In this document: in pieces, positions 1 through 64,000 of the stretch
Position numbering within the stretch: position 1 is the first letter of the stretch
Layout of the letters: each line of letters begins with the position of its first letter
Made by a program: the position numbers and the translations under genes
Assembly (NCBI GenBank): GCA_002101205.1
Contig: LWTM01000077.1
Location: 1-64,000 of the forward strand
Length of the DNA stretch: 64,000 nt
Direction of reading: 5' to 3'
From: Cycloclasticus sp. symbiont of Poecilosclerida sp. N
Lineage (GTDB): Bacteria; Pseudomonadota; Gammaproteobacteria; Methylococcales; Cycloclasticaceae
Notes under the pieces: generated by a model
What the model was told of the DNA's origin: nothing
Databases searched by the model: none
The model's input: only the letters and a program-made list of their open reading frames with translations

Positions 1-72
1 CCCTATAAGCGCAAACCTGTAACGAGGCGGCCTAAAGGCTACAAGCCACAGTGAATCGGTGAGTGTGTTGGT

Positions 73-570
73 ATGGATGCAAGTGAGCACCGCACGTACG
101 GCATGAAACAGTACATACTCACCTACATAGACGAAGTGAGCGACTATGCCATTGCCGTACCCGTACCCGCCGTTACAAGTAAAGCTGCCAAACAATTCTT
201 TGAAGCGTGCTTCAAGCTGAGTCCATTCGAGATAGAAAAGGTCATCACCGACAACGGCAGTGAGTTCAAAGGCGAGTTTGATTCCTTGTTATCCGATGCA
301 CATATAACGCATCTTTGGACGTACCTAAGCACGCCCAAGATGAGCGCCGTCTGTGAGCGTTTCAACCGAACCATACAAGAACAGTTCGTCGATTATCACG
401 AAGAGTTATTATTCACCGATTTAGCCACATTTAATGAACCATTGGCTGACTGGTTAGTGAAATATAACAGCATAAGGCCGCATAAAGGTTTGGAGTTAAA
501 AACACCGATGCAGTATATTATTGAAAACAAACCACAGTGCAATATGTGGTGGGTTCATACAAAAACTTGA
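73..570 (+). pseudogene. Integrase-core (DDE) transposase, IS481/IS3-like, C-terminal part; 5' part out of frame or outside the window
   Basis: ITDNGSEFKGEF, CERFNRTIQEQF and YNSIRPHKGLELKTPMQY are rve-type DDE motifs; the N-terminal HTH region is lacking. Confidence 0.75.
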
Positions 571-660
571 ATTGCTCCTTAGCATGCGAAATACTAATCA
601 AAACGTTAGGTGTATTCCCTCCACCTTAAGTTTTTTGATAGAGGGGTTGGAGACAAAAAA

Positions 661-1062
661 ATGAACAATATGGGGACGTTATCAGTTATTAAACAAAAAT
701 TAGATGGTTTTGCTGACGAATATAAGCAAATAGTAAATGTGTTTGAAGAATCCACAATAAACACAGAACACTTGGCAGAAAAAAAGAAAATGAAAATTAG
801 GATTAATGCCTTAGAAATCAGGTGTAAAGATTCTCAGTTTTTATTAGAAGGTGTTATTACAGCATTAAATTCTGGGGATAAAGAGGTAAACCAAGTTGCA
901 GAATGTAAGAATACAGTTAGCGAACTATTAAGTAGTATTAGAAATGAGCTTGATAAAAACGATCTATTAGAGATGATAAAACAGTTAGAAAGAATTCCTG
1001 CTGTTATGTCGATAGTTAGCAATCGTATTAACAATAAAATAAAAAACCCAACATTACATTGA
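661..1062 (+). CDS. Hypothetical protein, predicted helical
   Basis: ORF with internal ATG at 661 (MNNMGTLSVIKQKL...); no family recognised. Confidence 0.45.
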   Translation: MNNMGTLSVIKQKLDGFADEYKQIVNVFEESTINTEHLAEKKKMKIRINALEIRCKDSQFLLEGVITALNSGDKEVNQVAECKNTVSELLSSIRNELDKNDLLEMIKQLERIPAVMSIVSNRINNKIKNPTLH

Positions 1063-1172
1063 TTTATGAACCTGGTTTCTTGTCTTGGTTTCCTTAAAAT
1101 AGACAATTATCTTTGGTTATCTATTTTAAGCGCCTATAACCTCTTCAAACTATAAAAAAAGAGGTAAGCGCT

Positions 1173-1680
1173 ATGAACAAAACAATCAAAAATTCAAATA
1201 GTATCTATTTGCGTTTAAAAAATATTGCACTTGGTTTTGATACACCTGCAAATGTAATCGAAAAACTATTAAGCCATTACGAGAACAAGGCAGATGTACA
1301 AAAATATGGACTTGCAGTAAAAACAAACGAGACATCACAAAATATATATTTAATAACCGAGAATATGGGAAAGGGCGGTTAACTCTTGCCGTTATTACAG
1401 AATATGTTTCGACTAATACAGACGCAAATGTTAAGGAATTACATTTGGCGTTTCCTGATCATTTGCAGGACTCAAAGGGTGTATTTGATTTACAAAAAAC
1501 GCAGAGGGAGTGTTCGAAAGGACAGGACTTAAAAAGCATTTTATGAACCCAATTGAAACAGTCACATTAAAAGACGCTGTCATTGTGGTGAGTACGCAAT
1601 CGGATGTTGGAAATATAGATAGATTTATAATGCACTCTGAATCAACGGGCTATAATATTCAGCAAGCAAGGCGTTAGATT
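1173..1680 (+). pseudogene. Frameshifted conserved protein (SeqA-like/RHH-like N-terminus followed by ...YGKGRLTLAVITEYV...LKKHFMNPIETVTLKDAVIVVSTQ...)
   Basis: ORF 1173-1382 continues as protein-like sequence in other frames to a TAG near 1677; at least two frameshifts needed. Confidence 0.5.
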
Positions 1681-1798
1681 GGAACGCTCGCTTATCACGA
1701 TCATTCCAAAAACAGGACAAAGACATGGCAGAAACAGGAATAGACTGTAGTTCTGCCTTTTTACACGCTTTAAAGCCCTAACTCATAAAAAGGCATCA

Positions 1799-1981
1799 CT
1801 AAAGCCGCATACCTGTATGTAAGACTGTGCCGAATATTCCGAATAAAATACTGCCTACAATCGACAAGATAATGAACGCAGGAATAGCGGCGACTGATAG
1901 TTTTACTAAAAATATAACCATCGATATAAACGGCATTCTTACATCGGTAATGCTGACCTTACTAACGTTGTTCTCGTCCAT
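1799..1981 (-). CDS. Small hypothetical membrane protein
   Basis: 60-aa ORF with hydrophobic segments, immediately downstream of the 1992-2495 membrane protein ORF on the same strand. Confidence 0.4.
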   Translation of the reverse strand: MDENNVSKVSITDVRMPFISMVIFLVKLSVAAIPAFIILSIVGSILFGIFGTVLHTGMRL

Positions 1982-1991
1982 TTTTTTCCTG

Positions 1992-2495
1992 TTAAGTTGA
2001 TGTTTCGATTTCGCTAAAAAGCCGCGTGAATAAATTTAGAATTAAAATCGTTAACCCTGTCAGCAAGGAACCTACACCTAAATAAGCCAATAACTCTGTT
2101 GCAATATGTGAATGTGCGGCGCCTCTACCAATAGACGGTGCAAGATTAAACATAGACAGCCACGCAAGCGGATATAAACCACCCAAGCCTATTAAAATAG
2201 AGACTAATTTCTTGTAACTCGATTTAAGCGAAGAAAAAGCAACGAGTAATAACAGCCCTATTGAAAAAGCAGCTATACCCATTGAATGAAAGTGAGCACG
2301 CTGTGCATAACGCCAAATTTTACCTTGGCTTTTAACGTCGTGAACCTCAGGGTTTTCCGCAATACCTTGCGCTACAAACTCTTTAAAAAACTCTTCGTTA
2401 ACTCCGAAGCTTACACCTAAAGACAGGCCAAAAATCAAAGCGAGAAACACCAATGCCAAACCTGTTTTTATGGGTTGTAGCACATCACTCATCAT
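1992..2495 (-). CDS. Hypothetical integral membrane protein
   Basis: 167 aa with several predicted TM segments; overlaps the upstream methyltransferase ORF by 4 nt. Confidence 0.65.
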   Translation of the reverse strand: MMSDVLQPIKTGLALVFLALIFGLSLGVSFGVNEEFFKEFVAQGIAENPEVHDVKSQGKIWRYAQRAHFHSMGIAAFSIGLLLLVAFSSLKSSYKKLVSILIGLGGLYPLAWLSMFNLAPSIGRGAAHSHIATELLAYLGVGSLLTGLTILILNLFTRLFSEIETST

Positions 2496-3229
2496 TGTAC
2501 CTCCTTGTTTTTGCTTACACTTAAGCGCGCCAAATAATCGTAATGAGGCCCGTCCATCAATATTTCACAATCAAAACTATGCTCTTGTGCCGCATCTATT
2601 AATAACTCTTTCGAAACGTATAGCCAATTAAAGGACTCCCCACTGATCCCTTTATACGACAAATCAAAAACCACTTCACCATGATACTTATCGTTTAAGT
2701 CTATCAAGTACGAGCCATCGTCCTCTTCAAACATATAAATGAGGTCTGAGCTGTCTAGCAGTATCTGTCCATTCGGTGCTAATAGTTTTTTTGCATGGGC
2801 AAAGAACGTTCCAAACCCTTCTAGCGTTTGCACTAAACCAATACCATTCATTAGCAGTAAGAGTGTGTCAAACGACCCACTGCTAAGGTCATAAAAATTA
2901 ATTAACTGTGCCTTTTTTAAACCCCGCTGGCGCATAACATCAACGGAGTTTGGCGACACATCAATAGCCGTTACATCCAAGCCTTGTTGTTGTAAATATA
3001 GGCTATGCGAACCGGCACCTGCGCCTATATCTAATACTTTACCTCGCGCCTGTTGCAGCGCTAGTTGCTCAAGCTGTGGACATTCATCGTATGATCTAAA
3101 AAAGTAACTGGGCGGCAAAACATCTGCATCCGCTATGTCCATTTTTACCGTAATAGGCGTATCTTCTTTAGATTGAAAAAAGTCCAGTAGCGCTGAGCCA
3201 ACGGAGTCTTTATCTGTAGCTATTAGCAC
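2492..3229 (-). CDS. Class I SAM-dependent methyltransferase
   Basis: VLDIGAGAGSHSLYLQQQGLDVTAIDVSPNSV motif I/II. Confidence 0.85.
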   Translation of the reverse strand: MLIATDKDSVGSALLDFFQSKEDTPITVKMDIADADVLPPSYFFRSYDECPQLEQLALQQARGKVLDIGAGAGSHSLYLQQQGLDVTAIDVSPNSVDVMRQRGLKKAQLINFYDLSSGSFDTLLLLMNGIGLVQTLEGFGTFFAHAKKLLAPNGQILLDSSDLIYMFEEDDGSYLIDLNDKYHGEVVFDLSYKGISGESFNWLYVSKELLIDAAQEHSFDCEILMDGPHYDYLARLSVSKNKEVQ

Positions 3230-3232
3230 AGT

Positions 3233-4225
3233 TTAAGCGCCCGCATTTTCTTGACCGGCACGTTTCTTTTCAACCTTCTCTTTCCGGTGTTGCTCTATCA
3301 GTTCTTTCATTTCACCGCCAATATGCTCTTCACCACGCTTCTTTGCTAATTCAATTTGATGCTGTCGCTCAATATAACGAGATTTTTGTTCATCATCTGT
3401 TTTATCAAAACAGTGATGGCAGCTAATACCTTGTTGGTAGTTTTTGTGTTGTTTATCTTGTTCGGTAATTGGCATTTTGCAACCGTAACATTGATCATAT
3501 TGACCTTTCTGTAAATTATGATCAACTGAAACGCGGTTATCAAAAACAAAACACTCACCTTGCCACTGCGTTTCACTTTCTGGCACGTCTTCCAAGTATT
3601 TTAGAATACCACCTTCTAAGTGGTAAACCTCATCAAAACCTTGCTGCTTTAAATACGCAGTAGACTTCTCACAACGAATACCACCCGTACAAAACATAGC
3701 TATTTTCTTATGCTTTTTGGTATCTAAGTTATCTTTCACGTACGCAGGGAATTCGCGAAAGGAGTCGGTTTGCGGATTTAACGCGCCATTGAATGTACCA
3801 ATCGCCACTTCGTAGTCATTCCGCGTATCGACCAACAACACATCAGGATTGGTAATTAACGCATTCCAATCTTTGGGTTTTACGTACGTACCAACAATAT
3901 CGTTTGGGTCAATATCTTCCACACCCATGGTGACGATTTCTTTTTTCAACTTAACTTTGGTGCGGTTGAACGGTTGCTCATCCACATACGACTCTTTATG
4001 AACTAAGTTTTTAAATTCTTCTTTTTTCTTTAACCATTGCAATAAATGATTAACGGCTTTGCGTTTACCTGCAACCGTGCCGTTAATCCCTTCTGCTGCC
4101 AGTAGCAAGGTGCCACGAATACCGTGGTGATTCATAACCTTGAGCAAAGGCTGTTTTAAAATAGTGTGATCGTCCAAACGGACAAAATGATACAGCGCGC
4201 AAACAACATAATCTTGATCCTGCAT
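3233..4225 (-). CDS. trhO: tRNA uridine(34) hydroxylase (rhodanese-like YceA/TrhO)
   Basis: [11 protein letters not shown]-terminus and [14 protein letters not shown] rhodanese active site. Confidence 0.92.
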
Positions 4226-4316
4226 GGGTTTCCTTTTATTAGCTAGCTGGAACGTAAATCCAGTGCTGAGAAAGGTATTTTAGCAAACTAGAGTAATGTT
4301 TAAAACACAACGACAA

Positions 4317-4898
4317 CTACTGATACGGTTCTAAATGAACATCTTGATTTAGGCTATCATCAGACAAGTACATTTCGCCATCTTGAATGCTGCATTGCAG
4401 TGACATCGTTCGCTTCACCATTGCCTCTATGCCATCCGCTTCGACATGAAAAACAGTTAAATTTTTAAACCTCTCTAACTTGCAACGTTGCTGTTGCCAC
4501 CAGACAGAGGCTTTTCCTTCGTGGTAGGTATAGATGATGACTTGTTTCGCTCGCCCGCAAGCTTTGCGTATTCGTTTTTCATCCAGCTGGCCTAAATCAA
4601 TCCACACATCAATTTCACCCGTTAACGACTTTTGCCACAACTCCGGTTCATCATCTGTAGATAAGCCTTTGGTAAAACTAAGCTGCTCGTGCGCATTCGC
4701 TATAAAGGCTATGAGCCTAATCATAAATCTAAAGTCGTTTTCTGATGGGTGCTGCGCAATCGTTAATTCATGGCTAGCGTAATAGTGTGAATCCATGTTG
4801 GAAATATTGACAGAGACTTTGTTGATTGTTGAGCTGATAGCCATTAGCGTAATAATAAAAAGTTCAGGCGAATATTCTAGCAAATATAGATACTTCAC
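4317..4898 (-). CDS. YaeQ family protein (start probably internal)
   Basis: AHPSENDFRFMIRLIAFIANAHEQLSFTKGLSTDDEPELWQ...EIDVWIDLGQ is typical YaeQ. Confidence 0.85.
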   Translation of the reverse strand: MKYLYLLEYSPELFIITLMAISSTINKVSVNISNMDSHYYASHELTIAQHPSENDFRFMIRLIAFIANAHEQLSFTKGLSTDDEPELWQKSLTGEIDVWIDLGQLDEKRIRKACGRAKQVIIYTYHEGKASVWWQQQRCKLERFKNLTVFHVEADGIEAMVKRTMSLQCSIQDGEMYLSDDSLNQDVHLEPYQ

Positions 4899-4962
4899 TC
4901 ACCCTGTAAGCTGTCTAATCTCGTGCTAAAGTAGCCTTCATTGAAACTCACAGACTAAAAAG

Positions 4963-5274
4963 ATGATTAAACACATTGTAATGTTCAAACTAAAAAATAA
5001 CGCAAACGGCCAATCAAAAGAGGCCAACGCGGTAGAGCTTAAAAAATTATTAGAACAGCTCAATGGCAAAATTGATGGCCTTCTATCACTGGAAGTAGGC
5101 CTACCCTTAACAAGCGACATACCAAACTATAGTAACGCCGATGCTATTTTGTATTCTGAACTGGAAAATGCGCAAGCATTAGAAAACTATTACCCACACC
5201 CAGAGCACGTAAAAGTATTGCCGTTTGTTAAATCTGTTATTTCTGAGCGACGGGTTGTGGATTACGAAATATAG
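4963..5274 (+). CDS. Dabb (stress-responsive A/B barrel) domain protein
   Basis: MIKHIVMFKLK...YYPHPEHVKVLPFVKSVISERRVVDYEI. Confidence 0.8.
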   Translation: MIKHIVMFKLKNNANGQSKEANAVELKKLLEQLNGKIDGLLSLEVGLPLTSDIPNYSNADAILYSELENAQALENYYPHPEHVKVLPFVKSVISERRVVDYEI

Positions 5275-5553
5275 GTGCTATTCATAATTCCAAGTAACTT
5301 AATTAATTGCTTATTTTTGCGTTGCCATCACAAGAAGTATCAATTCCACGAATAACTTAGAGTTAAAGTATTTTTCGTGTAAGTTTATTGTACTTAAGTC
5401 CCAAGAAGCTGATTTAATCAGCACGGCGGAAGCAGCAATGACGCGAAAATATAATCCTCTATGGAACCTCGCAAATTAATGGCTTCGTGAATCACGATGA
5501 AGGACAAGAACAAATTAAAGGCTGGAATATCAAACACGATGATGTGAACTACC

Positions 5554-5574
5554 CCTAACTAAAGTTTAGGGGTT
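5554..5574. repeat. Short hairpin (cccctaactaaagtttagggg), possibly an IS200/IS605-type end or terminator
   Basis: Inverted repeat ccccta...tagggg in non-coding DNA between Dabb and selO. Confidence 0.35.
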
Positions 5575-5691
5575 TCCTGATTCTCAGTTTGCCCGTTTTA
5601 GTTGGCTTTTAATCATACAAGGCACTGCACGCGGGCAAAATAAAGCTGCCTTCGTTCCTCACTACGCTTTTTTTGCTGGTGAGCTTGGTCG

Positions 5692-7269
5692 TTATGAACT
5701 ACACGACAACATAGAACACCCGACCCTCTGCTTCGCCCATTCCGGCCTTTTCTGATTTAGGTGTTCTTTCTCTGGTTGCTCGTCATAAGGTTTTCTTAGC
5801 ACCTCCAACAATTCATTCACCCTGCTGTGATCACCCTGCTCAGATTTATCAATCGCTTGTTGTGCTAGGTAATTACGCAATACGTACTTCGGGTTAATCT
5901 TATTCATTAGCACGGTACGTTGCTCGGCTGTTATTGGGTCTTGTTGGCGACGTTGTCTATACACTTCCAACCAAGCCTCTAGTTTCTTTTTCATCTCCCC
6001 CGGCATCGCATCGGAATAAAAAGCTGGGCTTAATTGTTTAATTGCTGCGTTAATATCAAGTCTATCACCGTCATTCGATACATTGGCTAAACGCCTAAAA
6101 AAAAGCGTCATATCGGTTTCATACTGACCAAAGAATGTTAAGAGCTGCTTAATTAAGTCAGTATCTTCTTCTAACTTAACATTAGAGAAACCTAGCTTTT
6201 GGGTCATCATCAATAGCCATTTTTTGTCATAACGGTCCGCGTAGTCATTTAGCACCTTTTCTAATCGCTCCACATCTTCTATAAGTGGCTGAATCGCATT
6301 CGCCAGTTGATACAAATTCCAATGTGCCATTTGTGCTTGCTGTCCAAACGCATACCGATGGTGCTGCTTATCGGTGGTGTTTGGCGTCCAGTTGGGATCG
6401 TAAGGTTCTAACCAACCATAAGGGCCATAGTCGATGGTCAGCCCTAATATCGACATGTTGTCAGTATTCATTACGCCGTGTACAAAGCCTACTCGTACCC
6501 ACTCCACAACCATGTCGCAGGTGGCGGTGCATACCTCTTCAAACCATTTAATATAGGTTTCTTTATTCGGCTCAGGTAGTTGAGGAAAGTCTGTTTTTAT
6601 CGTGTAATCAACAAATTTTTTCAACAACTCTACATTTTGCTGCGCGTAATATTGAAAGTGCCCAAAACGCGTGAACGATGGCGCTAAACGGCACACCACA
6701 GCGCCTGGCTCTAGTGCTGGGTTACCGTCATACATAACATCCCGCACCACTTGCTCGCCCGTTGTTATTAAGCTGAGTGCGCGCGTGGTTGGTACGCCTA
6801 AGTGATACATTGCCTCGCTACAAAGAAACTCTCTAACAGACGAACGAAGAACGGCCAGACCATCGGCTGTTCTTGAATAAGGTGTTGGCCCCGCGCCTTT
6901 AAGCTGTACTGCCCAACGCTCGCCTCGCTTGTTGATAATTTCGCCGAGGTTAATGGCGCGGCCATCACCTAACTGCCCAGCCCAATTACCAAACTGGTGC
7001 CCCCCATAACTAGTCGCGTAGGGTTGCATGCCTTCCATCTGTTGATTGCCTGAAAAAATTTGGGTAAACAACTCTGATTGGCAATCTTTTTCTGTTAAAT
7101 CAAGCAAGACGGCGGCTTCTTTTGAATAGGAAACCATTGCAGGTGCTTGCATTTGTTTCGGCTTAACCCATGAAAAACACGCACCCAACACTTGGCGAGG
7201 GTAAGTATCTGTTATGCCATCGGCGGGTAATTGTTCTACAAACTGGTTGTCGAATTTTAAGTGCTTCAC
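5692..7269 (-). CDS. selO: Protein adenylyltransferase SelO (YdiU/UPF0061)
   Basis: SYGGHQFGNWAGQLGDGRAINLGE and VHGVMNTDNMSILGLTIDYGPYG; C-terminal Cys motif VGCSMLSCSS. Confidence 0.95.
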   Translation of the reverse strand: MKHLKFDNQFVEQLPADGITDTYPRQVLGACFSWVKPKQMQAPAMVSYSKEAAVLLDLTEKDCQSELFTQIFSGNQQMEGMQPYATSYGGHQFGNWAGQLGDGRAINLGEIINKRGERWAVQLKGAGPTPYSRTADGLAVLRSSVREFLCSEAMYHLGVPTTRALSLITTGEQVVRDVMYDGNPALEPGAVVCRLAPSFTRFGHFQYYAQQNVELLKKFVDYTIKTDFPQLPEPNKETYIKWFEEVCTATCDMVVEWVRVGFVHGVMNTDNMSILGLTIDYGPYGWLEPYDPNWTPNTTDKQHHRYAFGQQAQMAHWNLYQLANAIQPLIEDVERLEKVLNDYADRYDKKWLLMMTQKLGFSNVKLEEDTDLIKQLLTFFGQYETDMTLFFRRLANVSNDGDRLDINAAIKQLSPAFYSDAMPGEMKKKLEAWLEVYRQRRQQDPITAEQRTVLMNKINPKYVLRNYLAQQAIDKSEQGDHSRVNELLEVLRKPYDEQPEKEHLNQKRPEWAKQRVGCSMLSCSS

Positions 7270-7946
7270 GCTGATTCTTTACCTAGCATTAAATCAGCAA
7301 ATACAAACCCATCACGCTCGACCACTTCCCCCGAAATAATATTTATTTCGTGTTCAAACATGGGCCCAGCATAAGCGAAACTATGAAACTCACCGTTCTC
7401 ACCACACGGGTCAACACCTGCTGGCAAATCTTTTAAAAAGTGCTGATTAAACTCCCGACCACAAAAGTTGGCAGATAACTGCTTTGGGTCTACACAGGTG
7501 ATACGTGTTTTTAAACCAGCAGCCAGCATGTCTTTCGCAAGTTGCGCTGTCGGTTTTAACCACAGTGGAAATAATGGTTCTAACCCCGTTCTTTTTAGAT
7601 TATCGACACGGTATTGACGAATATCTTCTAAATACAAGTCACCAAACGCCATGTGCGTAACACCTTGTCCGTCAATAGAAGCAAAGAAGTCAGCCATCGC
7701 TTGATTGTATATTTCATTACTGCACGGGTGAGGGATATTAATAATGTGCAATGGTAAGTTGACCGCCTTTGCCTGCTGTTTCAATAGCTCAACACGAACT
7801 GCATGCATGGCAACACGTTGGTGCGTTTCGTTAACCGTTGTGACCAAACCAAGCAACTCAACATCGTCATCTTGCTGTAATTGATAGAGCGTCCATGCGC
7901 TGTCTTTACCGCTACTCCAAGAGAGTAGTGTTTTCTTTTCTCCCAT
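7266..7946 (-). CDS. Dph6-related ATP pyrophosphatase (adenine nucleotide alpha hydrolase family)
   Basis: LLSWSSGKDSAWTLYQL PP-loop; GVTHMAFGDLYLEDIRQYR. Confidence 0.85.
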   Translation of the reverse strand: MGEKKTLLSWSSGKDSAWTLYQLQQDDDVELLGLVTTVNETHQRVAMHAVRVELLKQQAKAVNLPLHIINIPHPCSNEIYNQAMADFFASIDGQGVTHMAFGDLYLEDIRQYRVDNLKRTGLEPLFPLWLKPTAQLAKDMLAAGLKTRITCVDPKQLSANFCGREFNQHFLKDLPAGVDPCGENGEFHSFAYAGPMFEHEINIISGEVVERDGFVFADLMLGKESA

Positions 7947-7951
7947 GAAGC

Positions 7952-8431
7952 CTACAAACCTTCGACGGATTTCTCAAACGCCGCAATTTTAGCCCTAACA
8001 GCATCGGGAACCGAGACCGTTTTCTGTTGCGCATAATCAAACCAAACCATAATACTTTGGCTGCGCATAACGGGTTCATCTTCACAATAAATATCCGCCG
8101 ATATCGTTGCACTCTTATTACCTATTTTTCCTATTCGCGTATAAATCTCTAACTGCGCAGGGTAATGCACTTGCTGAAGGTAGCTGCATTGCATATCCGC
8201 CAATATCCAGCCCGACATCATTGCTGGTTTAAAAGACACATCTAACACATCATCACAATAAGCCACTCGCGCAGATTCTAAATACCGAACAAACTGAACG
8301 TTGTTAATATGCCCAAGCGCATCTGCATCACCCCAGCGTACCTGTAATAAAAAACTGTGCGTGAAAAACTGTTTACTCATAGCGCGTCTTACCCCCAAAC
8401 TCATGAAACTTAATTTTGTTATTATACGCAC
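7952..8431 (-). CDS. Acyl-CoA thioesterase (4HBT/YbgC-like hotdog)
   Basis: VRWGDADALGHINNVQFVRYLESARVAY. Confidence 0.85.
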   Translation of the reverse strand: MRIITKLSFMSLGVRRAMSKQFFTHSFLLQVRWGDADALGHINNVQFVRYLESARVAYCDDVLDVSFKPAMMSGWILADMQCSYLQQVHYPAQLEIYTRIGKIGNKSATISADIYCEDEPVMRSQSIMVWFDYAQQKTVSVPDAVRAKIAAFEKSVEGL

Positions 8432-8462
8432 TTCATTTGATTTGATTTAATTTACATACGAC

Positions 8463-10601
8463 ATGCATAAAAAAATAATATCAATCATTCTATGCTGTCT
8501 GGCCTGCTATGCGACATCAGCTTTTTCTATAGAAAAGGCAGATACTGGCACCAACCCTTTTTCAGACAACCCCATTGCTGATAAAAAAATAGAAGGCCTT
8601 ATTAAAGAGATTTTTCCCAACGCAACACGTATTGATCAAAAAGACCCTAAAAATAAAGTGTGGCCTATTTATGTTACCTTTCAACAAGTCGGTTATGCAT
8701 TTGAAAGCCAAGATTTCATTCAAATACAAGGCTTTGCTGGCGACATCATTAATCTATTAATTGGCATTGATAATGATGGTCAAATCATGGGTGTTCGTGT
8801 GCTATTTCAACACGAACCTATCTTTCTGCACGGCCTTGGGCCTGAGGCATTGGAAAAATTTCTTGATCAATACCCTGGTCACAGCGTTTCTGAACGAATT
8901 ATTGTAGATAGTAGTCGCTCTCGATCTGTCTCTTCAGCAGGCGAGGGCAGTTTGATTTTTGACGGTGTAACGAAGGCAACCGTTTCCGTTATTGCCGCCA
9001 ACGACACGTTGCTAACAGCTGCTTTAGAAGTGGCGCGAAAAGTTTTAGGTAAATTTGTTCAAGCCAGCGCATCGTTACCAAAAATGGATTTATACGAGCC
9101 TCTCAATTGGCAACAGTTGTTAGATAGAAAGCTTGTTGCTCGCTGGACTGTTCACCGCGAGCAACTGGAAACGGCTTTAGACAGGGAGTTATCTGATTAC
9201 CCAGGTTATGGCTTCGATGATCCAGATCTGGACGTTATTACCGATGTTTACTACGCCTATTTGAACGCACCCATAATTGGTAAAAACCTGCTAGGCAAAG
9301 AAGATTATGCTCGCCTAATGGAGACTGTCAAGCCGGGGGAAAACATTGTCGGCATTATGTCAGAAGGACCATACAACTATCTAGAAGATGACTTCAGGGC
9401 TGGAAAAATCCCTACTCGCGTTTCTTTGTACCAAAATGGATTGCCTTTGCTTATTCGCGACATAGCTTTTTATCGATTTTATGACAAAAACTTGCCCGAT
9501 AGCATTCCTGATTTGAATAATTTTAGGTTATTAAAAATTAAGGGGAACGCCGGCTTCGACCCTGCCTCTAAGCTCACTATTCAACTTAATTATGATTTGC
9601 GACAAAATCACTTGCTTGGTGATAATATTAACCAAAGTAGCTCCCACCAGTTACCGAGTAAATTATTTTACAAGCCTGAGGTTATTGAAGAAAAACGCAT
9701 CCCTATTTGGAAGCGCTTATGGAATTCTAGAGTGTTAGAAATAGCCATCACAATCGCGTCACTGCTTTTGTTAACGCTCATTTTCATCAAACAACGCACC
9801 TTGTCCAGACACCCAACATTCGTTAAATACGGCCGTTTAGCATTTATGTTCTTCACAGTGTTTTTTATCGGGTTTTATGCACAAGGACAATTATCCGTCG
9901 TTAACATCTATACCGTTTTACTCTCCTTACGAGGTGGCTTTAAGTTCGACGTATTCTTGCTTGACCCAGTATTGTTTATTATTTGGCTCTACACCTTCGT
10001 CACGCTCTTTATTTGGGGCCGCGGCGTATTTTGCGGCTGGTTATGCCCCTTTGGCGCACTACAAGAAATTCTCGCATGGCTTGGAAAAGTCTTAAGATTC
10101 CCTCAGGTGAAAATTAAAGAGCCAGCTCATCTGGTATTACAAAAACTAAAATATATCATCGTTATTGCTCTATCTGCAATCTGCTTTTACGACTTGGGTT
10201 TGGCACAAACACTGTCAGAAATTGAGCCATTCAAAACCAGTATCACCTTGGTCTTTGATCGCGAATGGTATTTTGTCGCTTTCGCCGTAGGGCTACTCGT
10301 CATTGGTATGTTCATTCATAAATTTTACTGCCGTTATGTTTGCCCGTTGGGCGCTGGTCTTGCTATTTTGGGACGTTTTCAATTATTCAAATGGCTCGAT
10401 CGTCGTGACGATTGCGGAAAACCTTGTCAGGTTTGTAACGTTCGCTGCGAAATCAAGGCGATTCCAAAATCTGGCCACGTTGACTACAACGAATGCATCC
10501 AGTGTCTTGAATGCTTAGTTATCTACAATGATGAACACCAATGTGCACCAGTTATGCTGGCAAATAAACGCGCGAAAAAACAATTTGTAGAAATAAAATA
10601 G
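8463..10601 (+). CDS. NosR/NirI-like membrane FMN/Fe-S protein
   Basis: N-terminal signal and FMN-binding domain (DGVTKATVS), CGWLCPFGALQE and CRYVCPLGAG motifs, C-terminal Cys clusters CGKPCQVCNVRC and CIQCLEC. Confidence 0.88.
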   Translation: MHKKIISIILCCLACYATSAFSIEKADTGTNPFSDNPIADKKIEGLIKEIFPNATRIDQKDPKNKVWPIYVTFQQVGYAFESQDFIQIQGFAGDIINLLIGIDNDGQIMGVRVLFQHEPIFLHGLGPEALEKFLDQYPGHSVSERIIVDSSRSRSVSSAGEGSLIFDGVTKATVSVIAANDTLLTAALEVARKVLGKFVQASASLPKMDLYEPLNWQQLLDRKLVARWTVHREQLETALDRELSDYPGYGFDDPDLDVITDVYYAYLNAPIIGKNLLGKEDYARLMETVKPGENIVGIMSEGPYNYLEDDFRAGKIPTRVSLYQNGLPLLIRDIAFYRFYDKNLPDSIPDLNNFRLLKIKGNAGFDPASKLTIQLNYDLRQNHLLGDNINQSSSHQLPSKLFYKPEVIEEKRIPIWKRLWNSRVLEIAITIASLLLLTLIFIKQRTLSRHPTFVKYGRLAFMFFTVFFIGFYAQGQLSVVNIYTVLLSLRGGFKFDVFLLDPVLFIIWLYTFVTLFIWGRGVFCGWLCPFGALQEILAWLGKVLRFPQVKIKEPAHLVLQKLKYIIVIALSAICFYDLGLAQTLSEIEPFKTSITLVFDREWYFVAFAVGLLVIGMFIHKFYCRYVCPLGAGLAILGRFQLFKWLDRRDDCGKPCQVCNVRCEIKAIPKSGHVDYNECIQCLECLVIYNDEHQCAPVMLANKRAKKQFVEIK

Positions 10602-10610
10602 GTTTACTTA

Positions 10611-10958
10611 TTAGCCTACAAGAAATAAAGGCTTTTCTTCATTTCGTTCTTCAACCCATTCGCGCAGTGCCTGTTGGCTGAAATACAGACCGAATAACTG
10701 AACTGGCCTTTGCGTCTTACATGACCAACCAGATGGTGCAAAAACTTGCCCTGTTTCGTAATGCGCAATATTCGCCAATAAAGTTGCCCGCATTTTCTCA
10801 ACGACCTCAGGGATTTCTGCATTAGCGGATATAGGCTCATCCCACGGTTCTAAGTTATTCATTGCGAAAGCGGCTTGCCACACCGTTAACTCGTTAACAT
10901 CGCGCCAGTGCTCTTCGTCTATTGCCTCAATCTCCATTGCGCTTACTTTACACCACAT
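10611..10958 (-). CDS. Hypothetical protein
   Basis: 115-aa ORF with varied composition (MEIEAIDEEHWRDVNELTVWQAAFAMNNLEPWDE...). Confidence 0.5.
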   Translation of the reverse strand: MWCKVSAMEIEAIDEEHWRDVNELTVWQAAFAMNNLEPWDEPISANAEIPEVVEKMRATLLANIAHYETGQVFAPSGWSCKTQRPVQLFGLYFSQQALREWVEERNEEKPLFLVG

Positions 10959-10959
10959 T

Positions 10960-11195
10960 CAATTTCACCTTGTTTATTGGGCGTTCTCTTCACAATTTTT
11001 CCCACGCCATTTGGTAACTCATCCATAAAAATAACTTTTTTGGGTTCCTCGTAATTGCCCAAATATTATCGGCACTAGCTACGAATATCAGCCGGACCTG
11101 CTTCCGTGCCTTCCTTTAACACAACATGCGCCACAGGTATTTCATCGTGTGCTTTATCACTGTGCCCAATCACGGCCGCTTCAAGTATGGGAGTG
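10960..11195 (-). pseudogene. C-terminal fragment of AMP-dependent synthetase/ligase
   Basis: Reverse translation AAVIGHSDKAHDEIPVAHVVLKEGTEAGPADI...LGNYEEPKKVIFMDELPNGVGKIVKRT, interrupted by stops. Confidence 0.75.
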
Positions 11196-11207
11196 AATTT
11201 ACACAAT

Positions 11208-11270
11208 GAGACCTCTGCATAACGCAGTGAGAGAAGGCAAGACGAGGTAATCCTGTCACCTTTTTTACGT
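11208..11270 (+). mobile_element. Solo IS end (gagacctctgcataacg...)
   Basis: Matches, in opposite orientation, the IS-like end at 37877-37888 with extended similarity inward. Confidence 0.55.
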
Positions 11271-11279
11271 CATTTTAAA

Positions 11280-11382
11280 GTAGACCAACAGCAAATTTAG
11301 CACCATCAATAACAACTGTGTTCTGCGCATGTTGTTCTGCTGAGCTTTTGAAGGCATCAATAAGTAATAGATTATTCAACAT
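11280..11382 (-). pseudogene. N-terminal fragment of an AMP-dependent synthetase (probably same gene as 10960-11195)
   Basis: MLNNLLLIDAFKSSAEQHAQNTVVIDGAKFAVGLL resembles acyl-AMP ligase N-termini. Confidence 0.5.
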
Positions 11383-11589
11383 TTATATTCTCTATTAATT
11401 TCTGTTTCAGCCTCATCAACTGCTCAAGCGACAAGCCCATTAGAAAGCTACTCGCTAACGTTAATTTATCGCCTATCGCTGGTTCTCTCATTATGTTTAA
11501 AAAATAGCCTTCAAACCTACGATCTTCTTTTTTAAAAGGATATGAAATCAAACCATGTTGGATAAAATAGTACATCAACACGCGTGTTT

Positions 11590-11970
11590 ATTGAACAGTC
11601 CACGTTCTTCAATAATGGGAAGTACTGGGAAATTTTCCCTCAGCAGAAAAACGCTTGCCGTCAATTAAAATCAAAGTACCATTACTACCCCTCTAATAGA
11701 AATATTGGCCTTTGATTTACTATTGGGATGCGGAAACTTGGCGTATTGCATCGTTAAAGAACGCATTCGTTCAATCACCCCTTTAATAGTTACTGCCCCG
11801 CTTTTAGCACTTTCATCTGCCGTTATCACCACAAAACTAGCAGTTACACCATCAATTTTTTTCTGTTTTAGTAACTGTTGTTACCGTAATAACATCAAGC
11901 TGAGGTGTTTGCGCCAACGCTTGATTTAGAGTCGAAGATAATGCAACTGTTATTATTATTTTCCATTTTT
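11590..11970 (-). pseudogene. Truncated, frameshifted TonB-dependent receptor (signal peptide plus plug)
   Basis: IIITVALSSTLNQALAQ; TVTKTEK / IDGVTASFVVITADESAKSGAVTIKGVIERM / ISIRG / SNGTLILIDGKRFSAEGKFPST in successive frames. Confidence 0.75.
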
Positions 11971-12738
11971 TTATTCCTTATTTTTCATTAAAACATTGGC
12001 TTTTTTGCTGCCGTTTCGTTGATATTTCCTTTTGATTCTAACCCAGAGCATAAAACCCCCAGAAAATAATATTATTAATAGTGGCACTCCTGAGATAATT
12101 GATAAAATTTTATGGGTGCCAAAAAAATTAAATTGGTGTAACTTCATTATCCACCAATGAAACCGTCTAGCAGTGTTTTGATCTTCAAGAATCACACCAT
12201 GATAGGGATCAATAAAAATCTCCGTTTTGCCAGAATCATTAAATTGAATCCTCCACGCTAAGCGCCCCTTAGATTTTTTACGATGAATCCAGTTATCTAA
12301 AAGATTCGCATCAATCAGTAATGTCTCTGTCGGAACGTACTGACGTGCAAAAGCAATGGCTAAATTCTTAGGCAATGGTGAAAGGCATTTTCCATTAATT
12401 GCATTTATAAGAGTGTTGTCTTTACCGCCATCACTATCAATAGAATTAATTCTATAAAATAATGAATTTACTTCACGAACAAGGGAAAAAGACATAACTT
12501 TAGTGTCTTTTTCTGTACATAATTGCGTATATTCAAACATTTTAGGCAAAGTAATTGCCTTTGAAATATCATCCATACTAATGGATTGAGATTTGTTTTG
12601 CTTTTCTTTATAACCAGATTCCCAATACATGTAAGGTGCATAAGCCCACAATATTCCAGTAATTGTTGTAATCAAAAGGAAAAAAAATGCTATGCCTGCC
12701 GTCCAATAATGTAACTTCCTATTATCCACACTGCTCAT
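11971..12738 (-). CDS. PepSY-associated TM domain protein
   Basis: N-terminal TM (RKLHYWTAGIAFFFLLITTITGILWAYAPYMYW), IFIDPYHGVILEDQNTARRFHWWIMKLHQFN and C-terminal TM. Confidence 0.8.
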   Translation of the reverse strand: MSSVDNRKLHYWTAGIAFFFLLITTITGILWAYAPYMYWESGYKEKQNKSQSISMDDISKAITLPKMFEYTQLCTEKDTKVMSFSLVREVNSLFYRINSIDSDGGKDNTLINAINGKCLSPLPKNLAIAFARQYVPTETLLIDANLLDNWIHRKKSKGRLAWRIQFNDSGKTEIFIDPYHGVILEDQNTARRFHWWIMKLHQFNFFGTHKILSIISGVPLLIILFSGGFMLWVRIKRKYQRNGSKKANVLMKNKE

Positions 12739-12741
12739 TTA

Positions 12742-13533
12742 TTATTTTGTGTTCAATGAAAATGTAGCTCGATGTCGTATAAATTCATAATCCTTGTCTT
12801 GAAATTGACCAGCTATTTGTTCATTGTGAATTACTTCTATAACATAAGTCCCTTCCCATAATGGCGTAAAACGACTCACTCCTTGTTTGTTTAATTTAGA
12901 TTCCCATATCCAGCCATTTGGCGCAAAAATATTAACTGATTTAGGTTTTTCAGCTAGTGGATTTTTATCAAAATATACTTGGAACACGACTTGTTCACCA
13001 ACCTTTGGACCAAAATTACCAGTTCGAGGGTCAATGTGTTGGGTGATAGGTAAAATATCTAATTTAGTTTCTGGAGTAGTTGGAGAAATACGTTTAGAAA
13101 CCTTTTTATCATCAAATAACAACCATTGAGTTCTAGCATAATACATAGGCCTAATAACACCAATACCGTGTTTTGACCAGTCAACAACAGGACTATCAAT
13201 ATCTTGTGCAACTAAATTTACTAATCCATATTTATCAGTTTTGACTTTCCCCTCGTAAAAATTATCTCGCATTCTAAGACGAATGCTAGTGCCATTTTCA
13301 CTACTTGGAAAATATGCTTTTAGTGTAGATGCCTCACGCTCAGCAAGCCTTGTGTCTTTTGATTCAAATAAATTTTCATGATATTCACCAAAATAAAGAC
13401 GAACTGTTTTATTGCTATCTGGTATTGGATTTAACCAAAGAAAATGAGCGTGACTCATAGTAGAGAATAATAAAAATAATACAGTCAAAAATGACCTTGT
13501 GTTTTGTTTTTTAATATTAAAATAAGTGTTCAC
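12742..13533 (-). CDS. DUF4198-like periplasmic protein
   Basis: HAHFLWLNP after signal peptide; linked to TonB receptor and PepSY protein. Confidence 0.7.
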   Translation of the reverse strand: MNTYFNIKKQNTRSFLTVLFLLFSTMSHAHFLWLNPIPDSNKTVRLYFGEYHENLFESKDTRLAEREASTLKAYFPSSENGTSIRLRMRDNFYEGKVKTDKYGLVNLVAQDIDSPVVDWSKHGIGVIRPMYYARTQWLLFDDKKVSKRISPTTPETKLDILPITQHIDPRTGNFGPKVGEQVVFQVYFDKNPLAEKPKSVNIFAPNGWIWESKLNKQGVSRFTPLWEGTYVIEVIHNEQIAGQFQDKDYEFIRHRATFSLNTK

Positions 13534-13600
13534 AATAACTCCTAATTAAATAAAAAAGAAAAATCCATTTTAATTGACGGATGGGGTAAAAAAATACCGT

Positions 13601-15694
13601 TTAAAATTTAGCTTCTAAACCAACATATACTGAGCGTGTTTGCCCAGGAATAATGCCGCCAAAAAATGATTGTCGTCTTTCTCTGTATTCTTTATCTGCT
13701 ATATTGTTAACGCCTGCAAAAAGCGACACGCCGCCTACTTTATAATCGCCACGAATATTTAAAATTGCATAAGATGGTAATTCTCCTTTGTTTCCATCAT
13801 CACTTTCTGCAACTGTATTTTCTGCATCAGTAAAGCGTTTTCCAACATAATTCCCATCAATTTTTAGAGAAAGATTTTTGTTAACTTTATATATAGCACC
13901 AAAATTAAAAGAGTTTTTAGGTGCCATTGGTAATACTTTTCCCTTGTTATCGCCAACTTTTTGCTTGGCATCAACATAAGTGTAATTGGCATTAATCTCT
14001 AATTTAGGTGTTGCATGATAAACTATTGCGCCCTCAACGCCCTTATGACTGGTTTTGCCTGCGTTGTCAGACTCCCCTGCATTAGAAATAATTTGGTTAT
14101 CAAAATCAATGTAAAATAATCCAGCATCAACTGATAGGTTATCTGTCAATTTTCCACGAAACCCAATTTCTGAATTAATACCAGTTTCCGAGTCAAGATC
14201 TTTATCTGTTCCAGTCGTTGGATCAACCGCTTCTGAAAAGGTTGGCGGCTCAAATGTTTTATGAATGCCTGCATAAATATTACTATCGCTGTCTAACTTA
14301 TAAGAAAGCCCTACACCGCCAACAGTTTCTGAAGTTTCTGCTTGAGTTTTTTTACCAATATTACCACCGCGTAAACCAACATTTATATCTTGTTCAATAA
14401 ATTCTTGACGCAATCCAGTAATAGTAGTTAATTTCCCCCAGGCATGTTCTACTTCCACATAAGGGGCAAATGCAGTGGTTTTAAGAGTTGAGTCACGATC
14501 TGTATAACCACTCCTGTCAGTATGGCTTGACCCTCTACGTCTAATATCATTCATATTTTCAAAATGCAATCTAGATCCTAATGTTAATTTTCCACCCAGT
14601 GCATTTTTAAACCGAATTCTTGGCTCTACGCCAACAACAAAGAACTCACGCTCAAAGTGTCTGTTTCCAGTATCTTTAGCAGTGCCTTCTATATTTGCAG
14701 AATTAGCTAACTCATCTGCCGCACTATATGTGGCATTATCTGCTTCATTAGCAATTTGCCAATTTCTCTCAAAAAAACTTAAATAAGCAAGGGACTCAAA
14801 ATCAACACCCTCTTTTATAGGCGCATCAAAATGAAAATCTGCCGAGGCACGCCGTCCTCTAAATATGTCGTTTGAACGCACACTTTTATCTGGATCGTCT
14901 TTAAACTGTTCAGCACTCAAACCACCAGGAGTGTTAGATACTTCTCTGTAATAATTAAATCTATACCAATTTCCTCCTCCATCTATCGAATCAGGCGAGG
15001 TAACTTTTAAGCTAATATTATTAACATCAGTATCAGTGTTTTCCCTATTTGTTTCCCCGCTTTTATTAAGATAAGATAACAAGTATCCAGTGCCATTATT
15101 AAGGGTGTCTCCCGAGGATAAATAAGTGGAAAAAAAGCTACCGTCACGGACAGTTTCTTTAAGTGTAATAGTTTGTTTTGCAGGTGGTTGATTAGTAATA
15201 TAGTTTACAACACCGCCAATATTGCCTGGCCCATAAAGCACAGAACCACCACCACGAATAACTTCTATACGCTCAACATCTTCTATAGGAACATTATAGT
15301 ATGCAGATTTATCGCCATATACCGCTGGCTGAATTGGCACGCCATCCGCCGCTAATAATGTCCCTGACTTACTACGATTAGGGTTCATCCCACGAAACCC
15401 TATATTTGGACGCAGACCACGACCATATTCACTGGGTGCAAAAACTCCAGGTATTGTTTTTAACACATCAATACTTGAAAGTGGTTGAAATGCTTCAATC
15501 TGTTTTTTAGATATAATTGTAACAGCACCCGGATGATCCTGAAGCAACCTGCCTGTTTCTAATTTTTTTTCGTCAGTTGCTACAGTTGCTGTAACAACAA
15601 TTTGTTTTAATGTTGTTGTTCTATCCTCTACCTGTGCGTTAGCATTAAATATTGGTACAAGTAGTACACTTAATAATAGTATTTTTTGTTTCAC
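13601..15694 (-). CDS. TonB-dependent outer-membrane receptor
   Basis: Signal peptide, plug (IRGGGSVLYGPGNIGGVVNYITNQP), C-terminal VGLEAKF. Confidence 0.93.
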   Translation of the reverse strand: MKQKILLLSVLLVPIFNANAQVEDRTTTLKQIVVTATVATDEKKLETGRLLQDHPGAVTIISKKQIEAFQPLSSIDVLKTIPGVFAPSEYGRGLRPNIGFRGMNPNRSKSGTLLAADGVPIQPAVYGDKSAYYNVPIEDVERIEVIRGGGSVLYGPGNIGGVVNYITNQPPAKQTITLKETVRDGSFFSTYLSSGDTLNNGTGYLLSYLNKSGETNRENTDTDVNNISLKVTSPDSIDGGGNWYRFNYYREVSNTPGGLSAEQFKDDPDKSVRSNDIFRGRRASADFHFDAPIKEGVDFESLAYLSFFERNWQIANEADNATYSAADELANSANIEGTAKDTGNRHFEREFFVVGVEPRIRFKNALGGKLTLGSRLHFENMNDIRRRGSSHTDRSGYTDRDSTLKTTAFAPYVEVEHAWGKLTTITGLRQEFIEQDINVGLRGGNIGKKTQAETSETVGGVGLSYKLDSDSNIYAGIHKTFEPPTFSEAVDPTTGTDKDLDSETGINSEIGFRGKLTDNLSVDAGLFYIDFDNQIISNAGESDNAGKTSHKGVEGAIVYHATPKLEINANYTYVDAKQKVGDNKGKVLPMAPKNSFNFGAIYKVNKNLSLKIDGNYVGKRFTDAENTVAESDDGNKGELPSYAILNIRGDYKVGGVSLFAGVNNIADKEYRERRQSFFGGIIPGQTRSVYVGLEAKF

Positions 15695-15763
15695 AAGAGT
15701 TCTCCTATTTATGAGTGAAATGGCTGGCTACAATAAGTTCGCTAGCTGATTAAAGTTACTAAA

Positions 15764-15796
15764 TGCGAATGATAACAGTTCTCATTATCATTCGCA
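15764..15796. promoter_or_regulatory. Fur box candidate upstream of the TonB receptor operon
   Basis: Perfect 12-bp arms tgcgaatgataa / ttatcattcgca around cagttctca; Fur-like AATGATAA...TTATCATT. Confidence 0.85.
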
Positions 15797-15822
15797 ATAC
15801 TATTCTTGTTTTTCATTAAAAT

Positions 15823-16651
15823 AAGACCTCTGCACGAACCGATGATGAATCAGCATTGATAATTTGAGATAATAGAATGCCCAACAAAAGAGCAACAAGC
15901 GAATACGAATGGTCTGAAACAACCTCACACAATATAGTTTGGCAGAAGCGATGCTGATAGGTCATGATGCCCTTAAAGAACTCGATGCCGTTAATTAATT
16001 GACGGGGCACGCTAAAGCAACAGCGTTCAGATATTCATTCAAAAAACAGGCTGCGAAAGCCTGCCGCCCTTAGTGATGTTCAAAGCACTTCTCCTGCAAA
16101 GCTGGTACAAGCTCTGTGATCGTGCGCTAGAGAAGCAATTAGCCAGAGACCTACTGTTTCGTCGTTTCGTTGGGTTGGATATTTCAGAGGTTGTTCCCGG
16201 TCACTCAACATTTTGGCGCTTTTGGCAGACGCTAGAGAAACTGAATTTAATGGAGGGCTGCTCAACGAGATAAAGCACCAACGCTGCTTCACCGACTTAC
16301 TCAGTGGTGATGAAAAATCGGTATATGCTGATAGTGCCTACAAAAGCCAACATCGTGGTACATGGCTGGCAGAGAGACATATTGAGAACAGACTCATACC
16401 CCACGGCACCTTCTCTGTCTACGCCGTTCACCTTGTAAAACGTGCTTACCGCAACAAGCCGTTCAACAAGAAGCTGAACAGTTCAACCAGGGCATTCAAG
16501 CGTGCGGCGCACTGTTGAGTGCGTCTTTCGCGTATTGAAACTGCATTACGCAATGGGCAAAGGTCGTTACCTAGGTCTGAATAGAAATCGTACCCGTTTT
16601 GAACTCATGTGTGTAGCTCATAATCTGAAACGAGAATTATCGATTCACTAG
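15823..16651 (+). pseudogene. Degenerate IS5-family insertion sequence
   Basis: MFKALLLQSWYKLCD...LARDLLFRRFVGLDISEVVPGHSTFWRF; CFTDLLSGDEKSVYADSAYKSQHR; VFRVLKLHYAMGKGRYLGLNRNRTRFELMCVAHNLKRE spread over frames; gacctctgca at the left edge. Confidence 0.8.
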
Positions 16652-16689
16652 GCAAGTTGTATCTAAAAATGAAAACAAAGGGAAAAAAT

Positions 16690-16873
16690 AGGCAAGTGAC
16701 AATGAATTTGCGTCAAATAGGGTTTTATACCCCAAACACTTCCTAGGTCTATTATTCATTAAACCTGTGGCTATAAACACTTCTTTTTCACTCACATCAT
16801 CCAAAGCCTTATGCTTGGGAATGAATTGCCTTAATAAGCCATTATGGTTCTCGTTGCGGATACAACCCGGCAA
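16690..16873 (-). pseudogene. IS30-family transposase C-terminal fragment
   Basis: RNENHNGLLRQFIPKHKALDDVSE...GLMNNRPRKCLGYKTLFDA. Confidence 0.8.
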
Positions 16874-16898
16874 ATGGAACGGTAATATTTCTTATAGC

Positions 16899-17279
16899 TT
16901 AATCGGCAAAAAGAACAGCCGTGCCACTAACATGAACACCAAACTGACATTTCTCGCTTAGGTCAACGTGTGCACCATAACTTGTCGTTACATCAATCAC
17001 TCCGTTACCGCCTAAGTTGTCTGTTAATTTTTTTAATACATTAATAGCATGCTGTCTAACAATTACTTTTCCTTTCTCTGAGCTACTGCACATAGCTGTT
17101 TCAACCTGCTCTAATCGCTCAACTATTGTCGGCATATCGACTGGTTCGCCAGACATATATACTGTCAATTCAGGCGAATGGTCTTCCATATCGATACGAA
17201 TAACATCAAAAAACAACAGTGTTGAAATGCCGAATAAGATAAAAAAACTGATGAGTATTTTTGTTGTTGATGCCTTCAT
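16899..17279 (-). CDS. Membrane-anchored YbjQ-like hypothetical protein
   Basis: N-terminal TM; LGGNGVIDVTTSYGAHVD...FGVHVSGTAVLF. Confidence 0.5.
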   Translation of the reverse strand: MKASTTKILISFFILFGISTLLFFDVIRIDMEDHSPELTVYMSGEPVDMPTIVERLEQVETAMCSSSEKGKVIVRQHAINVLKKLTDNLGGNGVIDVTTSYGAHVDLSEKCQFGVHVSGTAVLFAD

Positions 17280-17363
17280 TAGATTTACTTTTACGTTATT
17301 TGTTATTGTTTGCTAGCGATAAATGCTGTGAGTTTGATGTTATAAAGCACAAAAAGTTCATAC

Positions 17364-17759
17364 TTACTTAACGATTTTCAAAACTGGCTTTTTAACTGTA
17401 ACTGTAGATGTTGGCTGTGGATCTTCCGGCTCTGGCGGCATATCATCCTCGAACCGTTCATCAAACATCATGCCTTTACCATTTTCCTTTGCATAAGCTG
17501 CCAATATTGCACCAATCGGCACATACAAGTTCTCTGCCTTACCAAAAAACCTAGCCGAAAACGATATCGCATCATTATCAAAAAGCCAGTCATCCACAGC
17601 ATCTGGATGAGTGTTTAGAATAATTTTAGCATCGGATATATACGATGAAGGCACCTGCACACCTTTAAAATTCGCATCGACTAAAAGATAAGGTGTTAAG
17701 CCATTACTGATTATCCATTCATGCAACGCACGCACTAAGTAAGGCTTTAAGGAAGTCAT
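17364..17759 (-). CDS. sspB: ClpXP protease specificity-enhancing factor SspB
   Basis: RALHEWIISNGLTPYLLVDA...FSARFFGKAENLYVPIGAILAAYAKENGKGMMF. Confidence 0.93.
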   Translation of the reverse strand: MTSLKPYLVRALHEWIISNGLTPYLLVDANFKGVQVPSSYISDAKIILNTHPDAVDDWLFDNDAISFSARFFGKAENLYVPIGAILAAYAKENGKGMMFDERFEDDMPPEPEDPQPTSTVTVKKPVLKIVK

Positions 17760-17769
17760 TACTTAATGC

Positions 17770-18417
17770 TTAAGATGCCATCAATTGATGACTTTCCATC
17801 ATATCAAGCTCTTCTTTACTCATGCTTCCTAAGAAAGTATCGCGCGAAGTAACGCGTTCAACATACTCAATAATCACATTTGCTTCTTTTGGTAACTCAA
17901 TGCCATAGAAAGGCAACCTCCAAAGTAATGGCGCTAAAACGCCATCAACTAATGTGAAATCATCACTTAAGAAATACTTATTCGCTTCAAATAACGGCAC
18001 TGCAGCAATTAAATTTTCCCTTAACAGTTTTTTTGCTTTGGCTGATTTTTTCTCTCCAGCATTAATAATGTCATCTAATAGTGTGTACCAATCCTGATCA
18101 ATACGGTGAATAAGCAGGCGTGAGCGTGCTCTTGAAACAGGGTCAATTGGATACAACGGAGGATGGGGGAAACGCTCATCAAGGTATTCCATAATAATTC
18201 TAGAATTGAACAATGATAAATCTCTATCAATTAAAATAGGCAGGGTGCCATACGGATTTAATTCCTGTAAGTTTTCTGGAAATTCTTTACCGTCAATAAA
18301 CTCCACATCAGCCGACGCACTTTTTTCGCACAAAACGAATCGCGCACGATGACTGTAATGACACACTGGGTCTGCATAAAGCGTCATAATTGATTTTTTA
18401 TTTAGTACATTTATCAT
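17770..18417 (-). CDS. sspA: Stringent starvation protein A (GST-like)
   Basis: MTLYADPVCHYSHRARFVLCEKSA...NPYGTLPILIDRDL...ERFPHPPLYPIDPVSRAR. Confidence 0.93.
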   Translation of the reverse strand: MINVLNKKSIMTLYADPVCHYSHRARFVLCEKSASADVEFIDGKEFPENLQELNPYGTLPILIDRDLSLFNSRIIMEYLDERFPHPPLYPIDPVSRARSRLLIHRIDQDWYTLLDDIINAGEKKSAKAKKLLRENLIAAVPLFEANKYFLSDDFTLVDGVLAPLLWRLPFYGIELPKEANVIIEYVERVTSRDTFLGSMSKEELDMMESHQLMAS

Positions 18418-18492
18418 GATTTTATCCTGTTTTTAAAATATAAAAAGAGCTTTATAAAACACAGAGCTCTCACTTGTAAGTTTACTTCAGCT

Positions 18493-19227
18493 TCAGTGGA
18501 TGTCTTTCCAATAATCTTTCTTAAGCAAATAGAAAACACCAATCATGACTAAGATAAATAGCAACACCTTCCAGCCTAGCTTTTGGCGTTCCATCTTTGC
18601 CGGTTCACCCATATAGGTCATAAAATTCACCAAATCATTCATCGCTTGATCGTACTCTCGCTCAGTCATCCGGCCTGGTTCAGAAATTTCCAATTTATCT
18701 ATGACCTTGCGCACACTGCCATCTTCTGTTTCAACTTCTTTATAAACGGCACGTTGCAAGCCTTGCAAATCAGCCAAAACATGTGGCATTCCCACTTCTG
18801 GAAATAACGAGTTATTAACGCCAAATGGGCGAGACTCATCAACATAAAAGCTTTTAAGATAGGTGTACAACCAGTCAGGCCCACGTGAACGTGCAATCAA
18901 AGATAAGTCTGGCGGATTCACACCAAACCATTTTTCCGCGTCTTTGGGACGCATAGAAATAGTCATGCCATCAAATATCTTTTCACCCGTAAACATTAAA
19001 TTTAACTCAACCAACTCAGGCGAAATATCTAAATCCTCGGCCATTCTTGAGTACCTAAGCTGTTTAGCCGAGTGACAACTTAAACAATAGTTTACAAAGT
19101 ATTTAGCGCCCCTTTGTAATGAGGCTTTATTACCTAAATCTATCGTCGCTGATTCAAGTTCGTGCCCACTTGCCGCGAATGCCGGTGAAGACAACAGTAG
19201 AAAAACACATAAAATCAACTGCTTCAT
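18493..19227 (-). CDS. petC: Ubiquinol-cytochrome c reductase cytochrome c1
   Basis: YFVNYCLSCHSAKQLRYSRMAEDL haem c motif; PPDLSLIARSRGPDWLYTYLKSFY. Confidence 0.95.
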   Translation of the reverse strand: MKQLILCVFLLLSSPAFAASGHELESATIDLGNKASLQRGAKYFVNYCLSCHSAKQLRYSRMAEDLDISPELVELNLMFTGEKIFDGMTISMRPKDAEKWFGVNPPDLSLIARSRGPDWLYTYLKSFYVDESRPFGVNNSLFPEVGMPHVLADLQGLQRAVYKEVETEDGSVRKVIDKLEISEPGRMTEREYDQAMNDLVNFMTYMGEPAKMERQKLGWKVLLFILVMIGVFYLLKKDYWKDIH

Positions 19228-20450
19228 TTCTCGCCCACCCTCTCCGGAACATACTTATCTTGCCCTATATTCGAATAAAACGGCATCAACAAGAAAAATG
19301 CAAAATAGATGACCGAAAAGAATCGCGAGAAGAACGTACCAACGGGTGTTACTGGCTGCATGCCAAAATATCCTAAGCCAACGAAACTAATAACAAATGC
19401 CACAATAGCGGTTTTAAATACTGGGCCTCTATAGCGTATTGATTTATTCACGCCTCTATCCAGCCAAGGTAATAAAAACAAAACAATAATTGCTCCCGCC
19501 ATTGCAACCACGCCTAAAAACTTATCAGGAACCGCTCGCAGCACTGCATAAAAAGGCGTGAAATACCACACTGGCGCAATATGCTCTGGCGTTTTCAACG
19601 GGTCAGCTGGAACAAAGTTGGCGTGCTCTAAGAAATAACCGCCCATCTCTGGCATATAGAAAATAATCAACGCGAAAACGAATAGGAATACTGCTACACC
19701 GACTAAATCTTTGACGGAGTAATATGGATGAAATGGGATGCCGTCTAAAGGAACGCCATTTTTATCTTTGTACTTTTTAATTTCAATACCTTCTGGGTTA
19801 TTTGAACCCACCGCATGAAGTGCCACAATGTGCATAAACACCAAAATAACCAACACCAATGGAATCGCTATAACGTGAAACGCAAAAAACCTGTTAAGTG
19901 TCGCATCAGAAATAACGTAATCACCTCTTAGCCACAGCGCTAAATCTTCACCTACGTATGGAATCGCGCCGAACAAGGAAACGATCACTTGCGCACCCCA
20001 ATAAGACATTTGGCCCCACGGAAGAAGGTAGCCCATAAAGGCTTCAGCCATAAGCGCTACGTAGATGATCATACCGAATATCCACACCAATTCGCGAGGC
20101 TTTCTAAATGAACCATAAACAAGACCCCTGAACATGTGCAAATACACCACAATGAAAAATGCGGACGCACCCGTTGAGTGCATGTACCTGATTAGCCAGC
20201 CCCATTCAACATCACGCATGATGTATTCAACAGAATCAAATGCTAATTTCGCATCTGGTTTATAGTTAATCGTTAAGAAAATACCTGTAATAATTTGATT
20301 CACTAATACAAGCATGGCCAATGAACCAAAGTAGTACATCCAATTGAAGTTTTTTGGCGCATAGTATTCAGCAAGATGTTCGTTCCAAACCTTACTTAGA
20401 GGGAATCGATCATCTATCCAGCCCAGTGCGTTTTTTAACATCCCACTCAT
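19224..20450 (-). CDS. petB: Cytochrome b of the bc1 complex
   Basis: FNWMYYFGSLAMLVLVNQIITGIFL...LLPWGQMSYWGAQVI; PEWY-like region HIAPVWYFTPFYAVLRA. Confidence 0.96.
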   Translation of the reverse strand: MSGMLKNALGWIDDRFPLSKVWNEHLAEYYAPKNFNWMYYFGSLAMLVLVNQIITGIFLTINYKPDAKLAFDSVEYIMRDVEWGWLIRYMHSTGASAFFIVVYLHMFRGLVYGSFRKPRELVWIFGMIIYVALMAEAFMGYLLPWGQMSYWGAQVIVSLFGAIPYVGEDLALWLRGDYVISDATLNRFFAFHVIAIPLVLVILVFMHIVALHAVGSNNPEGIEIKKYKDKNGVPLDGIPFHPYYSVKDLVGVAVFLFVFALIIFYMPEMGGYFLEHANFVPADPLKTPEHIAPVWYFTPFYAVLRAVPDKFLGVVAMAGAIIVLFLLPWLDRGVNKSIRYRGPVFKTAIVAFVISFVGLGYFGMQPVTPVGTFFSRFFSVIYFAFFLLMPFYSNIGQDKYVPERVGEK

Positions 20451-21046
20451 GATGTTTTCCCCCCTATAAGGATTTTAGTGTCCGTAAGGTATTTATGTGG
20501 CGGCACAACGAGATTTAACGGTGCAGGGACACCTGCGTAAACGCGACCCGATAAATCAAAAAGAGAACCGTGGCAAGGGCAAAAGAAACCGCCTTTCCAT
20601 TCTGGGCCCAAATCTTCTGGCGCAACCTCTGGTCTGAACGTTGGCGAACAACCTAGATGGGTGCAAATACCAACCGCTAAGAAAACTTCTGGATTAATCG
20701 ATCGGCCTATGTTTTTACAAGATTCTGGTTGCTCCGACTCATTTGAATCAGCGTCACGCAACATGTCATTCCTGCTATCAAGCTGAGCTAGCACTTCTTT
20801 TGTACGCTTCAATATCCAAACAGGTTTGCCACGCCACTCAACACGTATTAATTGGCCAGGTTCCAACTTGGAAATATCCGCTTCCACTGGTGCGCCCGCT
20901 GCTTTCGCGCGGTCGCTTGGGTTCATTGATGCTAAAAAAGGTACTGCTACATATACAGCTCCAACACCACTAACCGCAGTGGCCGCGGCCGTTAAAAAAA
21001 GACGTCTGCGCTTATCTACTACCTGTTCGCTCATTGAGACCTCCAT
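20447..21046 (-). CDS. petA: Rieske iron-sulfur protein
   Basis: CTHLGCSPTF and FFCPCHGSLFDLSGRVYAGVPAPLNL. Confidence 0.96.
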   Translation of the reverse strand: MEVSMSEQVVDKRRRLFLTAAATAVSGVGAVYVAVPFLASMNPSDRAKAAGAPVEADISKLEPGQLIRVEWRGKPVWILKRTKEVLAQLDSRNDMLRDADSNESEQPESCKNIGRSINPEVFLAVGICTHLGCSPTFRPEVAPEDLGPEWKGGFFCPCHGSLFDLSGRVYAGVPAPLNLVVPPHKYLTDTKILIGGKTS

Positions 21047-21187
21047 AAAACCATCGTCATTTACCGACGCTCCGCAAAAGCACCGTGCTAATCCGGCGAG
21101 ATTCTAGCATATTTTCAGTAAAATTAGCGACGTTCAAATCAATGTAAATGGACTTATTGCAGCATAATAAAAATTACGCGAGGTTTT

Positions 21188-22270
21188 TTACTTAAGTATC
21201 GATTTAAATGTATCAAAAAAACGTTCGTTTTCAGCACTTGAGCCGATTGTAACGCGCAAACATTCCGGAGGAAGCCCTTGTCCTTCACCCATTTTCTTTA
21301 TCAGTATTCCAGCTTTTTTCAGTTCTTCAAACACACGTTGCGCCGAATCTGACCACAACGAGAACAATAAAAAGTTCGCCTTGCTTGGAAATACCTGCAA
21401 TCCCTCTAAAACAGATAGCTTTTTAAATAATATTTCCCGTTCTTCACAAATCAACTTTGCTTGCGCATTCAATACATCAATATGTTGAAATGCAAAATTA
21501 GCCGTTAATTGAGTAAACGTATTTATATTGTACGGCAACCTTATTTTTTCAAACTGCTCAATAAGGCTTCGATGCCCAACAAGGTAGCCCAAACGCAGGC
21601 CTGCAAGGCCTAATTTGGAGACGGTTCGCATCACCAGCAACTGCTCGAAATCCTGCGCTTTATCTAAAAACGTCTTATCTGCAAACGGCTGATACGCCTC
21701 ATCAATCACAACAACACCATTCGATGCACGAATGATTTCTAACACATCGTCATCTTCAAACAAATTTGCAGTGGGGTTATTGGGGTAAGCTAAAAAAATA
21801 ATCGCTGGGTCATGCGTTTTTATTGCCTCAAGCATGGCAGGCATATCTAAGCTAAAATCTTCGCTTAAAGGCGAACCGACAAACTTAACACCCAATGCGT
21901 TTGCGATATGCTCGTACATCACGAAACTTGGTGTAGGAGCCATCACGCACGTACCCTCTTTCATTGCCATGATAAGAATTTGGATTAACTCATCCGAGCC
22001 ATTACCCAATACGACTCCTAAGTCTGAAGAAATGCCAAAACAACTTCGCAGGCATTGCACAAGCTTTTTAGCTGTAGAGTCTGGGTATCTATTTGGCTCC
22101 ACTTGCGCCAATAATTCTAGCCATTGCGACTTCATCTGTTCTGGCCATGTAAAAGGGTTTTCCATCGCGTCCAACTTCACCAGACCCGTCGCTTCTGACA
22201 CATTATATGCCTGCATTTCTTTAATTTCTGGACGAATCAAGCGTTCTATTTTTTCGATTATGCTAGACAA
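21188..22270 (-). CDS. hisC: Histidinol-phosphate aminotransferase
   Basis: NGSDELIQILIMA, VVVIDEAYQPFA, RTVSKLGLAGLRLGYLVG. Confidence 0.95.
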   Translation of the reverse strand: MSSIIEKIERLIRPEIKEMQAYNVSEATGLVKLDAMENPFTWPEQMKSQWLELLAQVEPNRYPDSTAKKLVQCLRSCFGISSDLGVVLGNGSDELIQILIMAMKEGTCVMAPTPSFVMYEHIANALGVKFVGSPLSEDFSLDMPAMLEAIKTHDPAIIFLAYPNNPTANLFEDDDVLEIIRASNGVVVIDEAYQPFADKTFLDKAQDFEQLLVMRTVSKLGLAGLRLGYLVGHRSLIEQFEKIRLPYNINTFTQLTANFAFQHIDVLNAQAKLICEEREILFKKLSVLEGLQVFPSKANFLLFSLWSDSAQRVFEELKKAGILIKKMGEGQGLPPECLRVTIGSSAENERFFDTFKSILK

Positions 22271-22276
22271 CGCTTG

Positions 22277-23575
22277 TTACCTTAACTTTCTATATTCTGC
22301 TGATTTTGCATGCGCCGTTAATGCTTCGCCCCGCGCCAATACAGACGCGGTATCTGAAAGCGCAGAGGAACCTGTTTTGCTGCAATTAATGATGCTAGTG
22401 CGCTTTTGAAAATCATAAACACCTAGCGGTGAACAGAATCTTGCTGTTCCCGAAGTGGGCAATACATGATTCGGGCCCGCACAATAATCACCTAATGCTT
22501 CGGGGGTGTATCGACCCACGAAAATCGCACCGGCATTTTTAATTTTCCCAGTCCACTCGTCGGCATTAGCTACCGACAACTCCAAGTGCTCAGGCGATAT
22601 TTTATTTGCAATATCAATAGCTTCATCTTTCGTTCGCGTATAAATAAACCCTCCCCTGTTTTCCAACGAAGCTTTTATAACGGCCGACCTTTCCATTGTT
22701 GGAAGCAGCTTTTCAATACTGCTTTTTACTTTTTGAATGAACGCAGCATCAAGAGAAATTAAAATGGACTGTGCATTTTCATCGTGCTCCGCTTGTGAAA
22801 ACAGATCCATTGCAATCCAATCTGGATCCGTTTTACCATCACAGATAATCAGTATCTCAGAAGGCCCTGCGATCATATCGATGCCCACGCGACCAAAAAC
22901 CATTTTCTTTGCGGTTGCGACAAAAATATTACCGGGCCCAACAATCTTATCCACAGCCGGCACTGTTTCTGTGCCATAAGCTAGTGCCGCCACTGCTTGC
23001 GCTCCACCCACCCTAATCACCTTATCCGCACCTGCTAACCAGGCAGCCGCTAAGACTAAGCTATTCAACTCGCCATTCGGTGTTGGCGTGACCATGACAA
23101 TCTCGCTAACACCCGCTACTTTAGCCGCAATAACATTCATTAAAACAGATGATGGATACGCTGCCTTACCACCTGGAACGTACACTCCTACTCGCTCCAA
23201 TGACGTCACTTTTTGGCCTAATCTATTGCCATATTCATCATCAAAGCCCCAAGACTCTAGCTTTTGGTGCTCTGCATACGCACTAATTCTATCGGCGGCT
23301 ATGGTCAAAGCATTTTTTTGCTCTTGCGGCAAATCGATCCATGTATTTTCTAACAACTCAGAATCAACAAACAACTCATCCGCTGAAGCGGCAGACCAAC
23401 AATCCAATTCTTTGGTATAAGAAATAAGTGCCGAATCTCCTTGCTGGCGCACATCACTAATAATCTTTGACACTGTTTGTGAAATCGCAAGGTCATCTTG
23501 CTCATCCCAACTTAATAAGTCATTAAGCGCCTGGTCAAAACTTTCGCTGGACGCATTTAGCGTTCTTATATTCAC
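22277..23575 (-). CDS. hisD: Histidinol dehydrogenase
   Basis: VYVPGGKAAYPSSVLMN, IVGPGNIFVATAKK, FSQAEHDENAQS. Confidence 0.96.
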   Translation of the reverse strand: MNIRTLNASSESFDQALNDLLSWDEQDDLAISQTVSKIISDVRQQGDSALISYTKELDCWSAASADELFVDSELLENTWIDLPQEQKNALTIAADRISAYAEHQKLESWGFDDEYGNRLGQKVTSLERVGVYVPGGKAAYPSSVLMNVIAAKVAGVSEIVMVTPTPNGELNSLVLAAAWLAGADKVIRVGGAQAVAALAYGTETVPAVDKIVGPGNIFVATAKKMVFGRVGIDMIAGPSEILIICDGKTDPDWIAMDLFSQAEHDENAQSILISLDAAFIQKVKSSIEKLLPTMERSAVIKASLENRGGFIYTRTKDEAIDIANKISPEHLELSVANADEWTGKIKNAGAIFVGRYTPEALGDYCAGPNHVLPTSGTARFCSPLGVYDFQKRTSIINCSKTGSSALSDTASVLARGEALTAHAKSAEYRKLR

Positions 23576-23578
23576 CGT

Positions 23579-24208
23579 TTAACGCCTATTATCAACCGCA
23601 ATTTTAAGTTGCTTAATCAAGCCTTTTATTCGCTCATGCTTCATCTTCATCGATGCCTTATTAATAACCAAACGGGAACTAATATCCATAATAAGGTCCA
23701 GCGGCTCCATTCCATTAGCTTTCAAGGTATTACCTGTATCGACTAAATCAACGATACAATCTGCTAAGCCAACAATCGGCGCTAACTCCATTGAGCCATA
23801 CAGCTTAATCACTTCGACCTGCTGACCTTTTTTAGCAAAGTACTGCTCGCTTAGCGACACGTATTTTGATGCCACGCGAAGCTTACCTGTCGGCAACTCG
23901 CGACCCGTCACAATGGCCGTCATTAAACGGCACTTGCCTATGTTCAAATCTAGGGGTTCATACAAGTTATCGCTATTATGTTCAGCTAACGTATCTTTTC
24001 CAGTGATACCTATGTCGGCCGCGCCGTATTCTACAAACGTGGGCACATCGGTTGCACGGATGAGAACCAAGTTCACATTGCCACAAACACTCGGGACAAT
24101 CAGTTTACGTGTTTTCGATAGGTCTTCGGACGGCTCAATACCCGCTTCAGCTAATAATGACAGCGTATGTTTTAGTGTTCGGCCTTTTGAAGTCGCAATA
24201 GTTAGCAT
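23579..24208 (-). CDS. hisG: ATP phosphoribosyltransferase (short form)
   Basis: [16 protein letters not shown]...[12 protein letters not shown]...[20 protein letters not shown]. Confidence 0.95.
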
Positions 24209-24213
24209 TGTCT

Positions 24214-25482
<1,269 letters not shown>

Positions 25483-25510
25483 TTAAAAAACCTATCATAA
25501 ATTATTGTTA

Positions 25511-25810
25511 TCAATCAATCGGTAAAATTTCATCCAAACCACTAAGCCGCACGATATCTAGCATTTGTTTCGGGATCTGTTGAAAACTAATCGTTTGCCC
25601 TGATTCTTTTGCCAACACCATCCACTCAATAAGTAAAGCCAAGCCAGCGCTGTCTGTCTTTTTAACACCTGACAAGTCAAAGACTAACGGTTCTTGTCCA
25701 GAAAAAAAGCATTGTGAGTCCCGCAGTAATCCAATTACTAAACCAAACGCTAGCGTGCCTGACACGGCAATTTTGCCAGAGCCCGTTTTAGTTAGTTGTG
25801 CAGCATCCAT
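25511..25810 (-). CDS. mlaB: STAS-domain protein MlaB
   Basis: FDLSGVKKTDSAGLALLIEWMV STAS motif; mla operon context. Confidence 0.85.
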   Translation of the reverse strand: MDAAQLTKTGSGKIAVSGTLAFGLVIGLLRDSQCFFSGQEPLVFDLSGVKKTDSAGLALLIEWMVLAKESGQTISFQQIPKQMLDIVRLSGLDEILPID

Positions 25811-25833
25811 AATTAACCCAGTTATTAAACTTA

Positions 25834-26310
25834 CTATTCAGACTCGTTATTGAACAAGAACTGACCAATAATTTGTTCAAGAACTAATGCCGATTGCGTT
25901 AATTCAAGCTCACTGCCCTCCATTAAAACTTCTTCTTCGCCACCAGGCTCTAAACCCACGTACTGCTCCCCCAATAAGCCTGCCGTTAAAATACTCGCAT
26001 TCGTATCGAATGGTAACTTGTCGTATTGCGCTTCAATATTCATTGTCACTATCGCCTCAAAAGAATCAGGGTCAAGTTTAATGCTCGTTATCCTACCAAC
26101 AGTAACGCCAGCCATGGCAACCGGCGCTCGTGCTTTCAAGCTACCAACATTCTCAAATCTCGCTGTAACGTCGTACCCCTCATCTCCATTAGCACTGCTT
26201 AAGTTACTCACTTCCATAGATAAGAAAAACATAGCAACGAAGCCAATCGCCACAAAGAAACCCACTAAAATCTCAATCGATCTAGATATGTGCATATTAG
26301 ATATCTCCAA
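25834..26310 (-). CDS. mlaD: MlaD, MCE-domain lipid-transport protein
   Basis: SIEILVGFFVAIGFVAMFFLSMEVSNL; ARFENVGSLKARAPVAMAGVTVGRI. Confidence 0.95.
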   Translation of the reverse strand: MEISNMHISRSIEILVGFFVAIGFVAMFFLSMEVSNLSSANGDEGYDVTARFENVGSLKARAPVAMAGVTVGRITSIKLDPDSFEAIVTMNIEAQYDKLPFDTNASILTAGLLGEQYVGLEPGGEEEVLMEGSELELTQSALVLEQIIGQFLFNNESE

Positions 26311-27079
26311 ACATCAATGCGGTTAAAATAAAGTCTACCAATAAAATTACAAACGCGGAATGAACCACTGTACGTGTTGTTGCGCGACTAACACCTTCAG
26401 ACGTTGGAATGGCATCATAACCTTCAAACACCGCTATCCAAGTCACCAGCCAGCCAAATATAACGCTTTTAATAAGCCCATTGATGATGTCTTGATTAAA
26501 ATCAATTTTGGCTTGCATTTGCGACCAATAACCACCCTCATCAATACCTAATAAGCCAACACCAATGAAGTAGCCACCTAAAATACCTATTGCGCTAAAC
26601 ACAGTGGCCAATAGGGGCATTGAAATCAAACCTGCTAAAAAGCGCGGTGTTACTATCCGAGCAATAGGGTCAACCGCCATCATTTCCATACCAGACAATT
26701 GCTCCGTCGTTTTCATTAAACCAATTTCTGCAGTTAATGCCGAACCCGCGCGACCTGCAAATAGCAAAGCTGATACAACCGGGCCAAGCTCTCTAACCAG
26801 AGACGCAGCAACCATAACCCCCAACATCCCTTCCGCACCAAAATCCGACAGCGTATAAAAACCCTGTAGCGCGATAACCATGCCGACAAAGAGACCTGAA
26901 ATCAAAATAAGAGAAAAACTTAATACACCCACCGAGTAGATTTGCGCTATTAATAAACGCGGCCTAACAATCACACCAGGAATACTCAGCAAGATATTAA
27001 CGAAAAAGAGCGAACTTCGACCTAAGCGCTCAAAAATGCCCAGTGAGGTTACGCCTAATTGCTGAAAGTAATTCAGCAT
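26297..27079 (-). CDS. mlaE: MlaE permease (start set at internal MLNYFQQLG)
   Basis: ALLFAGRAGSALTAEIGLMKTTEQLSGMEMMAVDP. Confidence 0.95.
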   Translation of the reverse strand: MLNYFQQLGVTSLGIFERLGRSSLFFVNILLSIPGVIVRPRLLIAQIYSVGVLSFSLILISGLFVGMVIALQGFYTLSDFGAEGMLGVMVAASLVRELGPVVSALLFAGRAGSALTAEIGLMKTTEQLSGMEMMAVDPIARIVTPRFLAGLISMPLLATVFSAIGILGGYFIGVGLLGIDEGGYWSQMQAKIDFNQDIINGLIKSVIFGWLVTWIAVFEGYDAIPTSEGVSRATTRTVVHSAFVILLVDFILTALMFGDI

Positions 27080-27099
27080 AACAAGTTTACCTTCATTAT

Positions 27100-27915
27100 T
27101 TAAGCCTCCAAGCCCAATAAATCTTTTGCGTATCCCTTCGCAGCGTAGTGGAACGGCACCGGCCCATCTGCCATGCCCTGCATAAATTGTTGTGACCACT
27201 GCGAGTCAGAGTCAGCCAATTGTTTAGGTGAGCCGTGCTCAACGACCTTACCGTTTGAAACCAAGTAAACATAATCTGCAATCGCACAGGTTTCTTGCAC
27301 ATCATGTGAAACGATAATGCTCGACAACCCCAGCACATCATTCAATAACCGAATCAACCGCACTAAAACACCCATAGAAATGGGGTCTTGCCCAGTAAAT
27401 GGCTCATCGTACATAATCATCATCGGGTCAAGCGCAATAGCACGCGCCAAAGCAACTCGCCTCGCCATACCTCCTGACAACTCTGCAGGCATCAAATCTC
27501 TTGCACCACGTAAGCCAACTGCTTGTAATTTCATTAACACTAAATGGCGAATCATCGACTCGGGCAACTTTGTATGCTCACGCAACGGAAATGCAACATT
27601 ACCAAATACACTAATATCCGTTAATAACGCGCCACTTTGGAACAACATCCCCATCTTCTTACGCAATTGATAAAGCTGCTTATGTCGCAGCCTGTGAACG
27701 TTCTCCCCATCCACCTCAATAGTGCCTGATGAAGGCCTTAACTGACCGCCAATCAACTTCAGAAGCGTCGTTTTCCCCGTGCCACTGGGACCCATAATCG
27801 CCGTCACTTTCCCGCGTTGAATATCCATATTCACGCCATCAAAAATAAGCTTTGATCCACGAGAAAAATGAACATTTTTAATTTTAATTAATGGGTCGTG
27901 CTCACTCAAATCCAC
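27100..27915 (-). CDS. mlaF: MlaF ABC-transporter ATP-binding protein
   Basis: GPSGTGKTTLLKLIGG, LSGGMARRVALARAIALDPMMIMYDEPFTGQDP. Confidence 0.95.
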   Translation of the reverse strand: MDLSEHDPLIKIKNVHFSRGSKLIFDGVNMDIQRGKVTAIMGPSGTGKTTLLKLIGGQLRPSSGTIEVDGENVHRLRHKQLYQLRKKMGMLFQSGALLTDISVFGNVAFPLREHTKLPESMIRHLVLMKLQAVGLRGARDLMPAELSGGMARRVALARAIALDPMMIMYDEPFTGQDPISMGVLVRLIRLLNDVLGLSSIIVSHDVQETCAIADYVYLVSNGKVVEHGSPKQLADSDSQWSQQFMQGMADGPVPFHYAAKGYAKDLLGLEA

Positions 27916-28200
27916 TTACCTATTTTTGTACTTAAAAATATAACGTTTAATGCGGCTATAAATCTCACCAACTTTGTTCTTAAAATTGTTCAGTAAAAAA
28001 CACTGCAAACTATAATTAATATCAAGATTTGGTATTGTCCTTACCTTATCAATTCACGTCAATCCGAACTTCCATTATTTACACCTTCAAATATAGAAAT
28101 AAGAACTCGTTAGCTTTCACAACGAATGCCTTTTGTGACAACAAATCTATGCGACAATAGTAGCCATTATTAGTAAAAGCAGTTCTTATACGCCTATGTT

Positions 28201-29013
28201 GAGACCTCAGCACGTGCACTGGCGGTGTTAGTGCTGACAGTATAACCCAACAAATCCGCATTAATTTTGTTATAATGCATCATGCAAAAATCATTCTCAA
28301 CACAGTCCAACCTCTTCTTTTCAACCGCTGACTTAGACCACCCTATTCTTCATAGTCTTGATGACACAGAAGCCTTGTTGGAATGGTCTGAAATAGAAAC
28401 ATTACTCACCTCAATCTATGATTCTAACACAGGTCGTCCCTGTTACCCTTTACTGACGCTATTTCGAAGCTTGCTGCTTGGCGTATGGTATCAACTATCC
28501 GATGTGCAGTTAGCCCAGTGTTTATACAGGGACTTATTGTTCCGTAAATTCTGCCGTTTGGAACTTGGTGGTGACGTTCCAGAAGCATCGACTATAGGAC
28601 GGTTTAGAACGCAGTTGGTTGAACACGGTCTATGGGGCCGATTGCTAGGTGATGAGCGACCCTTTGCCACGTATAAGAGACATTATGGGCTTGCCAGAAC
28701 TCGATTTATGGGGCTGGGCAAAAATACAACCGTTTATGGTTTAGCTGCTATGGCTGCGAACTTTCGCAAAGGGGCTGAATTTTTAACGCTCTACGGTATA
28801 CCAGAGCCAAGTTATGCGGGGTAACTGTGTCAAAGATCAGGGAAAAGCACTGAAAACAGGAATGAAATCGATTTTTTAGGCATTAAATGACCTAAAAATA
28901 GCGTAATTGACGGAAAATAGGAGAAGTCTCATGAAGGTGGATAAAGTTGTTGGTTACACTGTCAGCGCTAGCACCTACGGCACGCGTGCTGTAAGTACAC
29001 GTACTGAGGTCTC
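28201..29013 (+). mobile_element. 813-bp IS5-like element, internally deleted, with ATGTT target duplication (28196-28200 / 29014-29018)
   Basis: Left end gagacctcagcacgtg..., right end ...cgtactgaggtctc; extended ~50-bp imperfect TIRs; 5-bp direct repeats. Confidence 0.88.
28282..28824 (+). pseudogene. IS5-family transposase with in-frame deletion of the catalytic middle
   Basis: N-terminus MQKSFSTQSNLFFSTADLDHPILHSLDD...EASTIGRFRTQLVEHGLWGRLLG fused directly to DERPFATYKRHYGLARTRFMGLGKNTTVYGLAAMAANFRKG; only 180 aa. Confidence 0.88.
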
Positions 29014-29023
29014 ATGTTGTTAA
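28931..29023 (+). CDS. Putative 30-aa small ORF spanning the IS right end (MKVDKVVGYTVSASTYGTRAVSTRTEVSCC)
   Basis: RBS-like aggaga 9-14 nt upstream; homologous ORF at 39156-39281; overlaps the yrbG start. Confidence 0.35.
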   Translation: MKVDKVVGYTVSASTYGTRAVSTRTEVSCC

Positions 29024-29991
29024 ACATTGCCGGTCTATTGACTGGTTTATTATTTTTAGTTTTCTGCGCTGATGATTTTGTAAAAGGCGCGTCAGCAATT
29101 GCTCGGAACTTTGGCATTTCACCGCTCATTATTGGCTTAACCGTTGTCGGTCTAGGCACATCAGCTCCTGAAATGTTGGTCGCAGGTATGGCATCTATTC
29201 AAGGTAACACAGGGCTTGCAACAGGTAATGCTGTTGGTTCAAATATTGCGAACATTGGTCTTGTTTTAGGCACAACAGCCCTCATTGCACCTGTTTTAAT
29301 TAAATCCTCTTTGCTCAAACGAGAACTTCCCATCTTGCTAGCTATATCAATTATGAGCTATTTATTGATTATTGATGGTGACTTATCTCGCTTTGATGGC
29401 TTGGTTTTGTTATCCGCCTTAGCTGCTTTTATGTACTGGTTAATACGTAGCGCGAAGCAAAGCAAATCACAGCAAGCGGACCCGCTTGGCACTGAATTCA
29501 GCAAAGAAATACCAAGTAACTTATCCAACTCGAAAGCTTTTTTCTTTTTCCTACGCGGCTTAATAGGCCTTATCGTTAGTTCTAAACTGTTGGTTTGGGC
29601 CGCCGTTAATATTGCCGTAGTTTTTGGCGTCAGCGACTTAGTTATTGGCTTAACCATTGTAGCCATTGGCACAAGCTTACCTGAACTTGCCGCGTCCATT
29701 ACAAGCGTTCTTAAAAAAGAGTCTGACCTTGCAGTGGGCAATATTATTGGTTCAAACGCATTTAATTTATTAGCTGTCCTTTGTTTACCCGGGCTTATTC
29801 GCCCAGGCGCAGTTGATAGTCAGCTTGTTTTTAGAGACTTCCCTATCATGCTAGGCTTCACCTTGTTACTGTTCGCTTTTTCATACCGTTTTAACGGTGA
29901 AGCAAAAATCAGCCGTTTAAAAGGCACTGTCCTTACAATATTTTTCATCTCTTACCTCGGCAAGGTATACTTGGAAACCCTTGGAGTTTAG
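29014..29991 (+). CDS. yrbG: YrbG-like calcium/sodium antiporter
   Basis: Two Na/Ca-exchanger repeats: GLGTSAPEMLV...GNAVGSNIANIGLVLG and AIGTSLPELAASI...GNIIGSNAFNLLAVL. Confidence 0.94.
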   Translation: MLLNIAGLLTGLLFLVFCADDFVKGASAIARNFGISPLIIGLTVVGLGTSAPEMLVAGMASIQGNTGLATGNAVGSNIANIGLVLGTTALIAPVLIKSSLLKRELPILLAISIMSYLLIIDGDLSRFDGLVLLSALAAFMYWLIRSAKQSKSQQADPLGTEFSKEIPSNLSNSKAFFFFLRGLIGLIVSSKLLVWAAVNIAVVFGVSDLVIGLTIVAIGTSLPELAASITSVLKKESDLAVGNIIGSNAFNLLAVLCLPGLIRPGAVDSQLVFRDFPIMLGFTLLLFAFSYRFNGEAKISRLKGTVLTIFFISYLGKVYLETLGV

Positions 29992-30008
29992 TCAGCAGCA
30001 AAAAATTT

Positions 30009-30992
30009 ATGTCCAATAAAAACAGTCATCAACAGCAGCTAAAACAACTTGGATTAGCCGTTATACAAACGGAAGCTGAAGCGATAGCAAATCTCCAAAG
30101 CCACATTAACGACCGCTTTGTTCACGCCTGTGAATTAATGTTGAAATGCGAAGGTAAGGTCGTGGTCATTGGCATGGGGAAATCTGGGCACATTGGTAAT
30201 AAAATTGCTGCCACACTTGCCAGCACGGGAACACCTGCTTTTTTTGTCCACCCTGGTGAGGCCAGTCATGGCGATCTAGGTATGATAACCAAAAATGATA
30301 TCGCATTAGCGCTATCCAATTCTGGCGAAACCGACGAAGTTATAACTATTTTGCCTATTCTAAAGCGCCTCGGCATCCCTCTTATTTCCATCACCGGGAA
30401 TCCAGCTTCAACGCTTGCAACAATGTCTGACGCGCCAATAGACGCGAGCATTAACAAAGAAGCCTGCCCGCTTGGACTGGCCCCTACCTCAAGCACTACG
30501 GCTGCTCTTGTTATGGGTGATGCGCTAGCTATTGCGCTACTTGAGGCGCGAGGATTTACAGAAAAAGACTTTGCCTTATCGCACCCTGGCGGTAGCTTAG
30601 GCCGACGATTGCTACTTCATGTAAGCGATATTATGCATAAGGATCAAGATATTCCTGTTGTTGAGGAAACCTCGCTTGTAAGTGACGCGCTGATTGAAAT
30701 GACAGAAAAGAAATTGGGCATGACGGCTATCACCAATCAAAAAGGCGAGTTAACCGGCGTATTTACCGATGGTGATTTGCGCCGGATGTTAGAAGACAAC
30801 ACGGACGTTCACACCACCTGTGTTCAACATGTTATGACCGTTGGCGGCTCAACCATCACACCTGACAGGCTTGCTGTTGAAGCACTGAAAGTCATGCAAG
30901 ATAAAAATATTAACGCTCTATTAGTGACTGATAACAATAAACTTGTTGGCGCATTAAATATGCACGATATGCTAAAGGCTGGGCTATCATGA
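30009..30992 (+). CDS. kdsD: Arabinose-5-phosphate isomerase (SIS + CBS)
   Basis: GMGKSGHIGNKIAATLASTGTPAFFVHPGEASHGDLGM; CBS pair. Confidence 0.96.
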   Translation: MSNKNSHQQQLKQLGLAVIQTEAEAIANLQSHINDRFVHACELMLKCEGKVVVIGMGKSGHIGNKIAATLASTGTPAFFVHPGEASHGDLGMITKNDIALALSNSGETDEVITILPILKRLGIPLISITGNPASTLATMSDAPIDASINKEACPLGLAPTSSTTAALVMGDALAIALLEARGFTEKDFALSHPGGSLGRRLLLHVSDIMHKDQDIPVVEETSLVSDALIEMTEKKLGMTAITNQKGELTGVFTDGDLRRMLEDNTDVHTTCVQHVMTVGGSTITPDRLAVEALKVMQDKNINALLVTDNNKLVGALNMHDMLKAGLS

Positions 30993-31528
30993 TTGAGCTC
31001 AGCGAAGATTTCCAACAACGCGCGAAAGACATTAAATGCGTTATTTTTGACGTCGACGGCGTTTTAACCGACGGTAAGTTATTTTTTGATCTCCACGGCC
31101 AAGAATACAAGTCCTTTCATGCACAAGACGGTCAAGGTCTAAAGCTGCTTCAACAAAATGGCATTGAAGTAGCCATTATCTCTGGTCGATTTTCCTCCAT
31201 TTTAGCCGCTCGCATGAAGAACCTTGGCGTGATTCACGTATATCAAGGACAAGAAAATAAGGTTACTGCTTTTAACAACCTTCTGAACAAACTCAGTCTT
31301 AAGCCCCATCAAGTCGCCCACGTTGGAGATGACTTACCAGATCTAGCTCTCATGACACGAGCCAGACTCGCCATCGCAGTTAGCGATGCAAACTCATCCA
31401 TCTTGCCTTATTGCCAAGGTCAAACGGCACGTCCTGGCGGTCATGGCGCGGCACGTGAAGTATGCGATGCAATTCTAAGTGCTCAAAACAAGCTCGACAT
31501 TTCGGTGAAAGTGTTTGCCGATGGCTAA
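30989..31528 (+). CDS. kdsC: KDO-8-phosphate phosphatase
   Basis: VIFDVDGVLTDGKLFF; HVGDDLPDLALM; PGGHGAAREVCD. Confidence 0.96.
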   Translation: MIELSEDFQQRAKDIKCVIFDVDGVLTDGKLFFDLHGQEYKSFHAQDGQGLKLLQQNGIEVAIISGRFSSILAARMKNLGVIHVYQGQENKVTAFNNLLNKLSLKPHQVAHVGDDLPDLALMTRARLAIAVSDANSSILPYCQGQTARPGGHGAAREVCDAILSAQNKLDISVKVFADG

Positions 31529-32096
31529 TCGGAACCAAATCAAGCAGCTAGGAAGGGTAGCTCTCGCAATATTGGCAGCAGGCACTTGGTGGCTAGCCTT
31601 TTTACAAGAGCCCGTCAGCGACACCCAACAGGTCAGGTCGGAACATAAGATTGATTATTTTCTGAAAAATTTCGACGCACTTAGCATGACCTTAGCAGGC
31701 ACCAAAAAACAGCGCATTCAAGCCGAATACCTGCAACACTTTGCAGACGATGGTAGCACTGAATTAACACAACCGACTATGACGATGTACTCGCCTGACA
31801 AACCAGACTTACACATCTATTCTGAAACGGGATATATTTCTTCTGACGGCGAACTCGTGTCGCTCAATGGTGCCGTTCATATCAAGCGCGACGCATTAAG
31901 AAATATTCCATCAATGAATATCGACACGCATAACTTGCGCGTTCAATTACCTAATGATTTTGCAGAAACAGATGAATTTGTAAAAATAAAGTCAGGCATT
32001 AATACAATAGAAGGAACGGGGTTACGCGCTCATTTCCGTGAACCCATCAGCATAAAAATACTGCGACAAGTACGAGGCACCCATGAAATCAATTAA
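31515..32096 (+). CDS. lptC: LPS export protein LptC
   Basis: Single N-terminal TM and LptC-like domain between kdsC and lptA. Confidence 0.88.
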   Translation: MPMANRNQIKQLGRVALAILAAGTWWLAFLQEPVSDTQQVRSEHKIDYFLKNFDALSMTLAGTKKQRIQAEYLQHFADDGSTELTQPTMTMYSPDKPDLHIYSETGYISSDGELVSLNGAVHIKRDALRNIPSMNIDTHNLRVQLPNDFAETDEFVKIKSGINTIEGTGLRAHFREPISIKILRQVRGTHEIN

Positions 32097-32583
32097 ACTC
32101 AACATCATTCTTATAACGCTTACTTTGATCATATTCCCTTCCGCACTCTGGGCACTAAGCTCAGATAAAACAAAACCAGTAGAAATTGAGGCTGATAGTT
32201 TTAACCTTGATGATGCAAAAAAAATCACCCTTTACTCAGGTAATGTCATCATCACTCAAGGCAGTATGAAAATTATGGCCGACAAGGTCACTATCTACGG
32301 CAAAAGAGGTGCCACAGATAAAGTTATCGCTATCGGTAGGCCTGTTAAATTCAACCAACAACCTGATGGTAACCAAGGGCTAATTCGCGGCGAAGCCCAA
32401 CGCCTAGAGTACCTTGTCAGCAAAGACACCTTAACCCTCATCAAGGAAGCCACGTTATGGCAAGCTGGGAATATATTTGCCAGCGACCGGATTGTATATG
32501 ATAGCAAACGCTCTATTGTCAAAGCAGGCGACAGCGAGTCAGCTTCAAAACGCGTCAGCATCACTCTGGAACCAGCTAAATAA
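32083..32583 (+). CDS. lptA: LPS transport periplasmic protein LptA
   Basis: Signal peptide; [39 protein letters not shown]. Confidence 0.94.
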
Positions 32584-32585
32584 AA

Positions 32586-33311
32586 ATGAGCACTCTTCGC
32601 GCACAAGGTATTTACAAACAATTCAACAATCGTAAAGTCGTCGTCGACGTTAGTATCAATGTAAAAAGTGGTGAAGTTGTTGGTCTACTCGGACCAAATG
32701 GCGCAGGCAAAACAACGTGTTTTTATATGGTTGTTGGACTCATTAAACCTGACAGCGGCCAAATCTTCTTAGACAACCAAGACATCACCCAAAGTCCTAT
32801 GCACGTTCGTGCGCGCCAAGGCGTTGGTTACTTACCCCAAGAAGCCTCTGTCTTTAGAAAGCTTAGCGTAGAAGATAATATACGCGCCGTGCTGCAAACG
32901 CGAAAAGAATTATCTCCTGGACAACAAGAGCTTGTTTTAGATCAATTACTACATGAATTTGGCATAAATTATTTACGTTCACAAAACGCCATGGCGTTAT
33001 CAGGCGGCGAAAGAAGACGGCTCGAAATAGCCCGTGCCTTAGCAACCGAGCCTAATTTCATTCTTTTAGATGAACCTTTTTCCGGCGTTGACCCTATTTC
33101 AGTTATTGATATTCAAAAAGTCATTCGCCACCTTTGTGAGCGCGATATAGGTGTGCTAATTACCGACCATAATGTAAGAGAAACTCTCGGCACCTGCGAC
33201 CGCGCATACATCCTTAATAACGGCTCAGTCATCACCGAAGGCACTGCTGAATACATCCTAGAACATCGCGAAGTTAGGGATGTTTATTTAGGACATGATT
33301 TTCGCATGTGA
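32586..33311 (+). CDS. lptB: LPS export ABC transporter ATPase LptB
   Basis: [54 protein letters not shown]. Confidence 0.97.
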
Positions 33312-33409
33312 TTTAAAAAAAAACGTACTCGCTTTTGTAGATTTAGTCTAAACTTACAAGTATGAGATATCGCTTCGTTTTAATTTTCACCTATGTATAG
33401 TCAGCATTA

Positions 33410-34852
33410 GTGAAGCAATCATTACAACTTCGCGTTGGTCAACACTTGACCATGACGCCACAGCTCCAACAAGCCATTCGCTTGCTACAACTTTCCACAC
33501 TAGAACTACAACAAGAAATTCAAACCGTATTGGATGGCAATATAATGCTGGAGATTCCAGACGGTGAGTCCAGCGATGTCGAAGAACTGGCTAAAGACAC
33601 TTCGTCAAATGATGCCAGCAGTGAAGGCTCACAAGACCAACTTCCTGATGATCTGACTATTGATACGTCTTGGGAAAATATATACAACATAACTTCGCCA
33701 CATGGGCAAAGCCAACCTTCGGACGCCGCCATGGCAGACCCCGGCAGCGTTAACGCTGCCAAACAAACGCTACACGATCACCTTATTTGGCAGATGGAGC
33801 TAACTAACTTTTCTGATACCGATCGCGCCATTGCTACAACCATCATCGACAGTATTGATGACAACGGCTACCTCAAAACGAACATTGGTCAATTACATCA
33901 AAATTTATCGGAGCAACTTGAAAGCTTAGACGCCGATGAGGTTCTTGCAGTACTTCATAAAGTTCAAACATTTGATCCGCTCGGCGTTGGTGCCACTGAC
34001 CTTCAAAACTGCTTATTGATTCAGCTACAACAGCTGCCTGAACACACACCTTTTCGACCACTGGCCATAGAGTTGGTGAAAGGTCATATGCCCGCTCTAG
34101 GCTCTCAAGATAGCGCTAAACTAAAACGGCAACTTGGTATTGACGATGACACATTAGAACGAGTTATCGCATTAATCCAACAATTAAACCCTCGCCCCGG
34201 TTCAGGCGTTAACGAAACCAGCGCCGAATACATCACCCCCGATGTTTATGTTAATAAAGTGAAGGACAAATGGCAGGTGTCCATTAATGCTGAAATTTTC
34301 ACTAACCTCCGTATCAACCCGCTTTATCAGACGTTCATTAAGCGTGGCGATAAAAGCGAAGATTCTCAAACCATGAGAAATCACTTGCAAGAAGCCCGTT
34401 GGTTTTTAAAGAGCTTACAAAGTCGTAACGAAACTTTGCTACTGGTTTCACAAGAAATTGTTAATCGACAAAAAGATTTTCTTGAACACGGCGCCATTGC
34501 AATGAAGCCTATGGTTCTTAGGGATATAGCAGAATCTGTTAAAATGCATGAATCAACCATTTCTCGCGTAACAACCAATAAATACCTACATACACCCAAT
34601 GGCATTCATGAACTAAAGCACTTCTTTTCTAGCCATGTGTCCACCGATAGCGGCGGCAAATGTTCAGCAACCGCCATTAGGGCCTTTATTAAAGAGTTAG
34701 TCGACAGCGAAAGTTCCAAAAAGCCGCTAAGCGATAATAAAATTGCGGCTATACTCAGCGATAAAGGTATTAATGTTGCAAGGCGAACAATAGCAAAATA
34801 CCGTGAATCCATATTCATCCCCCCTTCTAATCAGAGGAAACGGATCCTCTGA
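33410..34852 (+). CDS. rpoN: RNA polymerase sigma-54 factor
   Basis: MKQSLQLRVGQHLTMTPQLQQAIRLLQLSTLELQQEIQ; ARRTIAKYRESIFIPPSNQRKRI RpoN box. Confidence 0.97.
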   Translation: MKQSLQLRVGQHLTMTPQLQQAIRLLQLSTLELQQEIQTVLDGNIMLEIPDGESSDVEELAKDTSSNDASSEGSQDQLPDDLTIDTSWENIYNITSPHGQSQPSDAAMADPGSVNAAKQTLHDHLIWQMELTNFSDTDRAIATTIIDSIDDNGYLKTNIGQLHQNLSEQLESLDADEVLAVLHKVQTFDPLGVGATDLQNCLLIQLQQLPEHTPFRPLAIELVKGHMPALGSQDSAKLKRQLGIDDDTLERVIALIQQLNPRPGSGVNETSAEYITPDVYVNKVKDKWQVSINAEIFTNLRINPLYQTFIKRGDKSEDSQTMRNHLQEARWFLKSLQSRNETLLLVSQEIVNRQKDFLEHGAIAMKPMVLRDIAESVKMHESTISRVTTNKYLHTPNGIHELKHFFSSHVSTDSGGKCSATAIRAFIKELVDSESSKKPLSDNKIAAILSDKGINVARRTIAKYRESIFIPPSNQRKRIL

Positions 34853-34884
34853 TATTTATCGTAACCACAACAGGAGAGTAAAAT

Positions 34885-35175
34885 ATGCAATTATCATTAT
34901 CTGGACACCACGTTGATATCACCGATGCATTACGTGAATACACCCACTCTAAGTTCGATAAAATAAACAGGCACTTTGACAAAGTCATTGATGTACACGT
35001 CATTCTATCTGTCGAAAAACTCGAGCAAAAAGCCGAGGCAACCATTCAGCTTAATGGCACAAAGGTCTTCGCTGAAGACACTCAAGAAAACATGTATGTA
35101 GCCATTGATACATTGGTAGATAAACTAGACCGGCAAGTCGTAAAGCATAAAGAAAAACTAAAAGCTCATCGTTAA
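34885..35175 (+). CDS. hpf: Ribosome hibernation promoting factor
   Basis: MQLSLSGHHVDITDALREYTHSKFDKINRHFDKVIDVHVILSVEK. Confidence 0.95.
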   Translation: MQLSLSGHHVDITDALREYTHSKFDKINRHFDKVIDVHVILSVEKLEQKAEATIQLNGTKVFAEDTQENMYVAIDTLVDKLDRQVVKHKEKLKAHR

Positions 35176-35184
35176 GATTACTAT

Positions 35185-35210
35185 GGCCGGCCAATAAGCC
35201 GGCCTTTTTT
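35185..35210 (+). terminator. Rho-independent terminator after hpf
   Basis: ggccggccaataagccggcctttttt. Confidence 0.85.
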
Positions 35211-35255
35211 CACATAAAACTCATTAATTACAAGATGACAGTGTTAATTATGAAA

Positions 35256-35700
35256 TCATCTTTCTTCGAGCGAGCAAAGACAGTTTACTAAAATATTTCA
35301 GTGAAACTCGACGCAAACATTCACTATCCGATAGCAACACATCTTTAGGCGAAGCCATCGATATAGAAATTAAGCGGCCGGCTCTGATTGCAAGCCGCAC
35401 AAGTATGCAAATCGATACGACTCACACAAACCTATACCAGTTACGCTACACTATTCGAGACAGGGTTTGCCTCAAAAACAGCAGCGCTTTATTTTTGCAA
35501 ATCATGTCTCTATGGCTACAAACCCGGTACGCTCAACGATGTCGATTTTGTTTTTGATGCGCGTTGTTTACCAAACCCATACTGGGAACTAGATCTATGC
35601 AGTGACACATAGCAAGATCAAACCGTTATAGATTTTCTAGAACAATCTGACCTTGTTCAAAGCTATTTAAACGATACCGCACAATTTTTAACGCGCTGGA
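35256..35700 (+). pseudogene. rapZ: RapZ (YhbJ) remnant: frameshift, in-frame stop, missing 5' half
   Basis: FLRASKDSLLKYFSETRRKHSLSDSNTSLGEAIDIE...[23 protein letters not shown] then, shifted, [30 protein letters not shown]...QTVIDFLEQSDLVQSYLNDTAQFLTRWI. Confidence 0.9.
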
Positions 35701-35702
35701 TT

Positions 35703-35850
35703 TCTGAATGCATCACTTTATACCCGCTATCGATGACTTGTTTCACAGCTTCAATTTTAAATTCTTCTGGATAACGTTTTCCACGCATAATTATTCACCT
35801 TCTTTGTTAAGTTAATTGTAACTCCAGAAAGTGTCTAGTAAATTAGGGAC
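35703..35850 (-). mobile_element. IS3-family left-end fragment (truncated orfA)
   Basis: MRGKRYPEEFKIEAVKQVIDSGYKV followed by unrelated residues; upstream gtggtctgtccctaatttactagacac resembles an IS3 TIR. Confidence 0.75.
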
Positions 35851-35959
35851 AGACCACAACGCCAATCGACTAGCCTTTAGAAAGTAATTAACAAGGCAAT
35901 CGCTAGCTGTTTAAGCTAGAATATCTTGTGTTTAACGCACCTGATTTCTACTATTCAAA

Positions 35960-37318
35960 ATGTCCGCCCCTTCAAAATATGAGAACACGCATGAACACCT
36001 ACGGTTACTCGCTGGTAGTTTAGATGGTGGAGAACTGTCTCAAATCAGGGAACAGGTTAACGATCTTCACCCCGCTGAAATAGCGAACTTACTCGAGTCA
36101 TTACCATTACATAACCGACGGATTGTTTGGGACCTTGTTGATCCTGAATTTGCCGGCGACATATTAGTTGAGGTAAATGACGAGGTGCGTTTAGGTCTCA
36201 TCGAACAGACAGATGCAAACGATCTGATTACAGCCGTTGGCTCATTAGAAACCGATGATTTAGCTGATATCTTTAACGATATACCCCAGGCTGTTTTACA
36301 TGAAGTTTTGCGCTCCATGTCCAACCAAGATCGGCGGCGCTTACAATCGATCATGTCTTTTGATGAAGACAGCGCAGGCGGCTTGATGAATCTCGACACC
36401 ATTTCCATCCGCCCAAACGTTAACCTTGATGTTGTCTTAAGGTATTTAAGACAACGCGGTGAACTCCCTGATAATACAGATAAATTATTCGTTGTTGATA
36501 GAGATGACCGCTACCTGGGTGTGCTTAATATTTCTGATCTATTAACGCAGGACAGTAATGAAACTGTCGCTGACAGAATGATTACCAATCAGAAGCCTCT
36601 TTTAGCAAGCTTATCTGATAACGACGTTGCGCTATTTTTCGAAGATCACAACCTTATTTCTGCTCCCGTTGTCGATGAAAGTAACCGCTTGCTCGGACGA
36701 ATTACAGTCGATGACGTTGTGAACGTTATACGTGACGAAGCTGACCGTTCATTATTAAGCATGGCAGGGCTAGACGAAGATGACGATATGTTTGCACCCA
36801 TTACTCGAAGCGCAAAGCGCCGTTCAGTATGGCTCGGTATTAACTTATTTACCGCTTTCTTAGCCGCATGGGTCATTGGGCTATTCGCTGCGAGCATTGA
36901 GCAAATCGTTGCGCTGGCGGTGCTAATGCCTATTGTTGCAAGCATGGGTGGCATTGCTGGTAGTCAAACACTTATGTTGGTGATTCGTGGTATTGCTTTA
37001 AATCAAATTGGCGAAACCAACTCACGCGCGCTACTTTGGAAGGAGCTTGCCGTTGGCTTTTTAAATGGCATCTTGTGGGCGATTGTTGTTGCTGTCGTCA
37101 CCGGGCTTTGGTTTAAAAGTGAATCGCTCGGCTTACTTATTGGCGCTGCGCTGATTATTAATTTAATTTTCGCTGCGCTTGCTGGCGCGACCATTCCTTT
37201 GACACTCAAGCGTATGAATATAGACCCGGCTATTGCAGGCGGCGTTATCCTCACCACCGTCACAGACATTATTGGGTTTTCCTCTTTCTTGGGCTTAGCG
37301 AGCATTTTTCTTATTTAA
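35960..37318 (+). CDS. mgtE: Magnesium transporter MgtE
   Basis: MgtE N domain, CBS pair, C-terminal TM domain GGIAGSQTLMLVIRGIAL. Confidence 0.95.
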   Translation: MSAPSKYENTHEHLRLLAGSLDGGELSQIREQVNDLHPAEIANLLESLPLHNRRIVWDLVDPEFAGDILVEVNDEVRLGLIEQTDANDLITAVGSLETDDLADIFNDIPQAVLHEVLRSMSNQDRRRLQSIMSFDEDSAGGLMNLDTISIRPNVNLDVVLRYLRQRGELPDNTDKLFVVDRDDRYLGVLNISDLLTQDSNETVADRMITNQKPLLASLSDNDVALFFEDHNLISAPVVDESNRLLGRITVDDVVNVIRDEADRSLLSMAGLDEDDDMFAPITRSAKRRSVWLGINLFTAFLAAWVIGLFAASIEQIVALAVLMPIVASMGGIAGSQTLMLVIRGIALNQIGETNSRALLWKELAVGFLNGILWAIVVAVVTGLWFKSESLGLLIGAALIINLIFAALAGATIPLTLKRMNIDPAIAGGVILTTVTDIIGFSSFLGLASIFLI

Positions 37319-37497
37319 AAAAATTTAGCCTAAAGGCCTGTGTATTCAGACTTATTTCCCCGCTGACTCTCACTGGAAAACAAGCCATTAAAATAAGTCT
37401 CTCTACTGCTTAAAGGTTTCTATCTGGGGATTGGGAAACCTAGAATAAGGCTTCTTAATTCAAGCTTTAGTCAAAGAAGAGTTTGGGAACGAGACAA

Positions 37498-37527
37498 AAA
37501 AATGAGGACGCTTTGTCCTCATTTTTC
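37498..37527. terminator. Hairpin terminator
   Basis: aaaatgaggacgctttgtcctcattttt. Confidence 0.75.
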
Positions 37528-37549
37528 CTTGGGTTTTGTTATCTACTGA

Positions 37550-37813
37550 CTAAAACTTAAGATCGATACGTAACTGTATGCTGTCGTCTGTTTGTTTATG
37601 CTCGCCTATTAGGTCTAGACTCAACTTAGAATCTATTGTCCAGTACCCGCCTATATTATAGCCTTGAGTGCCGTTTGTCATATTTAAGCCAGCGTAAGGG
37701 GGGGGTAAGCCACGGCCAAAGAACCCATGTAGTCCGTAGCCTAGCTCGGTGTTTAACTGTAGGCTTCTATTGTCGTTGCTATCCTTATCGTTTGCGTAGT
37801 CAGTGACGGCTAA
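37550..37813 (-). pseudogene. C-terminal fragment of an outer-membrane beta-barrel (autotransporter-like)
   Basis: AVTDYANDKDSNDNRSLQLNTELGYGLHGFFGRGLPPPYAGLNMTNGTQGYNIGGYWTIDSKLSLDLIGEHKQTDDSIQLRIDLKF*. Confidence 0.65.
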
Positions 37814-37829
37814 TTAACCCCTAAAGTGG

Positions 37830-37888
37830 GTCATTTTTGCATGCTTATTAACCTCTTGCCTGCGCTCTCTACGTTATGCAGAGGTCTC
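37830..37888 (-). mobile_element. Solo IS end (...acgttatgcagaggtctc)
   Basis: Inverted copy of the end at 11208. Confidence 0.55.
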
Positions 37889-38039
37889 CATCACAGAGAC
37901 CACCCGTTTTTTTATTCCTTGTGTCCTTGATGTGTTTGAACCTGATTAGCCAGGTTGTCCTATTATGTTTTTGTGCTGCAACATGGTTTGATTTGAGGAT
38001 ACAATAGGCATACGATTTAAAACTATTTCTTATTACCTT

Positions 38040-38894
38040 ATGCCCGTTTTATACGACTTAAAAAATAGAAAAAGCCTCATTTCATTTCGTGGACCTGACG
38101 CGGCGAGCTTTTTACAAGGACAAACAACTTGTGATGTTATGAGTTTGACTAAGCAAAACAACCTTTTTGGTGCTTTATGTAACCCGAAGGGTCGCGTTAT
38201 CGCTCTCTTCCATCTTGTCAGAAAAGGCGATACCTTCTTGATGCTTATCGACAATGAACTGCGTGATACCGTTATCAAGCGATTAAGAATGTTCATTTTT
38301 CGCGCAGACATTCTCATTGAGGATATATCTGAAAAGCACCATTTATACGGCGCAACTCAGCCTTTAAGCGAAGAGCTATCTGAATCTATAAAAACCTCCG
38401 CTATCATTAACATCAACACAACAAATGAACTTACCATTTATATTACGCAAACAACCGCAACGCCAGACAACATAGACATTGAGCTACGAAATTGGAATCT
38501 TGCACTGACCGCCTGTTGTTTCCCAGAAATTAACACCAGCACCAGTGAGCTATTTATTCCACAAATGCTCAATATGGACTTATTAGACGGCATCAATTTC
38601 CAAAAAGGTTGCTATACAGGGCAGGAAATAATTGCCCGCTTACATTACAAGGGCTCTGTGAAGCAACGGTTGTTTATTTATCAATCGGATAAGCCTGTCA
38701 TCACGGGGCAGACTCTATATTTACTCGGTGAAAGCAACAGTATGGGGGTTATTCTAAGCACAACAACTGTCGATGAGACTCATTCAACCGGGCTTGCCGT
38801 GCTAAAAACAACCTTAGTTGACAATGAACTAATGCTTGAAGACCAACTGACATTAAAAATACAAGCACCAAAATATGGCCTACAAACCCTTTAA
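38040..38894 (+). CDS. ygfZ: Folate-binding protein YgfZ
   Basis: FLQGQTTCDV; NFQKGCYTGQEIIARLHYKG signature. Confidence 0.93.
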   Translation: MPVLYDLKNRKSLISFRGPDAASFLQGQTTCDVMSLTKQNNLFGALCNPKGRVIALFHLVRKGDTFLMLIDNELRDTVIKRLRMFIFRADILIEDISEKHHLYGATQPLSEELSESIKTSAIININTTNELTIYITQTTATPDNIDIELRNWNLALTACCFPEINTSTSELFIPQMLNMDLLDGINFQKGCYTGQEIIARLHYKGSVKQRLFIYQSDKPVITGQTLYLLGESNSMGVILSTTTVDETHSTGLAVLKTTLVDNELMLEDQLTLKIQAPKYGLQTL

Positions 38895-39104
38895 CCCTCA
38901 GTTCTAAATTGTTTGATGTTGATGGCGCACAGTCCAACTCACCGGATGTCATTTGTTGTGTGAAACCAGCTTTCAAGTATGATTTTATCTGGTATCTTTC
39001 TACTTCGGTCATCTGAGTGTAATTGATTAGCTATTTCCTTTGGCGAGAAAATAGCTAGAATTATGCCCACTGGCCACTTCTGTAAAAACTGCACTTATGA
39101 ATTG

Positions 39105-39277
39105 AATCTAAGACCTAAAAAACAGCGTAATTGACGAAAAAATAGGGGAGGTCTAATGAAGGTGGATAAAGTTGTTGGTTACACTGTCAGCGCTAGCACC
39201 GCCGGCACGCGTGCTGCCGGCGCCGGCGGTGTAAGTGCAAGCGTAGCGGGTGCTGTAAGTACACAGACTAAGGTCTC
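39105..39277 (+). mobile_element. Right-end fragment of the same IS family as 28201-29013
   Basis: gacctaaaaa.agcgtaattgacg...ataggggaggtcta atgaaggtggataaagttgttggttacactgtcagcgctagcacc... ending aaggtctc; near-identical to 28895-29013. Confidence 0.8.
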
Positions 39278-39281
39278 TTAA
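39156..39281 (+). CDS. Putative 41-aa small ORF at the IS right end (MKVDKVVGYTVSASTAGTRAAGAGGVSASVAGAVSTQTKVS)
   Basis: RBS-like ggggagg upstream; homologous in frame to 28931-29023. Confidence 0.35.
   Translation: MKVDKVVGYTVSASTAGTRAAGAGGVSASVAGAVSTQTKVS
39197..39231. repeat. GC-rich hairpin inside the IS right end
   Basis: caccgccggc ... gccggcggtg, perfect 10-bp arms. Confidence 0.8.
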
Positions 39282-39456
39282 AAATGCTAGAAACAGTCCC
39301 CATATCGGCTTTACCTGCTAATTGACCTTTAAGTAAACCCATCAATTTACCCGTATCTTGCGTAGAGTTTGCGCCAGAACCGGCAATACCTTTATCAACT
39401 ACAATAGCGATTTCATCCTCTGAAAATTGCTCGGGCATATAACGATTAATAACGAC
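39279..39456 (-). pseudogene. C-terminal GatB/YqeY-domain fragment
   Basis: MPEQFSEDEIAIVVDKGIAGSGANSTQDTGKLMGLLKGQLAGKADMGTVSSIFK, truncated against the IS end. Confidence 0.85.
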
Positions 39457-39633
39457 TAGCTATCTAGGATAAATCCGCCGTGTTGCACAGAAAATCTAAG
39501 GAACGATTAAAATCAGCCTTAAATTAAGGACATAACCACGTATTTATGCAGAACATAAAACAAAAACACATGTTTAACGATAAATTTGAGATATTATGCT
39601 GAGGTCTCTTTCTAATCAAAATAAAAATCTAAA

Positions 39634-40785
39634 ATGAACAACGATTTTAGCCATGAATTTAACTTAGATGACGACATTATCTATCTAAATCACGCCGCTG
39701 TTGCGCCTTGGCCGGTACGAACGGAGCAAGCTGTGAATGATTTTTGTCGTGAAAACGTAACCATAGGGTCTAAGAAATACGCCCATTGGTTAAGAGTTGA
39801 GTCCCACCTAAAAGAACAATTAGCGACTTTGCTCAACGCGCAATCTGTTGACGAAATAGCTTTAGTTAAAAACACATCCGAAGCACTGTCTTTTGTCGCT
39901 TACGGAATTGGTTGGGCGGCTGGCGACAATATCGTCACCAGTGACGAAGAATTCCCCTCTAATATGATTCCTTGGGAGTCATTAGTAGAACAAAATATTA
40001 GCGTAAAAAAAATATCTCTTAAAAATTGCGCTGACCCAACCGACGCTTTGATACAAAACATTGACGACAACACGCGTCTTTTGACCATTAGTTCAGTGCA
40101 ATACGCTTCTGGTTTACAAGTAGACCTTGAGCGACTGGGCCGAGTGTGCGAAGAAAAGAACGTGCTCTTTTGTATAGACGCCATTCAATCCATTGGCGCT
40201 TTTCCCGTCGATGTACAACGCTATAAAGCCGACTTTATGATGGCTGATGGACATAAATGGATGTTAGGACCAGAAGGCTTAGGTGTTTTTTACTGCCGCC
40301 AACAAGCCTTAGACAAACTTGAGTTAACGCAATATGGTTGGCATATGGTTGAAGATATGGGTAATTACGATAATCCCATATGGGAAACCGCAAGTTCTGC
40401 CAGACGATTTGAATGCGGTAGCCCAAATATGCTTAGTATTCATGCGTTATCTGCCAGTCTTAGCCTATTATTGGAAATAGGGATGCAAACAGTATCGAAA
40501 AACGTTATTGAGCGCGGCCAATACTGCGTTGATAAAATCCAACAGAACAGCGCTTTTAAGCTATTAACAAACCCAAATAAGAATGGTAACAACATCATTG
40601 TTTTCAAACTAAAAAATGGCGACACCAATGCTCTTTTCGAGTATTTAACAGCAAATAATGTTGTCTGCGCAAAACGCGGCGGTGGCATACGTTTTTCACC
40701 GCATTTTTATACCCCTTACGAGGTGATTGATAAAAGCTTTACGCTGATTGACCGCTTTCTTGAAGACAACTCTAACGTTAACTAA
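39634..40785 (+). CDS. Class V aminotransferase (cysteine-desulfurase/isopenicillin-N-epimerase-like)
   Basis: IYLNHAAVAPWP; VLFCIDAIQSIGAFPVDVQRYKADFMMADGHKWMLGPEGLGVFY. Confidence 0.9.
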   Translation: MNNDFSHEFNLDDDIIYLNHAAVAPWPVRTEQAVNDFCRENVTIGSKKYAHWLRVESHLKEQLATLLNAQSVDEIALVKNTSEALSFVAYGIGWAAGDNIVTSDEEFPSNMIPWESLVEQNISVKKISLKNCADPTDALIQNIDDNTRLLTISSVQYASGLQVDLERLGRVCEEKNVLFCIDAIQSIGAFPVDVQRYKADFMMADGHKWMLGPEGLGVFYCRQQALDKLELTQYGWHMVEDMGNYDNPIWETASSARRFECGSPNMLSIHALSASLSLLLEIGMQTVSKNVIERGQYCVDKIQQNSAFKLLTNPNKNGNNIIVFKLKNGDTNALFEYLTANNVVCAKRGGGIRFSPHFYTPYEVIDKSFTLIDRFLEDNSNVN

Positions 40786-40827
40786 GACGCAAACGCACTC
40801 GGTCGATATAATATCGTCCTAATCTGA

Positions 40828-42051
40828 ATGTCACCCAAAGTAATCACTATGCCCCATTCAACCACCGTTTATGTAGACTCCGTACCTATTGGGCACGGCC
40901 ATCCTGTTGTTGTTCAATCCATGACAAACACAGATACCGCTGATATAGAAAGAACTGTCACGCAAGTGTACCAACTCGCCAAAGCGGGTTCAGAGCTTGT
41001 TCGTATCACCGTTAATTCAGAAGCCGCTGCTGCCGCTGTTGCACCTATTCGGGAAAAACTAGACGCTTTAGATTGCGCCGTTCCCTTGGTCGGTGATTTT
41101 CACTTTAACGGGCATAAACTGCTCGCAAAATACCCTTGCTGTGCACAAGCTTTAGCTAAATACCGCATTAACCCCGGCAATGTAGGCCGTGGTAGCAAGC
41201 GTGACCCACAATTTGCTCAAATGATTGAGTTTGCCATTAAGTACAACAAACCCGTTCGAATTGGTGTTAATTGGGGTAGTTTGGACCAATCTGTATTAGC
41301 AAGACTCATGGATGAAAACGCTAGCGCACAAACACCCAGACAGTCAGTTTTCGTTATGCACGACGCTGTGATTACATCCGCCCTAGAAAGTGCCGAAAAA
41401 GCCATTGAGCTAGGTTTAGCAAAAGATAAAATTCTGTTGTCTTGTAAAATGAGTGGTGTTCAAGATCTTGTTTCTGTTTATAAAGACCTTGCCTCTCGGT
41501 GCGACTACCCTCTGCATCTAGGCCTAACCGAAGCCGGCATGGGGAGCAAAGGCATTGTCTCTTCTACCGCCGCTTTAGCGGTGCTTTTGCAGCAGGGTAT
41601 CGGCAACACCATTCGTATTTCTTTAACCCCTGAACCCGGTGGAGACAGATGCCAAGAAGTGATTATTGCCCAAGAAATATTGCAATCGATGGGGATTCGT
41701 TCATTTACCCCAACTGTTATTGCGTGCCCAGGTTGCGGGCGCACGACCAGTGATTACTTTCAGCAACTAACTCAAGACATTCAATCCTACCTACGGCATA
41801 AAATGCCTGTGTGGAAAACCGAATATGCGGGCGTTGAAACGATGAAAGTAGCCGTGATGGGCTGCGTTGTGAATGGCCCTGGGGAAAGCAAAAATGCTAA
41901 TATTGGCATTAGCTTACCCGGCACAGGCGAAAAACCTGTTGCACCCGTTTATATCGATGGGCAAAAAAACGTCACTTTAAAAGGTGATGATATTGCCGAA
42001 CAATTCCAAGAAATTGTTGAGCAGTACGTTATGAAAACTTACCAACAATAA
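40828..42051 (+). CDS. ispG: 4-hydroxy-3-methylbut-2-enyl-diphosphate synthase
   Basis: [58 protein letters not shown]. Confidence 0.96.
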
Positions 42052-42077
42052 AAGCTATTTATCGCTGGTAAGTTTTT
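42035..42077 (+). terminator. Hairpin/T-run after ispG
   Basis: aaaacttacca ... tggtaagtttttt. Confidence 0.7.
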
Positions 42078-42109
42078 TAAAACATTATCTTGGCAAAAAA
42101 CTGCCAGAA

Positions 42110-42331
42110 TTATTCTTCTTCTAGGCCGGTAACTTCTTCTGCCTGAAGCCCTTTATCACCTTTAGTAATAATGAACTCAACGGTTTGGTTTTCTTTTAAT
42201 GTGCGAAAACCATCGCCTTGTATTGCTCTGAAATGAACAAATACATCTTCACCACCTGCGTCTGGCTGAATAAAACCAAAACCTTTTGAGTTATTAAACC
42301 ATTTAACAATACCTCTAACTCTCTCTGACAT
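42110..42331 (-). CDS. Cold-shock domain protein
   Basis: [31 protein letters not shown]. Confidence 0.96.
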
Positions 42332-42497
42332 CTGTTTTCCTTTTTATTACAAGTATAAAACAATAAGTTAAATAACAACCCTAAAGCAAATTATTTGTTT
42401 TTATAATGCCTTAGTTTATTTAACGCTTCTTTGAGTATACTTCAAGGATTCAAAAAGTCTAATTTTTCATTAGATTGAGTTCAAGCAACCTAGTTCT

Positions 42498-43301
42498 TTA
42501 CGGAGCATTTATTTTTGCTTTATCCCAAAGCTCACTGAGTATCGTTAAGGAGCAGTCCTCAATCTTCTGATTCGATTCATGAAGCGTTCGTTCAATAAAA
42601 GCAAAGCGATTAGAAAATCGTTTATTAGCCCGCCGCAAAGACCACTCGGCATCTATATTCAAATGCCTAGCCAAATTTATGCAACTAAAGAGTACATCGC
42701 CCAATTCTTCTTCAATACGCTGGCGGCTATCAGAAGCCGAAATTTCTACCTTCAGCTCAGCAATCTCTTCGTCTAACTTCTCTATAACGGGCGTAATGCT
42801 TGCCCAATCAAAACCAACCGATGCTGCTTTTTTTTGAAGTTTACACGCTTGATTCATAGCTGGCTGGCTAGCACTAATCTCGCCAAGAAGTCCCTTTAAC
42901 AACTGACCTTTTTTTTCATCGCGTTTATGGCTTTCCCACTGCTTAGCCAAGCCACTTTGTTCAACATTAAGCCCATCAAACACATGCGGGTGCCGGCGCG
43001 TCAATTTATCGCATATAGCGTTTATCACATCATCAAATTTAAACGAGCCCTGTTCTTCTGCCATCCTTGAGTGAAAAGCCACCTGAAACAGCACATCACC
43101 TAACTCATCTTTCAGTGCCTCCATGTCATTTTTTTCAATGGCTTCAGCCACCTCATAAGCTTCTTCAATCGTATACGGCGCGATGGTTTCAAAATTTTGC
43201 CCTAAATCCCAAGGGCAGCCAAATTTAGGGTCTCTTAGCTGCGCCATAATATCGATTAAGTCCGTCAGTTTAGCGTTTGAAGAAGGTTTTTTATCCAGCA
43301 T
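42498..43301 (-). CDS. mazG: Nucleoside triphosphate pyrophosphohydrolase MazG
   Basis: CPWDLGQNFETIAPYTIEEAYEVAEAIE...ELGDVLFQVAFHSRMAEE. Confidence 0.95.
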   Translation of the reverse strand: MLDKKPSSNAKLTDLIDIMAQLRDPKFGCPWDLGQNFETIAPYTIEEAYEVAEAIEKNDMEALKDELGDVLFQVAFHSRMAEEQGSFKFDDVINAICDKLTRRHPHVFDGLNVEQSGLAKQWESHKRDEKKGQLLKGLLGEISASQPAMNQACKLQKKAASVGFDWASITPVIEKLDEEIAELKVEISASDSRQRIEEELGDVLFSCINLARHLNIDAEWSLRRANKRFSNRFAFIERTLHESNQKIEDCSLTILSELWDKAKINAP

Positions 43302-43350
43302 TGTTTGTCTGTGGTAGATTACAGTTAGCGTTCAATTTGCTCTTTATTCT

Positions 43351-44580
43351 ATGTTAAATATCATTTGGCTTGGCTTTTTTTTCATTGCTTTCTTAACAGG
43401 GCTTTACCGCTTATTCATACTCGGTGACGCCAATGTTTTTAATGAAATAACACTCGCCACATTCACCTTATCCAAAACAGCTTTTGAAATTGCTCTTGGG
43501 TTAACTGGGGTACTCTGCTTTTGGATGGGCATCATGAAGGTGGGTGAAAAGAGTGGTTTTATTGACCATTTAACACGCTTTCTTAACCCATTACTCAAAC
43601 GCTTGATGCCTGATGTGCCTGATAACCACCCCGCTTTTGGTGCAATGGTAATGAACCTATCGGCTAACATGCTTGGGCTGGATAATGCCGCTACGCCTTT
43701 GGGTATTAAAGCTATGCAGCATTTACAAACCATCAACCCTTTAAAAGACACCGCCAGTAATGCGCAAATTCTATTTCTAGTCATCAATACATCCGCCGTT
43801 ACCTTGTTCCCACTAACTATATTCACTTATCGAGCTCAAATGGGAGCCGCCAACCCAACAGATGTATTCATCCCTATTCTTATAGCGACATATGCCTCCA
43901 CTTTAGCCGGGCTGATTGCTGTTGCAAGCTTTCAGCGAATAAAGCTTTTCGACCCTCTTGTGCTTTCTTACCTTGGAGGTTTTAGTGCAATCATCGCATC
44001 AATCCTTCTCTACTTTTCACAGCTTGACCAAGCGAGTATGCAGCAGCAGTCTTCATTGGCCAGTAATTTTATTATATTCAGCCTGATTATTGCTTTTATG
44101 GCTGGCGCTGTTAGGCGGCGCATTAATGTGTATGAAGCTTTTATTGACGGCGCCAAAGAAGGTTTTCAAACAGCCGTCATGATTATTCCGTACCTCGTTG
44201 CTATGTTGGTGGCTATTGGTGTTTTTAGAGCAAGTGGTGCACTTGAAATAATTCTTGATACACTTCGTTCACTCTTACAGTCTTTTTCAATCGATACTCA
44301 ATTTGTCGACGCACTACCAACCGCTTTTATGAAACCACTTAGTGGCAGCGGCGCACGTGCCATGATGATTGAAACCATGCAACTGCACGGTGCTGATTCT
44401 TTCGCTGGTCGTCTTGCATCAATTGTTCAAGGCAGCACCGAGACAACTTTTTATGTACTTGCTGTATATTTTGGTGCCGTGGGCATTAAAAAAGCACGCC
44501 ATGCCGTTGCTTGCGGTTTATTTGCAGATTTCATCGGTATTATTGTGGCAATACTCATCGGCTATTTATTTTTTGCTTAA
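43351..44580 (+). CDS. Spore-maturation-like SpmA/SpmB fusion, nucleoside-recognition domain membrane protein
   Basis: MNLSANMLGLDNAATPLGIKAMQHLQ (SpmA) and SGSGARAMMIETMQLHGADSFAGRLASIVQGSTETTFYVLAVYFGAVGI (SpmB). Confidence 0.92.
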   Translation: MLNIIWLGFFFIAFLTGLYRLFILGDANVFNEITLATFTLSKTAFEIALGLTGVLCFWMGIMKVGEKSGFIDHLTRFLNPLLKRLMPDVPDNHPAFGAMVMNLSANMLGLDNAATPLGIKAMQHLQTINPLKDTASNAQILFLVINTSAVTLFPLTIFTYRAQMGAANPTDVFIPILIATYASTLAGLIAVASFQRIKLFDPLVLSYLGGFSAIIASILLYFSQLDQASMQQQSSLASNFIIFSLIIAFMAGAVRRRINVYEAFIDGAKEGFQTAVMIIPYLVAMLVAIGVFRASGALEIILDTLRSLLQSFSIDTQFVDALPTAFMKPLSGSGARAMMIETMQLHGADSFAGRLASIVQGSTETTFYVLAVYFGAVGIKKARHAVACGLFADFIGIIVAILIGYLFFA

Positions 44581-44644
44581 GTTAACTGCCTGCTTTGTTA
44601 GAATAGGCACCACTACCCAACCTTATTTCAAGTTGTTCTAAAAT

Positions 44645-45523
44645 ATGGCTAAAAATAGGCAATCTGTCATTTCCAAGTTTTACCCCTTACTCGGCAAGCT
44701 ACCGCTTTGTGTCTTGCATGCGATCGCCTACCCCATCTATATTCTTGGCTATTATTTCGTTGAAAAGAAACGCAATGTTATTTTCTCTAATATGCAAAAT
44801 TCATTTCCTGATATGCCAGCTAATGATTTGGAAGCTCTCGCTAAGTTGAATTTCAAACGTCTTGTTTACACTGTTGTCGAGGCCATTAAAACTGGCACAT
44901 TAACAGAAGAGCAGATAGGTAAACGCGTGACGCTTAGAAACCCTGAAGTGATTGAAAAATTTGCTGAAAAAAACCAACCTGTCTTGATGTTAGCCGCGCA
45001 TCATTGCAACTGGGAGTGGATGCTCGCAGGTTGTAGTTTAGGCCTATCTTTTCCTATTGATGCTGTTTATAAGCCCTTGCACGACCTTGCTGTAAATGAG
45101 CATATGAAAAAATCACGTTCGCGCTTTAATGCGAGACCTATCCCTAATAAAAACGCACTCATCGAGATAATGCAACGCCGTAAAGAATTGCGCGGCTTTG
45201 CGATGGTCGCCGACCAATCACCCGTTAGGAAAGAAGAAAAGTATTGGACTCGTTTTTTAAACCAAGACAGCTCCTTTGCTGTGGGCGCACAAAAAATAGC
45301 CCAACTAACAAAGTACCCTGTTGTTTTTGTTGGCATGAAACGCTTAAGCCTTGGACACTACGAAGTGTTTTTTGAAGAACTCGGCCAAGCACCTTATGAG
45401 AAAGAAGGTTATGCCATTACTGAAAAATACGCGCGTAGTTTAGAGGCAATGATTTTAGAAAACCCAGAAGACTGGATGTGGTCTAACCGCAAATGGAAAC
45501 GTAAACGCGGCATTTACGACTAA
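44645..45523 (+). CDS. LpxL/HtrB-family lysophospholipid/lipid A acyltransferase
   Basis: VLMLAAHHCNWEWMLAG; AMVADQSP; RKWKRK C-terminus. Confidence 0.9.
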   Translation: MAKNRQSVISKFYPLLGKLPLCVLHAIAYPIYILGYYFVEKKRNVIFSNMQNSFPDMPANDLEALAKLNFKRLVYTVVEAIKTGTLTEEQIGKRVTLRNPEVIEKFAEKNQPVLMLAAHHCNWEWMLAGCSLGLSFPIDAVYKPLHDLAVNEHMKKSRSRFNARPIPNKNALIEIMQRRKELRGFAMVADQSPVRKEEKYWTRFLNQDSSFAVGAQKIAQLTKYPVVFVGMKRLSLGHYEVFFEELGQAPYEKEGYAITEKYARSLEAMILENPEDWMWSNRKWKRKRGIYD

Positions 45524-45533
45524 CCGCTAACGC

Positions 45534-47498
45534 TTACTCTGCAAGCTTTGTTGCAATAAACCCAGCTAACTCTTCTATTGTTGGGCAATCAAAAAAGTCT
45601 GTTAACTCCACCATATCCGGGTATATTTCATCTATCTTCTCATGTATTTGCGCTAACTTTAATGAGCTCGTGCCCATTTCAAAGATATTGTCGCCCAAGT
45701 TAATCTTCTGATCCGATACAACGCTATGACAAATCTCTAATAAAATACGTTCGATAGGACTACCCGCAGCAGCAGATTCTATTGTTTGCGTTTCAGACAA
45801 CTCCGTTAATGCCGCCATTATTTCATTAAATTCGCCGTCTACAAATTGCTCAGATACTGCAAAACGCTGAACCTTTCCGCTAGTGGTTTTGGGCACCGTT
45901 CTAATCGGCAATACGTGCGCAACATCTAAACCAGACTTTTCGTTTAGTTGTCGCCTTACATCAATGGTTGTTTGGTAAAAACTGTCTAACTCGCCGCGAT
46001 ACAGTACAAAAACAACAAGTTCATCAACAGCCTCTTCATCGTTTCGAATACCACAAACAATCACTTTACCCAACTCTATGCCATCAATATTTTCACAAAC
46101 GGATTCTAAGTCTGGCGCGTAGAAATTTTGTCCATGGACAATAATTAAATCTTTTGTTCGGCCTGTGATCACTAATTGGCCATCGTTAAGCAAACCTTGG
46201 TCGCCGGTGTCTAACCAACCGTCTTTGGTAATAAGCTTTTCGTTTAAAATGGGCTCGTGATAGTAACCGTGCGTTACATTATCGCCTTTGATGAAAACAC
46301 GACCAATAACGTTTTCGCCAACACCTTGCCCCAAATCGTCGACAATCATCATTTCGGTACCCGTGATGGCATAACCTAAGCGCACCAATTCAATGCTTTG
46401 CTCACTCGGCGTTTCAACCAACTGCGCCGCTTGTCCTTTGATTAATGTGTTTCTTAAAACGTGTATTGTTGACAAGTCTTGCGCCAATTTGGGGAAACTC
46501 ACCACTAAACAAGCTTCCGCAAGCCCATAAACAGTAAACATTGCTGTAGCAGTAAAACCAAACGGCTCCATAACAGTATTAAATTCACGGCATAAATCAG
46601 CTGAAATAGGCTCCGCACCGTTAAAGCATAAACGCACGGCAGACAAGTCTAGGTTTTCTTGCTTCTCAGGCTTAAAACGCTTTAAAACATGCTTATAACC
46701 GAAATTAGGTGAAGAAAGAATCGTTGCCTTTCTCTCACTCGCCTTTTCAAGCCATAGGTTGGGTCTACGCACAAACAACTCTGTTGGCATCATATATTGG
46801 TCAATATTGACGAATAAAGGCGTCAGATGAAAACCGATAATACCTAAATCATGCGTCAATGGCATCCAGCTAAAGAAACTATCACGTTCATCAAACGCAC
46901 TGCATTCAATAATGCCGTATAGGTTAGTCACTAGGTTTTTATGCGTTAGTACCACACCTTTAGGAGCACCAGTTGAACCAGATGAAAACTGTATGAATGC
47001 TGTTTGCTCCGGCTTTACATCTGCACATTGCCCTAGCGTGTTAAATTCTTCAATGCGATCCAACATAACCGCTTTACGCTGAATCTCTTGGTACACGTTC
47101 TCTTTGCCATGCTCTTGCGCATAAACCTTTAGCCGCTGCAATGCTTTCCTAGAGGTTGCGATATACGGTGCTGCTAATTTCTCAAAAACATTAAATACTT
47201 TTTGACGATGACCATCACTCGTCCCAATAGCTAATGGCACAGCAACAATACCGCCGTACTGGCACGCCCAAAAGGTATCAATAAACTGTTCATTCTCGCT
47301 AAGATGAATAATCAGCTCATTACCTTCGGTTGCGCCCTTTTGCTGCATATAGTGTAACAAACCCAAAGCACGCTGCTTTAAATCAGGGTAAGTAACCGTG
47401 CGCTCACTGTCTTTACTGTTGATATAAGTAATCGATTTACTAGCGTCTTGGTTTTTATCTAGCGCTTCAACGAGCGTTTTAGGAAATTCATTCATCAT
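45534..47498 (-). CDS. Fatty acyl-AMP ligase fused to a C-terminal acyl carrier protein domain (FAAL-ACP)
   Basis: AFIQFSSGSTGAPKGVVLTHKNL...FSWMPLTHDLGIIGFHLTPL; GRTKDLIIVHGQNFYAPDLE; C-terminal DNIFEMGTSSLKLAQIHEKI. Confidence 0.92.
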   Translation of the reverse strand: MMNEFPKTLVEALDKNQDASKSITYINSKDSERTVTYPDLKQRALGLLHYMQQKGATEGNELIIHLSENEQFIDTFWACQYGGIVAVPLAIGTSDGHRQKVFNVFEKLAAPYIATSRKALQRLKVYAQEHGKENVYQEIQRKAVMLDRIEEFNTLGQCADVKPEQTAFIQFSSGSTGAPKGVVLTHKNLVTNLYGIIECSAFDERDSFFSWMPLTHDLGIIGFHLTPLFVNIDQYMMPTELFVRRPNLWLEKASERKATILSSPNFGYKHVLKRFKPEKQENLDLSAVRLCFNGAEPISADLCREFNTVMEPFGFTATAMFTVYGLAEACLVVSFPKLAQDLSTIHVLRNTLIKGQAAQLVETPSEQSIELVRLGYAITGTEMMIVDDLGQGVGENVIGRVFIKGDNVTHGYYHEPILNEKLITKDGWLDTGDQGLLNDGQLVITGRTKDLIIVHGQNFYAPDLESVCENIDGIELGKVIVCGIRNDEEAVDELVVFVLYRGELDSFYQTTIDVRRQLNEKSGLDVAHVLPIRTVPKTTSGKVQRFAVSEQFVDGEFNEIMAALTELSETQTIESAAAGSPIERILLEICHSVVSDQKINLGDNIFEMGTSSLKLAQIHEKIDEIYPDMVELTDFFDCPTIEELAGFIATKLAE

Positions 47499-47535
47499 AA
47501 ACTGGTGGGATTTTAAGATTGATATTTTAAAACGA

Positions 47536-48276
47536 TTAAACCATTTGAGGGGGGTTTTCAGAATCAAAGTGACACAACAATGGCTGGCTTGTCTTTGCGC
47601 GTACAAGCAATGATGCACTTGCCGATTCAGCAACATTCAGCGGTACACTACTCCATTCAAATACTTCCCCATATTCACTAGGACATTCTGTCATCTTGTG
47701 CGGTCGATTAAGATCAAAAGAGCAGCTCGAAACGCCCATTCCAAGCCCCCTTCCGGTTGCTTTAATAAACGCTTCCTTACAAGACCAAATATTGAAAAAA
47801 ACAGCTTCACGCTGATCATCCGCAATTTCTTCCCACTGCGTCTTTTCCGCACTCGAAAAATTCCTCCTAACTAGAGCGGATAAATTATCGAGTTCTCTCC
47901 ACCTCTCGACATCAATACCCACTACATTGTTTAAACTAATAGCTACTAAAGCGATACTCCCTGAATGAGATACACTAAATGATATCGGCACATTAGGAAC
48001 AAAAGGCTTGCCAAACTCGGCCTTCTGAAAAACTATTTCTGCGGGATTAACGCACAGATACACCCCTAATAGATGCCGCAGTTGGACACGCATCGCAACA
48101 GCACGTAACCTGTGTTTAGAATGTTTTAGGCGATTTATTTTAGCCCGTTCGCCCTCCGTTAAGGCCGCAACATCTTGGCTGTTTTGACTGCCTGACAAGT
48201 CAACTTTCCATACATGTACATCATCGCCTTCCAAGCAAGGTATTTGGCTTGTGATTTTTGCAGTAAAACTCAACAT
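47536..48276 (-). CDS. Sfp-type 4'-phosphopantetheinyl transferase
   Basis: ISFSVSHSGSIALVAISLNNVVGIDVE and FFNIWSCKEAFIKATGRGLGMG. Confidence 0.95.
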   Translation of the reverse strand: MLSFTAKITSQIPCLEGDDVHVWKVDLSGSQNSQDVAALTEGERAKINRLKHSKHRLRAVAMRVQLRHLLGVYLCVNPAEIVFQKAEFGKPFVPNVPISFSVSHSGSIALVAISLNNVVGIDVERWRELDNLSALVRRNFSSAEKTQWEEIADDQREAVFFNIWSCKEAFIKATGRGLGMGVSSCSFDLNRPHKMTECPSEYGEVFEWSSVPLNVAESASASLLVRAKTSQPLLCHFDSENPPQMV

Positions 48277-48325
48277 AATGAACTACTATTAAATTAAACG
48301 AATGGACAACAATTAGAACACGGGC

Positions 48326-50623
48326 ATGAGCAACGATTCAAAAAACAAAAAAGAATCTGAACAACACAAGATAAACCCCAATACGTATCGATGGACTTAT
48401 CATGCCATGAATACCTTGTTCAAGGTTTTCAACCTAACAATACGCGTCAATGGCAATAAGTCGGCTTGGCAACACGGCAATATCTTTCTGTTCAATCACT
48501 TTGCTCGATTTGAGTCACTTATCCCACAATTTCTAATTTACAAAGAAACGGGACTTTATTCTCGCTCTATTGCGTCAAAAGAGCTCTTTGCCGACAATGT
48601 TTTCGGCCGTTACCTCAGTGAGCTTGGCGGCATACCTAACGATGCAGATAAGCTTATGTACCTCGTATCGAAAGACATCTTACAGCAGCAAAAATTAGTC
48701 GCTTTTCCTGAAGGCGGTATCGTTAAAGATCGCCAAATCCTCGATAACAAAGGCCGTTACCGAATTTATTCACGCTCTCGTAATGAACGGAGGAAACTAC
48801 ATACCGGCCCCGCTGTTATGGCACTTGCCATCGCCATTTTTAAACAAGCTGTTCGTGATATACATAAACAAGCTGATCATAAATTACTCTCCAAATGGGC
48901 GCAGGAACTAGGCTATAAAAGCACACAAGAATTAGTTTTAGCTTGCCAGCAACCAACCGTCATCATCCCCTGTAATATCACCTTCTACCCGTTGCGCATC
49001 AGCGATAATGCACTTAAAAAAAGCGTTCAATTCTTTGTAGATAACTTACATCAGCGTTTATCAGAGGAGTTATTAATAGAAGGCAACTTTCTTTTAAAAA
49101 ACACCGACATGGATATTCATTTAGGTGAGCCCATCATTGCTGAAGATTATTGGACGAAACTTGAATCTGCTATAACAACGGCTTTTGTCAAAAAACCTGA
49201 TTTAGTACTCAGTGAAATTTTCAACAACGTTCAAAACGACGACACATGGGATGGCTTCTTATTTAGACTTAGTTACCAACGAAACGCACACAAAATTCGT
49301 GACGATTATATGCATGCCATTTATGACAACACAACCATCAATATCGCTCATATTGCCGCCACGCTCATTATACATTTTGTTGAGGAAGGAAAAACTCATA
49401 TCAATAAAAGAAAGCTGCATCATTTAATTTATTGCACGATTAAAATTCTTCAAAAAGAAACAAAGTTAAACTTCCATAAAACGCTCAAAAACCCTTCTAT
49501 TTATCGTAATTTATTAATGACCAAAAGTAATACCTTTGATCAGTTTTTAAGGGGTGCCTACAAAGCAAAATTACTCGAGTCGTCTGGCATTTATTACAAC
49601 TTTAAAGAAAATATCACCTCTACGAATGACTTTGATTCCATTCGTCTAAAAAATCCTATAGCTGTTTATGCCAATGAAGTTGCCTCAATACCCGCTTTGC
49701 AAAAAGCCATCAAAAACAGCCTTGCATTCAGATTTAACAAGAAACTAGATGCGTTTGCTAAGATGCGGTTTGAGGATGAAATTCTTGAATATCATTGGGA
49801 TTTAGCTCAGTTTAAAGAAGAAAAACACCAACAAATCAATCGGAAACAAAGTATTTCAGAACAGTCCGCACTACCTTATATTCTTAAACCAGAAAATCAT
49901 AATGGCCAGTGCGTCGTCCTTATTCACGGCCTTTTATCCTCACCCGCTGAACTTAAAAGATTAGGCGATAAGCTCTACAAACTGAACTATATCGTTATTG
50001 GTTGTCGGCTTAAAGGGCACGGAACATCGCCATGGGATTTACACGAAAGGACTTGGCAAGATTGGCAGCAGTCTGTTCGTCAAAGTATTAAAATCGCGCA
50101 TTGCTACACTAAATATATTCACTTAGTTGGCTTTTCTAGCGGCAGTCTACTAGCTTTAATGGTCGCCGCGAATAGAAATTTACACATCTCATCAGTCACC
50201 GCCTGCTCTACGCCTGTTATCTTTAAAGACCCCTTAATTCCATTTACGACCGCTACCCACCTAACTAATAAAATCATTAAAAAATTAAGTGGCTCAGAAG
50301 GCATTTTGCCATTTAAAGACAACGACCCTGAACACCCACATATCAATTACCATCACACACCTATTGCGGCCATTCATCAACTGCTCATTCTAATCAAAAA
50401 AACCACTGCCAGATTAAAGAAAATAAAATGTCCCACCTTATTCATGCAAGGTGACAATGACCCCGTCATTGACTCATCTAGCATGGCTAAATTATCCAAG
50501 CACATTCCTAAATCATTGTTGAATCTACACTGGGTTAATTCGAACCGACACGGCATCCTTCATGAAAACACCGAAAACTGCCAACAAAAGGTCATTGACT
50601 TTATCAATGCGCAAAACAAATAG
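48326..50623 (+). CDS. PlsC-like acyltransferase fused to alpha/beta hydrolase
   Basis: N-terminal NHFARFE (NHX4E) and FPEGGIVKDRQ; C-terminal VVLIHGLLSSPAELKRLGDKL, GFSSGS, QGDNDPVID, NRHGIL triad. Confidence 0.9.
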   Translation: MSNDSKNKKESEQHKINPNTYRWTYHAMNTLFKVFNLTIRVNGNKSAWQHGNIFLFNHFARFESLIPQFLIYKETGLYSRSIASKELFADNVFGRYLSELGGIPNDADKLMYLVSKDILQQQKLVAFPEGGIVKDRQILDNKGRYRIYSRSRNERRKLHTGPAVMALAIAIFKQAVRDIHKQADHKLLSKWAQELGYKSTQELVLACQQPTVIIPCNITFYPLRISDNALKKSVQFFVDNLHQRLSEELLIEGNFLLKNTDMDIHLGEPIIAEDYWTKLESAITTAFVKKPDLVLSEIFNNVQNDDTWDGFLFRLSYQRNAHKIRDDYMHAIYDNTTINIAHIAATLIIHFVEEGKTHINKRKLHHLIYCTIKILQKETKLNFHKTLKNPSIYRNLLMTKSNTFDQFLRGAYKAKLLESSGIYYNFKENITSTNDFDSIRLKNPIAVYANEVASIPALQKAIKNSLAFRFNKKLDAFAKMRFEDEILEYHWDLAQFKEEKHQQINRKQSISEQSALPYILKPENHNGQCVVLIHGLLSSPAELKRLGDKLYKLNYIVIGCRLKGHGTSPWDLHERTWQDWQQSVRQSIKIAHCYTKYIHLVGFSSGSLLALMVAANRNLHISSVTACSTPVIFKDPLIPFTTATHLTNKIIKKLSGSEGILPFKDNDPEHPHINYHHTPIAAIHQLLILIKKTTARLKKIKCPTLFMQGDNDPVIDSSSMAKLSKHIPKSLLNLHWVNSNRHGILHENTENCQQKVIDFINAQNK

Positions 50624-50660
50624 CGTAAAATGCTCGCTTCACTAAGTACCGAGTTTTGCA

Positions 50661-51944
50661 ATGCGCGTTCACCTTAAAACCTTAGGCTGCCGGCTAAACG
50701 AGGCTGAAATAGAGACATGGGCAAATGATTTTAGTTCGTCCGGCCACACGCTAGTTGACGAAAGTGCATCGCCAGATATTTTAGTGTTAAACACCTGCGC
50801 TGTAACTCAAGGTGCTGTCCGAAAATCACGCCAGTTAGTTCGTAAAGCACATAAAAAAAACCCCAAAGCCAAACTTGTTGTTAGCGGCTGTTATGCCACT
50901 TTAAATGAGCAAGAAACGGTTTCACTAGAAGGCGTTGATTTATTGGTTAATAATAATCAAAAAGATCAGCTCGTCAAATTAACATTAGAAAATATTAGTG
51001 AAGAAACAATGCCCAGCATTGCGACGGAGCCAAACGAAAATGCTCTGTTTTCAAGGGGTCGCCAACGTGCATTTATTAAGGTTCAAGATGGTTGCCGATA
51101 CCGTTGTAGTTTTTGCATCGTCACGGTTGCCAGAGGCGATGAAAAAAGCCGCCACATTAAGGACATCGTGTTAGAAATCAATAACATTCACCAACAAGGC
51201 ATTTCAGAAATTGTTATCAGCGGTGTCCATCTAGGCGGTTATGGCAGTGATATAAACAGCGATCTTTTTACGCTCATACAATCCATACTCGATCAAACGA
51301 CAATACCCAGGGTACGCATGGGCTCACTTGAACCCTGGGATCTGCCGGCTGGGTTTTTGCAACTATTCGAAAACCCAAGGCTGATGCCACATATGCACTT
51401 GCCTGTGCAAAGTGGCTCAGACTCTGTATTAAAAAGAATGTCGAGACGTTGTAAAACCGATGAGTTTCGCACACTGGTATCCCAAGCGCGTCGTTTAATT
51501 CCAAATATAAACATTACCTCCGACATGATTGTTGGCTTCCCTGGAGAGACCGATGGAGAATGGCAGCAAACTCTCGATTTCGTCAAAGAAATGAGATTGG
51601 CTGATTTGCATATTTTCACCTATTCCATCCGCGACGGAACAAAGGCAGCAACCATGTCAAATCAAGTCCAAAACGACATCAAAAAACAGCGAAGCAAAAC
51701 CCTACATAAGCTAACACAAGACATCAAGTACTCAACCATGCAAAGCTTTCTTGGCACCACTGTTGATGTTTTATGGGAAGAAAGTCAGTGCGCTAATGAA
51801 TATGGTTCTTTCACGGTTTTTGGTTATACGCCAAATTACCTTCGAGTGAAAACTACTAGCGACAATTCCAAAGCACTCAGTAATAACATCATTCCGTGCA
51901 CAATCACCTCAATAACAGACAATGTTTTCAATGGATTGTTATAA
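50661..51944 (+). CDS. mtaB: tRNA t6A37 methylthiotransferase MtaB
   Basis: LKTLGCRLNEAEIE; VQDGCRYRCSFCIVTVARG; MHLPVQSGSDSVLKRMSRR. Confidence 0.95.
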   Translation: MRVHLKTLGCRLNEAEIETWANDFSSSGHTLVDESASPDILVLNTCAVTQGAVRKSRQLVRKAHKKNPKAKLVVSGCYATLNEQETVSLEGVDLLVNNNQKDQLVKLTLENISEETMPSIATEPNENALFSRGRQRAFIKVQDGCRYRCSFCIVTVARGDEKSRHIKDIVLEINNIHQQGISEIVISGVHLGGYGSDINSDLFTLIQSILDQTTIPRVRMGSLEPWDLPAGFLQLFENPRLMPHMHLPVQSGSDSVLKRMSRRCKTDEFRTLVSQARRLIPNINITSDMIVGFPGETDGEWQQTLDFVKEMRLADLHIFTYSIRDGTKAATMSNQVQNDIKKQRSKTLHKLTQDIKYSTMQSFLGTTVDVLWEESQCANEYGSFTVFGYTPNYLRVKTTSDNSKALSNNIIPCTITSITDNVFNGLL

Positions 51945-52166
51945 ACCGCACATTAAAAAGCAGCCAAGATAACCAAAGCAACCAACTCAGCAACATATCA
52001 TTAAACGCTGGGACACCACCAAAGCCGTTATTGAAGGCGACTTAACCTTTACTGATAGCCTTCGTTATTCATGAGAGATTACATGAGTGCACCAATTTGG
52101 TAAAAAACCTAGCCATTATTTCCCTCGCATTAACAGAGCGTACGCTATCTATTTTAGGGGGGAATT

Positions 52167-52310
52167 ATGTCAACACCCAACGCAACAGATGCAAGATCGA
52201 AGCTCTACGCTGTGATTGGTGAGGCCGCGAGAAACCACAACCCATTACTATTACTAGCAAGAGGCGTAAGGCAGTGCCGCTCTTTGAATAATGCTGATAA
52301 ATCTGCTTTA
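52167..52310 (+). pseudogene. Phd/YefM-like antitoxin remnant
   Basis: ATDARSKLYAVIGEAARNHNP then, shifted, ITITSKRRKAVPLFE*; resembles Phd N-terminus. Confidence 0.5.
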
Positions 52311-52384
52311 AATCAGTCTCGTGGAAGATTAAGATCAGTCTCCCCATGGTTACCTTTTATCTTTTAGAGCCATAGCCATTGCGA

Positions 52385-52575
52385 CAGTTGCCTGTATTGT
52401 CGCCTTGTGAACTTATGGCTTGCTATAGCCTAAATGGGTATCCATTTTCGCACCCAAAGCCGCTTCTACCCTCATCTTTAATAAGGATACAGATAAGTCC
52501 GCCAAGTATTCCTGTGTTTTGATACCTTGTGCCCAATCAATGGCGAAGGTCTTTAGTTTTGCTCGCGTTATCGCG
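52385..52575 (-). pseudogene. IS256-family transposase N-terminal fragment
   Basis: AIDWAQGIKTQEYLADLSVSLLKMRVEAALGAKMDTHLGYSKP*VHKATIQATVAMA resembles IS256 N-termini (AALNAEMDEHLGYEKH...GNSRNG). Confidence 0.75.
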
Positions 52576-52611
52576 CTGAGGTCTCATATCAAACACAAAT
52601 AATTTTATTCT

Positions 52612-52980
52612 ATGCGCTATTCTCGTAAAGCCAACTCCGAAACGTCTGTTTTTCGACCTCGGTTTAAACGTTTATTAGATCAGGTGGTGGAGGTGATGCA
52701 TTACCATCACTACAGCATTCGCTCTGAATAAGCTTATGTGCGTTGGATTAAGAAACTTATTGTTTTTAACGGTAAACGGCATCCATCTGAATTGGGGAAG
52801 ACAGATATTGAGCGGTATTTAAGTCACTTGGCGGTGAATAAAAATGTGGCTGTTTCAACGCAGTCACAAGCGTTAAATGCGCTTATCTTTTTATATAAGA
52901 GAGTATTGTAGCTCCCGATTGCGGATGATTTATCACCTGTTAGGTCGAAAAATCAGCGTGCTTACCCGTTGTTTTGTCGC
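52612..52980 (+). pseudogene. Integron-type tyrosine integrase (IntI-like) N-terminal remnant with two in-frame stops
   Basis: FKRLLDQVVEVMHYHHYSIRSE*AYVRWIKKLIVFNGKRHPSELGKTDIERYLSHLAVNKNVAVSTQSQALNALIFLYKRVL*LPIADDLSPVRSKNQRAYP. Confidence 0.85.
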
Positions 52981-53049
52981 AAAGTAAAATGGCTAAACAG
53001 CAGTGTCTGTGCCTGGTTATGTGGTTTTAATTTTCCAAAAAATAGCATC

Positions 53050-53826
53050 CTAACGATTAAATAAACTGTCGTAATTAGCGGCGCTAATATCAGCAACTTT
53101 TCCTACCGACAGACCTCTTAGTTCAGCCATTTTCTGTGCAACGTATTTAACGTAATTGGGGTAGTTAGGCTTTCCTCGCATAGGCACCGGCGCTAAATAA
53201 GGCGAGTCAGTCTCTATCAAAAAACGATCTTGAGGAACTTTTTGCGCTACTTCTTGCACTTGTTTAGCGTTTTTAAACGTCACAATGCCAGAAAAAGAAA
53301 TATAAAAGCCTAAATCTAAAGCTTTCTTTGCCATCTCCCAGTCTTCAGTAAAGCAGTGCAAAACACCACCAGCCTCAGCCGCAGACTCTTCTTTCATTAA
53401 GGCTATCGTATCTTCTTTCGCATCACGCGTATGAATAATAATGGGTTTATTCGTTTGTTTCGCCGCCGATATATGGTTTCTAAAGCGTTGTTGCTGACAA
53501 CTCAAATGCGCCTGATCTTCTAGCCTGTAATAATCCAAGCCTGTCTCCCCAATCGCTATTGCATTATCACGCGTAGCTGCTTCTATCAACTCACCAACAC
53601 TGGGGTCATGCCCTTCCGTTTCGTTTGGGTGAACACCAACAGAAAAAGAGATTTTTGCCTGATTCTCCACTAAGTCACGCATTGCAGGGTACGCTTCCCA
53701 ATCAATCGAAACACATAACATATGATCCAATAAATCGGCTTTCGTCGCTTCTAAATACTCGTCTAGATCGTTTGAGTATGGCGCTAAATCAACACGGTCT
53801 AAATGGCAATGTGAATCTATAAACAT
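53050..53826 (-). CDS. tatD: TatD family DNase
   Basis: MFIDSHCHLDRVDL; AIGETGLDYYRLED; IIHTRDA; LIETDSPYLAP. Confidence 0.95.
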   Translation of the reverse strand: MFIDSHCHLDRVDLAPYSNDLDEYLEATKADLLDHMLCVSIDWEAYPAMRDLVENQAKISFSVGVHPNETEGHDPSVGELIEAATRDNAIAIGETGLDYYRLEDQAHLSCQQQRFRNHISAAKQTNKPIIIHTRDAKEDTIALMKEESAAEAGGVLHCFTEDWEMAKKALDLGFYISFSGIVTFKNAKQVQEVAQKVPQDRFLIETDSPYLAPVPMRGKPNYPNYVKYVAQKMAELRGLSVGKVADISAANYDSLFNR

Positions 53827-53838
53827 AATATACCTTTA

Positions 53839-53872
53839 AATAAAAAACGGTCCTTAAGACCGCCGCTTCAAT
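53839..53872 (-). terminator. Hairpin/T-run between the pilZ remnant and tatD
   Basis: Minus strand cggtcttaaggaccgttttttattt. Confidence 0.7.
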
Positions 53873-54095
53873 CGGTGTAATCCAAATAACTTTGCCCTCT
53901 ACAGGAATACGGTCAGCTTCATCCATTAAATTCAGCAGCATAAAAACGTCGCCATCTAAACTGTATTTTTTATGGGTGGAAATAAACAAACCACCACCGG
54001 CAACATAATCTATATAGGCCGCATACAAAGCATTTTATCTTTAATCGCTAACGGTAAAATTCCCTACCCTGATTCCATCCCTTCCTTACTCATAC
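53862..54095 (-). pseudogene. PilZ-domain (type IV pilus PilZ) remnant
   Basis: MGMSKEGMESG*GILPLAIKDK / shifted YAAYIDYVAGGGLFISTHKKYSLDGDVFMLLNLMDEADRIPVEGKVIWITPIEA then divergence. Confidence 0.8.
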
Positions 54096-54103
54096 CCAAA
54101 AAT

Positions 54104-55093
54104 TTATTTAACCGTCAACGAATAGCATTGTATCGCAAAGTCTTCTAATAATAATTGTTGGTTTAATGGACTCGACTGCAAGCCCATTAGCTCGGTCAAT
54201 TTGTCTAACAAAGCATACCTACTTCTCAAGTCTAACTTTTCTTTTAAAACGTTCAGGTCTGCTTTAAAATCAGGGTTTATCAACTTGATGGTGGACGAAT
54301 CGTTAACCTCTTTTATGGCATCGGTTAACCACGACATTATCCATTTTTGAATAGGCCAATCTTTCAATGCTAAACACTTTTCAGCAAACACCAAAGGATC
54401 TAACTTGCCTTTTACTAAGCTCACAAAGTGCTTAAATATTTCAGCTCTGACCGCTAAAGCATCCTTTTTCCATAAATCGTGTGCCTCTAACGGCAAATGA
54501 ACGGCTAAATTCAAGTACTGCATAGCATCGTCGCAGCCTTTGCTTTTTAGCCAATGCTCGGCTTGTTCTAAATCAACACCCTTTACAGAAATAACCTGGC
54601 AACGACTGCGGATGGTCGCTGGTATGGACGATATCTTGTCCGCTAATAAAATCAAACTGGTGTTATCGCTCGGCTCCTCCAGCGTTTTCAGCAGACTATT
54701 CGATGCCTGATGCAACATAGCACTTGCTGGGTCAATAATAACAATGCGGGGCTTGGCGTACTGGCTACTCAGCGCTAACGATTCGCTCAGTTTTCTAATG
54801 GCATCAATTTTTATTCGCGCCTCTCCCTCTGCAGGCTGGAGATGAATAAAATCAGGGTAGTTTCCCGCACTAAATAGCAAACATGATTTGCAAGTACCAC
54901 AGGCAAACTCATTTGAATTCGATGAAAGACAAACCACACGATTTGCAAAAGCGACGGCAAAAGAAGAAAGTCCCAGTCCCTTATCAGCCACTAACATGAT
55001 GCCGCTTGGCAACCTATCTTGCTGTTGATAACGCGACAACTGTTCCCAGTAGGATTGTAACCAAGGATAAACAACCGGTGTCTGTTTATTCAT
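54104..55093 (-). CDS. holB: DNA polymerase III delta' subunit
   Basis: CGTCKSCLLFSAGNYPDFIHLQP; RIVIIDPASAMLHQASNSLLKTLEEPSDNTSLILL. Confidence 0.93.
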   Translation of the reverse strand: MNKQTPVVYPWLQSYWEQLSRYQQQDRLPSGIMLVADKGLGLSSFAVAFANRVVCLSSNSNEFACGTCKSCLLFSAGNYPDFIHLQPAEGEARIKIDAIRKLSESLALSSQYAKPRIVIIDPASAMLHQASNSLLKTLEEPSDNTSLILLADKISSIPATIRSRCQVISVKGVDLEQAEHWLKSKGCDDAMQYLNLAVHLPLEAHDLWKKDALAVRAEIFKHFVSLVKGKLDPLVFAEKCLALKDWPIQKWIMSWLTDAIKEVNDSSTIKLINPDFKADLNVLKEKLDLRSRYALLDKLTELMGLQSSPLNQQLLLEDFAIQCYSLTVK

Positions 55094-55718
55094 CGTCTAA
55101 TAACAATTCATCCAAGTGACCCGTAATGCTTTGTTGAACTTGTTCAATTGGCTCAGAAGCATCCACAACACAAAAACGATTTGATTCTGCCTTTGCTCTA
55201 TCTAAATAAACTTGTCTAACATTCTCGAAAAAAAACTGCTTCTCTGACTCAAACCTATCTGGCACACTTCTACAGGCTGCTCGTTTCAAACCAATCTCAA
55301 CAGGTAAGTCTAGCAATACGGTTTTATCTGGCGTTAACCCTTTTTGGACAAACTTTTCCATCCAAGCAATATCACCCATATTGAAGTGACGACCGCCACC
55401 TTGGTAGGCATACGTCGCATCAGTGAAACGGTCGCATACCACCCATTTTCCAGCCTCTAAGGCAGGTTTAATCACTTCTTTCAAATGCTGCGCGCGTGCG
55501 GCAAACATCAACAAAAGCTCACTTACGCTACTTAACGCTTCATCATTATGGTTTAACAACAGCCCTCTGATTTGTTCCGCTATCGCTGTCCCACCTGGTT
55601 CTCTTGTTGTGACAATCTTTTTCCCGACCTGTTCTAAATAGCTGGCGATAAAGTTCAAGTGCGTCGTTTTACCAACGCCTTCAACACCTTCTAAGGTTAA
55701 GAATTTTCCTTTTTTCAT
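55086..55718 (-). CDS. tmk: Thymidylate kinase
   Basis: LTLEGVEGVGKTTHLNFI; TREPGGTAIAEQIR; DRFTDATYAYQGGGR. Confidence 0.96.
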   Translation of the reverse strand: MKKGKFLTLEGVEGVGKTTHLNFIASYLEQVGKKIVTTREPGGTAIAEQIRGLLLNHNDEALSSVSELLLMFAARAQHLKEVIKPALEAGKWVVCDRFTDATYAYQGGGRHFNMGDIAWMEKFVQKGLTPDKTVLLDLPVEIGLKRAACRSVPDRFESEKQFFFENVRQVYLDRAKAESNRFCVVDASEPIEQVQQSITGHLDELLLDDE

Positions 55719-55720
55719 GA

Positions 55721-56719
55721 TTATTTATTTCGCTGATATTTATCAACTGCTGCGTTATGTTGCTTTAATGTTTCTGAAAAAATGTGCGAGCCGTCGCCAT
55801 TCGCTACAAAGTATAAACTTTTTGTTTCGACTGGGTGTAAAACCGCTTCGATGGAAGCCTTGCTCGGCATAGCAATTGGCGTTGGTGGTAAGCCGTGCCG
55901 CGTGTACGTATTATAAGGCGTATCTTGGCGCAAATCTCGGAATCTTATATCACCTTTGTAATAATCTCCCATGCCATAAATAACCGTAGGGTCTGTTTGC
56001 ATTTTCATGCCTATCTCCAAACGACGGATAAATAAGCCAGCAATAAGCCTTCTCTCGCTAGCTACGCCAGTTTCTTTTTCGACAATTGAGGCCAAAGTTA
56101 ATGCTTCATATACATTGCTAATAACTGCTTTATCTTGTCTTTTAGGCCAAGCCGAATTAATAAACAATTGCATTGAGCGGTATGCTCGCTTAATCATTTG
56201 CCCATCCGTAGTATTTTTTATAAAGAAGTACGTTTCAGGTAGCAGCAACCCCTCTAAATGCCGTTCTGAGATATTCAATAACTCTAAATACTCCGTCATC
56301 TTTGCTTGCTTTGGAAGTGTCTGTTCAATAGCCGGATGCTCCTGAATATCACGCAACACTTCTTTAAATGTTTGGCCTTCAATAATCGTAATAGCGTACT
56401 GGTTAACTTTACCTTTAATCAAAAAATCTAGAATCTGAACTGGCGTTAAGCCAGGAGAGAACTCATACTCACCCGCCTGTATTTGATTCTCTACCCCTTC
56501 AACACGCACTAACCATTTGAACCAGCGCCCATCAACCACACCTTGTTTATCTAGTGTCGAAATAATTTGATTTAAATTTTGCCCCCTCTCAACAGTCACC
56601 ACCGTCAAACCCATTTCATCGCTAATATACGAATCGTTGATAGCGTTTTGATACAACATCCAAAACCAGCCAAGCGATAAACTGCTAACAACAATAGCTA
56701 AGGTAATTAAACGCTTCAT
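55721..56719 (-). CDS. mltG: Endolytic transglycosylase MltG
   Basis: LASIVEKETGVASERRLIAGLFIRRL; DPTVIYGMG; YNTYTRHGLPPTPIAMPSKASIEAVLHP. Confidence 0.96.
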   Translation of the reverse strand: MKRLITLAIVVSSLSLGWFWMLYQNAINDSYISDEMGLTVVTVERGQNLNQIISTLDKQGVVDGRWFKWLVRVEGVENQIQAGEYEFSPGLTPVQILDFLIKGKVNQYAITIIEGQTFKEVLRDIQEHPAIEQTLPKQAKMTEYLELLNISERHLEGLLLPETYFFIKNTTDGQMIKRAYRSMQLFINSAWPKRQDKAVISNVYEALTLASIVEKETGVASERRLIAGLFIRRLEIGMKMQTDPTVIYGMGDYYKGDIRFRDLRQDTPYNTYTRHGLPPTPIAMPSKASIEAVLHPVETKSLYFVANGDGSHIFSETLKQHNAAVDKYQRNK

Positions 56720-57576
56720 ATACTGCGCCCAAAATTCATATCCAGCTCTTGTTGCATAGCTTTTAATACGCTATCTAGCGCCCACGCAGCATATGAACCG
56801 CTCTTATCAAAAACCACACCATTAAGCCTTAGTTGATCCACAAAACGAACAGGCATCAGGCTGTTCGTCATAAATATCTCATCAGAATTCTTGACGTCAT
56901 CGAGTTGCAAAATAGCTTCCTTGCAGACAACACCTTCTTTTCTAGCTTGTTGGATTACGACCTGTCGAATAACACCTGCCACACCGCAACTATTCAACTT
57001 AGGTGTTATTAAAGCATCATCCTTTACAATAAACAGGTTACTCATTGTGCCTTCAATAACAGCTCCCTCAGTATCTAACATCAGCCCTTCAAGCTGTTCT
57101 TCACCCCTCAATTCAGCACGCGCTAAAACACGTTCTAATTGATTTAGGTGCTTTATCCCTGCCAATAGGGGCTGCCTCGCTAATCGTGTTTCACATAACA
57201 GCAAAGCCATGCTTGTTAACGATTTTCTTACCGGCGCATCACTTGGATAATACGACACCAGCCGTGTGATATTTGGGCTTATTGGTGGCAAAAATCCTCT
57301 TTCACCAACGCCTCTTGTTAACGTGATTTTTATCACGCCAGACTGTTTATCAGATATTAATTGCGATACTTCACTGATAATCACTTCTCTGTCCAACTTT
57401 GGGAAAGCGAGAGCCTCGCAGCCTTTTTGCAATCGCTCTAAGTGTTCTTGCAAAAATACAGCACAACCAGATTCAATCAAAATAGTTTCAAACAGCCCAT
57501 CGCCGTACTGCAAACCTCTATCCTGCGGGTTTACCGAACCATTCAGGACCCCATTAACTAAAATATCAGTCTTCAT
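56716..57576 (-). CDS. pabC: Aminodeoxychorismate lyase
   Basis: DRGLQYGDGLFETI; EGTMSNLFIVK; NSLMPVRFV. Confidence 0.93.
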   Translation of the reverse strand: MKTDILVNGVLNGSVNPQDRGLQYGDGLFETILIESGCAVFLQEHLERLQKGCEALAFPKLDREVIISEVSQLISDKQSGVIKITLTRGVGERGFLPPISPNITRLVSYYPSDAPVRKSLTSMALLLCETRLARQPLLAGIKHLNQLERVLARAELRGEEQLEGLMLDTEGAVIEGTMSNLFIVKDDALITPKLNSCGVAGVIRQVVIQQARKEGVVCKEAILQLDDVKNSDEIFMTNSLMPVRFVDQLRLNGVVFDKSGSYAAWALDSVLKAMQQELDMNFGRSI

Positions 57577-58921
57577 TGATTGTTAGCGCATCTAATAACG
57601 CTTTAGCTTTGTGTCGTGTTTCTTTGAGTTCATTCTCGGCGATTGATTCGGCCACAATCCCTGCGCCTGTTCGCAGACTAATCTCTTTTCCCTTCAGCGT
57701 AAAAGTTCGAATCAATATATTCAGGTCAAGGTCGCCATTAAGGTTAATGTAACCCATCGATCCCGTGTATGCACCTCTAGATGTTTGTTCTAATTCTTGG
57801 ATAATTTCCATGCACCTTACTTTCGGGCACCCCGTGATAGTTCCGCCAGGAAATACTGCTTTTATAATATCTGAGGGCATTGTGTTAACGCTCAAAATAC
57901 CACTTACATTGGAAACAATATGATGCACAGCTGCGTAGGATTCCAACGTCATCTTCTCATCCACCGAGACGCTCCCTGTTCGGCAAACCCGACCTAAATC
58001 ATTGCGAATTAAGTCAATGAGCATAATGTGCTCAGCATTTTCTTTAGCATTGATCAACAATTCATCAGCTAAGGCTTTATCTTTTTGCCCATCTTTATTT
58101 CTTGGGCGCGTCCCAGCAATCGGTCGCATTTGCACCTTGCCGCCAACACAACTGACCAAGCGTTCAGGCGACGAGGAACAAATCACGCTATCGCCATAAC
58201 AAGCTAAACCAGCAAAAGGCGCTGGGTTCTGTGCCTTCAATGAGCGATAAACATCCAAATAACTGCCGTTATCAAGAACCTCACCAACCCATTTTCTTGA
58301 AAGATTAACTTGCAAGGTGTCCCCTGCTTTTAGATAGTTTTTAATCTTCTCAACACCCTTAAGAAATGACTTAGGGTCGTCTTCTTTTAACCTAACCCTC
58401 GGGTGTCTTAATGTTGTCTTAACTGAAGCGCTAATGTCCTGCCAAACCTCATGTAAATGGTGCCCCAAGCCCCTTTCACATACTATCCAACACGTATTAT
58501 CTCGGTGGTTTTTTATAATCGCCGCAGGAATACGAACAGCACTGGCAATAGGTAAGCCATCTTCTGCTTTCAGATTAGATAATTTTTCTTCTATCGAGCC
58601 TACTAATTCATAACTTAAGAATACAAACCAACCACCCGTAAAGGGCAAACCGCTTTCATCTGCTTTTGTGGTGTTTAATGGAGGTTCGATTCTCTGATCT
58701 AATTGTGCAAAAAAATCAGTATCAGCTACTGTCGAAGCTTCAAGAACCTCACCCGGAAAAGCAAACAAAATATCGAAACCCTGAGCAATATTTTCTGTGC
58801 AATGGCTTTCAAGCAGAAAAGGGTAACGCGCTGGATTTAAAGCATGACAATCAAGCAGGTCTGTATCAAAAGGAATTTCTGCCTTTATGAAATTACCGCA
58901 ATCTTGAAGAACCAGCCCCAT
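57566..58921 (-). CDS. pabB: Aminodeoxychorismate synthase component I
   Basis: MRPIAGTRPRNKDGQKDKALADELLINAKENAEHIMLIDLIRNDLGRVC; FPGGTITGCPKVRCMEII. Confidence 0.95.
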   Translation of the reverse strand: MGLVLQDCGNFIKAEIPFDTDLLDCHALNPARYPFLLESHCTENIAQGFDILFAFPGEVLEASTVADTDFFAQLDQRIEPPLNTTKADESGLPFTGGWFVFLSYELVGSIEEKLSNLKAEDGLPIASAVRIPAAIIKNHRDNTCWIVCERGLGHHLHEVWQDISASVKTTLRHPRVRLKEDDPKSFLKGVEKIKNYLKAGDTLQVNLSRKWVGEVLDNGSYLDVYRSLKAQNPAPFAGLACYGDSVICSSSPERLVSCVGGKVQMRPIAGTRPRNKDGQKDKALADELLINAKENAEHIMLIDLIRNDLGRVCRTGSVSVDEKMTLESYAAVHHIVSNVSGILSVNTMPSDIIKAVFPGGTITGCPKVRCMEIIQELEQTSRGAYTGSMGYINLNGDLDLNILIRTFTLKGKEISLRTGAGIVAESIAENELKETRHKAKALLDALTINED

Positions 58922-58936
58922 TGGGATTGGATATAA

Positions 58937-60175
58937 CTAGATTCGTTTAAAGACGAGTGTACCGTTTGTGCCGCCAAAACCAAACGAATTGGAAACGATA
59001 ACATCCATCTTCATTTGACGCGCGTCATTAGGCACATAATCCAAATCACATTCTGGGTCAGGCGTGAATTGGTTTATCGTCGCCGGTGCCACTTGATCAC
59101 GAATAGCAAGCACCGAGAAAACAGCTTCCGCACCGCCAGCCGCACCCAGCATATGCCCCGTCATTGACTTAGTTGAACTCATCGGCGTTTTATAGGCTAA
59201 ATCACCTAAGAGTGTTTTTACAGCATGCGTTTCTGCTAAATCACCCGCTGGTGTAGATGTACCATGCGCGTTAATGTAACTAATTTGTTCAGGGTCTAAA
59301 GAAGCATCTTTCAATGCGTTTCTCATGCAACGGTAAGCACCCTCACCATTTTTAGATGGCATGGTCATATGAAAAGCATCCGAACTCATGCCATAACCTG
59401 CAAGTTCAGCATAAATGGTTGCGCCACGGTTTTTAGCGCACTCATATTCTTCCAACACAAGAACACCCGCGCCATCACTCAAAACAAATCCATCACGGTC
59501 TTTATCCCAAGGGCGACTGGCTGTTTCTGGTGAGTCATTACGGCGAGACAATGCACGAGCTGAAGAGAAACCACCGTAAGACGTAACTGATGTGGCCATT
59601 TCAGCGCCACCGGCAACCATCACATCCGCATCGCCATGTTGAATAATGCGCATCGCATTACCAATATTATGCGTACCTGTTGTACACGCTGTAACAATAG
59701 AAAAACTTGGTCCTTTTAAGCCGCGTAAAATCGAAAGATTACCCGCGACCATATTAATAATGCTGGATGGCACAAAAAAAGGAGATATTTTTCTAGGCCC
59801 GCCTTTTTGGAAACCTTCAAAACCATTCTCAATACTTGAGATGCCACCAATACCCGCACCGATTGCAACACCAATACGTTCGGCATTTTCTTCTGTTACT
59901 TCAACACATGAGTCATCTAAAGCCTGCATACCAGCAGCAACGCCATAATGAATAAAAGGATCCATTTTTCTAGCGTCTTTGCGAGAAACATATTCTTCAA
60001 TATCAAAGCCCTTAACAGCACCTGCAAACTTTGACGGAAAGTCTGTTGTATCAAAACGCGTAATCAGCCCAATACCGCTTTGCCCCTGCAAAATACCTTC
60101 CCAAGAATCAGCAACATGACCACCTAATGGCGATATCAAACCTAACCCTGTTACTACTACCCGACGTTTTGACAC
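58937..60175 (-). CDS. fabF: 3-oxoacyl-ACP synthase II
   Basis: [57 protein letters not shown]. Confidence 0.97.
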
Positions 60176-60199
60176 AATATTAACTCTCTAAAATAAAAC

Positions 60200-60228
60200 A
60201 AGCACGGCCTGCTAAGCAAACCGTGCTT
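60200..60228 (-). terminator. Hairpin in the acpP-fabF intergenic region
   Basis: aagcacgg ... ccgtgctt. Confidence 0.55.
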
Positions 60229-60245
60229 GAAAAAAAGAAACTGAC

Positions 60246-60479
60246 TTATCCTGCGTTACTATTAACGTAGTCAATCGCTTGTTGAACCGTTGTGATGCTT
60301 TCAGCTTGCTCATCAGGAATTTCGCAATCAAACTCTTCTTCAAGAGCCATGACCAGCTCAACAGTGTCTAATGAATCTGCACCTAGGTCATCGATGAATG
60401 AAGCTTCGTTTGTTACTTCTTCTTTTACACCAAGCTGTTCTGCAACGATTTTTTTGACGCGTTCTTCAATATTACTCAT
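60246..60479 (-). CDS. acpP: Acyl carrier protein
   Basis: [21 protein letters not shown]...[20 protein letters not shown]. Confidence 0.98.
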
Positions 60480-60661
60480 TTTGTATATCCTCTATATTTG
60501 TATGAACCATAAGCCGAGCTTATGGATAGCGTATTATATTGATAAATGAGAAAAGATTACACTTTATCTCGCTGTTTAACCTACATTTACCGAACATCAA
60601 TTCCATTTAATCCAATTCAATCAAATAATTACTGTTTAAAACCAAATCAAATTGCCTAGGC

Positions 60662-61393
60662 TTAACCCATGTACATACCACCATTAACGTGCAATGTTTC
60701 GCCTGTAATATACGCAGCTTTATCAGAACATAAGAACGAAACCGCACTCGCAATTTCTGCCGCATCACCCAAGCGCCCTAGTGGCACCCCTTGCAATAAG
60801 GCTGCACGCTGATCTTCTGCCAATGCTTTCGTCATATCTGTATCAATAAAGCCTGGCGCAACCGTGTTTACCGTAATATTTCTAGAGCCAACTTCCTTCG
60901 CGAGGGACTTGCTAAAGCCTATGATGCCTGCTTTCGCTGCCGCATAGTTTGCTTGGCCTGCATTACCCGTAACACCAACAACCGACGCGATACTAACAAT
61001 ACGCCCCCTTTTGTTTTTCATCATGCCGCGCAGACAAGCTTTGCTAACACGAAAAATAGAACTTAGATTGGTCGACATAATGTCATCCCACTCATCATCT
61101 TTCATTCTAAGTATTAAGTTGTCACGTGTAATACCTGCATTGTTTACTAATACGGTTGGCGCACCTTCGCTATCAGTAATATCTTTTAAAGCACGCTTAA
61201 TAGATTCCGCATCCGTTACATTCAGGTTCATGCCTCTGCCTGAACCTGACAAATGGTCAGAAATAGCTTCAGCACCGCCGTCTGATGTCGCTGTACCAAT
61301 AACATAAAAACCGTCTGCCACTAATTGCTGCGCAATTGCTTTGCCAATACCACGGCTAGCACCGGTTACTAATGCTACTGTTTTATCTGTCAT
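60662..61393 (-). CDS. fabG: 3-oxoacyl-ACP reductase
   Basis: ALVTGASRGIGKAIAQQL; YAAAKAGIIGFSKSLAKEV. Confidence 0.97.
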   Translation of the reverse strand: MTDKTVALVTGASRGIGKAIAQQLVADGFYVIGTATSDGGAEAISDHLSGSGRGMNLNVTDAESIKRALKDITDSEGAPTVLVNNAGITRDNLILRMKDDEWDDIMSTNLSSIFRVSKACLRGMMKNKRGRIVSIASVVGVTGNAGQANYAAAKAGIIGFSKSLAKEVGSRNITVNTVAPGFIDTDMTKALAEDQRAALLQGVPLGRLGDAAEIASAVSFLCSDKAAYITGETLHVNGGMYMG

Positions 61394-62331
61394 GATAATG
61401 CCTCTATTGTTTTATTAAATGCCCGCTCATCGCCTGATGAGTACAACTCTAATGATTTATCAATACGTTTATTAAGGCCCGTCAAAACCTTTCCAGGCCC
61501 ACATTCAATAAGGGTGTTGGCGCCTAAGCCACCGAGCGCTTCAACTGTTTCTAGCCAACGCACTGGGGTGTACAACTGTTGCACTAACGCTTTTTTAATC
61601 TCTACTACGTCAGTATGTTCAGCAACGTCCGTATTATGTATGACCGGTGTGTTTGGACTATTAAAGTCAATTTTCGACATCACATTCGATAATCTTTTTG
61701 CTGCTGGATGCATCAATGAACAGTGCGCGGGAACGCTCATTGGAAGCGGTAACGCTCTTTTTGCACCCTTCTGTTTAGCCAGCTCAATTGCTCGGCCGAC
61801 TGCTGCCACATTACCTGAAATAACAACTTGCCCTGGCGCGTTAAAGTTAACGGCCGATACAACTTCGTCTTGCGCCGCTTCACTGCAAATAGCGATTAAA
61901 TCGTCCACGTTTAAACCAAGAACAGCAGCAATTGCACCCTCTCCTTCAGGCACGGCTTGCTGCATAAACGTCGCGCGTTGCTCAACCAATCTCACTGCAT
62001 CAACAAAGCTTAAACTGCCAGCACAAACAAGTGCTGTGTATTCACCAAGACTGTGCCCTGCTAAGAACGCCGGTTCCACATCTACTTTACTTTCTAAACT
62101 ACGCCACACCGCGATACTCGCCGTTAGTACCAATGGCTGCGTGTTCTGTGTTTTATTTAATTCTTCTGCAGGGCCATCTTGAGCTAATGCCCAAAGATCC
62201 CGTCCCAAAGCAGCAGATGCCTCATCAAAGGTCGCTTTGATTTGACGGTGTGAGGCTGAAAGATCACTCAACATACCAACGGTTTGTGAGCCTTGGCCTG
62301 GAAATACTATTGCTATTTTACGTGTAGACAT
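61390..62331 (-). CDS. fabD: Malonyl-CoA:ACP transacylase
   Basis: IVFPGQGSQTVGML; AGHSLGEYTALVCAG. Confidence 0.97.
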   Translation of the reverse strand: MSTRKIAIVFPGQGSQTVGMLSDLSASHRQIKATFDEASAALGRDLWALAQDGPAEELNKTQNTQPLVLTASIAVWRSLESKVDVEPAFLAGHSLGEYTALVCAGSLSFVDAVRLVEQRATFMQQAVPEGEGAIAAVLGLNVDDLIAICSEAAQDEVVSAVNFNAPGQVVISGNVAAVGRAIELAKQKGAKRALPLPMSVPAHCSLMHPAAKRLSNVMSKIDFNSPNTPVIHNTDVAEHTDVVEIKKALVQQLYTPVRWLETVEALGGLGANTLIECGPGKVLTGLNKRIDKSLELYSSGDERAFNKTIEALS

Positions 62332-62353
62332 AATTTATCTGTTTTATAGATAG

Positions 62354-63316
62354 TTACATTTTTACTAGGGCAGAGCCCCAAACGAAACCGCCGCCAAACG
62401 CTTCCATTAAAACCATATCACCTTTTTTGATTCGACCATCTCTAACAGCCAGATCTAACGCTAATGGAACAGATGCTGCAGAAGTATTACCTTGGTTTTC
62501 AATCGTCAAGATCACTCGTTCCATCGGCATTTTAAGCTTTTTGGCAACCGAGGAGATAATTCGGATATTCGCTTGGTGTGGAATTAACCAATCGACATCT
62601 GATTTAGCCAAACCATTCGCTTCAAGCGTTTCATCAACGATTCGACTGAGTGTTTTAACCGCTACTTTATATACATCGTTACCGTGCATCGTCATGTAGC
62701 TATTCTCACCGTCAGCTCGCTGATCTTTAATGGGATTATTTATATATAGAAGGTCTTGATATTGACCATCTGCGTGCATATGTGTCGATAATATGCCAGG
62801 CTCATCAGCAGCCTCAAGTACTACTGCACCAGCACCATCACCAAAAATAACGCAAGTGTTACGGTCGGTGTAATCTAAAATCCTTGAATTTGCTTCTGCG
62901 CCAATCACTAAGGCTTTTTTAGCACCACTCGATTTAATAAACTGATGAGCTATGCCCAACGCATAAATAAACCCAGAACACGCGGCTTGAACGTCAAAAG
63001 CCGGACCGTTACCTGCCCCTAATTTATGCTGAAGGATACAGGCCGTGCTTGGGAAAACTCGGTCTGGCGAACTGGTCCCGACGATGATTAAGTCAATTTC
63101 TGAAGCATCAATGTTGGCAGCTTCTAGCGCATTATTTGCCGCCATTTCAGCCATGCTGGATGTTGTTTCATGCTTGGCTATAACGTGACGTTGTTTTATG
63201 CCTGTACGCGCATAAATCCACTCATCCGTCGTGTCTAAAGTGGACTCAAAATCTTTATTCGTAACAATTTTTTCAGGTAAATAACCACCAGTACCTGTTA
63301 TTTTTACATTCAACAC
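62354..63316 (-). CDS. fabH: 3-oxoacyl-ACP synthase III (GTG start)
   Basis: TGTGGYLPEKIVTN; DVQAACSGFIYAL; HQANIRII; NQGNTSAASVPLAL. Confidence 0.97.
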   Translation of the reverse strand: MLNVKITGTGGYLPEKIVTNKDFESTLDTTDEWIYARTGIKQRHVIAKHETTSSMAEMAANNALEAANIDASEIDLIIVGTSSPDRVFPSTACILQHKLGAGNGPAFDVQAACSGFIYALGIAHQFIKSSGAKKALVIGAEANSRILDYTDRNTCVIFGDGAGAVVLEAADEPGILSTHMHADGQYQDLLYINNPIKDQRADGENSYMTMHGNDVYKVAVKTLSRIVDETLEANGLAKSDVDWLIPHQANIRIISSVAKKLKMPMERVILTIENQGNTSAASVPLALDLAVRDGRIKKGDMVLMEAFGGGFVWGSALVKM

Positions 63317-63426
63317 TCAATAAGGCCTTACTTGCTATACGTGAAACTCGCTTAAAAACATAATGTGCATTGACACTGGTCGCCTCAATACTGCTTTGAC
63401 TAAGCCAGTGTAGGGCTTATGCAATG

Positions 63427-63603
63427 CTAGTCTTTATCCGCGACAACTTGTTCGCCACGGTAAAAACCGTCTGCGCTTACGTGGTGACGTAAGTGTACTT
63501 CACCCGTTGTAGGCTCAGTTGATAATGTTTGTGCTATTAGCGCATCGTGTGAACGACGCATGCCACGTCTTGAACGGGATTTTTTACTTTTTTGAACTGC
63601 CAT
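63427..63603 (-). CDS. rpmF: Ribosomal protein bL32
   Basis: Not in the ORF track; reverse translation [58 protein letters not shown]. Confidence 0.96.
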
Positions 63604-63621
63604 CTAAAATTCTCCAGAGAA

Positions 63622-64000
63622 TTAATGTTTCTTTTTTAAACTTCCTAACGCCTCAAACGGGTTCTTCTTCACATCCGTCTTAAGCTTAAAATCTTTTCCT
63701 GTGCTATTTTTCGGTAACTCCACCGGGCAAACCTCATGCCTCGCAATAGATGGAAGCACCATAACCACTTCACTTTCAATCACTTCACTCATTAGTAATG
63801 AGTCACCTGCAAACAAATAAGGCTCATAGCCTTCAGGCACCAAACTCAGTCGCGCCTCATCATTAATGACCGCCAGTTTAACGTCTACATCAACTTTAAA
63901 AACGGTCGGCTCCAAGCAGGCGGCACATTGTAACACGAGATCACCTGCAATCCGACCCGTTAAAACAACAAATTTACCCTCCTTAGAAAACATCACATCC
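63622..64000 (-). CDS. yceD: YceD/DUF177 family protein (N-terminus beyond the window)
   Basis: CAACLEPTVFKVDVDVKLAVINDE; ...NPFEALGSLKKKH upstream of rpmF. Confidence 0.9.
   Translation of the reverse strand, partial: DVMFSKEGKFVVLTGRIAGDLVLQCAACLEPTVFKVDVDVKLAVINDEARLSLVPEGYEPYLFAGDSLLMSEVIESEVVMVLPSIARHEVCPVELPKNSTGKDFKLKTDVKKNPFEALGSLKKKH

Follow-up and report, generated by a model that had tools for sequence, protein, structure and literature searches.

An IS5-family insertion sequence has inserted at the yrbG start codon in the 64,000-nucleotide stretch of Cycloclasticus DNA analysed here (the window), where it has duplicated the target ATGTT and thereby preserved the ATG. The reading that we favour, with a probability of about 0.72, is that of a start-codon insertion in which the upstream promoter is kept and the initiation region of yrbG is now supplied by the element. 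Its probable net effect would be that the insertion is tolerated and changes how YrbG is translated, with transcription from kdsD to lptB being little or not changed. This makes a clean case, confirmed by a relative, of an insertion sequence tolerated on the start codon of a gene that heads a run leading to the lpt lipopolysaccharide-export genes, and suggests that a gene can be preserved by a duplication containing its ATG together with a retained upstream promoter and ribosome signals made by the element. The features that define the insertion are:

28196-28200, plus strand: target duplication ATGTT, left copy, at the original position of the yrbG start codon (sequence; empty site in G007)
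28201-29013, plus strand: IS5-family element, 813 bp, non-autonomous (ends and inverted repeats, copies in the genome, relation to the G012 element)
28201-28220, plus strand: left terminal inverted repeat (inverted-repeat search)
28994-29013, plus strand: right terminal inverted repeat (inverted-repeat search)
28282-28824, plus strand: truncated transposase ORF, 180 codons (DUF772 and partial DDE_Tnp_1_6 matches)
28647-28652, plus strand: junction of an in-frame internal deletion, with an imperfect 6-bp repeat, AGGTGA/AGGTGG (comparison with an intact transposase)
29014-29018, plus strand: target duplication ATGTT, right copy, which provides the yrbG ATG (sequence; empty site in G007)
29014-29991, plus strand: yrbG, calcium/sodium antiporter family, intact, 325 codons (ORF list, congener alignment, Pfam)

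The element begins with GAGACCTCAG, finishes with CTGAGGTCTC and has ATGTT on both flanks, a 5-bp match that by itself would be expected by chance in about 1 of 1024 cases. Alignment of upstream regions revealed the empty site in another Cycloclasticus genome (G007, YrbG identity 81%), which has a single ATGTT and reads ...tattagcctATGTTGTTAAATATTGCC, to be compared with ...cttatacgcctATGTTGTTAAACATTGCC for the joined flanks of the window. This empty site rules out a chance origin of the flanking repeats, and both lines of evidence together demonstrate a genuine insertion with a 5-bp duplication at the yrbG start. A previous sequence-only reading had proposed an IS5-like element with gagacctcag/ctgaggtctc ends at 28201-29013, flanked by an ATGTT target duplication holding the yrbG ATG; its coordinates are exact, the inverted repeats and the duplication were confirmed, and the element-free allele that it suggested looking for in related strains is that of G007, with one ATGTT. 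No exact flanking duplication was found at the other paired copies inspected in the genome to which the window belongs, and the duplication length is thus established for the yrbG insertion and not for the family as a whole; many of those copies could have recombined or decayed.

The terminal inverted repeats match at 18 of 20 bp (90% complementary over 21 nt) and are accompanied by an additional subterminal pair of arms (40 nt, 78% complementary). Assignment to the IS5 family is clear by way of an intact relative in G012, a 1205-bp element whose 335-aa transposase scores 228.7 bits against the NCBIfam model NF033581, transpos_IS5_4 (cut-off 140). The truncated ORF of the window scores 89 bits against the same model, below the cut-off, as expected from its internal deletion. 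This deletion removed 155 codons in frame, leaving 180 of 335 and eliminating most of the DDE domain of the transposase, so that the yrbG copy, which has no complete transposase ORF, should be unable to move itself. Among plasmids, the nearest element by sequence is an IS5-family element of Marinomonas algicola (NZ_CP061942.1), ISAba23 of Acinetobacter being more distant. The window copy has in common with these elements the transposase family, terminal repeats starting with GAGACCTCAGC and the general architecture, but differs from them in the loss of the 155 transposase codons, in the 5-bp duplication, seen only here, and in the variable GC-rich stretches gained by both ends in its genome.

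Cycloclasticus includes symbionts of mussels and sponges (PMC12510462). The genome that contains the window comprises 1.92 Mb in 77 contigs (98% complete), congeners at least 93% complete spanning 2.1-2.6 Mb, and it harbors dozens of scattered fragments of the same element (68 matching segments, many of them partial). Compact ends (GAGACCTCAGCATAAC) occur in G012, G016 and Marinomonas, and GC-rich, partly palindromic stretches that differ in length have been added to most of the ends examined in the window's genome. In the yrbG copy these modules, absent from the compact ends of the relatives, occupy 28208-28247 and 28952-28991; modules of very variable length also occur at loci L078, L079, L082, L093 and L095. 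At 39114-39277 of the window they are accompanied only by the right-hand part of the element, and elements of 82 bp and 208 bp that carry them consist of little besides the two ends. The M. algicola plasmid NZ_CP061942.1 also contains a 107-bp element with the same terminal repeats (138832-138938, locus L208), a probable miniature derivative. A second copy with the same deletion junction as the window copy was found on contig C76 of the window's own genome (L082, 1148-1609). A shared recent origin of the two deleted copies was considered and rejected, the C76 copy being no closer to the window copy than others are; recurrent deletion at the short repeat seems as likely as a shared origin.

The gene that received the element appears undamaged. 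The yrbG ORF starts at 29014 and encodes 325 aa with a Pfam Na_Ca_ex match. YrbG has matches in genomes of the genus Cycloclasticus; of the 16 congeners with a match, 13 align with it from its first residue. Downstream, kdsD, kdsC, lptC, lptA and lptB are all intact. The earlier claims that the yrbG coding sequence is preserved and that the element lies between mla and the yrbG-kdsD-kdsC-lptC-lptA-lptB run headed by yrbG, were both borne out. On the divergent side, one putative promoter was recognized:

28034-28062, minus strand: mla promoter-like site, TTGACG / 17 nt / GACAAT (consensus scan; putative activity)

This stretch is conserved in most congeners of the alignment and lies outside the element, untouched. 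Disruption of the mla promoter by the insertion is thereby ruled out, and the element does not come between the candidate site and mla. In the window, mlaC is absent between mlaD and mlaB (25511-27915), as it is in three congeners (loci L061, L063, L064 and L066 were compared). The G007 locus (L061) lacks mlaFEDB, and there the divergent neighbour of yrbG is murA.

Two promoter-like sites read towards yrbG, one upstream of the element and one within it:

28148-28158, plus strand: likely native yrbG -10 region, TATGCGACAAT, of the extended -10 type (congener conservation; putative activity)
28268-28276, plus strand: transposase -10-like site, TGTTATAAT, pointing to yrbG (sequence; putative activity)

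In 13 of 14 congeners, the exception being G016, the extended -10-like motif TGCGAYAAT (28150-28158 in the window) lies 33-81 nt ahead of yrbG, and the 11-mer TATGCGAYAAT is found once in the window against 0.16 occurrences expected. When the element and one ATGTT are omitted, the motif stands 37 nt from the original ATG, compared with 39 nt in G007. It is intact, upstream of the element, oriented to yrbG and at the usual distance from the original start codon, suggesting that the insertion presumably took place in the transcribed 5' leader, downstream of a native promoter that probably has not been lost. The sequence-only reading had held that the native 5' UTR, ribosome-binding site and promoter of yrbG were displaced. 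This stands insofar as the element makes a new leader and ribosome site and has shifted the promoter by about 0.8 kb, but there was no evident native Shine-Dalgarno to lose, and functional loss of the promoter was not retained as the default interpretation because the element has left the conserved -10-like motif, which lies upstream of it, intact.

In the arrangement proposed, the native promoter, the transposase promoter-like site, the truncated transposase ORF, a mini-ORF, yrbG and the genes from kdsD to lptB all follow one another in a single reading direction. A plus-strand terminator-like site was not found inside the element by the terminator scan, the sole plus-strand hit being located within yrbG (29029-29046) and one hit being the level given by shuffled sequence; these terminator and promoter scans are blind to Rho-dependent stops and to unusual promoters. 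Rfam gave no match. Both native and IS-borne transcription of yrbG are possible, and the element may possibly drive the lpt genes by way of the transposase promoter-like site. A stronger version, in which the native promoter has been replaced and yrbG, kdsD and the genes as far as lptB rely on IS-derived transcription, would draw on the orientation of the -10-like site TGTTATAAT at 28268-28276 and on the native motif being now some 850 bp from yrbG. We consider it improbable, since the conserved native motif is intact and faces an element with no plus-strand terminator-like site, and read-through is the simplest expectation. The strict promoter scan did not list the transposase site. Between the end of this site and the transposase ATG lie 5 nt (28268-28284), with similar spacing in the G012 and G016 copies, and a transcript starting from it would be leaderless or nearly so.

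What the insertion appears to have changed is the initiation of yrbG translation, where the relevant signals are now:

28919-28923, plus strand: AGGAG, 7 nt upstream of the mini-ORF ATG, a strong Shine-Dalgarno (duplex energy -7.3 kcal/mol)
28931-29023, plus strand: 30-codon outward-reading mini-ORF through the right end of the element (stop TAA at 29021-29023; 10-nt overlap with the yrbG start)
29006-29010, plus strand: Shine-Dalgarno-like GAGGT in the right terminal repeat, separated by 3 nt from the yrbG ATG (sequence; duplex energy)

No evident Shine-Dalgarno precedes yrbG in most congeners or in the leader inferred for the ancestor. At the junction with the element, GAGGT gives a duplex energy of -6.3 kcal/mol compared with -1.3 kcal/mol for that ancestral leader, although its 3-nt spacing from the ATG is shorter than usual. 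The mini-ORF runs over the yrbG ATG and its stop codon lies 4 nt beyond it, an arrangement in which re-initiation or coupling is plausible: ribosomes leaving the mini-ORF could start again at yrbG and unfold the terminal hairpin. From the left copy of the ATG, an ORF of 11 codons runs to a stop within the element. In the predicted fold of the read-through RNA both IS ends pair around GAGGT (z = -6.0, 20 shuffles), and nothing stands out in the local folding at the yrbG start (z = -1.1). The paired ends may hide GAGGT in transcripts from the native promoter, and transcripts from the IS-borne site would be without the left end.

The same fold provides one argument for a quite different outcome, in which yrbG is poorly expressed or silent, kdsD to lptB have their promoters within yrbG or beyond it, and the element is without consequence for lpt. 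Internal promoters do exist in the lpt region of E. coli, and the IS ends are predicted to be able to cover the yrbG ribosome site in read-through RNA. We consider this outcome improbable as well: yrbG has retained its 325 codons free of stops, although decay would not yet be visible if the insertion were recent, and only 17 nt separate it from kdsD. Altered but continued translation of yrbG under a retained promoter is the preferred reading.

The least probable proposal, that this IS5 lineage carries a conserved outward translation-initiation unit as a selected feature, giving flanking genes a start by in-frame fusion, as for an ORF on contig C48, or by coupling, as at yrbG, is unlikely in view of the non-significant excess of same-direction genes after right ends, of the prompt stops in most G016 copies and of the Marinomonas relative, which has no ATG at that place. 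In its favour, a Shine-Dalgarno, ATG and mini-ORF occur at the right ends of copies in three Cycloclasticus genomes, and in the window's genome 11 of 16 copies keep the mini-ORF in frame as far as the end (binomial 0.004 at a one-third chance, for copies that are related and of which several have lengths 15 bp apart), a bias that may come from these 15-bp steps and shared descent. The nearest downstream ORF has the same direction as the right end in 22 of 34 cases against 12, which is not significant, and a role of the mini-ORF as a general gene starter was rejected on this count. On contig C48 of the window's genome (L098, 353-1549) it is fused in frame to an ORF of 399 codons with a weak alpha-2,8-polysialyltransferase match, of which it forms the sole likely early start; no homologue that could show the ancestral start of this ORF was found among the 60 relatives searched. 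The mini-ORF start sequence had no match in IMG/VR, and the titles and abstract openings returned by a literature search held nothing directly on point about IS-derived ribosome sites or coupling. Should translation indeed begin at the mini-ORF, insertion sequences, already known for outward promoters, would be seen to provide translation starts as well.

The insertion at yrbG is a further case of a known kind of relation between insertion sequences and their neighbours, real, minor and ordinary, with a translational twist. Insertions that change the expression of a neighbouring gene are well known, ISAba1 and ISEcp1 in front of resistance genes being examples. As in those cases, an IS end now forms the 5' region of a gene that points away from the element; at yrbG, however, the insertion seems to have left the native promoter in place and to have altered mainly the translation signals. 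A second parallel is offered by the fold-back inhibition of IS10 and IS50, in which transcripts entering from outside pair the ends or the end repeat and hide the ribosome site of the transposase, and internal transcripts do not. Transcripts that enter the yrbG element from outside likewise carry pairable ends able to hide a ribosome site, but the hidden site in IS10 and IS50 belongs to the transposase, whereas in the present case the host gene yrbG would have its own site covered, as the predicted fold suggests.
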